A stretch of DNA of 64,000 bases from Closterium sp. NIES-65. Taxonomy: Eukaryota > Streptophyta > Zygnematophyceae > Desmidiales > Closteriaceae. The stretch lies in assembly GCA_948144175.1 (NCBI GenBank), contig CANXME010001290.1:634501-698500 (forward strand). Reading direction: 5' to 3'. This document shows, piece by piece, positions 1 to 64,000 of this stretch; within the stretch, counting starts at the first letter, position 1, and each line of letters begins with the position of its first letter. The notes under the pieces were generated by a model. It had not been told where the DNA came from. It worked only from the letters and a program-made list of their open reading frames with translations, and made no database searches. The position numbers and the translations under genes are program-made.

Positions 1-602
1 ACCTGAAACGACACGAATGGGAGAATCTGACGGAACTACGTCGCTTCAATACGTCATCTCTACACCTGACGTTAGGCTAACCTAATTGCTACTCTTTAGC
101 TAAAAGGCTATGTCGATGCCGATCAAGCTGGAGACCTTGACAATAGACACTTCGCACTGGATTCATCTTCAGACTCGAGATTGCTAAACGCATGTCCTAG
201 AACTCACAGAAGCAGAAACTCATTGCCCTTTCGTGAACCAGAGCCGAATTCATCGCCGCCAGTGCAGCAGTTCGCGAAGGACTCTACCTGATGGAACTTC
301 TCCATGAAGCAAAAGTGACAATGAACGAGTCCTTCAAGTTACTCTACGACAGCCAGAGTGCGAAAAAAATCGCAAACAATTCCGGCTTCATCAATCGCAA
401 GATGGACAGCTCGCTCCGTTACTTCTTCGTAAATGACAAGATAGACAAAAGGCAAGATCGACCCCACCTAATGTCCTACTACCAATATGGCAGCTGACTT
501 CCTAATGAAAAAACTTCCACGTCAGAAGTTTCGGCACTACGCCAAATTGTGCGAGGTTATCAAGAAGTCCCAGGTGCCGTACCTTCATAAATGAAGGGAG
601 TG
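1..602 (+). pseudogene. Ty1/copia RNase H C-terminal remnant
   Basis: Degenerate 3' end of a copia polyprotein. Seen across shifting frames: a G-Y-V-D-A-D segment near 107 (start of RNase H), an A-E-F-I-A-A-S segment near 245-262 (equivalent to the E-A-E-Y-I-A motif), then M-E-L-L-H-E-A-K from 291 and L-L-Y-D-S-Q-S-A-K-K-I-A, equivalent to the D-N-x-x-A block. The last part (about 460-590) is in another frame, M-A-A-D-F-L-M-K-K-L, the usual C-terminal A-D-x-x-T-K box, and stops at about 590. At least two frameshifts and stops are present, so it is dead. It is AT-richer and clearly of a different copia lineage from elements A, C, G and I. The purine-rich stretch before 604 would be its polypurine tract. 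The 5' part lies outside the window. Confidence 0.8.
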
Positions 603-603
603 T

Positions 604-811
604 TGGAATAATCGAAAAGTTATACTAGCGTTCTCGAAGGTATCACAATGGCTCACTACATCATAAGGAAGTTGCGTTCCAACTACTATCGCGTTACATT
701 CATATATAGCGTGCGGTAGTAGAGTTGATTGTCAACTGTTGACTTTCAATCTCCTTCTACTAGCGTGTAACGTACGGTCTTGGTCAGTCATCAGACGGTA
801 CGGTTGTTTGT
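604..811 (+). repeat. LTR-like / foldback arm E (left copy)
   Basis: Starts TGTTGGAATAATCG directly after the purine-rich AAATGAAGGGAG that follows the copia RNase H tail, so it reads as that element's 3' LTR. It contains an imperfect palindrome around 715-770 (GTAGAGTTGATTGTCAAC paired with GTTGACTTTCAATCTCC). Bases 49094-49247 carry the same sequence in reverse orientation, ending TTATTCCAACA. It is cut at 811 by the start of gypsy D. Whether E is a copia LTR or a foldback element with arms of about 150 bp is not settled. Confidence 0.6.
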
Positions 812-1153
812 TGTAAGGAAAATTAATTTCCTTACTTTGCACCCATGCTTACCGCATACATAACTGTTCCTGCCAACAGCACCCTACAGCAAAACGGGAC
901 CACTCGCCTCGACCACTGTTCCTGCCACTGTTCACATCGAGACCGAACCTCACAGTCCGGTTGGTAACCCGCACTTTGGTCCTCCGCCTTGACAATTCCC
1001 AACCTCGGCACATGCCCGTTGCGCACCCCATAGTCCGCGTGTTACTGTTACCACGCTAGTTTTGCTATATAACATTCGCTCAATTCCTTCGCTCATTGTA
1101 CTCTTGCTTCGATAGTGCAACCTTCGTTCACTCACTCAAATGCACTCGTAACA
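812..1153 (+). repeat. 5' LTR of gypsy D
   Basis: A 342-bp LTR beginning TGTAAGGAAAATT and ending ACTCGTAACA. The same sequence, diverged, is at 48215-49093 with a TIR element inserted in it. A TATA-like GCTATATAACATTC lies near 1063. The primer site follows at once. Confidence 0.85.
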
Positions 1154-1155
1154 CT

Positions 1156-1168
1156 TGGTATTCAGAGC
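1156..1168 (+). other. Primer-binding site of D
   Basis: TGGTATTCAGAGC, three bases after the LTR end. It equals the common plant initiator tRNA-Met site TGGTATCAGAGC with one extra T, probably decay. Confidence 0.6.
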
Positions 1169-1204
1169 TAAGGCCCTGTTTTGAACCTTCTCTTCCCACA
1201 TTAT

Positions 1205-1335
1205 TGTCAGTTGATTATAGCTTATGCTTTTGTGTACGTTGTAATGGGGTAGCCTATATGGGGTACAACCCAGTTAGGGTTAGTACTTGTACCCAACTCT
1301 TTCATAGTGCATTCATTCTCGTTTCAATCTTCTCA
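1205..1335 (+). repeat. 5' LTR of copia A
   Basis: TGTCAGTTGATTATAGC through TTCTCA, 131 bp. It contains the core shared by the copia LTRs here, AATGGGGTAGCC then GGGGTACAACCCAGTTAGGG and TTGTACCCA, which can fold as a nested hairpin. Confidence 0.9.
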
Positions 1336-1381
1336 TGGTATCAAGCAGGTTCCCTCGTGGGAACTGTTCCTAGGGCCCACC
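1336..1381 (+). promoter_or_regulatory. Primer-binding site plus conserved hairpin and GGGCCCACC box, copia A
   Basis: TGGTATCAAGC is complementary to the 3' end of initiator tRNA-Met apart from a small deviation. It is followed by the stem GGTTCCC / GGGAAC around TCGT, then AGGGCCCACC. The same arrangement with compensating base changes occurs in copia C, F, G and I. A role in RNA dimerisation or packaging is inference. Confidence 0.7.
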
Positions 1382-2374
1382 AATTCGACTTTTTTTTCCT
1401 GCCCGGAGCGCGCTCAGCCCTAGCCCGAGTCGCGCTCCCTCTTTTTTTTCGCCTTGTCGCGCCGCCCTAGTGGCCCTGTCGCCTGCCTTACGGCCCTCGC
1501 GCCGCCCTTCCTGGCCACGACCCGCCGCCCGGCGGCCTCGTCGCCTACCCCGCGGCCATCGCGCCGCCCTTTCCCGGCCCCGATCCGCCGCCCTTCGGCC
1601 TCGTCGCCCACCCAGCGGCCCTCGCGCCGCCATGCGGCCGTGACGCCGCCCTTACCAGCGCCTTCCGTGACGGCCCCGCCACTTACCTGTACGGCCCCGC
1701 CACCTACCTACTGGCCCCGCCACCTACCTGCGGCCCCGCCACCTACCAGCGGCCCCGCCACCTACCTGTGCGGCCCCGCCACCTACCTGCGGCCCCGCCA
1801 CCTACCAGCGGCCCTGCCACCTACCTGCGCCCCCGCCACCTACCCGCGGCCCCGCCACCTACCTGTACGACCTCGGCGCCTACCTGCGGTCCCGCCACCT
1901 ACCTGCGGCCCTGCCACCTACCTGCGGCCCCGCCACCTATCACCGGCCCCGCCACCTACCTGCGGCCCCGCCACCTACCTTTGCGGCCCCGCCACCTACC
2001 TTTCCGGCCCCGCCGCCTCCTCTCAGCAACCCCGCCGCCTCCTCCCAGCGGCCTCGGACGCCGCCCTCTCAGCGGCCCCGCCGGGCCGCCCAGCAGCCGA
2101 GCCGCCCAGCAGCCGAGCCGCCCAGTAGGCGAGCCGACCTGCCGCCGAGCCGCCCAGCAGCCGAGCCGCCGAGCAGCCGAGCAGCCGAGCCGCCAAGCCG
2201 CTCAGCAGCCAAGTCGCCGAGCCGCCCAGCACCCGAGCCACCGAGCCGCCGAGCAGCCGAGCCGCCGAGCCGCCGAGCAGCCGAGCCGCCCGAGCCGCCC
2301 TGTCCGGTAAGAGCAGCGCCTCTTTCATAGCACTGCCCTCACCCTACTGTTTGCGCTGCTAGTCTACTGCTGTC
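1382..2374 (+). repeat. GC-rich leader of copia A with two minisatellites
   Basis: Untranslated leader between the primer site and gag. From about 1670 to 2010 it holds tandem units of about 20 bp built on GGCCCCGCCACCTACCTGC. From about 2080 to 2300 it holds units built on CAGCCGAGCCGCC. Open frames across it in several phases come from the repeats and lack of stops, and I do not call them genes. Just before gag is a GGTAAGAG splice-donor-like site (about 2308). Confidence 0.75.
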
Positions 2375-3543
2375 ATGGCTACCCCTAGTGTCCTCGCTTT
2401 TGACGCCGAGGGTCGGGCCATTGACTTTGACGTCTGGATAGATGACCTGCAGCTTTTCTTACAGTGCGATAGGGCAGACGGCCTCTCCCTCTTTGACCTC
2501 ACTTCTGGTGCCTCTCCTGCCCCCGCTGCTGATACTGACGCCAGTGTTCGCTCACAGTGGGCCACTCGCGATGCTGCTGCATGTCTTGCTGTGCGTCGCC
2601 ACCTCATACCTCTGAGCGTGCGCACTTTAGCCAGTACAAGAGTGCTCAGACCTTGTACGACGCTGTAGTTGCATGCTACTCCTTCCCTTCCACTGCTGCA
2701 CTGAGCCGCCTCATGCTAGCGTACCTCTTCCCTGACCTTGCTGCCTTTCCCACAGTCGTTGACCTCATTACGCACCTCCGCACTAGTGACACTCGCTACC
2801 GCGCTACGCTTCCTGCTGAGTTCTGCGCCAAGAACCCCCCCCCCATGTACATCACCCTTTACTACATAGTCACCTGTCTCCCTGACTCCCTTCGCGTAGT
2901 CAGGGACCACTTCCTCTCAGTTTGCCCCACCACTCTCACCGTTGACCTCCTCGCGAAGGCTCTCCTAGCAGCAGAAAAGAGCATAGTAGCTGTAGGAGCC
3001 TAGTGGTGACCCTCGCACCCCCATCTTTGAGGGGTGTTCCCCCTCCCCTCTTTTGCCCTCTGTTGCCTCTGCTGCTACGGCCGACCTCTTTGGTCTGGAG
3101 TCGGTCGATGCGGCGTCTACCCCTAGTGAGAAGCGTCGCTCTGGCAAGGGCAAGGGGGGCATGGGCGCTGGAGGAGCTAGCGGGGGCGGTGGAGGAGGCG
3201 GTGGAGGCAGTGGAGGGGGTGGGGGTGGTGGTGGGGGTGCTGGCGGGGGTGGAGGTGTCGGCGGCGGCAGTGGAGGCGGAGGCGGCGGCGGCGGTGGCGG
3301 TGGGAGCGGAGGTGGTGGAGGTGGCCGAGGTGGAGGAGGCGATGGCGGAGGCGGAGGATGAGGAGGTCGTGTCTCTTCGCAGAGGAGTGGCTCCGGTGGT
3401 GGTCAGCGCTAGCAGCAGCAGCGCAGTCGGGAGACCCTATCCCCTCAGCAGCTCCGTGAGTGGTACGCTGCACGCCTGCGGGGTGGGGGTACTGGTTCGT
3501 GCACCTACGTCCTGCGCACCGGCGACTGTGCGGGTGAGCAGTG
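2375..3543 (+). pseudogene. copia A gag (broken)
   Basis: Starts ATGGCTACCCCTAGTG, the same start used by B, C and G. The N-terminal gag domain is recognisable (F-D-A-E-G-R-A-I-D-F-D-V-W) but a base is lost near 2595, so it continues in another frame (about 2557-3003). A stop and further shift occur near 3001, after which the poly-Gly region (about 3160-3360) is read. The frame is then cut by a solo LTR at 3545. Compared with C it retains the full gag length but cannot be translated as one protein. Confidence 0.85.
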
Positions 3544-3544
3544 C

Positions 3545-4410
3545 TGTAAAAAACTAAGGACGGAGTCTATGAAGATTAGGTGTCCAAATTTTTTAAAATC
3601 GTTGGTCTCAATTTCTGGACAGAAACGTCGACTTCACAAGAAACGTTGTCGACGAAAGGTACACTATTAGAATCCCAAGAAATTCGAATATGTTGTAGCC
3701 GTAGACCGTGGCTAAATTTCCCAATTTGAATCGTATCAAATTATGAAGCATATCTCAAGTTATATTTTTCGGCACACTAGGGGGTATGCTGCCACAGAAA
3801 TTTAACTCGATCACAATTAACTCACAAGTCCCACAAAAGAACATTAGAGTAGCACTAAACCTGGTAGGAGGGGAAGAGGAGGACGAGAGAGAAGGTCCCA
3901 AGAGAGAGTCCCCAACCAAGGAAACCCCATGCCTCACAATTCCCTTCCCCATAGGCAACAAACTTTGACCTTTGTCACTTTCCAACCCATGCCATCCACC
4001 TCACCACAACTTGGCCACACTTACCAACCTGGTTTGGCTTCACCCAACCTCTTGGCAGAATCTACAGTGATGGGTTTGAATTTTCCAACCCCCACAAGTC
4101 TGTACCCCATATTGAGTCAATGCCACAACTTCCCATAGTAGCTGCAACCAAAATATATAAGCATACGAGCTCCAATGTTCGTAACTTTCTTGGTTGTGCT
4201 CCGATCGCGACGATTCTTGGTTCGTCGGAAAGCTCTTGAGTAGAGGAATCACTTCAGATATCTGCTCAAGCTAAATAACATACACTCACTCTGAAAAAAC
4301 CAAACCACATCAAACACAAATTCTTGCACACGCTCACACCACGCATGCAACGCACAAACACATGATGGGAGGCAGACACACGTGAATGCATATGGTTGCA
4401 TCACACAACA
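3545..4410. mobile_element. Solo LTR (866 bp) inserted in copia A gag
   Basis: Interrupts the gag sequence at exactly the point where copia C reads on. Ends are TGTAAAAAACT and CACACAACA (TG...CA), flanked by AGTGC (3540-3544) and AGTGT (4411-4415), an imperfect 5-bp duplication. It is AT-rich against its surroundings and contains AAAATATATAAGC near 4150, a TATA-like promoter. No reverse transcriptase, integrase or second LTR is present, so it fits a solo LTR left by LTR-LTR recombination. The family is not represented elsewhere in the window. Confidence 0.7.
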
Positions 4411-5241
4411 AGTGTGGGGGTGCGCACCCCACCCAGCACTGCTTTGGCCGCCTGACGGACGCTTGGCGTCACCAGTTCCCTGAGGCCACTGAGATCCCTC
4501 GTTGGGGCGAGCTGTCTAGGGCACGGGTAGCTATCTTTGACCTTGACTTTGATGCTATTCTTGCTGCTATGTATATAGTGTCTATTAGTGAGGAGGGTGA
4601 TTGTTACCGGTAATTTCCGCCCGACCCGGGCATTGAGACTGCTACTCTAGGTACTGGTGAGGCTGCTGCTCTTGGTGCTAGCGAGGTTGCTGCTCTAGGT
4701 GCTAGTGCGTCTGCTTCCTCCGGTACTGGTGAGTCTGCGCTCTCAGGTACTGCGTCGGCTTCAGCCTCCCACACCTTGTCTGGTCCTTACCTCCCCTCGT
4801 TCTCTACGAACTTGGTGAGTGGTGCTGACCTACAGGATGCGGGGGTTCACCAGTTCACTCCTCCGAGTCAGCGGGTGACCCACTGCACGGACGCTCGCAC
4901 AGGCCAACACCTGGCCACATTTACACGTCGGCCGGGGTCGAGCCTGTACACACTGACTACTGCGTCTCCTCCAGTCCCGGCGTCTGGTCAGGTAGCTGCG
5001 TCGGGTCAGGTGTAAGCTGCAGCGTCCAGGTCTGGTCTTGAGTCTGCCCCCTGCTCGTGTCCCCTCTTGTCTCACGAGACTCTCCTCTGGCACCACCGCC
5101 TTGGTCACCCCTCCCTGCTTCATCTCCGAAGCATGGCCTCCCGTGTCCTTGTCTCTTGTCTTCCTCGGTCCCTCCCTCCCCTTCCTCCGGGGCCAAGCCC
5201 TACCTGCGTCCCCTGTGTCGAGGGACGGCAGCGGGCTACCA
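4411..5241 (+). pseudogene. copia A gag C-terminus, protease remnant and integrase N-terminus
   Basis: Picks up in the zinc-binding region of gag (C-G-G-A-H-P-T-Q-H-C-F near 4414-4443) and continues through the acidic/Ala-rich stretch. It lacks the protease D-S-G-A-S block: the sequence jumps near 4770 from S-A-S-H-T-L straight to S-G-P-Y-L-P-S-F-S-T-N, a deletion relative to C. The integrase zinc-binding HHCC part (L-L-W-H-H-R-L-G-H-P, then C-V-P-C-V-E-G) follows near 5085-5225. It stops at the insertion of copia B. A stop near 4611 also breaks the frame. Confidence 0.8.
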
Positions 5242-5361
5242 TGAAAAAATTAGAACGAGAATGAATGAACTGAGTACAAGTACTAACCCTAATTGGGTTG
5301 TACCCCTTATGGGCTACCCCACTATAGCCTTCACAATAAGCATAAGCTATATGTTCAGACA
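5242..5361 (-). repeat. 3' LTR of copia B
   Basis: Reverse complement begins TGTCTGAACATATAGC and ends in a T-rich TTTTTTCA. Preceded (on the minus strand) by the purine tract TATGGGGGTG. Differs from the 5' LTR at 12290-12418 by several substitutions and a roughly 10-bp indel. Confidence 0.85.
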
Positions 5362-5571
5362 CACCCCCATAGGCAAAGTGGGGGAAAACAAGGGGTCAAA
5401 AGACCAGTCAAGCAAAGCAAAGCAAAGCAAGCTCAGGGTGGATCACAAAGTCACCACACATTCCGAGCACAAGTTCAAGGCTAGAAGGCAAGTTCACATG
5501 CAGGAGTACATATATATTAAGGACTAGACAAGCAAGAGCAGGTGTATATATAAGCAACAGTACAAGCAAGG

Positions 5572-8500
5572 TCAAGAGGTGAGCAAGTGAGGCAAGACAA
5601 GCACAAGACCCAGCTGCGTGCAGAAGTGCTGATGATCACAAGGCGCAAGTGCCTTGGTGAAGACATCAGCAGTGTTGGCCTCAGAGGCCATGTACGCAAG
5701 CCGCAACTGTCCACGCTGCTGTAGCTCACGAGCAAGAAAGTAGCGAAGAGCAATGTGCTTTGTTTTGTGCTCCAGTCTCTGCTCTCGACACAAGGCAAGC
5801 ATGGCCTTGTTGTCTACGTACAGGACTGGAGGAGAACGAGGCGACTCTCCAAGGTCGGTCAGCAGATAGGTGAGCCAGCGAAGCTCCTGTGCAGCCATGG
5901 CCCCGGCGTAGATCTCAGCCTCACAACTGGAGCCGAGAACAGAAGACGAGCGAGTAGCCTGCCACAAAACAGAGCCGGAACCAAGGCTGAAGGTGTAGCC
6001 CTGTGACGATCGCTGCGTAGCCTGGTCGTCCGCCCAAGAAGCGTCTGCGTGCCCAGTGAGGACCACTGGACTCCGCCCTCCAAGCACTAGCCCCATGCCC
6101 GACGTACTGCACAAGTAGCGCAACACCCTCTTCGCTGCAGCCATGTGCTCTGGTCGGTGTCTACCAGGAGCAATATAGCGTGCGAGAATGCTAAGAGGGT
6201 ATGCGAGGTCAGGTCGTGTGCAGGTCATCAGGTACATGAGGCAGCCAACAAGCTCTGGATACGGGCCACTTGACTCTACGGACTCATCCAAAGGCAGAGC
6301 TGAGAGCGAGTGGCGAGTAGGCAGAGGAGTGGCCTGAGGCGAGGAGTACGTGAAGCCGAAGCGCTGAAGGACCTGCTGCACCATGTGTGACTGAGTCAGA
6401 GTAATGGTGCGCTGTGCTCTGTCCCGGGTGATCTGCAAGCCAAGGTAGCTGCGCAGTTCACCCAGGTCTGTGCACGTGTGTCTCTTCTGCAGCTCGGACT
6501 TCACGTAGGCGAGTCCAGCAGTGTCGGCTGTGGCAAAGACCAAGTCGTCGACGTACACGAGGATGTAGAGCGGCGGCAGAGAGGTGTCGGTGCATAGAAA
6601 CAGCGACGGGTCGGCAGTAGAAGGAGCAAACCCAAGAGCCGCAAGCGTAGTCCTCAGTGTGTCGTGCCACTCACGTGGCGCCTGGCGAAGACCGTAGACT
6701 GGACGCCGGAGACTCCACCAAGTACCAGGAGGGAAAGACCCAGTGAAGCCAGGTGGGCGGCGCAGCCAGATCTCTTCGTGCAGGCTGCCCTGCAAGAAAG
6801 CTGTGCTGAAGTCAAGAGAGTGCAGCTCGTAGTCACGGTGAGCAGCAACGTGCAGCACTACCCGAGGAGTGGTCATCTTCGAGGTGGGAGAGAAGGTCTG
6901 AAAGTAGTCAACTCCCTGCCGCTGACTGAAGCCACGAGCCACGTAACGCGCCTTGAAGACAGGCGGAGAACCCGGCGGCCGCTTCACCCTGAAGATCCAC
7001 ATGCCACTGACGATGTTCGCCCCAGGAGGGGGGATAGCGTCAACGTAGGTGCCTGTGGACTTCCAAGAAGCCATCTCTGCATCCATAGCTGCTGGCCACT
7101 GAGAGGAGTAGGGAACCTTTATCGCCTCCGCGTTAGAGCGCGGAGTCGGGATGTCAAGTGCATCTGGGTCTCCCTCAGGGGTAAGCACTACGGACACGAG
7201 ATGAGGTGAAGCAGCTACCAAACACTGGAACTCCTCCTGCCTGTCCTCAACGACGTCCGTGCCAAGGGCACACTCACCCCCGACGGATGGAGGATAGACA
7301 GACTCAGCGACAAGACTAGCAGCGTAGTCTAGGCGACAGCGAGCAGCAAAGTCGACGAGGTCAGCAACTAAGGCAGACGCAGCAGTAGACTCGAAGGAAG
7401 GGCCAGTGACAACAGTAGCCAGGAGACGCGTGACAGTAGGACTGGCAGCACGAAGAGAGTCCGACTCCGGGTCGGCAAAAGCAGGAAGAGAAGACACAGG
7501 AGGACAAGGCAAAGGGGCACGCAGAGGAGCAGTGGAAGGACGCAGAGACATCCTGTGCGTGCCAGGGACAAGAGGAGGACGCTGACGCGAACCACGACCA
7601 CTACCGCGAGCAACACGGACACGCGACGCAGGGCGAGACGCAGGCTCACAACGCTCTGTAAGACCTCCAGTAGGACCAGTGTAGGGAGAAGGAGCAGGCA
7701 ACGGGGAGGTAGGCTGCAACTGTAACTGTGATGAGACAGGCTGTGGACACTCTAAAGAAGGAGGAGGACCAGTCAAAGGCGGAAGACCAAGAACCTGCTG
7801 CAGGAGTGGAACGAAGTACGGTCGAGGCCGCGTGGCGATGCCAGACATAGCAGGTACAGCTTCAGTACCCTCAGCAGGAGCACCCGCTCCAGCTGCACCT
7901 CCAGTAGCGCCAAAACCTCCAGCAGTACCATGAGTACCCGCAACGGGACCGCCAGCAGTAGTCTCAGCTCCAACACCCTCAGCAGCACCAGCTCCAGTCG
8001 AACTCGCAGGCCCAGCAGATCCAGTACTCCTAGTGCGAGCACCTCCGGGTCCCGCGACAGTAGCACCCTCAGTAGCCGAAGAACCTCCAGCACCAGCAGC
8101 ACGCCTCCAGCGCCGGGCAAACCACTCGCGCAGCTCGCGTGGAGAGAGTGGCTCCCGCAGAGACGAAGCACCCGAAGAACCCCCAGGCGGAGCACCTCCA
8201 AACTCAGCACCCCCAGGCTCAGCACCCCCAGGCTCAGCACCCCCAAGCTCAGCACCCCCAGGCGCAGCACCCCCAGGCGCAGCACCCCCAGGCTCAGCAC
8301 CCCCAGTCGCAGCACCCCCAGGCTCAGCACCCCCAGGCTCAGCACCCCCAGTCGCAGCACCCCCAGGCTCAGCACCCTCAGCAACACCAGAGTCACCAGT
8401 GACCTCGACAGGCTCAACTGCGTCTACGTGGGACACACCTGAAGGGGACGGACCCTGAGGGGGGAGGGGGTCTACCGGAGGGGGATCTGGTAAAAGGAAG

Positions 8501-8736
8501 AGCGGCGGCGGGGGGAGGGACGGAGTGCGGTAGGGGAAGAGGCGGTAGTAGGGGACCGACTCGTCAAACGTGACATCCTGGGAGGACAGAACACGGCGAG
8601 AGCTGGGGTGGTAGAACTGCCACCCTGGCGCGTCAGGGGGGAACCCAAGGAGCAGCACGAGGGGACAGCTTGTCCGCAGACAAGTCGCGGACAAACGCCC
8701 GAGATCCCCAGACACAGAACGCAGACGCATCGCCAA
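5572..8736 (-). pseudogene. copia B integrase C-terminus, linker, reverse transcriptase and RNase H
   Basis: Long open stretch on the minus strand. It starts inside the integrase C-terminal region (a W-Q-F-Y-H-P block followed by S-S-Q-D-V-T-F-D-E-S-V-P-Y-Y-R). Next is the G-A-E-P-G repeat linker (about 8160-8400), then RT with V-S-G-M-W-I-F-R-V-K and the catalytic Y-V-D-D (near 6550), and RNase H with H-A-D-A-S-W, E-A-E-I-Y and D-N-K-A-M. It ends L-L-T-S with a stop at 5572. A frameshift near 8650-8730 separates it from the upstream integrase frame. RT and RNase H are otherwise intact by eye, so the enzyme domains look recently functional even though the element as a whole is broken. Confidence 0.9.
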
Positions 8737-11426
8737 CCTTCCCCGTCCACAGCAAGGCTGGGGAGGTCTCCGGCCTGGAGACCCTGGGCTTTAGGTTAAG
8801 CTGATGCGCCGCGTACCTCACCGCAAACGGCCACAGAAAATGGGGAGCAGCCGCATGCATCATAGACGTACGAGCGACGTCCATGACCATGCCAATGTGG
8901 CGCTCAGCAATCCCATTTTGCTGCGGGGAGTCCGGAAGCGTGAAGGTCTGACGAATCCCTCGTGCGCGACAGTAGGCTCTCAGAAGGTCAGAAGAAAACT
9001 CCCCGCCTCTGTCCGAGTGCAGACGCAGAACAGGAAAGTCCGAGCCAAAGCTCTGCCTGAGCTGGAGAAGAGCTGCGCGGATCCAGTCGATCAGCACCTC
9101 AGTGACATCACCCTTGTTGCGCAAGGGGAAGACTCCAGTGTAACGCAAGTAGTTGTCAACAACGAGCAGGAAGTAGTGCTCGTGACCCTTTCCACGGATG
9201 CGGGCTGGGCCCCACACGTCCATGTGAAGCGTCTGCAACGGGGCCTCTGTCGGAGGAAACTGGGAGGAGTGAGGGGAAGCACGCTGGCGGCCCTCGACAC
9301 AGAGGACACAGGTAGGGCCAGGGCCTTGAGGAGGGGGAGGGAGGTACTGGGGTAGACCAGACACAAGAAGACGGGAGGCCATGCCTCTGAGCCGAAGCAG
9401 AGAGGGGTGACCAAGGCGGTGGTGCCAGAGGAGAGTCTCGTGAGACAGGAGACGACACGAACACGGGGCAGACTCAGGACCAGACCTGGACGCTGCAGCA
9501 AACACCTGGCCAGACGCAGCGACCCTACCAGACTCAGCAACGGGAGGAGACGCAGTGGTCAGTGTGTACAGGCTCGACCCTGGCTGACGTGTAAACGTAG
9601 CCAGGTGTCGGCCTGTGCTCGCCTCTGTGCAGTGCGTCACCGGCTGACGTGCAGGAGTAAACTGGTGTACTCCCACATCCTGTAGGTCAGCACCACTCAC
9701 CAAGTTCGTAGAGAACGAGGGGAGGTAGAGACCAGACAGGGTGCCCGAGGGAGCCGCCGGACACGGGAGAGCTGTGGAGAAGCAAGACAAGAAAGGACCC
9801 CTAGAGGGGTTAGCCAAAGACACCGCAACCGGCCGACTAAGCGGCGTGAGTGTGGTACGATCCCAAAAGAAGGAGCGAGAAGCTCGAGAGTCAAGGGTGA
9901 AGGTGAGGGAGGCCGAAGCCGACGAAGTACCTGAGAGCGCAGACTCACCTGTACCTGAGGACGCAGACGCACTAGCACCTAGAGCAGTAGCATCGCAAGC
10001 ACCTAGGACAGCTGCCGCACCAGTACCTGGAGCAGCAGTCTCAATGCCGAGATCGGGCGGGAAACACCGGTAACAGTCACCCTCATCACCAATAGACACA
10101 GCATACATTGCAGAGAGAATAGCATCGAAGTCAAGATCATAGATGGCAACACCCGCCCTAGACAGCTCACCCCAACGAGGGATCTCTGCGGCCTACGGGA
10201 ACTGGTGACGCCACGCGTCCGTCGGGCGGCCAAAGCAGCGCTGGGTGGGGTGCGCACCCCCACACTGCTCACCCGCACGGTCGCCGGTGCGCAGGACGTA
10301 GGTGCACGAACCAAAGCCCCCACCCCGCTGGTGTGCAGTCTACCACTCACGGAGCTGCTGAGGGGACAGGGTGTCACGCCCGCGCTGCTGCTGTTGGCGC
10401 GAGCTACCACAGGAGCCACTCCTCTGCGAAGACCCGCGACTAGCTTCTCCGCCACTGCCGCCGCCTCCGCCGCCTCCGCTCTTGCCGCCGCCTCCGCCGC
10501 CTCTGCCGCCTCCTTTACCGCCACCACCTCCGCCACCTCCGCTCCCACCGCCACCGCCGCCGCCGCCTCCGCCTCCACTACCGCCACCGACCCCTCCACT
10601 CCCACCTCCACTCCCACCGCCACCCCCACTTCCCCCACCGCCACCACCTCCACCTCCACCGCCCCCGCTCCCTCCCCCACCGCCCTTGCCCCCTTTGCCC
10701 TTGCTAGGGCGGCGTCTCCCGCTAGGGGTAGACGCCGCACCGACCGACTCAAGACCAAGGAGATCGGCCGCAGCAGTAGAGGCAACAGAGGGCAGAAGGG
10801 GGGAGGGGGAACACCCCTCAAAAATGGGGGCGCGCGGGTCACCTCGAGAGGCTCCTAGAGCGACTATGCTCTTCTCTATCGCTAGGAGGGCCTTCTCAAG
10901 GAGGTCAACAGTGAGAGTGGTGGGACAGACTATGTAGTAGAGAGTGATGTACATGGGGGGGGGGGTTCTTGGCGCAGAACTCAGCAGGAAGTGCAGCGCG
11001 GTAGCGAGTGTCACTAGTGCGGAGGTGCGTAATGAGGTCAGCTACTGTGGGAAAGGCAGCGAGGTCAGGGAAGAGGTACGGTAGCATGAGACGGCTCAGT
11101 GCAGCAGTGGCAGGGGAGGAGTAGCGCGCGATTATAGCGTCGTACAAGGTCTGAGCACTCTTGTGCTGACTAAAGTGCGCACGCTCGGAGGTAGGGAGGT
11201 GGCGACGCACAGCAAGACGTGCAGCAGCATCGCACGTGGCCCACTGAGAGCGAACAGTGGGGTTAGCATCAGCAGCAGGGGCAGGAGAGGCGCTAGAGGT
11301 GAGGTCAAAGAGAGAGAGACCGTCTGCCCTACCGCACTGTAAGAATTGCTGCAGGTCGTCGACCCAGACCTCAAAGTCAATAGCTCGACCCTCAGCGTCA
11401 AAAGCGAGGACACTAGGGGTAGCCAT
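8633..11426 (-). pseudogene. copia B gag, protease and integrase (frameshifted)
   Basis: Gag starts at 11426 with M-A-T-P-S-V-L-A-F-D. A C run encoding K-N-P-P-P-M is 11 long here (near 10965) against 10 in A, C and G, giving a +1 shift. Just after it a 17-codon block present in other copies is missing (after Y-Y-I-V). The poly-Gly gag tail is at about 10430-10720. A separate open stretch, 8633-10108, carries protease (L-D-S-R-A-S-R-S-F-F, with Arg in place of the Gly of D-S-G-A, so probably dead), the HHCC zinc domain, and the integrase core with M-D-V-W-G-P, H-S-D-R-G-G-E-F and N-G-I-A-E-R. It ends in a stop near 8633 in the C-terminal part. Confidence 0.85.
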
Positions 11427-12289
11427 GACAACAGTAGACTAGCAGTGCAAGCAGTAGGGAAAGGGGCAGTGCAGTGACAGAGGCGCTGTGCTCACCGGAC
11501 AGGGCTGCTTGGGCGGCTTGGCAGTAGGGCGGCTTGGCGGCTTGGCGGCTCGGCTGCTCGGCGGTTCGGCCGCTAGGCGGCTCGGCGGCTCGGCTGCTGG
11601 GCGACTGGGCGGCTCGGTGGCTCGGCGGTCGGGCGGCTGGGCGGCTCAGCGGCTCGGCTGCTCTGCTGCCGGGCGGCTCGGTTGTGCTGCTGAAGGGCGG
11701 CGCGGCGGTCGGCGGCTCGGCTGGGTGAGGTGGCTCGGGCGGCGCGGGCGACGGGCGGCGCTGTAGTAGTGAAGGCGGCGGGCACGCAACTGAGGGCGGC
11801 AAGGCCGTAAGTGAGGGCGGCGGGGCCGCAAACGAGGGCGGCGGGCCGCAGGTGAGGGCGGGGACGGGCCGCAACTGAAGGCGGCGGGGCCGCAAGTGAG
11901 GGCGGCGTGGCCACCGGTGAGGGCAGCGGAGCCGCAAGTGAGGGCGGCGGGGCCGCAGGTGAGGGCGGCGACGGGGCCGCAGCTGAGGGCGGCGTCAGGG
12001 CCGCACGTGAGGGCGGCGACAAGCCACAGGTGAGGGTGGCGGCGGGGCCGCAGCTGAGGGCGGCGACGAGGCCGCAAGTGAGGGCGGCGACGGGCCGCAG
12101 GTGAGGGCGGCAACGGGGCCGCAGCTGAGGGCGGCGTCGAGGCCGCAGGTGAGTGCGGCGACGGGCCGCATCTGAGGGCGACGACGGTGCCACAGCTGAG
12201 GGCGGCTCTGAGGCCGCAAATGAGGGCGGCGACGGGGCTGCTGCTGAGGGCGGCGACGGGGCCGCAGGTGAGGGCGGCGGGGCCGCAGG
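11427..12289 (-). repeat. GC-rich leader of copia B
   Basis: No gene. On the minus strand it begins right at the LTR end with repeats of CCTGCGGCCCCGCCGCCCTCA type (about 11830-12290), followed by repeats of the AGCCGAGCCGCC type (about 11520-11720). The last part before gag keeps the GTCCGGTGAGCACAG donor-like sequence seen in G. Primer site and hairpin are missing. Confidence 0.75.
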
Positions 12290-12418
12290 TGAAACTTAGA
12301 ACGAGAATGAATGAACTATGAATGAACTGAGTACAAGTACTAACCCTATTTGGGTTGCACCCCTTATGGGCTACCCCACTATAGCCTACACAATAAGCAT
12401 AAGCTCTATGTTCTGACA
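12290..12418 (-). repeat. 5' LTR of copia B
   Basis: Reverse complement TGTCAGAACATAGAGC to TTCTAAGTTTCA. Carries a 10-bp duplication around ATGAATGAACT compared with the other LTR. Confidence 0.85.
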
Positions 12419-15400
12419 TACTCCTCACTCCTCCCAGTTTCCTCCGACAGAGGCCCCGCTGCAGACGCTTCACATGGACGTGTGGGGCCCGGCCCGCGTC
12501 CGTGGACAGGGTCACGAGCGCTACTTCCTGCTGGTGGTTGACGACTACTCGCGTTACACCACAGTCTTCCCCTTGCGCAGCAAGGGTGATGTAACTGAGG
12601 TGCTGATCGACTGGATCCGCGCAGCTCGTCTCCAGCTCAGGCGGAGCTTCGGCTCGGACTTTCCTGTTCTACGTCTACACTCTGACAAAGGCGGAGAGTT
12701 CTCCTCTAACCTTCTGCAAGCCTACAGCCTTGCATGAGGCATCCGCTTGACCTTCACGCTTCCGGACTCTCAAATATGGGATTGCTGAGCGCCGCATTGG
12801 CATGGTCATGGACGTCGCCCGTACGTCCATGATGCATGCGGCTGCCCCCCATTTTCTGTGGCGGTTTGCGGTCCGGTACGCCGCGCATCAGATCAACCTT
12901 CAGCCCAGGGTCTCCATGCCGGAGACCTCCCCTGCTATGGTGTGGACGGGGAAGGTTAGTGATGCGTCTCCGTTCCGTGTCTAGGGATCTCGGGCGTTTG
13001 TCCGCGACTTGTCTGCGGACAAGCTGTCCCCTCGTGCTGCTCCCTGCGTCTTCCTGGGTTTCCCCCCTGACGCGCCAGGGTGGCAGTTCTACCACCCCAC
13101 CTCTCGCCGTGTTCTGTCCTCCCAGGACGTCACGTTCGACGAGTCGGTCCCCTACTACCGTCTCTTCCCCTACCGCACTCCGTCCCTCCCCCCGCCACCG
13201 CTCTTCCTTGTGCCAGGTCCCCCCCCGGTAGACCCCATCCCCCCTCAGGGTCCTGCCCCTTCAGGTGTGTCCCAGGTAGACGTTGTTGAGCCTGTCGAGG
13301 TCGCTCGTGACTCTGGTGCTGCTGAGGGTGCTGAGCCTGGGGGTGCTGACTCTGGGGGTGCTGAGCGTGTGGGTACTCCGCCTGGGGGTGCTAAGCCTGG
13401 GGGTGTTGAGCCTTGGGGTGCTGAGCCTGGGAGTGTTGAGCCTGGAGGTGCTGAGCCTGGGGGTGCTGAGCCTGGGGGTGCTACGCCTGGGGGTGCTAGG
13501 CTTGGAGGTGCTGAGCTTGGGGGTGCGGAGCCTGAGGGAGCTGGGCCTGCACGTGTGGCGTCTGGCGGTGCTGTGCCTGGCGGTTCTCTGGGTGCTTCGT
13601 CTCGCCGGGAGCCACTCTCTTCACAGGAGCTGCGTGAGTGGTTCGCCCGGCGCTGGAGGCGAGCTGCTCGAGCTGGAGGTGGTGCGGGTACTGGAGGTTC
13701 TGCTGCTGCTGAGGGTGCTGGTGTGGCGGGTCCCGGAGGTGCTCGTACTAGAGCTGCTAGGCCTGCGGGTACTTCTGGAGTTGGAGCTGCTGCGGGTGCT
13801 GGCGCGGAGGCTACTGCTATCGGTCCTGGAGGCGGTCCTGCTGGGGGTGCTACTGGTGCTGCTGGAGGTACTGGAGCTGGAGGTGCTGCTGGTGGTGGTG
13901 CAGCCGCTAGGGGTATTGGTGCTGACCCTGCAGTGTCTAGAGTTGCCGCGCGGCCTCGGCCGTACTTCGTTCCGCTCCTTCAGCAGGTTCTTGGTCTCCC
14001 GCCTTCTACTGGTCCTCCTCCTCCCTTCGAGTGTCCACAGCCTTTCAAGTCACAGTTACAGTTACAGCCAGCCTCCCCACTGCCTGCTCCGTCTCCCTAC
14101 ACTGGTTCTACTGGAGGTCTTGCTGAGCGTCGTGAGCCTGCGTCTCGCCCTGCGTTGCCTGTCCGTGCTGCTCGCACTAGTGGTCGCGGTTTAAGTCAGC
14201 GTCCTCCTCCTGTCCCTGGCACGCACCGGATGTCTCTACATCCGTCCACTGCTCCTCTGTGTGCCCCTTTACCTTCTCCTCCTGAGTCTTCTCTTACTGC
14301 TTTTGCCGACCTGGAGTCGGACTCTCTTCGTGCTGCCAGTCCTACTGTTTCGCGTCTCCTTGCTACTATTGTCACTGACCCTTCCTTTGAGTCCACTGCT
14401 GCGTCTGCTCTAGTTGCTGAGCTCGTCAACTTTGCTGCTCGCTGTCGCCTAGACTACGCCGCCAGTCTTGTTGCTGAGTTTGAGTCTGTCTGTCCTCCGT
14501 CCGTCGGGGGTAAGTGTGCCCTTGGCACGGACGTCCTTGAGGACAGGCAGGAGGAGTTCCATTGTCTGGCTGCTGCTTCACCTCATCTCGTGTCCGTACT
14601 GCTTACCCTTGAGGGAGACCCGAATGCACTTGACATCCCGACTCCGCGCTCTTACGCGAAGGCGATAGAGGGTCCCTACTCCTCTCAGTGGCAGGCAGCT
14701 ATGGACGCAGAGATGGCTTCCTGGAAGTCCACAGGCACCTACGTTGACAAGGTTCCCCCGCCTGGGGCGAACATCGTCAGTGGCATGTGGATTTTCAGGG
14801 TGAAGCGGCCCCCGGGTTCTCCGCCTGTCTTCAAGGCGCGTTACGTGGCTTGTGGCTTCAGTCAGCGGCAGGGAGTTGACTACTTTCAGACCTTCTCTCC
14901 CACCCCGAAGATGACCACTCTTCGGGTACTGCTACACATAGCTGCTCACCGCGACTACGAGCTGCACTCTCTTGACTTCAGCACAGCTTTCTAGCAGGGC
15001 AGCCTGCACGAGGAGATCTGGCTGCGCCGCCCACGTGGCTTCACTGGGTCTTTTCCTCCTGGCACCCAGTGGAGCCTCCGGCGGCCAGTCTACGGTCTCC
15101 GCCAGGCACCGCGTGAGTGGCACGATACACTGAGGACTACACTTGCGGCTCTTGGGTTTGCTCCCTCTACTGCCGACCCGTCGCTGTTTCTGCGCACCAA
15201 CACCTCTCTGCCGCCATTCTACATCCTCGTGTACGTCGACGACTTGGTCTTTGCCACAGCTGACACTGCTGGACTCGCCTACGTGAAGTCCGAGCTGCAG
15301 AAGAGACACACGTGCACAGACCTGGGTGAACTGCGCAGCTACCTTGGCTTGCAGATCACCCGGGACAGAGCACGCCGCACCATTATCGTGACTCAGTCAC

Positions 15401-16215
15401 ACATGGTGCAGCAAGTCCTTCAGCGCTTCGGCTCCACGTACTCCTCGCCTCGGGCCACTCCTCTGCCTACTCGTCACTCGCTCTCAGCTCTGCCTTCAGA
15501 TGAGTCCGTAGAGTCGAGTGGCCCCTATCCAGAGCTTGTTGGCTGCCTCATGTACCTGATGACCTGCACACGACCTGACCTTGCATACCCTCTTAGCATT
15601 CTCGCACGCTATGTTGCTCCTAGGAGACACAGACCGGAGCACATGGCTGCAGCGAAGAGGGTGTTGCGCTACTTGTGCAGTACGTCAGGCATGGGGCTTG
15701 TGCTTGGAGGGCAGAGTCCAGTGGTCCTCACTGGGCACGCAGACGCTTCTTAGGCTGACGATCAGGCTACGTAGCGGTCGTTACAAGGTTACACCTTCAG
15801 CCTTGGTTCCGGCTCTGTTTCGTGGCGGGCTACTCGCTCGTCTTCTGTTCTCGGCTCCAGTTGTGAGACTGAGATCTACGCTGGGGCCATGGCTGCACAG
15901 GAGCTTCGCTTGCTCACCTATCTGCTGGCTGACTTCGGAAAGCCGCCTCGTTCTCCTCCAGTGCTGTACGTAGACAACAAGGCCATGGTGGCCTTGTGTC
16001 GAGAGCAGAGACTGGAGCACAGAACGAAGCACATTGCTCTCCGCTACGTCCTTGCTCGTGAGCTGCAGCAGCGTGGTCAGCTGCGTCTTGCGTACGTGGC
16101 CTCTGAGGCCAACACTGCTGATATCTTCACCAAGGCGCTTGCGCCTTGTGATCATCAGCACTTTTGTACTCAGGTGGGTCTTGTGCCTGCCTTGCCTCAC
16201 TTGCTCACCTCTTGA
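12419..16215 (+). pseudogene. copia A integrase core through RNase H (decayed)
   Basis: Resumes A's polyprotein after B. Order: integrase core (M-D-V-W-G-P near 12475, H-S-D-K-G-G-E-F near 12683, with a TGA stop and a small deletion before the catalytic Glu block I-A-E-R-R near 12780), C-terminal region from 13009, G-A-E-P-G linker (about 13320-13540), RT (V-S-G-M-W-I-F near 14775; Y-V-D-D near 15232) and RNase H (to 16215). In-frame TAG codons at about 14993 (L-Q position), 15752 (W in D-A-S-W) and 15772 (Q) break it. Several are consistent with C-to-T or G-to-A change. Confidence 0.88.
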
Positions 16216-16304
16216 CCTTGCTTGTACTGTTACATATATATATATACACCTGCTCTTGCTTGTCTAGCCTTTTTATATATATATGTACTCCTGCATGTGA
16301 ACTG

Positions 16305-16439
16305 TGTCAGAACATCATAGCTGATGCATGTTTGTAGGCTATAGTGGGGTAGCACATATGGGGTACAGATTCCTAGGGTTTGCCACTTTTGTACCCAATT
16401 CAGACTTAGTCATTTCATTCCTGTTTACCTAACTTCACA
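16305..16439 (+). repeat. 5' LTR of copia C
   Basis: 135 bp, TGTCAGAACATCATAGC to CTAACTTCACA. Identical to the 3' LTR. Confidence 0.95.
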
Positions 16440-16489
16440 TGGTATAGAGCGGGTCCCTCTTAAGGACCGAATTTTTTTTGGGCCCACCC
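16440..16489 (+). promoter_or_regulatory. Primer-binding site, hairpin and GGGCCCACC box of copia C
   Basis: TGGTATAGAGC primer site (one base short of TGGTATCAGAGC), then a stem GGGTCC / GGACC, an AT spacer and GGGCCCACC. Relative to A and G the helix bases differ on both strands so that pairing is kept. Confidence 0.7.
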
Positions 16490-17473
16490 ACAAACTTCTC
16501 TCTGCCCGGAGCGCCCTACTCTCCCCGAGGCGCGCTCCCCCCCCCCCTTAGTGCGCTTCGCGCTGCCCTCGTGGGCCCCGCGCGAGTCGCGCGTGCAAAA
16601 TTTTTTTTAGCGCGCGCGACTTGGGCACACGTCGCGCGGGCTCTACGACCGCGCCGCGCCGCCCTCTCGGCCCGGCTGCGCCCAGCCGCCCTCGAACCGG
16701 CCACGCGGCCGCTTCGTCGCAGCCGCGGGCCCCGCTTTTGACGGCCCCGCCGTTCGTTTTTTACGGCCCACGACTGCCTCAGCCGGCCCCGCCGTTTCCT
16801 GTCACGGCCCCGCCGTCCCCTCTCCCGGCCCCGCCGCTGCACCTTCCCGGCCCGCCGCTGAGACCTGACGGCCCCGCCGCTGCACCTTCTGACGGCCCGC
16901 CGCTGCACCTTCTGACGGCCCGCCGCTGCACCCTGACGGCCCGTCACTGCACCCGTCCCGGCCCCGCCGGCTTCTGTCCCGGCCCTGCCGACGCACCTCT
17001 GCTGGCCCCGCCACTGCACACCCGGCCCCGCCGTCCCCTGTCCCGGCCCGCCGCTGCACCCTGCCGGCTCCGCCGTCCCCTGTCCCGGCCCCGCCGCTGC
17101 ACCCTGAAGGCTCCGCCGTCCCCTGTCCCGGCCCCGCCGCTGCACCCTGACGGCTCCCGCCGTCTCTTGTTCCGGACCGCCCAGCAGCAGCTGAGCCGCC
17201 CAGCAGCAGCCGAGCAGCCCAGCAGCAGCCGAGTCGCCCAGCAGCAGCCGAGCCGCTCAGCAGCAGCCGAGCCGCCCTACGCCGAGCCGCCCGGTACCCG
17301 AGCCGCCCTGCCGCCGAGCCGCCCGGGAGCCGCGCCGCTGTGCACCCGAGCCGCCCGGTCACAGTGCTGCCTTCCTTTCGAGCTGCACGACCAGCCCTGC
17401 CTGGTGAGCACAGTCCCACTGTCACTGCGTGCTCTCCCCCCCCTACCGCGTGCACTGCTTCGCTGTCGCCGCC
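16490..17473 (+). repeat. GC-rich leader of copia C
   Basis: No gene. Holds irregular repeats of GGCCCCGCCGCTGCACCCTG type (about 16790-17160), then CAGCAGCCGAGCCGCC repeats (about 17185-17290). Ends with CTGGTGAGCACAG (about 17400) and a pyrimidine-rich stretch before the gag start. Confidence 0.75.
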
Positions 17474-20400
17474 ATGGCTACCCCTAGTGTCCTAGCTTTT
17501 GACGCTGAGGGCCGTGCCATTGATTTTGAGGTCTAGTTAGACGACCTGCAGCTGTTCTTACAGTGCGACAGGGCTGACAGCCTTTCTCTCTTTGACCTCA
17601 CCTCTGGCGCCTCTCCTGCTCCTGCTGCTGATGCTGATCCCACTGTCCGCTCTCAGTGGGCCACCCGCAATGCTGCTGCACGTCTTGCTGTGCGTCGCCA
17701 CCTCCCTACCTCTGAGCGTGCGCACTTTAGTCAGTACAAGAGTGCTCAGACCTTGTACGATGCTGTAGTTGCGCGCTACTCCTCCCCTGCCACTGCTGCA
17801 CTGAGCCGTCTCATGCTTCCCTACCTCTTTCCTGACCTCTCTGCCTTTCCCACTGTCGCTGACCTCATTACGCACCTCCGCACTAGTGACACTTGCTACC
17901 GCGCCGCCCTTCCTGCTGAGTTCTGCGCTAAGAACCCCCCCCCCATGTACATCACTCTCTACTACGTAGTCGCGCGCCTCCCTGACTCCCTCCGTGTAGT
18001 CAGGGACCACTTTCTCGCAGTCTGTCCCACCACTCTCACCGTCGACCTCCTCGAGAAGGCCCTCCTCGCAGCGGAGAGGAGCATAGTCGCTGTAGGTGCC
18101 TCTCGTGGTGACCATCGCATCCCCATCTTTGAGGGGTGCTCTCCTTCCCCCTTGCTGCCCTCTGTTGCCTCTGCTGCTGCGGCCGACCTGCTTGGTCTTG
18201 AGTCGGTCGGCGCGGCGTCTGCCCCTAGTGGGAGACGTCGCTCTAGCAAGGGCAAGGGGGGCAAGGGCGCGGGCGGAGCTGGAGGGGGCGGTGGCGGTGG
18301 CGGCGGAGGCGGCGGAGGGAGTGGGGGTGGCGGCGGGAGTAGTGGTGGTGGTGGTGGTGGCGGCAGCGGCGGAGACGGTGGTGGTGGTGGCAGCGGTGGT
18401 GGTGGAGGCAGCGGCGGGGGTGGAGGCGGTGGAGGTGGAGGCGGTGGAGGCGGCGGCGGAGGAGGCGGTGGTGGTGGAGGAGGTGGAGCTGGTCGTGGTG
18501 GTACCCAGCAGCAGAGCGGCGGCGGTGGTGGCCAGCGCTCGCAGCGGCAGCAGCAGCAGCGCTCGCGGGACATCCCTTCGCCTCAGCAGCTTCGTGAGTG
18601 GTACGCTGGGCGTCAGAGAGGTGGGGGTACTGGTCCCTGCGCCTACGTTCTTCGTTCCGGCGACCGCGCGGGTGAGCAGTGTGGGGGTGCCCACGCCACC
18701 CAGCGCTGCTTTGGCCGCCTGACGGACGCTTGGCGTCAGCAGTTCCCTGGGGCTAGTGAGATCCCTCGCTGGGATGAGCTTCTCAGGGCTGGTGTAGCGA
18801 TCTTTGATCTTGATTTTGATGCTATCCTTACTGCCATGTATGTTGTGGATTATAGTGAAGAGAATGAGGGTTACCGCTGTTTCCAGCCCGACCCGGGCAT
18901 TGGTACTGCTGCGCTAGGTGCTTGTGAGGCTGCTGCTCTAGGTGCCAGTGCGTCTGCGCTCTCAGGTACTGGTGAGACTGCGCTCTCAGGTACTGAGTCG
19001 TCCTCGTCCTCCCTCACTTTCACACTTGACTCCGGAGCTTCTCGCTCCTTCTTTCGAGACCGCACTACCCTTTCGCCACTCGACAGGCCGGTTGTGGTCT
19101 CCCTTGCTGACCCCTCTGGGGGTCCTGTCCTGTCTCACTTCTCCACTGTCCTCCCGTGTCCGGCTGCCCCTTCGGGCACCCTGTCGGGTCTGTACCTTCC
19201 CTCGTTCTCTACGAACTTGGTGAGTGGAGCGGACCTGCAGGATGGGGGTGTTCACCAGTTCACTCCTGCCCGTCAGCGGGTGACCCACTGCACAGAGGCT
19301 CGCACAGGCCGACACCTGGCCACGTTCTCGCGTCGGCCGGGGTCGAGTCTCTACACCCTGACCGTTGAGTCTCCTCCTGTCCCTGTGTCTGGTCAGGTGG
19401 CTGCGTCGGGTCAGGTACTTGCTGCTGCGTCCCGGTCAGGTCCTGAGTCTGCCCCCTGTTCTTGTCGCCTTCTGTCTCACGAGACTCTCCTGTGGCACCA
19501 CCGTCTTGGCCACCCCTCCTTGCCCCGTCTTCGGAGCATGGCTTCCCGTGTCCTTGTCTCTGGTCTTCCCCAGTCTCTCCCTCCTCTCCCCTCCGGGCCA
19601 GGACCTTCCTGTGTCCCCTGTGTCGAGGGTCGCCTCCGGGCTACTCCTCACTCCTCCCACTTCCCCCCGACAGAGGCTCCCCTGCAGTTGCTTCACATGG
19701 ATGTGTGGGGCCCAGCCCCCGTCCGTGGGCAGGGTTACGAGCGCTACTTCCTGTTGGTGGTTGACGACTACTCGCGCTACACCACAGTCCTCCCCTTGCG
19801 CAGCAAGGGTGCGGTCACTGAGGTGCTGATCGTCTGGATCCGCGAGGCTCGTCTCCAGCTCAGGAAGAGCTTCGGCTCGGACTTTCCTGTTCTGCGTCTG
19901 CACTCTGACAGAGGCGGAGAGTTCTCTTCTCGCCTTCTGCGAGACTACTGTCGTGCACGGGGGATCCGCCAGACCTTCACGCTTCCGGACTCACCACAGC
20001 AAAATGGGATTGCTGAGCGCCGCATTGGCATGGTCATGGATGTCGCTCGTACGTCCATGATGCATGCGGCTGCCCCCCATTTTCTGTGGCCGTTTGCGGT
20101 GAGGTACGCGGCGCATCAGCTCAACCTTCACCCCCGGGTCTCTCGGCGTGCGATGTCCCCAGTCTTGCTGTGGACAGGGAAGGTTGGCGATGCGTCTGTG
20201 TTCCGTGTCTGGGGATCTCGGGCGTTTGTCCGCGACTTGTCTGCGGACAAGCTGTCCCCCCGTGCTGCTCCCTGTGTCTTCCTTGGCTTCCCCACTGACG
20301 CCCCAGGGTGGCAGTTTTACCACCCCTCCTCTCGTCGTGTTCTGTCCTCCCAGGACGTCACGTTCGACGAGTCAGTCCCCTTCTACCGTCTCTTCCCCTA

Positions 20401-23400
20401 CCGCACTCCTTCCCTCCCCCCTCCCCCGGACTTCCTTGTGCCGGTTCCCCCCCCGGTAGACCCCTTCCCCCCTCAGGTTCCTGCCCCCTCAGGTGTGTCC
20501 CAGGTAGACGCCGTTGACCCGGTCGAGGTTACTGGTGACTCTGGTGCTGCTGCGGGTGCTGAGCCTGGAGGTGCTGACTCTCGGGGTACTGTGAGCGGGG
20601 GTGCTGAGCCTGGGGGTGCTACTGCTGGGGGTGCTGGGTCTGGGGGTGCTACTGCGGTGGGTGCGGAGCCTGGGGGTGCTGAGCCGGGGGGTGCTGTGCC
20701 TGGAGGTGCTGAGTCTGGGGGTGCTGAGTCGGGAGCTGCTGAGCCTGGGGGTGCTGAGCTGGGAGCTGCTGCGCCTGGGGGTACTGAGCTGGGAGCTGCT
20801 GAGCCTGGGGGTGCTGCGCCTAGAGCTGCTGGGCCTGGGGTTTCTCCTGCTACTGCGTCTCGCCGGGAGCCCCTCTCTCCACCGGAGCTGCGCGAGTGGT
20901 TCGCTCGCCGCTGGACGCGTGCTGCTGAGTCTGGAGGTGTCGCTGGAGCTGGAGCTGGAGCTTCTTCGACCGTCGAGGGTGCGGGTGCTGCCGGTCCCGG
21001 AGCTGCTGGACGTGCGGGTCCTCCTGGAGCTGGAGCTACTGAGGGCGTTCGTGCTGAGCCTGCTGCTGTTGGTCCTGCCGCTGGAGATGTGGGTGGCGCT
21101 GGTGCTGTCGCTGAGGGTGCTGGTGCTGTCCCTGTTGGGTCTGGAGCTGCCGCGCGGCCTCGGCCGTACTTCGTTCCGCTCCTGCAGCAGGTTCTTGGTC
21201 TTTCTCCTCCAGTAGAGGGTCCACAGCCTGTCCAGTCGCAGTCCCTACTGGAGCCTTCCTCTCCACTGCCTGCTCCCTCTCCTTACACTTGTCCTACTGG
21301 AGGTCTTGCTGAGCGTCGTGAGCCTGCGTCTCGTCCCGCGTCGCCTGTTCGTGCTGCTCGCGCTAGTGGTCGCAGTTCGCGTCAGCGTCCTCCTCCTGTC
21401 CCTGGCACGCACCGGATGTCTCTGCGTCCGTCCACTGCTCCTCTGCGTGCCCCTTTGCCTTCTCCTCCTGAGTCCTCTCTTCCTGCGCTTGCCGACCCTG
21501 AGTCGGACTCTCTTCGCGCTGCCAGTCCTACTGTCACGCGTCTGCTTGCTACTGTCGTCACTGACCCCTCTTTTGAGTCCACTGCTGCGTCTGCTCTGGT
21601 CGCTGAGCTCGTTGACTTTGCTGCTCGCTGTCGTCTCGACTACGCTACTAGTCTTATTGTTGAGTCTGAGTCTGTCTGTCCTCCGTCCGTCGGGGGTGAG
21701 TGTGCTCTTGGCACGGACGTCCTAGAGGACAGGCAGGAGGAGTTACAGTGTCTAGCGGCTGCTTCACCTCTTCTCGCGTCTGTACTGCTTGCCCCTATGG
21801 GAGACCCGGATGCACTAGACATCCCGACTCCGCGTTCTTACGCGGAGGCTGTAGAGGGTCCCTTCTCCTCTTAGTGGCAGGCAGCTATGGATGCAGAGAT
21901 GGCTTCCTGGAAGTCCACAGGCACCTACGTTGACGCAGTTCCCCCTCCTGGGGCGAACATCGTCAGTGGCATGTGGATCTTCAGGGTGAAGCGGCCGCCG
22001 GGCTCTCCACCTGTCTTCAAGGCGCGGTACGTTGCTCGTGGCTTCAGTCAGCGGCAGGGAGTTGACTACTTTCAGACCTTCTCTCCCACCCCGAAGATGA
22101 CCACTCTTCGGGTGCTGCTGCACGTTGCCGCTCAGCGCGACTACGAGCTTCACTCTCTCGACTTCAGCACTGCGTTCCTGCAGGGTAGCCTGCACGAGGA
22201 GATCTGGCTGCGCCGTCCGCCTGGCTTCACTGGGACTTTCCCTCCTGGCACCCAGTGGAGCCTCCGACGGCCAGTCTACGGTCTCCGCCAGGCACCGCGT
22301 GAGTGGCACGACACACTGAGGACTACGCTTGCGGCTCTTGGGTTTGCTCCTTCTACTGCTGACCCGTCGCTGTTTCTTCGCACCGACACTTCCCTGCCGC
22401 CGTTCTACATCCTCGTGTACGTCGACGACTTGGTCTTTGCCACAGCGGACACTGCTGGACTCGCCTACGTGAAGTCCGAGCTGCTGAAGAGACACACGTG
22501 CACAGACCTGGGTGAACTGCGCAGCTACCTTGGCTTGCAGATCACTCGGGACAGAGCACGCCGCACTATTACCCTGACTCAGTCACACATGGTGCAGCAG
22601 GTCCTTCAGCGCTTCGGCTTCACGTACTCCTCGCCTCAGGCCACTCCTCTGCCTACTCGCCACTCGCTCTCAGCTCTGCCTTCGGATGAGTCCGTAGAGT
22701 CGAGTGGCCCGTATGCAGAGCTTGTTGGCTGCCTCATGTACCTGATGACCTGCACACGACCTGACCTTGCATACCCTCTGAGCATCCTTGCACGCTATGT
22801 TGCTCCTGGGAGACACAGACCAGAGCACATGGCTGCAGCGAAGAGGGTATTGCGCTACCTGTGCAGTACGTCGGGCATGGGGCTAGTGCTTGGAGGGCGG
22901 AGTCCAGTGGTCCTTACGGGCCACGCGGACGCTTCTTGGGCTGACGACCAGGCTACGCAGCGGTTGTCACAGGGTTACACCTTCAGCCTTGGTTCCGGCT
23001 CTGTCTCTTGGCGGTCTACTCGCTCGTCGTCGGTTCTCGGCTCCAGTTGTGAGGCTGAGATCTACGCCGGGGCCATGGCTGCACAGGAGCTTCGCTGGCT
23101 CACCTACCTGCTGACTGACCTTGGAGAGCCGCCTCGTTCTCCTCCAGTGCTGTACGTAGACAACAAGGCCATGCTGGCCTTGTGTCGAGAGCAGCGTCTG
23201 GAGCACAGAACGAAGCACATTGCTCTCCGCTACTTCCTTGCTCGTGAGCTGCAGCAGCGTGGTCAGTTGCGACTTGCGTACGTGGCCTCTGAGGCCAACA
23301 CTGCTGATGTGTTCACCAAGGCACTCGCGCCTTGTGACCATCAGCGCTTCTGCACCCAGCTGGGTCTTGTGCCTGTCTTGCCTCACTTGCTCTCTTCCTG

Positions 23401-23401
23401 A
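17474..23401 (+). CDS. copia C gag-pol polyprotein, one frame with two TAG stops
   Basis: 1,975 codons in one frame from ATGGCTACCCC, the start shared by other copies. Order: gag domain (residues 1-230); poly-Gly tail (about 265-345); zinc-binding cluster C-X13-C-X3-H-X4-C (about 388-412); protease with L-D-S-G-A-S (about 517); integrase HHCC domain (about 668-720); integrase core D, D, E with exactly 35 residues between the second Asp and the Glu (about 742, 810, 846); Gly-Ala-Glu-Pro repeat linker (about 1010-1140); RT with Y-V-D-D (about 1648); RNase H with H-A-D-A-S-W, E-A-E and D-N-K-A-M (to the end). TAG at codon 21 (17534, normally Trp) and TAG at 21872 (normally Gln) interrupt it. Despite identical LTRs it is therefore probably a trans-mobilised or freshly mutated copy. 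The missing pol frameshift fits copia biology, where a single polyprotein is cleaved by its own protease. Confidence 0.93.
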
Positions 23402-23608
23402 CTTCACTTGTACTGTGACATATATATACCTGCTCTTGCTTGTCTAGTATTATATATATCTGTACTCCTGCATGTGAACTGGCCTCTGGCCCTGCTATTG
23501 TGCTCGGACTGTGTGGTGACTTTGTGATCCACCCTGAGCTTGCTTTGCTTTGCTTTGCTTGACTGGTCTTGTGACCCCTTGTTCTCCCCCACTTTGCCTA
23601 TGGGGGTG
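23402..23608 (+). other. 3' untranslated region and polypurine tract of copia C
   Basis: Conserved in all 3' ends of this family here: a TATATATA stretch, TGCATGTGAACTGGCC, four TTTGC pentamers near 23540-23560, then CTCCCCCACTTTGCC and the purine tract TATGGGGGTG directly before the LTR. Confidence 0.75.
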
Positions 23609-23743
23609 TGTCAGAACATCATAGCTGATGCATGTTTGTAGGCTATAGTGGGGTAGCACATATGGGGTACAGATTCCTAGGGTTTGCCACTTTTGTACCC
23701 AATTCAGACTTAGTCATTTCATTCCTGTTTACCTAACTTCACA
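23609..23743 (+). repeat. 3' LTR of copia C
   Basis: Identical to 16305-16439, followed by the duplicated AACTG. Confidence 0.95.
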
Positions 23744-23876
23744 AACTGGCCTTGTGGCCTTGACCTTGTGCTCGGAATGTGTGGTGACTTTGTGATCCAC
23801 CCTGAGCTTGCTTTGCTTTGCTTTGCTTGACTGGTCTTGTGACCCCTTGTACTCCCCCACTTTTCCTATGGGGGTG
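23744..23876 (+). other. 3' untranslated tail of copia A, displaced by C
   Basis: Continues A's sequence from AACTGGCC through the TTTGC pentamers and ends at the purine tract CCTATGGGGGTG. Its 5' part is at 16216-16304. Confidence 0.85.
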
Positions 23877-24007
23877 TGTTAGAACATTATAGCTTATGCT
23901 TTTGTGTAGGCTGTAGTGGGGTAGCCTTTATGGGGTACAACCCAATTAGGGTTAGTACTTGTACCCAACTCTTTCATAGTGCATTTATTCTCGTTTCAAT
24001 CTTCTCA
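23877..24007 (+). repeat. 3' LTR of copia A
   Basis: TGTTAGAACATTATAGC to TTCTCA, 131 bp, about 10 differences from 1205-1335, then ATCAT of gypsy D. Confidence 0.9.
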
Positions 24008-24131
24008 ATCATCTCAAATTTTGGAGGGGTAGACGTCCCTAAGCGGAACAAGCACCGCTGATCGTGTGTTCTCTAGTAAGCACACTAAGCTGCGGTAGAG
24101 GCTCTCGCTGAGCTAGCCCGACACCCCCGCC

Positions 24132-25320
24132 ATGGACGAATCCGACTGCATTAAGCTCACGACATTGACACAAGAACGCATGGATGAGTTAATGCGCCAA
24201 CTCGAGGAATCCTCGCTCGAAATCGCGACACTCACGGCGGAATGCGACTTTGCGTGCTAGCAACCATCGGCGAATTCGCCAGCACCAGCACCAACAAATG
24301 CACATGCACTGTCTTAGGAACCAAATATCATGTCATCCGGAACACTGTCGCAACCTGATGGCGTGGGACAGTGCTCTGGCGTAATCAGGGATGGCGCCAC
24401 CCAATCCATGCCGAGAATAGAACGAGGCATGGAGATGTTGGGCACAAACACACCTTGTGAAGCCTGCCGTCATGTCAGCATTGCGGCTCCTGTCGGCAAC
24501 CATGACATCGATAAGCCAATGCCGCTCAAGCCGCAACGCCAGCCCTGTTTTGGTCCTAGACAGCGTGGGGGTCTGACGGTTCAATCGTGGGTCTTCATGA
24601 TGAACGTATTTTTTTTACGTCAACTACGTTACGTCAGATACAGCGAAGATTCGGTACGACGTTCCCTTGCTGCGCGGGCCTGCCATGGACTAGTGGCGAG
24701 TTATCGTAACGTTGCCGAGCACCTACAAGCCACTATTGCAAGGGGAAAGGCCCTCGGAGCCAGCCGTAAATTGGAGTTCGTTATGCGAAACACCCCCTAT
24801 ATAGCACGTGAGATGTGTGGTGCGCAGGGCTTCGGCCGCGCTTCGAGCCGATCGCGGCTTCGATTTCTGCACGCCAGAATCTGCGCACTTGGTGACAGCT
24901 TGGGTTCGCCCAAGACTACACTAGCACTGTGCGAATAGGTCGGCTACATGCACGAAGCGGAGTGAGTGGATCGCTATGTCGGCGGCTTGAAGTAGGAATT
25001 TTCACAGGAAATCCTACTCCGCGGAATTTCTAATTTCAACGAAATCCTGGAGCTCGCCGAGAAGATCGATATTCTATGCCATCTGAGGCCAGGGTCCTAC
25101 CACTACGGACATCGTACTCGGGGGCCATCCGAGCACACCACTTTACACGTCGTTGCAACGAATGCAACTGTCGTGCCGTATAAGGGGCGCTGTTTCGCGT
25201 GCAACAGGCTCGGCCATCGTAAGAACGAATGCCCAGAGGAGCAAAGGTGCTGTGGAGCAGAGCAGGGGAGGGAGTATGGAAGGTAGGGAAACGCCAGCAG
25301 TCAGTAGAGTACGGGCCCAC
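24132..25320 (+). pseudogene. gypsy D gag with CCHC zinc knuckle (decayed)
   Basis: Starts M-D-E-S-D-C-I-K-L-T-T, followed by a coiled-coil-like E-R-M-D-E-L-M-R-Q-L segment, then a TAG near 24258. The middle is read in mixed frames. Near 25193-25237 is a clear CCHC knuckle, C-F-A-C-N-R-L-G-H-R-K-N-E-C, the nucleic-acid-binding motif of retroelement Gag. Multiple stops; not translatable. Confidence 0.75.
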
Positions 25321-25359
25321 TACTGACGAGACTCACTGCTCGCCCGACCCACTGACCCT

Positions 25360-26058
25360 CACCGAGTGATAGTACCGATTCATGTAATCGATCAGGCTTG
25401 GTTGAATAGGGAGGGTACAGTGACAGATTGCCCAATACTGATTCACGGGAAAATACATGGGACAGCAGTGAAGATTTTTATTGACGGAGGAGCTAGCCAA
25501 AGTTGAGTTAATACCGCAACTGCTAGGAAGCTGCAACTGACACTTAGCCGCTGCTTACCGGAGATCGACGCACGCTTAGATGACGGCACGCTGCTGGCTA
25601 TAAGGGAGAAGATGGAGAGTGAAGGTTCGTTGTGGGGGGAACTTTGGGTTTACACAATAAATGCTCACGGCGACGCTGGATGGGCACGACCATTTACTAG
25701 GACGTGATTGGCTGCGAGGCTACAAACCGCGTATTGATTGGACCATAGGTAGCTACACTGTGCAAAGCAACTGAAACTAGGTCGCACTACGTTGCTGGCA
25801 GTCGCATGAGTCTTCAACAATCCACGTCAACGCCATCACGATGAAACGGGTTGTCATTTCAGGAACTTACGTGTACGCACGGAACTGGGAGAAGCCAAAA
25901 AGCTGATCGATTTTCGGACACCGCTGGCAGCCATACCGCCAGAACTACAGGAGTTAGTGAAATGGTACCCTGTGATTTTTCACGATGACTTATCGGAGGG
26001 ACTGCCACTTCAGCGAGCACATGGCCACCACATAGAATTAGAGCCGGGGGCACAGCTA
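25360..26058 (+). pseudogene. gypsy D protease and start of reverse transcriptase
   Basis: Protease is recognisable by K-I-F-I-D-G-G-A-S near 25468-25500 (the D-S/T/G-G-A active site with a Gly) and by G-R-D-W-L near 25705, typical of the end of Ty3/gypsy proteases. The RT N-terminal stretch with H-H-I-E-L-E-P-G-A-Q follows near 26030-26055 and is broken off by solo LTR N. Stops at several positions. Confidence 0.75.
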
Positions 26059-26420
26059 TGAGAGTACGACGGCATTGATGGACTTTACTTGCTTGATTCT
26101 TCTTTATTGTGCATTATCTAGCTTAGTTTTGTTTTATCTTGCATGCTTTCGCTTGATTTCCTAGTTTCGTTGCTGGACCATAGTTATTATAGTTATAGGC
26201 ACCGAAATAGGTTGAGTGCACCAAATTCTAGGCTTTTTGGTTGCCACCGAATTGCCTTCTACCGAATTCCGGAAGGACCCGTTCGGGACGCTTCGCGACC
26301 CGCGGAACCTTCTAGTAACACCCGGATTACTGCCTACATGTCGAACCTATATATAGCCTTGTCTTGTACTTAGGTGATCATGTCATAATTTCTGAACCAG
26401 TTCCTTCGATCCTCACAACA
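26059..26420. mobile_element. Solo LTR N (362 bp) in gypsy D reverse transcriptase
   Basis: An AT-rich block separates the RT motif G-A-Q from the continuation P-T-V-P-R. Ends TGAGAGTACG...CTCACAACA (TG...CA), flanked by GCTA (26055-26058) and GCCA (26421-26424), a likely 4-bp duplication with one change. Contains CCTATATATAGCC near 26350, a TATA-like promoter. No coding capacity. Confidence 0.6.
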
Positions 26421-27857
26421 GCCAACCGTACCCCGATAGTTCCGACAGACACAACCCGAGCTAGACGAATTGAGGAAGGAGCTCGATTGCCTACTGGAAA
26501 AAATGTCCATCAGACCGAGATCATCGCCATTCGCCGCACCGATACTGTTCACACCGAAAAAATGACAGAGGGTTTCACAACAATCAAGTCGCAAAACCCC
26601 ATCCACGCGCTGATCAACTGCGAACTGATCGATCAACTGCGGGTGTTTTGCTAAAATCGACTTACGCGGTGGTTACCACCAGATTCGAGTGGAACCGACA
26701 AGCTGCGCTAAGACAACTTTTTGAACTAGGTACGGATCCTTCAAGTACACAGTGATGCCATTCGGGCTGACCAATGCGTCCGCGACACTTCAAATGACGA
26801 TGCACGAGGCGTTTCTGCCACTTTTAGATAAATGTTTCATAATTTACCTCGAAGACATCTTAGTTTACAGCTGGGACAAGCATCAGCACTTAGCAAATCT
26901 GGAAGCAGTATTTAAAACTCTAGACGAGCATCAGCTACTGACAAAGGGTTCCAAGTGGGAGTTTTTCAGTACAGGCTATAATTTCTGGGACACGTCATTT
27001 CAGAAGCTGGGGCTGAAATAGACCCAAAAAAGCTGGATACCGTAAAGGCATGGCACACCCTGACAATCATCACGAAATTACAGAGTTTTTTGGGGTTTGT
27101 TAACTATGTCCGTCGGTTCGTCCCCGACATGGCACAGTTAACTGCCCCACTGACGGACTTACTACAGAAAGAGGTCGGGTCGGGTTTACGTGGGGGGGGG
27201 GAAGAACATGCTGCCTTCTCTGCCCTAAAATTTTTTCTTTGTTCACGGCCCATGCTACGCATCACCGACCTACAACGCCCATTCAAAGTGGTTACCGACG
27301 CCAGCAACTTTGCCATCGGAGCCGTACTACTACAGGATTTCGGCAACGGCCTACAACCCATCGCACACGAGTCATGAAAGCTGCACCCTCCAAAAAAAAA
27401 ATATTCCCGATACACGACCGCGAAATGCTCGCGATCGTGCACGTTCAAGGTATAGCGCTGTTACTTGACCGGGGTAGACGTGACAGTACGGACAGGCCAC
27501 AGATTCCTACAGCACCTTTGCGCACAACCCAACCTCAACCCACGTCAGATCCGCTGGCTCGACTTCATGGAGTCCAATTTTCACTATAGGTCACTACAAA
27601 AAGGGGGCTTCCAACATCGCCGACGCACTAACCCGCCCGACTGCCCAAATTCACGCGACACTACTCGCCCAAACCAGCCCGATCCTCACTGGCCTATTCA
27701 CCCACGGTTACCACACAAACCCGTTCTTCATAGGGGGAAACTCGCAGCTGTTTGCAGCGGCACGAGGGGTGTATTACGTAGAAGCCGGCACCGATCGCAT
27801 CTGGGTACCGGGCTACACCTTGCTGTGGGAATCACTATTAATTACAGGAGGAACACA
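26421..27857 (+). pseudogene. gypsy D reverse transcriptase and RNase H
   Basis: Frames shift often, but the order is clear: E-L-D-E-L-R-K-E-L (26460s), M-P-F-G-L-T-N-A (26755), Y-L-E-D-I-L-V-Y-S (26846; the usual Y-L-D-D has Glu for the second-last Asp, so catalysis would be lost), S-F-L-G-F-V-N-Y-V-R-R-F (27085), and RNase H V-T-D-A-S-N-F-A-I-G-A-V-L (27290). It ends inside the post-RNase H region W-V-P-G-Y near 27803. Its continuation is the integrase at 39871, after the TRIM/F/M composite. Confidence 0.85.
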
Positions 27858-28264
27858 TATGCACATGCAGGCCATTGCCGCTGCGCTCAGTCCTAGGCCT
27901 CCCAGTGTGGGCGGGTGTCAGTAGAGCTGCACTGTGAGATCCCCGATTGATCCTTGGGGGGTTACAAGCATGTTAGCCTGGGGGGTTTTGGATGCACTGA
28001 CCCGCTAATGAAACAAGCCCTTTTATCCCAATGGTCTAGTGGTTGGGATACTGACATGGTATCAGAGCGAAGGTCCCGGGTTTGAATCCCGGTGTATGCA
28101 CTTCGGGCATCCCAGTGCGGGGGGGGTGTCAGAGGTCCACTGGTGATCCCCGATTGATCGTAGGGAAGGGTTACAGGCACGTTGGCCTGGGGGGTTATGG
28201 GCGCACTGACCCGCTACTTAAGAAGCCGTTTTATCCCAGTGGTCTAGTGGCTGGGATTCTGACA
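27858..28264 (+). mobile_element. Tandem TRIM-like array (partial internal, LTR, internal, LTR)
   Basis: 27858-27915 is a TRIM internal segment lacking its own left LTR. 27916-28056 is an LTR (TGTCAGTAGAGC to GGGATACTGACA). 28057-28126 is the internal region with primer site TGGTATCAGAGC. 28127-28264 is a second LTR. The same unit structure is at 63676-64000. The internal region is only 70-95 bp and non-coding, which fits a terminal-repeat retrotransposon in miniature. The second LTR leads straight into the primer site and leader of copia F. Left flank ACACA (27853-27857) repeats at 39871-39875, so array, F and M share one insertion duplication. Confidence 0.8.
28024..28093 (+). other. tRNA-like structure across the TRIM LTR/primer-site junction (copy 1)
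   Basis: A-box-like TGGTCTAGTGG inside the LTR end and B-box-like GGTTTGAATCC 20-odd bases after it. Three hairpins: ATCCCAA/TTGGGAT, CTGA/TCAG around CATGGTA (this loop holds the LTR end and the start of the primer site), and CCGGG/CCCGG around TTTGAAT (a perfect T-arm shape). The acceptor stem is not complementary, so it is not a functional tRNA gene. Confidence 0.6.
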
Positions 28265-28312
28265 TTGTATAGAGCGGGTTCCCTAGTGGGACCGTTTTTT
28301 TTTAAAGGCCCA
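28265..28312 (+). promoter_or_regulatory. Primer site, hairpin and GGCCCACC box of copia F
   Basis: TTGTATAGAGC, then stem GGTTCCC / GGGACC around TAGT, a T run, then AAAGGCCCACC. Matches the arrangement in A, C, G and I, with one G.U pair. Confidence 0.65.
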
Positions 28313-28968
28313 CCACCTGAATTTTTTTTTTCCTGCCCTGCCCGAAGCGCGCCTCGGGCTCTACCCTACGGCCGCCCTTAGCGGCCTGCCCTGACGACGC
28401 GTCCCTTAGAGGCCCACCCTGCTGCCCGCGGCCCTTAGCGGCTCGCCCGCCCCTTGGTCACGGCCCGCCCGCCCCTCTCCTTCATCGCGGCCATGCTCGC
28501 CCCTTCGACGCGGCCCTGCCCGCCCCTTCGACGCGGCCCTACCCGCCCCTTCGACGCGGCCCTGCCCGCCCCTTTCGACGCGGCCCTGCCCGCCCCTTCG
28601 TCGTGGCCCCTACCCTGCAGCAGCAGCCGTCGCCCGCCCCTGCTGCCGCCGTCGTGCCTCCAGCCGCCGGAGCGACCGTCGCTACTGTCGCTGCTGCGGC
28701 CCCGCCGTCGCGGCCCCGCCCACCTGCCTTGGCGCGGCCCTGTCCTGCCGCCGAGCCGCGGCCCTGTCCTGCCGCCGAGCCACGGCCCTGCCGTGCCGCC
28801 TTGTCGCAGCCCTTACTCCGCTGGTGCGCCACGGCCCTGCCCCACCAGTCGCGGCCTCTCCCCTCCCGCCACTGGTAAGAGCACCACCGCACTCGCACCG
28901 CTCTACGGAGCCGCGCCGCCCCTGCAAGTCACGCTGCTCCTGCTGCTACTGCTGCTGCCCCTGCAGTC
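28313..28968 (+). repeat. GC-rich leader of copia F
   Basis: No gene. Repeats of CCCGCCCCTTCGACGCGGCCCTG type at about 28490-28605, then CTGCCGCCGAGCCGCGGCC repeats near 28745-28800. Ends with CACTGGTAAGAGCACC and an acceptor-like CCCCTGCAG immediately before the gag ATG. Confidence 0.7.
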
Positions 28969-29613
28969 ATGGCCAGCCCTAATGTCCTTATCTTCGATGC
29001 TGAGGGTCGAGCGGTCGAATGTGAGGTCTGGGTCGATGATCTGCAGCTGTTTCTACAGTCCAAAAGCAAGGATGGAGTCTCGCTTTTTTATCTCACGTCT
29101 GGCGCCTCTGCTGCACCTGCTACTGATGCTGACAGTATTGTTCACTCGCAGTGGACCACACGCGATGCTGCTGCCCGTCTTGCCGTTCGTAGTCACCTGC
29201 CGTCTGCCAAGCGCGCGCACTTTAGCCAGTACAAGACCGCTAGGACTTTGTACGACGCTGTTGTTGCACTCTACTCCTCCCCTGCCACTGCTGCTCTAAG
29301 CCGCCTCATGCTGACATACCTGTTCCCTGACCTATCCGCTTTTGCCACAGTCGTTGACCTCATTACGCACCTCCGCACTAGTGACACCCGCTACCGCGCT
29401 GCGCTTCCTGCCGAGTTCTGCGCCGCGAACCCCCCCCCTATGTACATCACTCTCTACTACCTTGTCACCTGGCTCCCTGACGCCCTTCGTTTGGTCAGGG
29501 ACCACTTCCTCTCCCTTTACCCCATCACACTCACCATTGACCTCCTCAAGGAGCGCCTCATAGCAGCCAAGAAGAGTATAGTCGCTGTAGGAGCCTCTCG
29601 TGGTGACCCTCAT
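28969..29613 (+). pseudogene. copia F gag N-terminal part
   Basis: M-A-S-P-N-V-L-I-F-D-A-E-G, the gag domain of this family but more diverged than A, B, C and G. The frame is open through S-R-G-D-P-H and is then split by element L. The sequence resumes after L at 35285 with the F-E-G-C-S-P block, with TCAT duplicated. Confidence 0.85.
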
Positions 29614-29735
29614 TGTCGGAGAATCATCCTCTGTTGCATCCCGTGGCTTGCCTTCTCCTTCCTGGACTCACCCTCGCTCCCTTCTTCTGAGCTCTGTTCC
29701 TGTGATACCTTACCTGCTCTGCCTCAGCCACTACC
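29614..29735 (-). repeat. Extra copy of L internal sequence outside its 3' LTR
   Basis: TGTCGGAGAATCATCC to GCCACTACC, the same as 30139-30260 inside the element. It lies between the 3' LTR and the TCAT duplication. Confidence 0.75.
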
Positions 29736-30136
29736 TGAGAGATTCTGCCTCCCCCACGTATGGCTGCCCATAGTGGCTTAGTCGCCTAAGCTGGAGTTAG
29801 CTGTCAAACGGCAACCTATATCCACTATTACGAGCAAACAAACAAGAGAACGAACTAAACAGTGAGTTCCTAGCCTATTTGAGCAGCTACCCCGTGCCGT
29901 GCAGTTTCCTGTAAGGCACATTGGGCTCCGCCCGCCAGGCTTCAGGATTGGCCCTTCGGATTGCCCAGGGCTCGCCCTTGAATCTGTCCCACCCTGCACC
30001 TCGCAAGTCCCTGGGTCACTACTTCGCGTCACTACCCACGCACCAAACTCACCTTCTACAGTGCTTCGAATAATCCTACTACACCTACACTAGCAAGTAA
30101 CTGAATATATTGCTAACAACAATCTATTCGGTGACA
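29736..30136 (-). repeat. 3' LTR of element L
   Basis: On the plus strand TGAGAGATTCTGCC to ATTCGGTGACA, so TGTCACC...CTCTCA on the coding strand. 401 bp. Confidence 0.9.
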
Positions 30137-30403
30137 GCTGTCGGAGAATCATCCTCTGTTGCATCCCGTGGCTTGCCTTCTCCTTCCTGGACTCACCCTC
30201 GCTCCCTTCTTCTGAGCTCTGTTCCTGTGATACCTTACCTGCTCTGCCTCAGCCACTACCTGCCCCCTCCAGAGCTCGTGCTCGGGTCTCCCGTGCACGT
30301 GTCACTGGACACTCTTGCTGAGGCCAGTTGCCTTTCACCACAGCAGCATTCGTCAGGTGGTGCCCTGTCTACTCTCTTCTCTGATTCCTCAGCCCCAGCA
30401 CTC

Positions 30404-30482
30404 TTAGACCCCTCAGGTCCTGTCTAAGGCACTCTTAGACCCCTCAGGTCCTGTCTAAGGCACTCTTAGACCCCTCAGGTCC
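30404..30482. repeat. Short tandem repeat near the L gag stop
   Basis: About 2.5 copies of a 31-bp unit containing CTCTTAGACCCCTCAGGTCC. It spans the gag stop codon region at 30444. Confidence 0.85.
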
Positions 30483-33131
30483 TTCGTCTCCCTGTGCTGT
30501 GTGTCCGGTGCTACTTTCCGAGTTTCCCCCTCTGCAGGTAGGCTTCCTGTCCCCCTTCCACTGATGTCTCTGTCGGTTTTGCCGCCCTGCTGCAGTCGTT
30601 GCTTGTGCCTGTGCGTGTGCATTTCTCAACTCTACTGCACGCATGACCTCCGCCGCTGCTGTGTTCTCCTCCTCCAGGTATTCTGCTGCCTTGGCTCCCT
30701 CCCATGCCACCCAGTTCTCAGCCCCTTTCATTCCCGCTGGTCCTGGCAGCACCTGTGTTGCTGGCTGCATCAGCTCATCTACCCATATTCCTCGCGTACT
30801 CCACCTTACTGTCTTCACGGCCTCTTTTCCTTCCTGACTCATCGCAACTCCCATTGTATGCCCTACCTCTTCCCCCGCAGGCCGGCACTCCCATGTCCCC
30901 ACTTCCTTTCTCTCACTCTCTGCTTCCTCCTGCTCCTGCGCTCTGTCCCACACTGGACCTTCCCATCCTCCTACCCGTAGGTCTCCTTGCCCCCAGTCGC
31001 ACGTCATCTCTACTTTCATGCTCCTCACACCCGTCTCAGCTCTTCCCACGGCTTCTTTCACCATTTCCTCCCCCGGCAGCTGTGGATGTTCTTCCCTCAG
31101 CTTTTTCACATGCTGCTTTGCCATCCCACTTCTCTGCACTTGCTTCTCTGCCTTTAGTACACACGACCGTGCCCCCACCTTCTCGTCCTTCCCTTCTGCC
31201 TCTGCTACTGCAGGTACACACGCTCCCGCCCCCACCTGCTCTTCCTTTTCCTCTGCCTTTGCTCCTGCCCCCACCTGCGCGTTCTTCCCTTCCGCGCCGG
31301 CTGCTACCAGTCCACACGCCCCTGCCCCCTTCTTCTCGTCCCTCTCTTCCCCTTCTGCTGCTGCCCATGCCCCCACCTTCTCGTCCTTCCCTTCCGTGCC
31401 TGCCGCTTCTGGTTCATCCGCCCATGCCCCCACATTCTCGTTCTTCCCTTCTGTCCCTGCCACTTCTGGTTCATCCGCCCATGCCCCCACATTCTCGTTC
31501 TTCCCTTCCGTGCCTGCCGCTTCTGGTTCATCCGCCCATGCCCCCACCTTCTTGTTCTTCCCTTCCGCTTCCGCCGCTGCTACTACACACGCTTTTGCCC
31601 CCGCCGGCTCGTCCCGCTCCTCTGCTCCTGCTGCTGCTGGCGTTACTAACATACACGCCCATGCCCCCACCTTACTCACTTGCTTCCTTCGTCCGTCCCT
31701 GCCCCCACTGCGTAGCCGCATTTCTGCATGGCTACGCAGCACCGCACAGGAGTGTTCTGGCTCCTGCTCCTCTTCCTCCTCCACGTACAACCCCGCTTGC
31801 CCCTGAGTTCTTTCTCCCAGCGCCTGCAGTTGGGCTCGCAATTGTTCGATTTGTCCCTCAATCTCCTCGGGTGATCTCCTTGCCTCCCTTATTTTATCAT
31901 GGCAGTCCCTGGCCTTATGCCCCTTTTTTCTACACATCGCACAGATCGGTGCATCTGGGCAGTCCCTTTGGCGGTGCCCCGATCTTCCGCACACATCACA
32001 GTTCCTGCACTCCCTCCTGATATGCCCCTGCTGCCCGCACCTGTGGCACGTGCGTGTATCTGCTCGCCTCTCCTGCCACTGCTCCTCCTTATCCTCGTCC
32101 TCGGTTATCATTGCTGCAGCCCAGCTGGGCCGCCCTTTATCTGACGCCCTTGGCAGGTATGCCTCGTACCGCCTCTGCGCAAGCTCCACTTTCTCCGCCA
32201 GTTCAAACACCTCCTCCAATGTTGCTTCAGCTCCCAACTCATACACTCTCATTCTCAGCCCTCCACTCAATCCTACATCTAAACCCTCCAAGAACTTGCT
32301 AATCAACATGCTGCTGTCCGTGCAGGCCACATCCTCTGCTAGGTTAGTGAGCCTCCCAAAGTATGTGAGTAGTGACTCTGCCTTACCCCGCTTAAACTCC
32401 TGAAACTCTCGGATACGGTCGGCCGTGTGCCCTGGAAACTGCTTTCTCAGCCGCTCTAGGAACAGCGTCGTGGGATCATCTCCATCCTCCTCTGCCCGCC
32501 TCAGCCACTCCGGCATCTTCATTCGGTACAGCGTTTCAGCTTCGCCCCCCAACGTACTCAGTAGGCTTAAGAAAAACTCTATCGGGTCCATCCCGCTTCT
32601 ATCGCAGCGGTACTTCACATTAGCGATCTGCATCAGGTAATTCTTCAGGTTGCTTCCAGATCCCGCTCCCCCCGTAAAGCGCACCGGCACCTCCACCTGA
32701 GGTGGGGCCTGCACACTCCACCTTCCCATCTCCCAAGTCCCTGAGATCTCATTCCTTCTGCTACTCTCTCCTCTCCTTTCCCTCGACTCCCTGCTCCTTG
32801 ACTCCGTCCCATACAGCACTCGATAGACACCTTCCCTGGCTGCTCTGGCTCCTCCCGAGCCCAACCATGACTGCTGCGGCCTTCCCTGCCAGCTCTGACT
32901 TGGGCTCTTTCCCCGGTCTCTCTCACGAGTCTCCCTATATCCCTCTGATTCCCGCCCCGGACTCTCTCTCTTTTCAGGGGAATATTCTTCCCATGGCTTC
33001 TCCCTTCGGCCAAATCCGTAGCGTGCAGGTCTGCCACACTCTCCTTCCTCGTTTTCCTTGTCATGCTCAGGCGTCAACTCTCGCCGTCTACGCTGCTCCT
33101 TTCTTCTCCCCGAGCTCGTCCCGTACAACAC
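30444..33131 (-). CDS. Element L Gag with three CCHC zinc knuckles
   Basis: About 895 codons. The frame is also open upstream of 33131, which has no ATG, so the true start is probably earlier or reached by frameshift from the upstream ORF. The first part is Arg/Glu-rich and holds two copies of an A-A-R-E-G-x-x-R-V-L-Y-G-T motif. The middle (about 180-350) is a Ty3/gypsy-type gag domain (L-L-S-T-L-G-G-E-A, F-Q-E-F-K-R-G...L-L-T-Y-F-G-R-L). Next are three zinc knuckles: C-H-R-C-G-Q-Q-G-H-I-R-R-E-C, C-D-V-C-G-R-S-G-H-R-Q-R-D-C and C-A-M-C-R-K-K-G-H-K-A-R-D-C. The C-terminal 400 residues are repeats of a K-V-G-A-W-A-D-E-P-E-A-A-G-T-E-G-K unit. No enzyme domains follow. The frame is open throughout, suggesting selection or youth. 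Confidence 0.85.
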   Translation of the reverse strand: MLYGTSSGRRKEQRRRRELTPEHDKENEEGECGRPARYGFGRREKPWEEYSPEKRESPGRESEGYRETRERDRGKSPSQSWQGRPQQSWLGSGGARAAREGVYRVLYGTESRSRESRERRGESSRRNEISGTWEMGRWSVQAPPQVEVPVRFTGGAGSGSNLKNYLMQIANVKYRCDRSGMDPIEFFLSLLSTLGGEAETLYRMKMPEWLRRAEEDGDDPTTLFLERLRKQFPGHTADRIREFQEFKRGKAESLLTYFGRLTNLAEDVACTDSSMLISKFLEGLDVGLSGGLRMRVYELGAEATLEEVFELAEKVELAQRRYEAYLPRASDKGRPSWAAAMITEDEDKEEQWQERRADTRTCHRCGQQGHIRRECRNCDVCGRSGHRQRDCPDAPICAMCRKKGHKARDCHDKIREARRSPEEIEGQIEQLRAQLQALGERTQGQAGLYVEEEEEQEPEHSCAVLRSHAEMRLRSGGRDGRRKQVSKVGAWACMLVTPAAAGAEERDEPAGAKACVVAAAEAEGKNKKVGAWADEPEAAGTEGKNENVGAWADEPEVAGTEGKNENVGAWADEPEAAGTEGKDEKVGAWAAAEGEERDEKKGAGACGLVAAGAEGKNAQVGAGAKAEEKEEQVGAGACVPAVAEAEGKDEKVGARSCVLKAEKQVQRSGMAKQHVKKLREEHPQLPGEEMVKEAVGRAETGVRSMKVEMTCDWGQGDLRVGGWEGPVWDRAQEQEEAESERKEVGTWECRPAGEEVGHTMGVAMSQEGKEAVKTVRWSTRGIWVDELMQPATQVLPGPAGMKGAENWVAWEGAKAAEYLEEENTAAAEVMRAVELRNAHAQAQATTAAGRQNRQRHQWKGDRKPTCRGGNSESSTGHTAQGDEGPEGSKSALDRT

Positions 33132-33236
33132 TCTCTCTAGCCCCTCCCGGGCTGCTCTAGCTTCCTTTGATTGCCATGGCCTCCTCGGCCCCAGTGGACT
33201 CCTTCCTCGCTCACCCTCATAAGCCTCCCTCCGCTT

Positions 33237-34857
33237 TTATGATTCCTCCCATCGCCCTTCTTTCTTCTCAGGCAAGTTCTCCTGATATAGCCTCTCTCGC
33301 TCCCATGCATCAGGTCCCTTTCGACCCACTGGTTTCCCTCGCTCATACTCCTCTTTCTCACTTCCTGTCTTCCCTTCAGGCGACCTCTCCCTCCTTCTGT
33401 ATTGCTCGTCATTTCTCCTTCTTAGCTCCTCTTTTTCCGCCTTCCCCCTGATTTCCTCCTCAGGTACCTCCCATGGTAGTGCATTCCGCCTTCGCAGCTC
33501 CCGTCTATCCTCTTCCTCGTCCCACGGCTCTGGCGATCGTCGAGCTCCCATCTCCATACGCCTCCTCCTCTCAGTTTCCGGCTGTGGCTCCGGCGGTCCG
33601 TCTTCCCCACGCATGCGCCCTGTCGCGCGGTCATTCTCCTTGCTCTTGCGGCGCCTCGCGCCACTCCCGCGCACATCCCCTGGAGCGCGATCTGCCTCCG
33701 CGCTGCTCCCTTGGCGCCTTGCGCCATTCCCGAGCACCTCCCCTGGAGCGCGATCTGCCTCCGCGCTGCTCTCCTGGCGCCTTGCGCCATTCCCGAGCAC
33801 CTCCCCTGGAGCGCGATCTGCCTCCGCGCTGCTCCCCTGGCGCCTTGCGCCATTCCCGAGCACCTCCCCTGGAGCGCGATCTGCCTCCGCGCTGCTCCCC
33901 TCGCGCCTTGCGCCATTCCCGAGCACCTCCCCTGGAGCACGATCTGCCTCCGCGCTGCTCCCCTGGCGCCTTGCGCCATTCCCGAGCACCTCCCCTGGAG
34001 CGCGATCTGCCTCCGCGCTGCTCCCCTGGCGCCTTGCGCCATTCCCGAGCACCTCCCCTGGAGCGCGATCTGCCTCCGCGCTGCTCCCCTGGCGCCTTGC
34101 GCCATTCCCGAGCACCTCCCCTGGCGCGCGATCTGCCTCCGCGCTGCTCCCCTGGCGCCTTGCGCCATTCCCGAGCACCTCCCCTAGCGCGCGATCTGCC
34201 TCCGCGCTACTCCCCTGGCGCCTTGCGCCATTCCCGAGCACCTCCCCTGGCGCGCGATCTGCCTCCGCGCTGCTCTCACGTAATTCGTCCGCCGAGAGAC
34301 CTGTATCCGCGCTCCCGCGCTGTTTCGCGCAGCCTCCGCGCATCCCTACCAGCGAGCCATCTTTGCCTGCGTCTTTGCTCCATTCGCCGCGCTCTTCGTC
34401 TGTTGAGCGACTCGATCCCGTTGCCTTTCCGCACTCTTCGCGTTTCTCTCCGCGGTGCATCTCGCCTCCCTCGCGCATGTCGTCCGACGAGCGATCTGCT
34501 CCCGCGTTCCTTGGATCATCTTCCGCCGTCTCCTCGCCGTCGGCCTCGTTTGCCGACATCAGCGAGTCCGTCTCGTCGGCATCCTCTTGACGCCTTACTC
34601 CCGCACCCCGCTGGCCTCTTGCCAGATTCCAGGGATCGCTCCTCGGCGGCTGGGGTCCTGGCGCCGATCTCGTCTGCAGACCGAGCTCGCCTTCGCCGCG
34701 CCGTCCGTCGCTGGTTGCCATCCGATCCACCCGATCCGCCTCTCTCCTAGGCGAGCGACCTGGCGATCTTCCCCGCTCCTTTGAGCGCATCCTTCGCGGC
34801 GGTGGTAACTCCCGACGCGAGTACGTCTGCTGCCACTGCAGCTCATGGCAGTCCATT
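33237..34857 (-). CDS. Element L repetitive hydrophilic ORF, unknown function
   Basis: Starts M-D-C-H-E-L-Q at 34857. An in-frame ATG at 34919 lies inside the LTR. Open for about 540 codons. Arg/Glu-rich ends flank a central block of tandem 21-residue repeats, S-S-A-E-A-D-R-A-P-G-E-V-L-G-N-G-A-R-R-Q-G, about ten copies. I do not recognise a domain. It is in a different frame from the Gag below it and stops about 100 bases before that frame's first possible start. It may be the N-terminal part of Gag reached by frameshifting, or a separate accessory protein. Confidence 0.6.
33640..34275 (-). repeat. 63-bp coding minisatellite in L
   Basis: About ten head-to-tail 63-bp units, each containing GCCTTGCGCCATTCCCGAGC on the plus strand. 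The unit length is a multiple of three, so every copy keeps the frame. Neighbouring copies differ by only one or a few bases. Confidence 0.9.
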
Positions 34858-34883
34858 CTGCCCGATCTTCGTTCTCTTGTTTG

Positions 34884-35284
34884 TGAGAGATTCTGCCTCC
34901 CCCTCGTATGGCTGCCCACAGTGGCTTAGTCGCCTAAGCTAGAGTTAGCTGTCAAACGGCAACCTATATCCACTATTACGAGCAAACAAACAAGAGAACG
35001 AACTAAACAGTGAGTTCCTAGCCTATTTGAGCAGCTACCCCGTGCCGTGCAGTTTCCTGTAAGGCACATTGGGCTCCGCCCGCCAGGCTTCAGGATTGGC
35101 CCTTCGGATTGCCCAGGGCTCGCCCTTGAATCTGTCCCACCCTGCACCTCGCAAGTCCCTGGGTCACTACTTCGCGTCACTACCCACGCACCAAACTCAC
35201 CTTCTACAGTGCTTTGAATAATCCTACTACACCTACACTAGCGAGTAACTGAATATATTGCTAACAACAATCTATTCGGTGACA
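34884..35284 (-). repeat. 5' LTR of element L
   Basis: 401 bp, TGTCACCGAATAG to AGAATCTCTCA on the coding strand. About 5 differences from 29736-30136. Confidence 0.9.
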
Positions 35285-38200
35285 TCATGCCCCTTTCTTC
35301 GAGGGGTGCTCCCCCGTTCCCCTTTTGCCTTCTGTTGCCTCTGCTGCTGCTCTCGACCTCGTAGGCACCGAGTCGGTCGGCGCTGCATCTGCTCCTAGTG
35401 GGAGGCGTCGCAACGGCAGGAGCAAGGGGGGCAAGGGTGCTGGAGGAGATAGTGGGGGCGGCGGTGGTGGCGGTGGAGGCGGCGGAGGGGGTGGGGGTGG
35501 AGGTGGGGGTGGTGGCAGGAGTGGGGGCTCCTGTGGCTGCAGTGGAGGTGGAGGCGGCGGAGGCAGCAGCAGTGGGGGTGGAGGTGGCGGCAGCGGAGGC
35601 GGCGGTGGGGGTGGCGGCGGCGGTGTTGCTGGTCGAGGTGGCGCTGTGTAGCGGGGAGGCTTTGGCGGTGGACAGCGCCAGTAGCAGCAGCGCCCTCGTG
35701 AGACCCTGTCGCCCCAGCAGCTTCGTGAGTGGTACGCTGGGCGTGGGAGGTCTGGGGGTGCTGGTCCTTGCACTTAAGTTCTCTGCACCGGGAGATGCGT
35801 GGAGGACCGCACGCCACACAGCGGTGCTTTGGCCGCCTGACTTACGCTTGGCATACGCAGTTTGCCGACTCCTCTGAGATCCCTCGCTGGGGTGATCTGC
35901 TTAAGTCGGGGGTTGCTATCTTTGATCTTGATTATGATGCTATCTTTGCTGCTATGTATGCTGTGTCTATTAGTGCTGAGGGTGACTATTACCTGTGTGT
36001 TCCGCCCAACCCAGGCATTGAGGCTGCTGCTCTAGGTGCTAGTGAGTCTGCTGCTCTAGGTGTTGGTGAGTATGCTGCCCCAGGTACTGGTGAGTCTGCT
36101 CTCTCAAGTACCGTCTCGACTCAGGCCTTACGCACTTTCACCCTTCACTGGGGTGCTTCCCGCTCCTTCTTTCGCGACTGCACCACATTCTCGCCGCTTT
36201 GTCGATCGGTGGCAGTCTCTTTGGCTGACCCCTCTGGGGGTCCGGTCCTTGCGCACTCCTCGACGGTCCTGCCGTGTCCGGCGGTCCCGTCTAGCTCTCT
36301 TTCTGGCCTCCACCTCCCCTCGTTCTCCACGAAATTGGTGAGTGGAGCTAATCTTCAGGACGCCTAAGTTGACCAGTTCACTCCTGGAGGTCAGCGGGCG
36401 ACCCACTGTTCGTGTACTCGGACGGGCCGTCACCTGGCCACGTTCACTCGTCAGCCTGGGTCGAGCCTGTACACCCTGTCTACCGTGTCTCCTCCGGTTG
36501 CTGAGTCTCGTCAGGTAGCTGCGTCGGGTCAGGTGTTTGCTGCAGCGTCCCGGTCTGGTCCTGAGTCTGCCCCCTGCTCGTGTCGCCTCCTGTCTCACCA
36601 GACTCTCCTCTAGCACCATCGCCTTGGTCACCCCTCCCTGCCTCGTCTCCGAGGCATGGCCTCCCATGTCCTTGTCACTGGTCTTCCCCGGTCCCTCCCT
36701 ACCTGCGTTCCTTGCGTCGAGGGTCAACAGCGCGCCGCCCCTCACTCCTCAGAGTTTGCTCCCACGGAGGCTCCCTTGCAGACTCTTCATATGGACGTGT
36801 GGGGCCCATCCCGCGTCCGTGGACAGGGTCACGAGCGCTAATTTCTGCTAGTCATTGACGACTACTCGCGTTACACCACAGTCTTCCCCTTGCGCCTTAG
36901 GGTGAGGTCACTGAGGTGCTGATCGATTGGATCTGCGCTGCCCGTCGTCAACTCCGCGAGAGTTTCGGCTCGCACCTTCCTGTACTGCATCTGCACTCCG
37001 ACAGAGATGGAAAGTTTTCCTTCAACCTTCTGCAGGCCTTCTATCGTGCGGAGGGCATCTGCCAGACGTTCACGCTTCCGGCCTCCCCACAGCCAAATGG
37101 GATTGCTGAGCACCGCATTGGCATGGTCATGGACGTCGCTCGTACGTCCATGCTCGATGCGGCTGCTCCCCATTTTCTCTGGTCGTTCGCGGTTCAGTAC
37201 GCGGCGCATCAGATCAACCTCCAGCCCCGCGTCTCCGTGCCGGAGACCACACCTACTCTGCGGTGGACGGGGAAGGTTGGCGATGCATTTGCATTCCGTG
37301 TCTGGGGATTTCGAGCTTTCGTACGCGACTTGTCTGCGGACAAGCTGTCCTCCCGTGGTGTTCCCTGCGTCTTCCTTGGCTTCCCCCCTGACGCGCCTGG
37401 TTGGCAGTTTTACCACCCCACCTCGCGCCGTAATCTGTCCTCTCAGGACATCACGTTTGACGAGTCGGTTCCTTACTACCGTCTCTTCCCCTACCGCACT
37501 GCCCACCTCCCACCCGTGCCGCTCTTCCTCACGCCAGGCCCTCCCCCGGTAGACCCCCTCCCCCCTCAGGGTCCAGCCCCCTCAGGTGTGTCCCAGGTAG
37601 ACACACTCAAGTCTGTCGAGGTAGCTGTTGACTGTGGTGCTGCTAGGGGTGCTGAGCCTTTGGGTGCCGGGTCTGGGGTTGCTGAGCCTGAGCGTGTAGA
37701 GCCTCAGAGTGCTGAGCCTGGGGGTGCTGATACTGGGGGTGCTGAGCCTGGGGTTGTTGAGTCTGGGGGTGCGGAGCCTGAGGGTGCTGAACCTGGGCGT
37801 GTGGAGTCTAGAGGTGCTGCGCCTGGAGGTCCCTCGGGTGCTTCGTCCCGGCGGGAGCCACTTTCTCCACAGCGGCTGCACGAGTGGACTGCTCGGAGGT
37901 GGAGCCGTGCTGCTAGAGCTGGTGCTGCTACTGACGCTGGAGGTCTTGCTGCTGCTGGAGCTGCTGGGGGTTCTGGTGCCACGGGTCCCGGAGGTGCTCG
38001 TACTGGAGGTACTAAAGCTGCAGGGCCTGGTGGTGCTACTTGAGCTAGAGCTGCTGGAGGTGCTGGAGCTGGCGGTGCTGCTGGGGCAGGTGCTGCTGGA
38101 GGTACTGGAGCTGGAGCTGCTGGATCTTTTGGTGGTCCTGTTGAAGTAGGAGCTGCTGTGGGTGCTGGAGCTGGATGTGCTGCTGGAGCCGGTGCTCCTG

Positions 38201-39752
38201 TGGGTGCTGGAGTTGGCGCTTCTGGTGCAGCTGGAGGTGCTGCTGGAGCTGGTGGTGCTACTGGAGTTAGAGCTGCCACTAGGGGTGCTGGTGCTGTCCC
38301 TGCTGGTTCAGGAGGCGCTGCGCGGCCGCGGCCGTACTTCGTTCCGCTCCTTGAGCAGGTTCTTGGCCTTCCGTCCTCTACTGGCCCCCCTCCTTCCTTA
38401 GAGTGTCCACATCCTGTCCAGCTCGAGTCACGGTTAGAGCCGGCCTCCCCACTGCTTGCTCCTTCTTCTTACACTAGTCCGACAGGAGGCCTTACGGAGC
38501 GTCGTGAGCCTGATTCTCGTCCTGCGTCGCCTGTTCGTGCTGCTCGCACTGGTCATCGTGGTCCGCGTCAGCGTCCTCCTCCTGTCCTTGGCACGCACCT
38601 GATGGCTCTTTGTCCTTCCACTGCTCCGCAGCGTGTCCCTCTGCCGTCTCCTCCTGCGTCCTCTCTTCTTGCCCTTGCTGACCCAGAGTCTGACTCCCTT
38701 CGTGCTGCCAGTCCTACTATCACGCGTCTCCTGGACACTATAGTTACTGACCCTTCCTTTGAGTCCACTACTGCGTCTGCCTTAGTTGCTGAGCTTGTCG
38801 ACTTTGCAGCTCACTGTCGTCTCGACTACGCTGCGAGTCTTGTTGCTGAGTCTGAGTTTCTCTGTCTTCCGTCCGTCGGGGGTGAATGTGCTCTTGGCAT
38901 GGACGTCCTTGAGGACAGGCAGGAGGAATTTGAGTGCTTTGCAGCCGCTGTACCTCATCTCGTGTCCATGCTGATTGCACTTGAGGGAGACCCGGATGCA
39001 CCAGACATCCCGACCCCGCGCTCTTACGCAGAGGCGATAGAGGGTCCCTACTCCTCTCACTGGCAGTCAGCCATGGATGCAGAGATGGCATCCTGGAAGT
39101 CCACACGCACCTACGTCGACGAGGTTCCCCCTCCTGGGGCGAACATCGTTAGTGGCATGTGGATTTTCAGGGTGAAGCGGCCGCCAGGTTCTCCGCCTGT
39201 CTTCAAGGCGCGTTACGTTGCTCGAGGCTTTAGTCAGCGATAGGGAGTTGACTTCTTCCAGACCTTCTCCCTGACCCGGAAGATGACCACTCTTCGGGTG
39301 CTGCTACACGTCGCTGCTCAACGTGACTACGAGCTTTACTCTCTTGACTTCAGCACTGCTTTCCCCGTGAGTGGCACGACACACTGAGGACTACGCTTGC
39401 GGCTCTTGGGTTTGCTCCTTCTACTGCTAACCCGTCGCTGTTTTTGCGCATTGGCACTTCGCTGCCGCCGTTCAACATGCTCGTGTATGTCGATGACTTG
39501 GTCTTTGCCACTGCTGACACTGAGGGACTCGCCCACGTGAAGTCGGAGCTGTAGAAGAGACACACATGCTCAGACCTGGGTGAACTGCGCAGCTACCTTG
39601 GCTTGCAGATCACCCGGGACAGAGCACGGTGCACCATTACCTTGACTCAGTCACACATTGTGCAGCAGGTCCTTCAGCGCTTTAACTTCACGTACTCCTT
39701 GCCTTAGGCGACTCCTCTGTCTACTCGCCACTCGCTCTCAGCTCTGATACCA
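35285..39752 (+). pseudogene. copia F gag tail, protease, integrase, linker and partial RT
   Basis: Resumes in gag (F-E-G-C-S-P), then poly-Gly (about 35450-35640). The zinc region is disturbed near 35770-35830. Protease has L-H-W-G-A-S in place of D-S-G-A-S (36149), so it is inactive. Integrase: HHCC near 36590-36730, M-D-V-W-G-P (36792), H-S-D-R-D-G-K-F (37000) and I-A-E-H-R (37105). Linker 37650-37830. RT from 38990 with V-S-G-M-W-I-F. About 130 bp of RT is deleted near 39362, between D-F-S-T-A-F and the R-E-W-H-D block. Y-V-D-D is at 39486. TAG codons at Gln positions include 39241, 39552 and 39705; a Trp codon is TAG at 36611. Confidence 0.85.
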
Positions 39753-39870
39753 TGTGAGAATTTTACGAGGAATGAGTGAACTAAGGAATAGGTGGGTACA
39801 AATATGCAAACCTAAAAGTGTTGTACCCCATATTATCAACCCCACTACAGCCTATAATATGGTTCAGACA
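39753..39870 (-). repeat. Inverted copia LTR M with reversed primer site
   Basis: Reverse complement TGTCTGAACCATATTATAGG to AAAATTCTCACA, with the GTAGTGGGGTTG and GGGGTACAACAC core. On the minus strand it is followed by TGGTATCAGAGC (39741-39752), so it is the 5' LTR and primer site of a minus-strand element whose interior is gone. Its outer end is followed by ACACA, the duplication also found at 27853-27857. Confidence 0.8.
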
Positions 39871-40446
39871 ACACAACGGTGTAACCTCAAGACATTTTGA
39901 GGTAGAAAGGATACGACAGCAGATGCAACGGTTATTTCTACTGGCCCGAGATGTTGACCAACGTGCAACAACACGAGGAATCGTGTCCCACCTGCCAACT
40001 CATGAAGTTGTCACGGCAGCGACGGCAAGGAAAGCTGCAACGGATACCACCCCCAGAGTGTGCTTGGCAGTAGGTTACGATGGACTTCGTCAGGGTTACC
40101 AGTTGGGGCGAGTGGGAACGATGCGATCTTGGTCGCCGTCAATCAATTGACAAAAATTGCCCATTTCGTAGCCTACAAGAAATTATCTTAGCAGAAGAAA
40201 CAACGCTACTTTTCATTGTCACCATTGTTCAACTTCACGGGATACCCACGACATTCATCAGCGACCGCGACACAAAATTTACCAGCAACTTCTGGCGCAA
40301 CCTGTGGCAGCAGTTCAGCACGCAATTGCAATTCAACTCATCGTACCACCCCAAAATAGACGGTCAAACTGAGCGGACCAATCCGACCATGGAACAGTTA
40401 ATCCGAACCACGTGCGACGATCCGGCAACCTAGGAACAGTAGTTGC
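39871..40446 (+). pseudogene. gypsy D integrase
   Basis: Zinc-binding domain remnants (S-C-P-T-C near 39980, H near 39893-39900), then core motifs L-H-G-I-P-T-T-F-I-S-D-R-D-T-K-F (40231) and Y-H-P-K-I-D-G-Q-T-E-R (40342), the Asp and Glu regions of Ty3/gypsy integrases. Several stops and shifts are present. The C-terminal part between 40446 and the chromodomain is deleted. Confidence 0.85.
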
Positions 40447-40510
40447 CACTCATCGAATTACTCTTGAGAAAATACAGAGCCACTGAGTTTGTGACCCACG
40501 TGGAGCCCGT

Positions 40511-40651
40511 ATGATCGAGTTCCTGATTTGCTGGAAAGACCACACACCTACAGAAGACAACTGGGTGCCCTTGGATAAAATCGAGAGCCACCCCGTCCTC
40601 ACCGAGTATCTGCGTAACCGCAATTTCCGGGATATCCACGCATTCTCGTAA
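40511..40651 (+). pseudogene. Chromodomain of gypsy D
   Basis: Open for 46 codons: E-F-L-I-C-W-K-D-H...E-D-N-W-V-P-L-D-K-I then H-P-V-L-T-E-Y-L. This matches the Y-L-V-K-W-K-G...W-E-P pattern of chromoviral chromodomains, which direct integration through histone marks. It is followed by the purine tract GGAGGGGG of D, inside which copia G inserted. Confidence 0.75.
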
Positions 40652-40674
40652 GACGATCCTCCTTCAGGAGGGGG

Positions 40675-40801
40675 TGTCAGAACATATAGCTTGTGCCTAT
40701 TGTGTAGGCTATAGTGGGGTAGTCCATAAGGGGTACAACCCAATTAGGGTTAGTACTTGTACTCATTTCATTCATAGTTCATTCATTCTCGTTTCTTCTC
40801 A
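40675..40801 (+). repeat. 5' LTR of copia G
   Basis: TGTCAGAACATATAGC to TTTCTTCTCA, with the stem GGCTA/TAGTC and GGGTACAACCCAATTAGGGT core. Confidence 0.93.
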
Positions 40802-40850
40802 TGGTAACAGAGCAGGTTCCCTACTGGGAACGCTACCAAGGGCCCACCAC
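40802..40850 (+). promoter_or_regulatory. Primer-binding site, hairpin and GGGCCCACC box of copia G
   Basis: TGGTAACAGAGC, then GGTTCCC / GGGAAC around TACT, then AAGGGCCCACC. Confidence 0.7.
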
Positions 40851-41956
40851 GATTTTTTTCCTGCCCGGAGCGCACCTTAGACTAGACCGAGTCGCGCGCG
40901 CCCCGTGTGCCCTCCCTACCATTGCGCCGCTCTCTGTGGCCCCTTGCGCTACCCGTCGACCCCACGTGCCGCCCTAGCGGCCCCTCCTTGCACCACCCGT
41001 CGACCTCGCGCGCCGCCTTAGCGGCTCCCTACGCCGCCCGTCGACCCCACGCGCCGCTCTAGCGGCCCCCTGCGCCACCCGTCGACCCCGCGCGCCGCCC
41101 TTGCGGCCTCGCCACCCTTACCTGCGGCCCCGCCGCCCTCACCTGCGGTCCCCGCCGCCCTTACCTGCGGTCCCCGCCGCCCTAAACTGCGGCCTCGCTG
41201 CCCTTACCTGCGGCCTCGCCGCCCTCACCTGCGGTCCCAGCCGCCCTCAACTGCGGCCTCGCCGCCCTTACCTGCGGCCCCGCAGCCCTCACCTGCGGTC
41301 CCCGCCGCCCTTACCTGCGGTCCCCGCCGCCCTAAACTGCGGCCTCGCCACCCTTACCTGCGGCCTCGCCGCCCTCACCTACGGTCCCCGCCGCCCTCAC
41401 CTGCGGCCTCGCCGCCCTACCTGCGGCCTCGCCGCCCTCACCTGCAGTCCCCGCCGCCCTCAACTGCGGCCTCGCCGCCCTTACCTGCGGCCCAGCCGCC
41501 TTCCCTGCGGCCCCGTCACCTGCTGCAGTGCCGCCCGCCACCTGAGCCGCCCGGGCCGCCTCACCTCGCCGAACATCCGACCGCCGCGCCGCCCTGCGGC
41601 AGCACGGCCGAGCCGCCCAGCAGTTGAGCAGCCGAGCAGCTCAGCCGCCCAGCAACCGACCAGCCGAGCCGCCCTGCAGCCGAGCCACCGTACAGCCGAG
41701 CCGCCCAGCTGCCGAGCCGCCCTGCAGCCAAGCCGCCCACCCGCCGAGCCGCCCTGCAGCCGAGCCGCCCTGCAGCCGAGCCGCCCAGCAGCCGAGCCGC
41801 CCTGCAGCCGAGCCGCCGAGCAGCCGAGCCGCCGTGCAGCCGAGCCGCCGAGCCGCCCTACCTCCGAGCCGCCCGAGCAGCCCCGTCCGGTGAGCACAGT
41901 GCCTCTTTTCTTGCACTGCCCTCACTCTATTGTTGCACTGCTAGTCTACTCTAGTC
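40851..41956 (+). repeat. GC-rich leader of copia G
   Basis: No gene. About 40930-41110 repeats of the CCCGTCGACCCCGCGCGCCG type. About 41105-41510 tandem units of CCGCCCTCACCTGCGGCC type. About 41600-41880 units of CCGAGCCGCCCTGCAG type. Then CCGGTGAGCACAG and a pyrimidine-rich stretch up to gag. Confidence 0.75.
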
Positions 41957-44900
41957 ATGGCTACCCCTAGTGTCCTCGCTTTTGACGCTGAGGATCGAGC
42001 CATTGACTTTGACGTTTGGGTAGATGACCTGCAACTGTTTTTACAGTGTGATAGGGCAGACGGTCTCTCACTCTTTGACCTCACCTCTTGCGCCTCTCCT
42101 GCCCCTCCTGCTGATGCCGACGCCACTGTTCGCTCCCAGTGGGCCACACGCGACGCTGCTGCACGTCTTGCTGTGCGTCACCACTTGCCTACCTCCGAGC
42201 GCGCGCAATTTAGTCACTACAAGAGTGCTCAAACCTTGTACGACGCTGTAGTTGCGCGCTACTCCTCCCCTGCCACTGCTGCACTGAGCCGTCTCATGCT
42301 ACTGTACCTCTTCCCTGCCCTTGCTGCCTTTCCCACAGTCGCTGACCTCATTACGCACCTCCGCACTAGTGACACTCGCTACCGCGCTGCGCTTCCTGCT
42401 GACTTCTGCGCCAAGAACCCCCCCCCCATGTACATCACTATCTACTACATAATCACTCGCCTCCCTGACTCCCTTCGCGTAGTCAGGGACCACTTCCTCT
42501 CAGTCTGTCCCACCACTCTCACTGTTGACCTCCTCGAGAAGTCCCTCCTAGCGGCCGAGAAGAGCATAGTCGCTGTAGGGGCCTCTCGTGGTGACCCGCG
42601 CACCCCCATCTTTGAGGGGTGTTCCCCCTCCCCCCTTCTGCCCTCTGTTGCCTGTGCTGCTGCGGCCGACCTCCTTGGTCTTCAGTCGGTCGGTGCGGCG
42701 TCTGCTCCTAGCGGGAGACGTCACTCTTGCAAGGGCAAAGGGGGCAAGGGCACTGGAGGGGCGAGCGGGGGCGGTGGAGGTGGAGGTGGAGGCGGCGAGG
42801 GGAGTGGGGGTGGCGGTAGGAGTGGTGATGGAGGTGGAGGTGTCGGTGGCGGCAGTGGAGGCGGAGGCGGCGGCGGCGATGGTGGTGGGAGCGGGGGTGG
42901 CGGAGGTGGCAGCGGTGGAGGAGGGGCGGAGGCGGCAATAGTAGCGGCGGAGGCGGCGGAGGCGGCGAGGGTGGCGGTGGAGCTGGTCGCGGGTCTACGC
43001 AGAGGAGTGGCTCCGGTGGTGGTCCGCGCGAGCAGCACTAGCGCGGTCGTGAGACCCTGTCCCCTCAGCAGCTCCGTGAGTGGTACACTGCACGCCAGCG
43101 GGGTGGGAGTTTTGGTCCGTGCACCTACGTCCTGCGCACCGGCGACCGTGCAGGTGAGCAGTGTGGGGGTGCGCACCCCACCCAGCGCTGCTTTGGCCGC
43201 CTGACCGACGCGTGGCGTCACCAGTTCCCGGAGGCCACAGAGATCCCTCGCTGGGGCGAGCTGTCTAGGGCGGGAGTTGCCATCTATGATCTTGATTTTG
43301 ATGCTATCCTTTCTGCCATGTATGCTGTGTCTATTAGTGATGAGGGTGACTGTTACCGGTGTTTCCCGCCTGATCCGGGCATTGAGACTGCTGCTCTAGG
43401 TGCTGGTGAGGCTGCTGCCCTAGGTGCTTGCGACGCTGCTGCTCTAGGTGCTAGTGCTTCTGCGTCCTCTTGTACTGTTGAGTCTGCGCTCTCAGGTACT
43501 GCGTTGGCTTCTGCCTCCCTCACCTTCACCCTTTACTCGGGGGCTTCTCGCTCCTTCTTTCGGGACCGCACCACACTCACGCCGCTTAGTCGGCTGCTTG
43601 CGGTGTCTCTAGCTGACCCCTCAGGGGGTCCTGTCCTGTCTCACTTCTCCACTGTCCTCCCATAACTGGCGGCTCCCTCTGGCACCCTGTCTGGTCTCTA
43701 CCTCCCCTCGTTCTCTACGATCCTAGTGAGTGGTGCTCAACTACAGGATGGGGGAGTACACCAGTTCACTCCTGCGCGTCAGCGGGTGACACACTGCACA
43801 GAGGCTAGCACAGGCCGACACCTGGCTACGTTTACCCGTCAGCCAGGGTCGAGCTTGTACACACTGACCACTGTGTCTCCTCCACTTGCTGAGTCTGGTA
43901 GGGTAGCTGCGTTGGGTCAGGTGCTTGCTGCAGCGTCCAGGTCTGATCCTGAGTCTGCCCCCTGTTCGTGTCGTCTCCTGTCTCACGAGACCCTCCTCTG
44001 GCACCACCGCCTTGGTCACCCCTCTCTGCTTCGGCTCAGAGGCATGGCCTCCGGTTTTCTTGTTTCTGGTCTCCCCCGGTCACTGCCTCCCCTTCCTCAG
44101 GGCCTTGGCCCTACCTGTGTCCCCTGTGTCGAGGGGCGCCAGCGGGCTGCCCCTCACTCCTCCAAGTTTCCTCCGACAGAGGCTCCGTTGCAGACGCTTC
44201 ACATGGACGTGTGCGGCCCAGCCCGCGTCTGTGGACAGGGTCACGAGCGTTACTTCCTGCTGGTGGTTGAGGACTACTGGCGTTACACCACAGTCTTCCC
44301 CTTGCGCAGCAAGGGTGATGTCACTGAGGTGCTGATCGACTGGATCCGCGCAGCACGTCTCCAGCTCAGGCAGAACTTTGGCTCAGACTTTCCTGTTCTG
44401 CGTCTACACTCGGACAGAGGCGGGGAGTTTTCTTCTGACCTTCTAAGAGCCTACTGTCGCGCACGAGGGATTCGTCAGACCTTCACGCTTCCGGACTCCC
44501 CGCAGCAAAATGGGATTGCTGAGCGCCGCATTGGCATGGTCATGGACGTCGCTCGTACGTCTATGATGCATGCGGCTGCTCCCCATTTTCAGTGGCCGTT
44601 TGCGGTGAGGTACGCGGCGCATCAGCTCAACCTACACCCCAGGGTCTCCAAGCCGAAGACCTCCCCAGCCTTGCCGTGGACGGGGAAGGTTGGCGATGCG
44701 TCGGCGTTCCGGGTCTGGGGATCTCGGGCGTTTGTCCGCGACTTGTCTGCGGACAAGCTGTCCCCTCATGCTGCAACTTGCGTCTTCCTGGGGTTCCCCC
44801 CTGACGCGCCAGGGTGGCAGTTCTACCACCCCACCTCTCGCCGTGTTCTGTCCTCCCAAGACGCCACGTTTGACGAGTCGGTCCCCTACTACCGCCTCTT

Positions 44901-47868
44901 CCCCTACCGCACTCCGTCCCTCCCCCCGCCGCCGCTCTTCCTTGTACTAGGTCCCCCTCCGGTAGACCCCCTCCCCCCTCAGGGTCCGTCCCCTTAAAGT
45001 GTGTCCTGGGTAGACGCAGTCGAGCCTGTCGAGGTCACTGGTGACTCTGGTGCTGCTGAGGGTGCTAGGCCTGGGGGTGCTGACACTAGGGGTGCTGAGC
45101 CTGGGGGTGCTGAGCCTTGGGGTGCTGAGCCTGCGGGTACTTGGCCTAGGGGTACTGAGCCTGGGGGTGCTGCGCCTGGGGGTACTAAGCCTGGGGGTGC
45201 TGAGCCTGGGGGTGCTGAGCCTGGGTGTGCTGAGCCTGGGGGTGCTGAGCTTGGAGGTGCTCCGCTTGGAAGTTCTCCGGGTGCTTCGTCTCTGCGGGAG
45301 CCGCTCTCTCCACGGGAGCTGCGCGAGTGGTTTGCCCGGCGCTGGAGGCGTGCTGCTGGTGCTGGAGGTTCTTCGGCTACTGAGGGTGCTGCTGTTGCGG
45401 GTCCCGGAGGTGCTCGTACTGGGAGTACTGGAGCTGCTGGGCCTGCGGGTTCGACTGTAGCTGGTGCTGCTGAGGGCGTTGGAGCTGAGACTACTGCTGG
45501 CGGTCCTGCTAAGGGTACTACTGGTGTTGCTGGAGGTGCTCCTGGCGCTAGTGCTGCCACTCGGGGTGCTGGTGCTGTCCCTGCTGTGTCTGGAGTCCCC
45601 GCGCGGCCTCGGCCGTACTTCGTTCCGCTCCTTCAGCAGGTTCTTGGTCTCCCGTCTTCTACTGGTCCTCCTCCTCCCTTAGAGTGTCCACAGCCTGTCC
45701 CGTCGCAGTTACAGTTACAGCCGGCCTCCCCACTGCCTGCTCTGTTTCCCTACACTAGTCCTACTAGAGGTCTTGCAGAGCGTCGTGAGCCTGCGTCTCG
45801 CCCTGCGTCGCCTGTCCATACTGCTCGCGCTAGTGGTTGCGGTTCGCGTCAGCGTCCTCCTCCTGTCCCTGGCACGCACCGGATGTCTCTACGTCCGTCC
45901 ACTGCTCCTCTGCGTGCCCATTTGCCTTCTCCTCTTGAGTCTTCTCTTCCTGCTCTTGCCGACCCGGAGTCAGACTCTCTTCGTGCTGCCAGTCCTACTA
46001 TCACGCGTCTCCTGGCTACTGTTGTCACTAACACTTCTTTCGAGTCCACTACTGCGTCTGCCCTAGTTTCTTAGCTCGTCGACTTTGCTGCTAGCTGTCG
46101 CCTAGACTACGCTGCTAGTCTTGTCGCTGAGTCTGAGTCTGTCTGTCCTCCGTCCTTCGCGGGTGAGTGTGCCCTTTGCACGGACGTCCTTGAGGACAGG
46201 CAGGAGGAGTTCCAGTGTCTGGCTGCTGATTCACCTCATCTCGTGTCCGTACTGCTTACCCCAGAGGGAGACCCGGATGCACTTGACATCCCGACTCCGC
46301 GCTCTTACGTGGAGGCGATAGAGGGTCTCTACTCCTCTTAGTGGCAGGCAGCTATGGATGCAGAGATGGCTTCCTGGAAGTCCACAGGCACCTACGTTGA
46401 CGCTGTCCCCCCTCCTGGGGCGAACATCGTCAGTGGCATGTGGATCTTCAGGGTGAAGCGGCCGCCGGGTTCTCCGCCTGTCTTCAAGGCGCGTTACGTG
46501 GCTCGTGGCTTCAGTCAGCGGCAGAGAGTTGACTACTTTCGGACCTTCTCTCCCACCTCGAAGATGACCACTCTTCGGGTATTGCTGCACGTTGCTGCTC
46601 ACCGTGACTACGAGCTACACTCTCTTGACTTCAGCACAGCTTTCTTACAGGGCAGCCTGCACGAGGAGATCTGGCTGCGCCGCCCACCTGGCTTCACTGG
46701 GTCTTTCCCTCTTGGTACCCAGTGGAGTCTTCGGCGTCCAGTCTACGGTCTCCGCCAGGCCCCACGTGAGTGGCACGACACACTGAGGACTACGCTTGTG
46801 GCTCTTGGGTTTGCTCCTTCTACTGCCGGCCCGTCGCTGTATCTGCACACCGACGCCTCTGTGCCGCCGTTCTACATCCTCGTGTACGTCGACGACTTGG
46901 TCTTTGCCACAGCTGACACTGCTGGACTCGCCCACGTGAAGTCCGAGCTGCAGAAGAGACACACGTGCACAGACCTGGGTGAACTGCGCAGCTACCTTGG
47001 CTTGCATATCACCCGGGACAAAGCACGCCGCACCATTACCCTGACTCAGTCACACATGGTGCAGCAGGTCCTTCAGCGCTTCGGCTTCACGTACTCCTCG
47101 CCTCAGACCACTTCTCTGCCTACTCGCCACTCACTCTCAGCTCTGCCTTCGGATGAGTCCGTAGAGTCGAGTGGCCCGTATCCAGAGCTTGTTGGCTGCC
47201 TCATGTACCTAATGACCTGCACACGACCTGACCTTGCATACCCTCTTAGCATTCTCGCACGCTATGTTGCTCCTGGTAGACACCGACCAGAGCACATGGC
47301 TGCAGCGAAGAGGGTGTTGCGCTACTTGTGCTGTACATCGGGCATGGGGCTAGTGCTTGGAGGGCGGAGTCCAGTGGTCCTCACTGGGCACGCGGACGCT
47401 TCTTGGGCTGACGACCAGGCTACGCAGTGGTCGTCAGAGGGCTACACCTTCAGCCTTGGTTCCGGTTCTATTTCGTGGCGGGCTACTCGCTCGTCTTCTG
47501 TTCTCGGCTCCAGTTGTGAGGCTGAGATCTACGCCGGGGCCATGGCTGCACAGGAGCTTCGCTTGCTCACCTACCTGCTGATCGACCTTGGAGAGTCGCC
47601 TCGTTCTCCTCCAGTCCTGTACGTAGACAACAAGGCCATGCTGGCCTTGTGTCGAGAGCAGAGACTGGAGCACAGAACAAAGCACATTGCTCTTCGCTAC
47701 TTTCTTGCTCGTGAGCTACAGCGGCGTGGTCAGTTGCGGCTTGCGTACGTGGCCACTGAGGCCAACACTGCTGATGTCTTCACCAAGGCACTGGCGCCTT
47801 GTGATCATCACCGCTTCTGCACGCAGCTGGGTCTTGTGCCTGTCTTGCCCCACTTGCTCACCTCTTGA
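41957..47868 (+). pseudogene. copia G gag-pol (broken)
   Basis: Gag starts M-A-T-P-S-V-L-A-F-D and is open to the poly-Gly region, where a frameshift occurs near 42930. The frame is recovered from about 43318: protease L-Y-S-G-A-S (Tyr for the catalytic Asp, so inactive), stop near 43663, HHCC and integrase core 43960-44600 (M-D-V-C-G-P, H-S-D-R-G-G-E-F, N-G-I-A-E-R). A stop lies near 44996 before the linker 45040-45260. A further stop is at 46073, then TAG at 46339 at the same Gln codon that is TAG in copia C. RT (Y-V-D-D near 46886) and RNase H are open to 47868. Confidence 0.9.
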
Positions 47869-48078
47869 CCTTGCTTGTACTGTTGCATATATATACACCT
47901 GCTCTTGCTTGTCTAGTCCTTTATATATATATACTCCTGCATGTGAACTGACCTTGTGGCCTTGAACTTGTGCTCGGAATGTGTGGTGACTTTGTGATCC
48001 ACCCTGAGCTTGCTTTGCTTTGCTTTGCTTGACTGGTCTTGTGACCCCTTGTTCTCCCCCACTTTTCCTATGGGGGTG

Positions 48079-48205
48079 TGTCTGAACATATAGCTTGTGC
48101 TTATTGTGTAGGCTATAGTGGGGTAGCCCATAAGGGGTACAACCCAATCAGGGTTAGTACTTGTACTCATTTCATTCATAGTTCATTCATTCTCGTTTCT
48201 TCTCA
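48079..48205 (+). repeat. 3' LTR of copia G
   Basis: 127 bp, preceded by the purine tract CTATGGGGGTG and the TTTGC pentamers, followed by GGGGG of D. Confidence 0.93.
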
Positions 48206-48214
48206 GGGGGGTAG

Positions 48215-49093
48215 TGTAAGGAAAATTCATTGTCCTAAGTTTGCACCCCTGCTTACCGCGTACACGACTGTTCTCGCCAACGACACCCTACAGTAAAACG
48301 TTACCGTCATACCCCGGATATACCCCCATGGGGGGCAATAATAAAGCAGGTTTTTTTAGGGGGGTGGGCTTATAATCGAGTAAATTTATAAGCGCCGGCG
48401 TTTATAAAATGACATATATGTTTTTATATATTTTTGAACACCATGCTGTAGATCTCGTGCTTGCCTTTTCAATCGAGACGAAGTTACATGGGGTCGTCTG
48501 TGAAATTCTCGCGCGCGCAGGGAGGTACACCCAATCTGACTCACATCCAGCTCCTGACAGCTCATGACAGCTCCTGCTGACTGGACCCGAATCCAGTGCA
48601 GGGTCTGAATGTGAAGGGAAGCGAATATGCAAAACATCTGCCTGCTAAAGTAGAAATCGTTTAAGCGTTTTGAACACATTTCAAAAAAATATGTTTACGT
48701 GCGCTTATAATAAAACAAGTTTTTTCTGGGGGTGCGCTTATTATCGAGCAGGGGATATAAGCGCCATATGCCAATTAGAAGCGCCAGGCGCTTATCCTAG
48801 GGTGGCGCTTGTATCCGGGGGGTGACGGTACCACTCGCGACACTCGCCTCGACCACTGTTCCCGCCACTTTTCATATTGCGACCCAACCCCACGGTTCGG
48901 TTGGTAACCCGCGCTCCAGTCCTCCGCCTCGACAATTCCCAACCTCGGCATCAGGCCCTTCGCGCACCCCACAGTTCGCGTGTTACCATTACCACGCTAG
49001 TTGGCTATATTTTTTTTTCTCAATTTCTTCACTCGTTGTAATCTTGCTTCGATAGTGCAATCTTCATTCGCTCACTCAAATGCACTCGTAACA
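48215..49093 (+). repeat. 3' LTR of gypsy D, split by a TIR element
   Basis: TGTAAGGAAAATTCATTG to ACTCGTAACA, homologous to 812-1153 along its length except for the insertion at 48304-48828. Without the insertion it is about the same length as the 5' LTR. Confidence 0.85.
48304..48828. mobile_element. Non-autonomous TIR element (about 525 bp) in the D LTR
   Basis: Terminal inverted repeats CCGTCATACCCCGGATA and, reversed, CCGTCACCCCCCGGATA (15 of 17 match), flanked by TA on both sides. The intact D LTR at 840-1000 reads straight across the site. Subterminal repeats GCTTATAATCGAG...TATAAGCGCC (48368-48395) and GCTTATTATCGAGC...TATAAGCGCC (48737-48765) are shared by both ends. No transposase. 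The TA target and this internal pattern suggest a Tc1/mariner- or pogo-type MITE, which is inference. Confidence 0.8.
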
Positions 49094-49247
49094 ACTGCCG
49101 ACAGTTGACTTTCTATCTCCCTCCACTGGTATCGCTCTCTCAATGAGTGTAACGCGATAGTAGTTCGTGTGTAACCTCTTTATGAGGTAGTGCGCTACAG
49201 CAATACCTTCGGGGAATGCTAGTAGAACTTTTTGGTTATTCCAACAT
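49094..49247 (-). repeat. E repeat, inverted copy
   Basis: Reverse complement starts TGTTGGAATAACC and aligns along about 150 bp with 604-750. It runs into the end of the D 3' LTR, so D lies between two oppositely oriented E sequences. Confidence 0.75.
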
Positions 49248-49774
49248 AAGTACCTACCAGTACACCCTGCTTCATGTCATAAAGATCTGCACGTACAGAA
49301 TTTGTGATGGTGATCTTGTTTTATTGAAAGTACACGACTAATTCATATAGAGGTTATTAGATTTAGCGAGTTTACTACAACGTATCATGAGTTTTCACGC
49401 ATACGGTACCGAACCATAACTGATCCTAGAACCAACGGAGCCATTGTTTTTCCATAAGATGTTCCACAGTTGCGTGAACTACCGTGTAAGTTGCTGCAAT
49501 TGCAGCCATACCTTGTTAGCTGTCGTCTTGCGGTTTTTGCCGTCGTCTTGCGGTCTGCGGTTTGCCGTCGTCATGTCGCCAACGCCGTATGGTACGGGTG
49601 GCAGCAAGTAGCCCCAGGTTCACTGCTATGCCAGCGGTGCAGGGATGCCTTACACCAAGTCTACCATACTGGGTGGCCGCTAAAGTCCATTCTAAGATGC
49701 TTATCTTCAATGGCCACCGAAATTGTTGGGTGTCACTTGCCGATTGGTTGAGAGCGGCATGGAATCGGCCTGCT
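49248..49774. other. Unassigned sequence
   Basis: No convincing gene. AT-richer up to about 49450. A small repeat of GCCGTCGTCTTGCGGT occurs near 49520-49575. A minus-strand open stretch of about 120 codons (49516-49890) runs into the copia H sequence and is probably incidental. It may be the decayed 3' part of gypsy J, because the J integrase on the far side of H would continue here. Confidence 0.4.
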
Positions 49775-51052
49775 AGGGTCTCCATGCCCGAGACCTCCCC
49801 AGCTTTGCTGTGGACGGGGAAGGTTGGCCATGCGTCTGCGTTCCGTGTCTGGGGATCTCGGGCGTTTGTCCGCGACTTGTCTGCGGACAAGCTGTCCCCT
49901 CGTGCTGCTCATTGCGTCTTCCTAGGTTTCCCCCTTGACGCGCCCGGGTGGCAGTTCTATCAACCCACCTCTCGCCGTGTTCTGTCCTCCCAGGACGTCA
50001 CGTTTGACGAGTCGGTCCCCTACTACCGCCTCTTCCCCTACCGCACTCCATCCCTCCCCCCACCACCGCTCTTCCTTGTGCCAGGTCCCCCCCCAGTAGA
50101 CCCTCTCCTCCCTCAGGGTCTTGCCCCTTCACGTGTGTCCCAGGTAGACGTAGTCGAGCTTGTCGAGGTTACAGGTGACTCTGGTGCTGCTTAGGGTGCT
50201 GAGCCTGGGGGTGCTGACTCTAGGGGTGCTGAGCGTGTGGGTGCTACGCCTGGGGGTGCTGAGTGTGAGGGTGCTAGTACTGGGGGTGCTGAGCCTGGGG
50301 GTGCTACTCCTGGGGGTGCTGAGCCTGGGGGTGCTACTCCTAGGGGTACAGGGACGGAGAGTTTGCCTCCGACCTCTTGCGCGGCTTCAGTCAGGAGGAG
50401 GGCTTCACCCAGTCTTACACGCTTCCGGGCTCACCGCAGCAAAATGGGGTTGCTAAGCGCCGCATTGGCCTGGTCATGGAGATCGCTCGTACCTCCTTGA
50501 TCCATGCGGCTGCTCCCCATTTTCTGTGGCCATTTGCGGTCAGGTACGCCGCACAGCAGCTCAACCTCTGGCCCCGTGTCTCCGTTCCGGAGACTTCGCC
50601 CACACTGTGGTGGACGGGGGAGGTTGGAGATGCGTCAGTGTTCCGAGTCTGGGGTGCCCGTGCTCTTGTTCGCGATACGTCCACGGACAAGCTCTCCTCC
50701 CGCACCCTTCCCTGTGTCTTCCTCGGCTTTCCGATTGACGCGCCTGGCTGGCAGTTTTACCACCCTGCCTCGCGCACTGTCCTGTCTTCTCAGGACGCCA
50801 CTTTTGACGAGTCAGTCCCGTTCTACCGCCTCTTTCCCTACCGCACTGCTCCTCTCCCTCCCCCGCCTCTCTTCCTTGCTCCAGGTCCCCCTCCGGTAGA
50901 CCCCCTTCCCCCCCAGGGTCCTGCTCCTTCAGGTGTGTCTTAGGTAGACCCGCCCCCCTTAGCTGAGCCTGTCGAGGTCACTAGCGTCTGAGGTGCTGCT
51001 GGGGGTGGTACTGCTCAAGGTGCTGCGTCTGGAGGTGCTGAGCCACGTCGTG
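49775..51052 (+). pseudogene. copia H duplicated integrase C-terminal regions
   Basis: First copy: T-G-K-V-G-H-A-S-A-F-R-V-W to the linker, with TAG near 50192. Second copy from about 50350: G-E-F-A-S-D-L-L-R-G-F, N-G-V-A-K-R-R-I, T-G-E-V-G-D-A-S-V-F-R-V-W, ending S-G-V-S then TAG at 50941, the same stop that element I carries at 59894. Confidence 0.85.
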
Positions 51053-51054
51053 CG

Positions 51055-54000
51055 GTGCTGGAGGTTGAGGTGCTTGAGGGTGCTGAGCTGGTGCGTGAGG
51101 TGCTGGAGGGTGCGGAGCCTGGGGGTGCTGAGCCGGTGCGTGAGGTGCTAGAGAGCGCGGAGCCTGAGGGTGCTGTGCCGGTGCGAGAGGTCCTAGAGGG
51201 TGCAGAGCCTGAGGGTGCTGGACCGGTTACTCGCCGGCCCCTTACACCAGCGGAGCTGCGAGAGTGGTTTGCGGTTCGTCAGCGACTGCGGAGGCGTCCT
51301 GGAGGTGGCGGTACTGCAGTTGGTGCTGGAGATACTGGTGCTACCGCAGGCCCTGGAGGTGCTAGTACCGGGGGTACTCGAGGTGCCGAGGCCGGTAGTT
51401 GTGGGGGTGCTGCTGGAGGTGCTGCTGGAGCTGCCGGTGGAGCTGGTGGTGCTACTGTTGGTGATGCAGGGGGTGCTACCGGAGCTGGTGGAGCTGCTGC
51501 ATCTGCTGGTGGTGGTTCTGCTGGCTCTGGGGGTTTTGCTGCTGAGGGTGCTGGTGCCGCGGGTCCCGGAGGTGCTTGTACTGGGAGTACTGGAGCTGCT
51601 GGGCCTGCGGGTACTTCTGGGGTTGGAGCTGCTGAGGGGGTTGGCGCGGAGGCTAATTCTGTCGTTCCTAGAGGCGCTCGTGCTTGGGGTACTACTGGTG
51701 CTTCTGGAGGTACTAGAGCTGGAGGTGCTGCTGGTACTAATGCTGCCGCTAGGGATACTGGCACTGTCCTTGCTGTATCTGGAGTCGCCGCGCGGCCTCG
51801 CTCGTACTTCGTTCCGCTCTTTCAGCAGGTTCTTGGTCTTCCGCTTTCTACTGGTCCTCCTCCTCTTCCCTTCGAGTGTCCGCAACCTGTCCCGTCACAG
51901 TTACAGTTACAGCCGGCCTCCCCACTGCCTGCTCCGTCTCCCTACACTGGTCCTACTAGAGGTCTTGCTGAGCGTCGTGAGCTTGCGTCTCGCCCTGCGT
52001 CGCCTGTCCGTGCTGCTCGCACTAGTGGTCGCGGTTCGCGTCAGCGTCCTCCTCCTGTCCCTAGCACGCACCGGATGTCTCTACATCCGTCCACTGCTCC
52101 TCTGCGTGCACCTTTGCCTTCTCCTCCTGCGTCTTCTCTTCCTGCTCTTCCCAACCCGGAGTCGGACTCTCTTCGTGCTGCCAGTCCTACTGTCACGCGT
52201 CTCCTTGCTACTGTTGTCACTTACCCTTCCTTTGAGTCCACTGCTGCGTCTGCTCTAGTTGCTGAGCTCGTTGACTTTACTGCTCGCTGTCGTTTAGACT
52301 ACGCTGCTAGTCTTGTCGCTGAGTCTGAGTCTATCTGTCCTCCGTCCGTCGGGGGTGAGTGTGCCCTTGGCACGGACGTACTTGCGGACAGGCAGGAGGA
52401 GTTCCAGTGTTTGGCTGCTGCTTCACCTCATCTCGTGTCAGTACTGCTTACCCCTGAGGGAGACCCGGATGTACTTGACATCCCGACTCCGCGCTCTTAC
52501 GCGGAGGCGATAGAGGGTCCCTACTCCTCTCAGTGGCAGGCAGCTATGGACGCAGAGATGGCTTCTTGGAAGTCCACAGGCACCTACGTTGACGAGGTTC
52601 CCCCACTTGGGGTGAACATAGTCAGTGGCATGTGGATTTTTAGGGTGAAGCGGCCGCCGGGCTCCCCGCCTGTCTTCAAGGCACGGTACGTGGCTCGTGG
52701 TTTCGGTCATAGGCAGGGAGTTGACTACTTTCAGACCTTCTCTCCCACCCCGAAGATGACCACTCTTTGGGTACTGCTGCACATAGCCGCTCAGCGCGAC
52801 TACGAGCTCCACTCTCTTGACTTCAGCACTGCTTTCTTGCAGGGTAGCCTGCACGAGGAGATCTGGCTGCGCCGCCCACCTGGCTTCACTGGAAATTTTC
52901 CTCCTGGCACCCAGTGCAGCCTCCGGCGGCCAGTCTACGGTCTCCGCCAAGCACCGCGTGAGTGGCAGGACATACTGAGGACTACGCTTGCGGCTCTTGG
53001 GTTTGCTCCCTCTACTGCCGACCCGTCACTGTTTTTGCGCACCGACACTTCTCTGCCGGCGTTCTACATCCTCGTGTACGTCAACGACTTGGTCTTTGCC
53101 ACAGCTGACACTGCTGGACTCGCCCACGTGAAGTCCGAGCTGCAGAAGAGAAACACGTGCACAGACCTGGGTGAACTGCGCAGCTACCTTGGCTTGCAGA
53201 TCACGCGGGACAGAGCACAGCGCACCATTACCCGGACTCAGTCACACATGGTGCAGCAGGTCCTTCATCGCTTTGGCTTCACGTACTCCTCGCCTGAAGC
53301 CACTTCTCTGCCTACTCGTCACTCGCTCTCAGCTCTGCCTTCGGATGAGTCCGTAGAGTCGAGTGGCCCGTACCCAGAGCTTGTTGGCTGCCTCATGTAC
53401 CTGATGACCTGCACACGACCTGACCTTGCATACCCTCTTAGCATTCTCGCACGCTATGTTGCTCCTGGGAGACACAGACCAGAGCACATGGCTGCAGCGA
53501 AGAGGGTGTTGCGCTACTTGTGCAGTACGTCTGGCATGGGGCTTGTGCTTGGAGGGCGGAGTCCAGTGGTCCTCACTGGGCACGCAGACGCTTCTTGGCC
53601 GGACGACCAGGCTACGCAGCGGTCGTCACAGGGTTACACCTTTAGCCTTGGTTCCGACTCTGTTTCGTGGCGGGCTACCCGCTCGTCTTCTGTTCTCGGC
53701 TCCAGTTGTGAGGCTGAGATCTACGCCGGGGCCATGGCTGCACAGGAGCTTCGCTGGCTCACCTACCTGCTGACTGACCTCAGAGAGCCGCCTCGTTCTC
53801 CTTCAGTGCTGTACCTAGACAACAAGGCCATGCTGGCCTTGTGTCAAGAGCAGCGACTGGAGCACAGAACAAAGCACATTGCTCTTCGCTACTTTCTTGC
53901 TCGTGAGCTGCAGCAGCGTGGTCAGCTGCGTCTTGCGTACGTGGCCTCTGAGGCCAACACTGCTAATATCTTCACCAAGGAACTTGCGCCTTGTGACCAT

Positions 54001-54060
54001 CAGCGCTTCTGTACTCAACTGGGTCTTGTGCCTACCTTGCCTCACTTGCTCACCTGTTGA
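51055..54060 (+). CDS. copia H linker, reverse transcriptase and RNase H (1,001 codons open)
   Basis: Open from the I-type linker (V-R-E-V-L-E-G-A-E-P-E-G repeats) through the switch to A-type sequence near 51533. RT follows with V-S-G-M-W-I-F (about residue 526). The catalytic box reads Y-V-N-D in place of Y-V-D-D (53078), so RT should be inactive. RNase H has H-A-D-A-S-W, E-A-E-I-Y and D-N-K-A-M. The start given is only the first ATG; the protein would be part of a polyprotein. Confidence 0.85.
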   Translation: MLEVEVLEGAELVREVLEGAEPGGAEPVREVLESAEPEGAVPVREVLEGAEPEGAGPVTRRPLTPAELREWFAVRQRLRRRPGGGGTAVGAGDTGATAGPGGASTGGTRGAEAGSCGGAAGGAAGAAGGAGGATVGDAGGATGAGGAAASAGGGSAGSGGFAAEGAGAAGPGGACTGSTGAAGPAGTSGVGAAEGVGAEANSVVPRGARAWGTTGASGGTRAGGAAGTNAAARDTGTVLAVSGVAARPRSYFVPLFQQVLGLPLSTGPPPLPFECPQPVPSQLQLQPASPLPAPSPYTGPTRGLAERRELASRPASPVRAARTSGRGSRQRPPPVPSTHRMSLHPSTAPLRAPLPSPPASSLPALPNPESDSLRAASPTVTRLLATVVTYPSFESTAASALVAELVDFTARCRLDYAASLVAESESICPPSVGGECALGTDVLADRQEEFQCLAAASPHLVSVLLTPEGDPDVLDIPTPRSYAEAIEGPYSSQWQAAMDAEMASWKSTGTYVDEVPPLGVNIVSGMWIFRVKRPPGSPPVFKARYVARGFGHRQGVDYFQTFSPTPKMTTLWVLLHIAAQRDYELHSLDFSTAFLQGSLHEEIWLRRPPGFTGNFPPGTQCSLRRPVYGLRQAPREWQDILRTTLAALGFAPSTADPSLFLRTDTSLPAFYILVYVNDLVFATADTAGLAHVKSELQKRNTCTDLGELRSYLGLQITRDRAQRTITRTQSHMVQQVLHRFGFTYSSPEATSLPTRHSLSALPSDESVESSGPYPELVGCLMYLMTCTRPDLAYPLSILARYVAPGRHRPEHMAAAKRVLRYLCSTSGMGLVLGGRSPVVLTGHADASWPDDQATQRSSQGYTFSLGSDSVSWRATRSSSVLGSSCEAEIYAGAMAAQELRWLTYLLTDLREPPRSPSVLYLDNKAMLALCQEQRLEHRTKHIALRYFLARELQQRGQLRLAYVASEANTANIFTKELAPCDHQRFCTQLGLVPTLPHLLTC

Positions 54061-54278
54061 CCTTGCTTGTACTGTTACATATATATATATATATACTCTT
54101 GCACTTGCTTGTCTAGCCTTATATATATATGTAATCTTGCATGTGAACTGGCCTTGTGGCCTTGAACTTGTGCTCAGAATGTGTGGTGACTTTGTGATCC
54201 ACCCTGAGCTTGCTTTGTTTTGCTTTGCTTGACTGGTCCTGTGACTCCTTGTTCTCCCCCACTTTGCCTATGGGGGTG

Positions 54279-54410
54279 TGTGAGAACATTGTAGCTTATG
54301 CATATTGTGTAGGCTATAGTGGGGTAGCCCATAAGGGGTACAACCCAATTAGGTTTAGTACTTGTACCCAATTCATTCATAGTTCATTCATTCTCGTTTC
54401 AGTTTTCTCA
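54279..54410 (+). repeat. 3' LTR of copia H
   Basis: TGTGAGAACATTGTAGC to AGTTTTCTCA, 132 bp, after the TTTGC pentamers and the purine tract CTATGGGGGTG. Followed directly by minus-strand gypsy J sequence. Confidence 0.88.
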
Positions 54411-54677
54411 TGCTGTGCGTGTGGTGTTGGGTTATCGGGACTCGGCGTCATGGGCACTGTTGGGTTTTTCCCGTAGTTCAGGTAAAATGGGCACTGCTGT
54501 GTCGTTGCTGACGTGGCGTTGTTGTAGGCGAACTCGATCAGCGGCAGCTGCTACTCCCAAGTTGTCGGGTCGTCGCACGTGCCGAATCAACTGCTCCATC
54601 GTCTGATTGGTCCGCTCCGTTTGACCGTCGGTCTCGGGGTGGTATGATGATCTGAAATGTAGCCTGGTCCCGAACTG
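54411..54677 (-). pseudogene. gypsy J integrase, C-terminal part of core
   Basis: On the minus strand: S-S-Y-H-P-E-T-D-G-Q-T-E-R-T-N-Q (54610-54660), then a stretch equivalent to E-F-A-Y-N-N and F-Y-L-N-Y-G near 54440-54530. This is the catalytic Glu region of Ty3/gypsy integrase. Separated from the rest of the core by element K. Confidence 0.8.
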
Positions 54678-54922
54678 TGTCAGAACTTATATTTGTAACT
54701 GCCTGTAGCTGTAGTTAGTGTAGTTATTATAAACTTAGTTTGGTGGTGCACCTTCTTTGTTTCCTATGCTATATGTTCCTTGAAACCTATAGTGAAATCA
54801 TTCTTCCCAATTCTCTCGATCCTCACCCTTGACACAAAACCACTCGATATCCTAGTTGGGCCTAGGCTCCTAAGCCTAGGCCCTAGTAAAACTTAGTTCA
54901 TCCTCGACTACTATTCTTGATA
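54678..54922 (+). repeat. 5' LTR of K
   Basis: 245 bp. Contains an AGCCTAGGCTC-type inverted repeat (GGGCCTAGGCTCCTAAGCCTAGGCCC) near 54865, written here only to mark the palindromic GCCTAGGC copies either side of TCCTA. Confidence 0.88.
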
Positions 54923-55059
54923 TGCTATCAGAGCGTTTTACGACCTGGCCCGTGGGCCCGCCAATATGCTTCTGCTGCTATTTTTCCCGGTCGCGCGCCT
55001 GGGGCGCGTGGCGATTTTCTCTTGTCCCGCCCCCGGTTGGCGAGTGACTCCTTCTCTGC

Positions 55060-55215
55060 CCGTCGCGCACCCCGTGGCACGCGACGGTGGCCTAAACCTG
55101 CCCGTCGTGCGCCCCGTGGCACGCGACGGTGCCCTGCTCGTTGTGCGCCCCGAGGCACACGACCGGGCCCTAAACTTAAACTTGCCCGTCGTGCGCCCCG
55201 TGGCACGCGACGGGC
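55060..55215. repeat. Quasi-palindromic tandem repeat inside K
   Basis: Four units built on GTCGTGCGCCCCGTGGCACG then CGAC. Each unit is itself a near-inverted repeat, so the transcript could form a row of hairpins. Confidence 0.75.
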
Positions 55216-55711
55216 CCTCTCCGCACCTGCTCTCCCTGCAGCCGCCCCTGACCTACCTGCGCCGACACAATGTAGCCGCTCTGCGGCTTTCTTCCTGCCC
55301 ACCCCCTCCTCCTTTGTTTCCCTGCAGCCGTGGGGAGGAGGGTATGGGGGTGGCGGGTGTTGGAGTGTTGGGTCGTCTCCTTCCCTTCCCCTCCTCCTCC
55401 TTTCGCTCCCACTGCTGCAGCTGCCGCTGGGGGGGAGGGTGTGAGGGTGTGGGGGAGCAGGGGGAGTGGCACCGGGGTGGCAGGTGTGAGGCAACTAGCA
55501 GCCGTCCCTCCACCTCTCCTCTCTTCCCCCCTTCTCTGCTGCTCCTGCAGTAGTGTGGGGGAGGGGAAGGAGGAGGGTGAGGAGATGGAGGGGGTGACCA
55601 GCTAGTGTCAGCCCGCCTGCAGTTCCTGCTGTTGCTTGTTTATTATTTTGCATGTGTACACCTGCAGGTTGTATTCTGCACAAACTCCTGCTGTAGGCAG
55701 TTATGGGGGAG

Positions 55712-55956
55712 TGTCAGAACTTATATTTGTAACTGCCTGTAGCTGTAGTTAGTGAAGCTATTATAAACTTAGTTTGGTGGTGCACCTTCTTTGTTTCCTA
55801 TGCTATATGTTCCTTGAAACCTATAGTGAAATCATTCTTCCCAATTCTCTCGATTTTCACCCTTGACACAAAACCACTCGATATCGTAGTTGGGCCTAGG
55901 CTCCTAAGCCTAGGCCCTAGTAAAACTTAGTTCATCCTCGACTACTATTCTTGATA
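55712..55956 (+). repeat. 3' LTR of K
   Basis: 245 bp, 98% identical to the 5' LTR. Confidence 0.88.
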
Positions 55957-55961
55957 AACTG

Positions 55962-56191
55962 CTCCTAGAGGTTATTCCAGAAGTTGCACGTAAACTTCGT
56001 GTCGCGGTCGCTGATTATCGCGGTTGGTATCCCGTGCAGTCGAACGACGACTGCAATGAATAGGCGAGCGGTTTCTTCGGCTGAGATCAATTTCTTGCAC
56101 GCTGCAAAGTGAGCCATTTTCGTCAGTTTGTCAACGACGACCATTACCGCGTCGTTACTCCCAAAGTTCGAAGGTAACCCTGTGACAAAAT
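55962..56191 (-). pseudogene. gypsy J integrase core
   Basis: On the minus strand: V-M-V-V-V-D-K-L-T-K-M-A-H-F (56110-56150) and H-G-I-P-T-A-I-I-S-D-R-D-T-K-F (55980-56030), the two Asp regions of the core. Joined at its upstream end to 63255, as shown by the AAAAT duplication of element I, and at its downstream end to 54677. Confidence 0.88.
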
Positions 56192-56324
56192 TGTCAAATT
56201 GTATATATGCCATATATGTTTAGGCTGTAGTGGGGTAGCCAATATAGGGTACAACCCTTTCTAGGGTTTCATATTTGTACCCAACTCTTTCATAGTTCAT
56301 TCATTCCTATTCACTCTTTTGATA
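56192..56324 (+). repeat. 5' LTR of copia I
   Basis: 133 bp with the GGCTGTAGTGGGGTAGCC hairpin and the GGGTACAACCCTTTCTAGGG core. Confidence 0.93.
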
Positions 56325-56374
56325 TGGTATCACAGCAGGTCCTAGCCTAGGACCGATTTCTTAGGGCCCACCGA
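56325..56374 (+). promoter_or_regulatory. Primer-binding site, hairpin and GGGCCCACC box of copia I
   Basis: TGGTATCACAGC, then GGTCCTA / TAGGACC around GCC, then TTAGGGCCCACC. The helix has different base pairs from A and G at several positions but stays fully paired. Confidence 0.75.
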
Positions 56375-56977
56375 GTAGCGCTACCCCACCCGTCGCGCCA
56401 CTGTGATCGCGCCACCTGCTGCAGCGCGCCCTGCTAAGTCGCGCGCCACCTGCAGCAGCGCGCTCTGCCCTGCCCTGCCTGCGCGCCGCGCCGCCGCGCG
56501 CCCTGCCCTGCCTGCGCGCCGTGTCGCCGCGCGCCCTGCCCTGCCTGCCGCGCCGCCGAGCGCCCTGCCCTGTCTGCGCGCCGCGCCGCTGCGCGCCCTG
56601 CCCTGCCTGCGCGCCGCACCGCCGCGCGCCCTGCCCTGCCTGAGCGCTGCGCCGCCGCGCGCCCTGCCTTGCCTGCGCGCCGTGCCGCCGCGCGCTCTGC
56701 TTTGCCTGCGCGCCACGCGGCCGCGCGCCCTGCCTTGCCTGCGAGCCGCGCCGCCGCGCGCCCTGCCTTGCCTGCGCGCCGCGCCGCTGCCCGCCTTGCC
56801 CTGCCTGCGAGCCACGCCGCCGCGCGCCCTGCCATACCTGCGCGCCGCTTCGCTACACGCCCTGCCTCGCCTGCGCGCCGCGCCGCCCACACTCTACTGC
56901 GCCGCCCGCGCCCTGCAGCACCGCCCACGCTCTGCAGCGCCGCCCGCACGCCCTACTGCTCGTCACCGCCTCGCATT
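56375..56977 (+). repeat. GC-rich leader of copia I
   Basis: No gene. From about 56440 to 56890 it is a minisatellite of 30-bp units of CCTGCGCGCCGCGCCGCCGC type with CGCCCTGCC joins, about 14 copies. Confidence 0.8.
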
Positions 56978-59900
56978 ATGGCCACCCTTTGGGTTCTTTC
57001 CTTCGACACTGAGGGCCGCCCTGTAGATTTTGACGCCTGGCTCGATGACTTGCAGCTCTACCTCATTAGCACCAGCAAAGATGAGATCTCCCTCTTTGAC
57101 CACACCTCTGGTGCCCTAGCCGCTCCTGCTGACACAGCTGCCCTTAGCGAGCGCTCTCAATGGCTGACGCGCAATGCTGCTGCCCGCCTAGCTATTCGCA
57201 ACCACTTGCCGCTAGCGGAACTCAAGCACGTTGGTGAGCACAAAACCGCTAAGGCATTGTACGATGCTGTAGTCGCTCGCTACTCCTCCCCTGCCACTGC
57301 TGCGCTCAGCCGTCTCATGCTGCCGTACCTGTTCCCCGAGCTGTCGAGCTTTGCCACTGTAGCCGACCTCATCACCCACCTTCGCTCTAGTGACGCTCGT
57401 GTCCGTGCCACACTCCGCAAGGAGTTTGTTGCTCAGCACCCCCCTCCGATGTACTGGACGCTCCACTTTATAGTGACCCGCCTCCCTGACACCCTTCGCT
57501 TAGTCAGGGACCACTTCCTAGCGCGCTGTCCCTCCGACCTCTCCATAGACCTCCTAGAGGAGCACCTCTTAGCCACTGAGAGCAGCATTGTGAGTGTGGC
57601 TGCTGCTTGTGGCGCTCCTCGCACCCCCATCTTTGAGGGGTGCGCTTCTTCCCCTCTTGCCCCGACCTACGCCACTGCTGCCGCTCTAGACTTCCTTGGA
57701 GCCAACTCGGTTGGTGCTGCCTCTACCTCTACCGGGCGGCGCCGCACCGGCAAGGGCAAGGGGGGCAAGGGCGGTGGTGGAGGTGGCGGCGGAGGAGGAG
57801 GTGGAGGAGGTGGGGGTGGCGGTGGGAGTGGAGGCAGTGGCACCGGGAGTACTGGTGGGAGTGGCAGCACCGGTGGTGGAGGTGGTGGTGGTGGCGGCGG
57901 CGGTGGAAGTGGCGGTGGTGGCGGTAGTGGTAGTGGTGGAGGCAGTGGAGGTGGTGGCGGTCGTGGTGGAGGCACTGGTCAGCGACAGCAGCAGCAACGG
58001 TCCCTTACGCCTTAGCAGCTTCGTGAGTGGTTGGCTCAGAGGGGTACGTCTGGGGGTACTCGCTGTCCGTATGTCATTCGCACCGGTGAGCGTGCTGGTC
58101 AGACATGCGGCAAGCCCCACCCCCAGCAACATTGCTTCTCCCGCCTTGACGACGCTTGGCGTGAGGAGATGGGTGCAGAGGTTGAGACCCCTCGCTGGTT
58201 TGATCTGCTTAAGAAGGGTGTAGACATCTTTGCTCTTGACTATGATGCTATTCTTGCTGCCATGTATGCATTGTCTGTTAGTGCTGAGGGTGACTGCTAC
58301 CTGTGTCTACCGCCTGATCCAGGTATAGAGTCAGCAGCTCTTGGTGCTTGCGAGTCTGCGCTTTCAGGTACCACGTTTGCTGCCTTAGGTGCGGGTGAGT
58401 CTGCGCTGTCAGGTACTGCGACTCCTACTACCTTGCACACCTTCACTCTTGACTCAGGTGCTTCTAGGTGTTTCTTCCGTGACACCACAGCCCTCACACC
58501 ACTCCCTGCACCTGTTGCAGTCTCCCTGGCTGACCCCTCGGGGGGTCCAGTCCTTGCACGGTCTACCACTGTGCTTCCTTGCCCAGCGGTCCCGTCTGGA
58601 TCACTGTCAGGTCTCCACCTCCCCTCGTTCTCTACGAACTTGGTGAGCAACGCTGTCCTTCAGGACCACTGGGTTGATACCTTCACCCCTGGAGGACGGC
58701 GTGTGGTGATCTGTACGTGCTCCAGGGCTGGGCGACACCTGGCCACAATCACGCGTGCGCCAGAGTCGAGCCTTTACACACTGACCACTGAGTCTCCCCA
58801 GGTCGCTTTTGTCGGTCAGGTGTCCGCGTCAGGTCAGCTAGACTCCCCTTGCTTGTGTCGCTCCCTGTCACACCAGACCGTTCTCTGGCACCACCGTCTG
58901 GGCCACCCCTCCCTGCCCCGTCTTCGCGACATGCACCGTCGCGTCCTTGTGTCTGGTCTCCCCCAGACCTTGCCTCCCCTCCCTGCTTTGCCTGCCCCTG
59001 CCAGCCTTCCTTGCATTGAGGGACGGCAGCGCGCCGCTCCTGAATCCTCCTCGTTTCCTCCGACAGAGGCTCCGCTGCAGACTCTCCACATGGACGTGTG
59101 GGGCCCCGCCCGTGTCAGCGGACGGGGTGGAGAGCTTTACTTCCTGCTGGTCGTTGATGACTACTCGCGCTACACCACGGTCTTCCCCTTGTGCACCAAG
59201 GGTGAGGTCCGTGCTGTCCTGATCCCTTGGATCCGAGCGGTTCGTCTTCAGCTGCGCAGGAGGTTTCAGACCGGCCTCCCTGTTCTGCGTCTGCACTCTG
59301 ACAGGGGCGGAGAGTTTGCCTCCGACCTCTTGCGCGGCTTCTGTCAAGAGGAGGGCATCACCCAGTCTTACACGCTTCCAGGCTCACCGCAGCAAAATGG
59401 GGTTGCTAAGCGCCGCATTGGCCTGGTCATGGAGATCGCTCGTACCTCCTTGATCCATGCGGCTGCTCCCCATTTTCTGTGGCCGTTTGCGGTCAGGTAC
59501 GCCGCACAGCAGCTCAACCTCTGGCCCCGTGTCTCCGTTCCGGAGACTTCGCCCACACTGTGGTGGACGGGGGAGGTTGGAGATGCGTCAGTGTTCCGAG
59601 TCTGGGGTGCCCGTGCTCTTGTTCGCGATACGTCCGCGGACAAGCTCTCCTCCCGCACCCTTCCCTGTGTCTTCCTCGGCTTTCCGACTGACGCGCCTGG
59701 CTGGCAGTTTTACCACCCTGCCTCGCGCACTGTCCTGTCTTCTCAGGACGTCACTTTTGACGAGTCAGTCCCGTTCTACCGCCCCTTTCCCTACCGCACT
59801 GCTCCTCTCCCTCCCCCGCCTCTCTTTCTTGCTCCAAGTCCCCCTCCGGTAGACCCCCTTCCCCCCCAGGGTCCTGCTCCTTCAGGTGTGTCTTAGGTAG

Positions 59901-62900
59901 ACCCGCCCCCCTTAGCTGAGCCTGTCGAGGTCACTAGCGTCTGAGGTGCTGCTGGGGGTGGTACTGCTCAAGGTGCTGCGTCTGGAGGTGCTGAGCCACG
60001 TCGTGCGGTGCTGGAGGTTGAGGTGCTTGAGGGTGCTGAGCCGGTGCGTGAGGTGCTGGAGGGTGCGGAGCCTGGGGGTGCTGAGCCGGTGCGTGAGGTG
60101 CTAGAGAGCGCGGAGCCTGAGGGTGCTGTGCCGGTGCGAGAGGTCCTGGAGGGTGCAGAGCCTGAGGGTGCTGGACCGGTTACTCGCCGGCCCCTTACAC
60201 CAGCGGAGCTGCGAGAGTGGTTTGCGGTTCGTCAGCGACTGCGGAGGCGTCCTGGAGGTGGCGGTACTGCAGTTAGTGCTGGAGACACTGGTGCTACCGC
60301 AGGCCCTGGAGGTGCTCGTACCGGGGGTACTCGAGGTGCCGAGGCCGGTAGTTGTGGGGGTGCTGCTGGAGGTGCTGCTGGAGCTGCCGGTGGAGCTGGT
60401 GGTGCTACTGTTGGTGATGCAGGGGGTGCTACTGGAGCTGGTGGAGCTGCTGCATCTGCTGGTGGTGGTTCTGCTGGCTCTGGGGGTGCTGGAGCTCCTG
60501 GAGGTGCTGCTAGAGCTGCCGGTGGAGCTGGTGGTGCTACTATTGGGGCTGGTGGAGCTGCTGGTGGTGGTACTGCTGGCTTTGGGGGTGCTGGAGCTGC
60601 TGGAGGTGCTGCTGCTGGCTCAAGGGGTGCTGAGCGACCACGGCCGTACTACGTTCCGCTCCTTGAGCAGGTTCTTGGCCTCCCGCCTTCTCCTGCTCCC
60701 CCCCCTTCCTTAGAGTGTCCACCGCCTGTCCTGTCACCGTCACAGCTACAGCCCACCTCCCCACTGCCTGCTCCGTCTCCTTACGCTGGTCCGACTGGAG
60801 GTCTTACTGAGCGTCGTGAGCCTGCGTCTCGTCCTGCGTCGCCTCTCCGTGTTGCTCGCACTGGTGCTCGTGGTTTGCGTCAGCGTTCTCCTCCTGTCCC
60901 TGGTACACACCGGATGTCTCTGCGTCCTTCCACTGCTCCTCAGCGTGTCCCTCTACCGTCTCCTCCTGAGTCCTCTCTTCCTGCCCTTGCTGACCCAGAG
61001 TCTGATTCCCTTCGTGCTGCTAGTCCCATTGTCACGCGTCTCCTAGCTACTATTGTCACTGACCCTTCCTTTGAGTCTGCTGCTGCGTCTGCGCTAGTTG
61101 CCGAGCTTGTAGACTTTGCTGCTCGTTGTCGTCTAGACTACATTGCCAGGCTTGTTGCTCAGTCTGAGTCTGTCTGTCCTCCGTCCGTCGGGGGTGAGTG
61201 TGCCCTTGGCACGGACGTCCTTGAGGACAGGCAAGAGGAGGTTCAGTGTTTGGCTGCTGCTTCACCTCATCTCGTGTCCATGGTGCTTGCCCCTTGAGGG
61301 AGACCCAGATGCACTTGACATCCCGACTCCGCGCTCTTACGCAGAGGCGGTAGAGTGTCCCTACTCCTCTCAGTGGCAGGCAGCCATGGATGTAGAGATG
61401 GCTTCCTGGAAGTCCACACGCACCTACGTCGACGAGGTTCCCCCTCCTGGGGCGAACATCGTCAGTGGCATGTGGATCTTCAGGGTGAAGCGGCCGCCGG
61501 GCTCTCCGCCTGTCTTCAAGGCGCGGTACGTGGCTCGTGGTTTCAGTCAGCGACAGGGAGTTGACTACTTTCAGACCTTCTCTCCCACCCCGAAGATGAC
61601 CACTCTTTGGGTACTACTGCACGTCGCTGCTCAGCGTGACTATGAGCTTCACTCCCTTGACTTCAGCACAGCTTTCTTGCAGGGCAGCATGCACGAGGAG
61701 ATCTGGCTGCGCCGCCCACCTGGCTTCACTGGGTCGTTTTCCCCTGGTACCCAGTGGAGCCTCCGGCGGACAGTCTACAGTCTCCACCATGCACCTCGTG
61801 AGTGGCACGACACACTGAGGACTACACTTGCGGCTCTTGGGTTTGCTCCTTCCACTGCTGACCCATCGCTGTTTCTACACACCGACACTTCGCTGCCGCC
61901 GTTCTACATCCTCGTGTACGTTGACGACTTGGTCTTTGCTACTGGTGACACTGAGGCACTGACTCTAGTGAAGTCGGAGCTGCAGAAAAGACACACGTGC
62001 ACAGACCTGGGTGAGCTACGCAGCTATCTTGGCTTGCAGATCACTCGGGACAGAGCACGCCGCACCATCACTCTGACCCAGTCACACATGGTGCAGTAGG
62101 TCCTTCAGCGCTTCGACTTCCAGTTCTCCTCGCCACAGTCCACTCCTCTGCCTACTGGTCACTCGCTCTTAGCTCTGCCTTCGGATGAGTCCGTAGAGCC
62201 GAGTAGCCCGTATCCAGAGCTTGTGGGCTGCCTCATGTACCTGATGACCTGCACTCGCCCTGACCTCGCTTACCCTCTTAGCATCCTGGCACGCTACGTT
62301 GCGCTCGGGAGACACCTTCCAGAGCACTGGAAGGCAGCTAAGAGGGTGTTGCGTTACTTGTGCAGTACGTCAGGCATGGGGCTCGTGCTTGGAGGACGGG
62401 GTCCAGTTGTCCTCACTGGTCACGCAGACGCTTCTTGGGTTGACGACTTGTCTACACAGCGGTCGTCACAGGGTTACACCTTCAGCCTTGGCTCCAATTC
62501 TGTCTCTTGGCGGTCTACCCGCTCTTCTTCTGTTCTCAGCTCTAGTTGTGAGGCTGAGATCTACGCAGGGGCCATGGCTACACAGGAGTTGCGTTGGCTC
62601 ACCTACATGCTGACCGACCTGGGCGAGGCGCCTCGTTCTCCTCCAGTTCTGTACGTCGATAACAAGGCAATGCTTGCCTTGTGTCCCGAACAGAGATTGG
62701 ACCAGAGAACGAAGCACATCGCCCTTCGCTACTTCCTTGCTAGGGAGCTGCAGGAGCGTGGTCAGCTTTGTCTTGCCTACATAGCCTCTCATTCCAACAC
62801 TGCTGATGTGTTCACCAAGGCGCTTCCGCCTCGTGACCATCAGCGCTTCTGTACTGCACTTGGCCTTGTTCCTGTGTCTTCTCACTTACTTACTTCTTGA
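56978..62900 (+). pseudogene. copia I gag-pol (few lesions)
   Basis: Gag from 56978, poly-Gly with inserted Ser/Thr (about 57770-57970), TAG at 58013 (Gln position). The zinc cluster C-X13-C-X3-H-X4-C is at 58067-58140. Protease L-D-S-G-A-S is at 58450. HHCC lies near 58870-59020. Integrase has M-D-V-W-G-P (59091) and H-S-D-R-G-G-E-F (59295); the catalytic Glu block reads N-G-V-A-K-R-R in place of N-G-x-A-E-R, so the catalytic Glu is Lys here and in H. TAG at 59894, TGA near 59941, linker 60000-60620, a one-base insertion making TGA at 61295, RT Y-V-D-D (61917), TAG at 62097, RNase H to 62900. Most stops are CAG-to-TAG. Confidence 0.92.
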
Positions 62901-63121
62901 CCTTGCCTGTACTGTGATCTATATTGTATACCAGCACTTGTTAGGTAGTGATCACTGTGCTGTTGCCTTCGCATTTATATACCTCTGCATGTGGACTGGC
63001 CTTGTGGCCCTTTGCTTGTGCTAAGATTGTTTGGTGATGTTGTGACCCACCCTGAGCTTGCTTTGCTTTTCTTGACTGGTCTTGTGACCCCTTGTTCTCC
63101 CCCACTTTGCCTATGGGGGTG
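62901..63121 (+). other. 3' untranslated region and purine tract of copia I
   Basis: Resembles that of C and G (TGCATGTGGACTGGCC, TTTGC pentamers, CTCCCCCACTTTGCC) but with a diverged first part. Ends CTATGGGGGTG. Confidence 0.75.
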
Positions 63122-63254
63122 TGTCAAATTGTATATATACCATATATGTTTAGGCTGTAGTGGGGTAGCCAATATGGGGTACAGCCCTTTCTAGGGTTTC
63201 ATATTTGTACCCAACTCTTTCACAGTTCATTCATTCCTTTTCACTCTTTTGATA
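63122..63254 (+). repeat. 3' LTR of copia I
   Basis: 133 bp, then AAAAT. Confidence 0.93.
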
Positions 63255-63675
63255 AAAATACATGGTAACCTGCTGCCAGGCGCGCTCGGGCAGTGGTATC
63301 GGCTGCAACTGACCCGCCTTTCTTTTTCGCGAGCTATTCATCACCTTACATGTAGGACACGAGCCCACGTGGTGTTGTACATCAGTCAACAGCTCCGGCC
63401 AGTAGTAATACCGCTGCAGTTGCTGTTGCATTCTTTCTACCCCAAAGTGACCCGAGGTAATCCCGTCGTGTGCCTCTAGCAGTAACAGTTCCCTCAGTAG
63501 TGAGTACGCGGGTACCCAAATGCAGTTGGTGCTTGTTTTTACGTAATAGACGCCTTTTGCTTCTGCTAGTTGCTGTGAATTTCCAGTCGTGAGAAATGGG
63601 TTGGTACTGTATCCATGGGTGAATTGGCCTGCTAACAGTGGGTTGGTTTGGGCGAGTGGGATGGCGTGGAGTTGG
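63255..63675 (-). pseudogene. gypsy J post-RNase H region and integrase zinc-binding domain
   Basis: On the minus strand: a stretch equivalent to L-A-Q-T-N-P...F-T-H-G-Y (63630-63660, homologous to D at 27650), then G-H-F-G-V-E-R-M, Y-Y-W-P-E-L and S-C-P-T-C-K (63340-63440), the HHCC domain. Continues into the core at 56191. Cut at the other end by a TRIM. Confidence 0.85.
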
Positions 63676-64000
63676 TGTCAGTAGATCTGCACTGTGGATG
63701 CCCGATTGATCCTGGAGAGGGTTACAGGCGCGTTCGCTTGGGGGGTTATGGGCGCACTGACCCGCTACTGAAACAAGCCTTTTATCCCAATGGTCTAGTG
63801 GTTGGGATTCTGACATGGTATCAGAGCGGTCTCGGGTTCGATTCCCGATGTATGCACATGTAGGCCGGTGCCGCTGTGCTTAGTCTTCGGCCTCTCAGTG
63901 TGGGGGGGTGTCAGTAGATCTGCACTGTGGATGCCCGATTGATCCTGGAGAGGGTTATAGGCGCGTTCGCCTGGGGGGTTATGGGCGCACTGACCCGCTA
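63676..64000 (+). mobile_element. Tandem TRIM-like element, right edge of window
   Basis: LTR 63676-63815 (140 bp, TGTCAGTAGATC to GGGATTCTGACA), internal 63816-63908 (93 bp), second LTR from 63909, cut by the window end. Primer site TGGTATCAGAGC at 63816, purine tract GTGTGGGGGGG before the second LTR. The two LTRs differ at only about two positions over the visible 92 bp. No coding capacity. Inserted in gypsy J. Confidence 0.85.
63785..63852 (+). other. tRNA-like structure at the TRIM LTR/primer-site junction (copy 2)
   Basis: A box TGGTCTAGTGG, and B box GGTTCGATTCC, a full match to the tRNA consensus. Hairpins ATCCCAA/TTGGGAT, TCTGA/TCAGA with 7-base loop CATGGTA, and TCGGG/CCCGA with loop TTCGATT. 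The LTR end (TGACA) and primer site (TGGTATCAG) form the anticodon-arm analogue. No matching acceptor stem. Confidence 0.65.

Follow-up and report, generated by a model that had tools for sequence, protein, structure and literature searches.

A TRIM was identified at position 63676 of the window, by which we mean the whole stretch of 64,000 nucleotides of Closterium sp. NIES-65 DNA analysed here. We propose, with a probability of about two in three, that the RNA of this TRIM is made by RNA polymerase III (Pol III) from a type-2 promoter split by the LTR border, as a unit-length RNA served in trans by proteins of Copia-type elements. The feature to be explained is the layout of this promoter and not a tRNA fold.

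The element is 374 bp long and consists of two LTRs, a primer site (PBS) for initiator methionine tRNA (iMet), a 93-bp interior, a polypurine tract (PPT) and a 5-bp TSD, all read on the plus strand. The left copy of the TSD, GTTGG, was found at 63671..63675, and the same 5 bases directly follow the second LTR in the adjoining stretch L151. The 5' LTR of 140 bp (63676..63815) begins with TGTCAG and ends with TCTGACA. It is followed by the PBS TGGTATCAGAGC (63816..63827), by the remaining interior with the PPT GGGGGGG (63902..63908), and by the 3' LTR (63909..64000), which runs past the end of the window; continued into the adjoining stretch, this LTR measures 141 bp and ends in TCTGACA, then GTTGG. 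Two LTRs, a PBS, a PPT, a length of less than 1 kb and a short TSD make the element a TRIM, as the sequence-only reading had called it. A SINE was also considered as its identity and was ruled out by the LTRs, PBS, PPT and 5-bp TSDs. In all six iMet genes read in the same genome, some of which have similar flanks, the 3' 12 nt of the CCA-completed tRNA are exactly complementary to the PBS, and a 13th base also fits in five of the six. The surroundings of the element look like a Gypsy-type fragment, judging from the letters. A second TRIM is located at 27916..28264 on the plus strand (LTR 27916-28056, interior 28057-28126, LTR 28127-28264) and is preceded by a partial interior of a further unit.

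The A box TGGTCTAGTGG lies within the LTR (63791..63801, plus strand) and the B box GGTTCGATTCC in the interior past the PBS (63835..63845, plus strand), as had first been read. The B box starts 20 bp past the LTR end and is the sole match at up to one mismatch on both strands of the whole 64-kb window. From start to start the two boxes are 44 nt apart, which is tRNA spacing. A TTTT, the predicted Pol III terminator when it stands in the 3' LTR, precedes the A box at 63780..63783 (plus strand), and the equivalent TTTT of the second LTR lies just beyond the window end. The earlier remark that a TTTT stands just before the next A box was thus borne out in both LTRs, and such a layout would permit a unit-length Pol III RNA.

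In the proposed mechanism, a type-2 (tRNA-gene) promoter would be formed by the A box in U5, followed by the iMet primer site and by the B box in the short interior. Pol III would begin transcription near CAAGCCC, roughly 17 nt upstream of the A box. The predicted start region, CAAGCC at 63774..63779 on the plus strand, was placed from tRNA-gene geometry and would also be the start of a short R; a CAA motif is a feature of plant tRNA genes. The transcript would extend through the PBS, the B box, the PPT and U3, and the TTTT that precedes the A box of the 3' LTR by 7 nt would end it. The predicted RNA has a length of about 215-245 nt and a terminal repeat R of about 10 nt (AAGCCCTTTT). The first strand would be primed by iMet tRNA, and copying and integration would be carried out by proteins of Copia-type elements with the same PBS. 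The full promoter is confined to complete elements, because the B box is absent from the 3' LTR and from solo LTRs. If the proposal is true, solo LTRs and 3' LTRs would be promoter-dead and each new complete copy would rebuild its promoter wholly from its own RNA, so that a Pol III promoter need not lie within the LTR. It would also explain the short terminal repeat and the complete RNA of tiny LTR elements that are nearly without LTR regulatory sequence, and TRIMs with a tRNA-type promoter would then be known from an algal relative of land plants as well.

The genome (874 Mb in 2400 contigs) was searched with three patterns. The exact A-N20-50-B pattern, the PBS..B box pattern (GGTTCRANNCC) and the LTR U3 pattern with up to 3 mismatches gave 1022, 3423 and 11,228 matches, respectively, which may include both haplotypes or duplicated segments, and the reversed-pattern control gave 0 in each case. 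Among the A..B matches listed, four are tRNA-Gly-like genes and not TRIMs. The combination of PBS and B box was also encountered elsewhere, with one match in a viral contig and two in bacterial genomes; these were rejected, as their flanks are unlike the TRIM element.

Since searches with A..B and PBS..B select the boxes, retention of the boxes was counted in a U3-selected set of 32 LTRs in 20 stretches. These are 20 of 25 listed places, all exact U3 matches, with previously fetched places left out, and the counts were made by eye; omitting the places fetched for their boxes should have lowered the box figures. The A box was exact in 25 of the 32 LTRs and within one mismatch in all 32, and the TTTT was present in 30. 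The pattern GGTTCRANNCC was kept in 9/13 copies with a TRIM interior, and a fixed B-box letter was lost in 4/13. Decay of the boxes in most copies, which had been named as an observation that would speak against the tRNA mimic first proposed, was not seen: both boxes are kept in most copies read. A variant A box of 10 nt, TGGTTAGTGG, occurs in L063, L067, L069, L088, L089, L098 and L100, and in several of these copies the bracketing stem has CTGGG as its 3' strand; L063 also has CTGGG after GTGA.

Parsing gave 85 left-LTR-plus-interior units (21 of subfamily A, 22 of B, 38 of C and 4 unplaced). In the A-C comparison (150 pairs), mean identity was 0.838, 0.933, 0.968, 0.564, 0.917 and 0.611 for U3, R-U5, PBS, spacer, B-box arm and 3' interior with PPT, respectively, where the parsing anchors, which leave little room for change in R-U5, PBS and B-box arm, somewhat raise the identities of these three. 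Inside subfamily C, under the same anchors, the corresponding values were 0.936, 0.943, 0.965, 0.785, 0.947 and 0.873. The TRIM family is young, so that recent descent could account for much of the conservation, and conservation of U5 and PBS is expected for reverse transcription regardless.

These observations bear on an ordinary Pol II TRIM whose boxes are the relic of an old tRNA or SINE capture, carried along because reverse transcription requires U5 and PBS. The youth of the family agrees with such a relic, and so do the changes in the U5 hairpin, which mostly resemble neutral decay: in 34 distinct LTR hairpins, 15 cells are broken, 5 are two-sided and 5 are wobble. However, the B box lies outside U5 and PBS and is retained while the adjoining spacer and the 3' interior diverge between subfamilies, the boxes stand at tRNA spacing, and internal T4 runs are rarer than in shuffles. 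We consider the relic unlikely. An internal TTTT was present in 7/84 units, compared with 23% of dinucleotide and 46% of mononucleotide shuffles, and an internal TTT in 41/84 units, compared with 83% and 94%, respectively. L083 and L021 carry TTCT or TTGT in both LTRs and have a perfect TSD, i.e., they did transpose; they can be reconciled with a T4 stop only if the R of daughter copies comes from the 5' LTR. The motif TATA[AT]A was found in 1/184 TRIM LTRs and in 0/8 Copia-type LTRs, a comparison that is not informative. L063, whose LTR is cut exactly at the TTTT, and L070, joined just upstream of CAAGCCC, could be taken for traces of RNA ends; this was set aside, as nested insertion could explain both.

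The core of the TRIM was aligned with the tRNA-Gly-like gene L001 of the same genome, "tRNA-Gly-like" meaning the closest of the one isotype compared apart from iMet, and scored 54, while the maxima were 32 among 1000 shuffled cores and 35 among 1000 shuffled elements. The similarity is concentrated in CCAnTGGTCTAGTGGT and CGGGTTCGATTCCCG. All copies have a single ancestry in common, as would be the case for a chance resemblance in one ancestor that was then amplified. Yet the two boxes, their spacing, the flanking tRNA-Gly letters and the T-run all fit together, and the L001 score was reached by 0/1000 shuffled cores and 0/1000 shuffled elements, which makes chance scarcely credible. In the tRNA-Gly-like genes themselves (L001, about 1490-1566 on the minus strand, and three more) the anticodon region exceeds the usual length by several nt and is variable between copies, as if it held a short intron.

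The sequence-only reading had gone further and described a tRNA mimic built over the LTR border. Its anticodon-arm-like hairpin TCTGA-CATGGTA-TCAGA, with 5 bp and a 7-nt loop, was confirmed at 63809..63825 (plus strand), and the LTR end (63815) falls in its loop. The T-arm-like TCGGG-TTCGATT-CCCGA is perfect in the window copy (63832..63848, plus strand). The letters reported for other window copies were as described, with ATCCCAG/CTGGGAT at 28230-28264 and CCGGG/CCCGG at 28024-28093. The copy ending at 28264 is without a B box because a Copia-type leader follows its LTR. In Rfam, the tRNA model matched the window core at 18.1 bits against a gathering threshold of 29, over model positions 7-64 only and without the acceptor stem (E 0.38, all families, 401 bases). 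In a scan of 20 loci, L001 scored 53.1 bits, and a tRNA match (up to E 10) was absent from the remaining 19, all of them TRIM loci. The Infernal-type check that had been suggested thus returned the window core below the threshold and none of these 19 TRIM loci. ARAGORN (bacterial code) reported 0 tRNAs in the 64-kb window. A functional tRNA gene was ruled out by the sub-threshold Rfam score, the missing acceptor stem and the ARAGORN result.

Pairing was followed in an alignment of 71 of 74 distinct cores; L075, L078 and L079, with a foreign or mixed LTR, were left out. The U5 hairpin ATCCCAA / TTGGGAT (63784..63808, plus strand), whose loop is the A box, was paired in 99.0% of cells, and its stem is not a tRNA D-arm. 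Pair 17-29 of this hairpin was AU in 55 cores, GC in 10, GU in 2 and other in 4, and pair 15-31 was CG in 69 and UA in 1, so that two of its seven pairs show a two-sided change. The ten GC copies at pair 17-29, on different subfamily backgrounds and with two duplicates (L088, L089), represent one to a few events. Only this hairpin has believable two-sided changes; the anticodon-like hairpin showed none in the 71 cores. In the T-arm, pair 64-80 was UG in 65/71; two cores, the window copy and L022, have UA, and one, at window 28015, has CG. Because this pair is mostly UG, the difference between U-A and C-G amounts to two one-sided steps. The second T-arm pair, 65-79, was unpaired in 16/71 cores (14 CCCAG and 2 CCGAG), and we infer that CCCAG in the 14 copies fits a CpG change; the only two-sided cell of this pair is in L066, whose B box lost a base.

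The RNAalifold consensus kept the A-box hairpin, lacked the T-arm and the anticodon-like arm, and had a covariation term of -0.33; the anticodon-like hairpin appeared in the fold of one copy. In the shuffled-column control, the number of cells with a two-sided change was reached in 0/500 shuffles, a result that relatedness alone can produce, and the numbers of pairs with a two-sided change and of further pair types were reached in 63/500 and 334/500, respectively. Directed screens for compensation were run genome-wide with the exact 11-nt A box required. With the third 5' stem base changed, 49 copies were found and listed, and 0 were compensated; with the fifth changed, there were 138 copies, and 2 compensated ones (identical) among the 100 listed. 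Stem changes are probably mostly decay after insertion. The paired changes, which had been taken as proof that RNA pairing was kept, come down to one widespread polymorphism and one rare haplotype. The covariation evidence for kept pairing is thin, and there may be selection on active copies. The fold of the 244-nt unit, with a z of -1.09, was not special.

A true tRNA mimic folding over the border, which might serve to attract the primer or tRNA-binding proteins, would account for the anticodon-like 5/7 hairpin and the T-arm of the window copy, and the 99.0% pairing of the A-box hairpin, with its two-sided changes and the 0/500 for such cells, could be counted in its favour. It is highly improbable nonetheless, in view of the missing acceptor stem, the 18.1 bits, a consensus fold that retains a non-tRNA hairpin and neither of the two tRNA-like arms, the T-arm pair open in 16/71 cores, and the two screens.

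In Ty1, additional boxes of the element pair with the primer. The B-box-like stretch could likewise provide extra pairing to the T-arm of the primer tRNA and be no promoter at all. Compared with the majority iMet T-arm in reverse complement, it agrees in 11/14 letters, and T-arms are similar to their own reverse complements. The energy of the iMet duplex was below that of most shuffles, but 74 and 85 of 300 equalled it. The alignment itself was equalled by 535/2000 shuffles for the minority iMet and by 158 and 516 of 2000 for the majority iMet, whereas the sense match to tRNA-Gly was reached by 0/2000. Primer pairing also leaves the A box unexplained, and we regard it as very unlikely.

The split Pol III promoter was compared with known systems. 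A tRNA-like TRIM promoter as such is already known from Helenus, described by Kojima (2024, PMC10886601) as TRIMs with tRNA-derived sequence and a tRNA-type promoter inside the LTR; TRIMp3 is named there as the wider class of TRIMs with a Pol III promoter, into which the Closterium TRIM would fit by its sequence. The split at the LTR border is a new layout against this account. Helenus resembles the Closterium TRIM in being miniature, with A and B boxes, PBS and PPT, a similar size and a fold that is mostly no functional tRNA, and Helenus of plants and fungi has the 5-bp TSD in common with it. Helenus-1_SMo of Selaginella has an LTR of 120 and an interior of 85 bp (PMC10886601), and the Closterium TRIM is set apart from it by that description and not by its letters. 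In Helenus the tRNA-like sequence is in the LTR and every LTR has a promoter, while in the Closterium TRIM the B box lies past the PBS and only complete elements have one.

Cassandra is a TRIM with a 5S rRNA promoter in the LTR (PMC7215508, PMC10853983). The idea of a parallel solution to Cassandra, suggested from the letters, is already in print as Helenus/TRIMp3 (PMC10886601). Cassandra and the Closterium TRIM share the idea of a Pol III promoter, the methionine PBS TGGTATCAGAGC, tandem LTR-interior arrays, and a short terminal repeat from start and stop in two LTRs, which for the Closterium TRIM is predicted and for Cassandra is given as 18 bp in PMC10886601. The 5S promoter of Cassandra is wholly in the LTR, whereas the tRNA-type promoter of the Closterium TRIM would lie over the border, and a 5S match was absent from the Rfam scans of the window and 20 loci, which sets the element apart from Cassandra. 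SMART / FRetro129 (PMC3281118), presented as the smallest plant LTR element, is similar in having a Copia-type partner proposed. The terms "polymerase III" and "tRNA" are absent from the main text of that paper and of PMC4717578. The tRNA-derived SINEs have the internal A/B-box promoter in common with the Closterium TRIM, which adds two LTRs, PBS, PPT and 5-bp TSDs. Within the full-text literature searched, outside which most subscription papers fall, no title or abstract on a border-split TRIM promoter or on such an element in Closterium was found.

As to transposition, chains with at least two LTRs (91 loci) had a perfect 5-bp TSD in 61/81 and 4 of 5 bases in 4/81; the 81 include the window element as a miss, as it is cut by the window, and after removal of duplicates the independent perfect-TSD chains are at most 58/78. 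L067, L088 and L089, three places on contig C53, have one common pair of flanks and are not independent; L082 and L091 (C47, C57) as well as L079 and L101 (both C66) have common flanks, as duplicated segments or haplotypes. Single-LTR chains had a TSD in 0/13 cases, and most of them belong to composites. Four three-LTR arrays (L022, L036, L065, L103) have one perfect TSD. In L022, L103 and L072 (TSD TAGCT, matching by eye), interiors or LTRs from different TRIM subfamilies stand inside one TSD. One insertion with later sister exchange would not yield such mixtures, and these arrays were probably assembled before integration.

The candidate helpers are Copia-type elements. The long ORF at 50992-54057 matches proteins of Closterium species, and the best 120 of 7956 matches all bear PF07727, which we take to be the Copia-type reverse transcriptase domain; the label Copia-type for the partners rests on window ORFs beside LTRs of the same kind. 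Copia-type LTRs in the window and in the loci are followed by the same PBS as the TRIM or a near one. At 28265..28330 (plus strand), a Copia-type leader (TTGTATAGAGCGGG at its start) is joined to a TRIM LTR at the PBS, and a leader of the same type follows its own LTR at window 16440. In a survey by eye of 49 junctions in 40 loci selected by PBS..B box, the TRIM U5 was missing upstream in 11/49; ten have another LTR family ending at the PBS (in L046, one of these, the final 12 bases are TRIM-like), and one has a TRIM U3 with a foreign U5 (L034/L072). In the reverse direction, a TRIM LTR runs through the PBS into foreign sequence at window 28264/28265 and in L070, L071, L073, L076 and L078. The same was seen in 7/19 loci read from a 35-match search, the other 12 being TRIMs with a changed base; in one of the seven, L150, the change to Copia-like coding sequence falls on a short word common to both.

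Three composites, L077, L072 (TAGCT, as above) and L140/L152, show a matching TSD. In L077, GTATC surrounds Copia-type LTR - TRIM interior - TRIM LTR (by eye). L140/L152 has the order Copia-type LTR - TRIM interior - TRIM LTR - Copia-type interior - Copia-type LTR; TACTG flanks it at either end by eye, and about 3 kb between the two stretches is unread. Of the composites that continue into a Copia-type interior, L140 is the one followed to its far end. The TSD of L074 fits 4 of 5 bases, L075 has none, and the upstream stretch of L079 is without a matching LTR start. The PBS composites fit intermolecular plus-strand transfer at the shared PBS, which suggests co-packaging, or they may have arisen when DNA copies recombined at the PBS. 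Sabot and Schulman (2007, PMC1950507) described template-switch complexes, composites from reverse transcription with one TSD. Those complexes switch in R between similar elements, whereas in the Closterium composites unlike LTR families meet exactly at the PBS. The Helenus paper links TRIM and autonomous partner through the primer sites that they share, the length of the TSD and, in one pair, a similar interior (PMC10886601); the PBS composites are genomic evidence on which autonomous element carries the TRIM. For the combined reading of the letters, in which the border-split Pol III promoter goes with an R set by the Pol III start and the T4 stop and with swapping of ends with Copia-type elements through strand transfer at the PBS, we see the balance as about even. 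In the Copia-type family at window 16440 and 28265, the PBS is one base shorter (TGGTATAGAGC / TTGTATAGAGC) than TGGTATCAGAGC.
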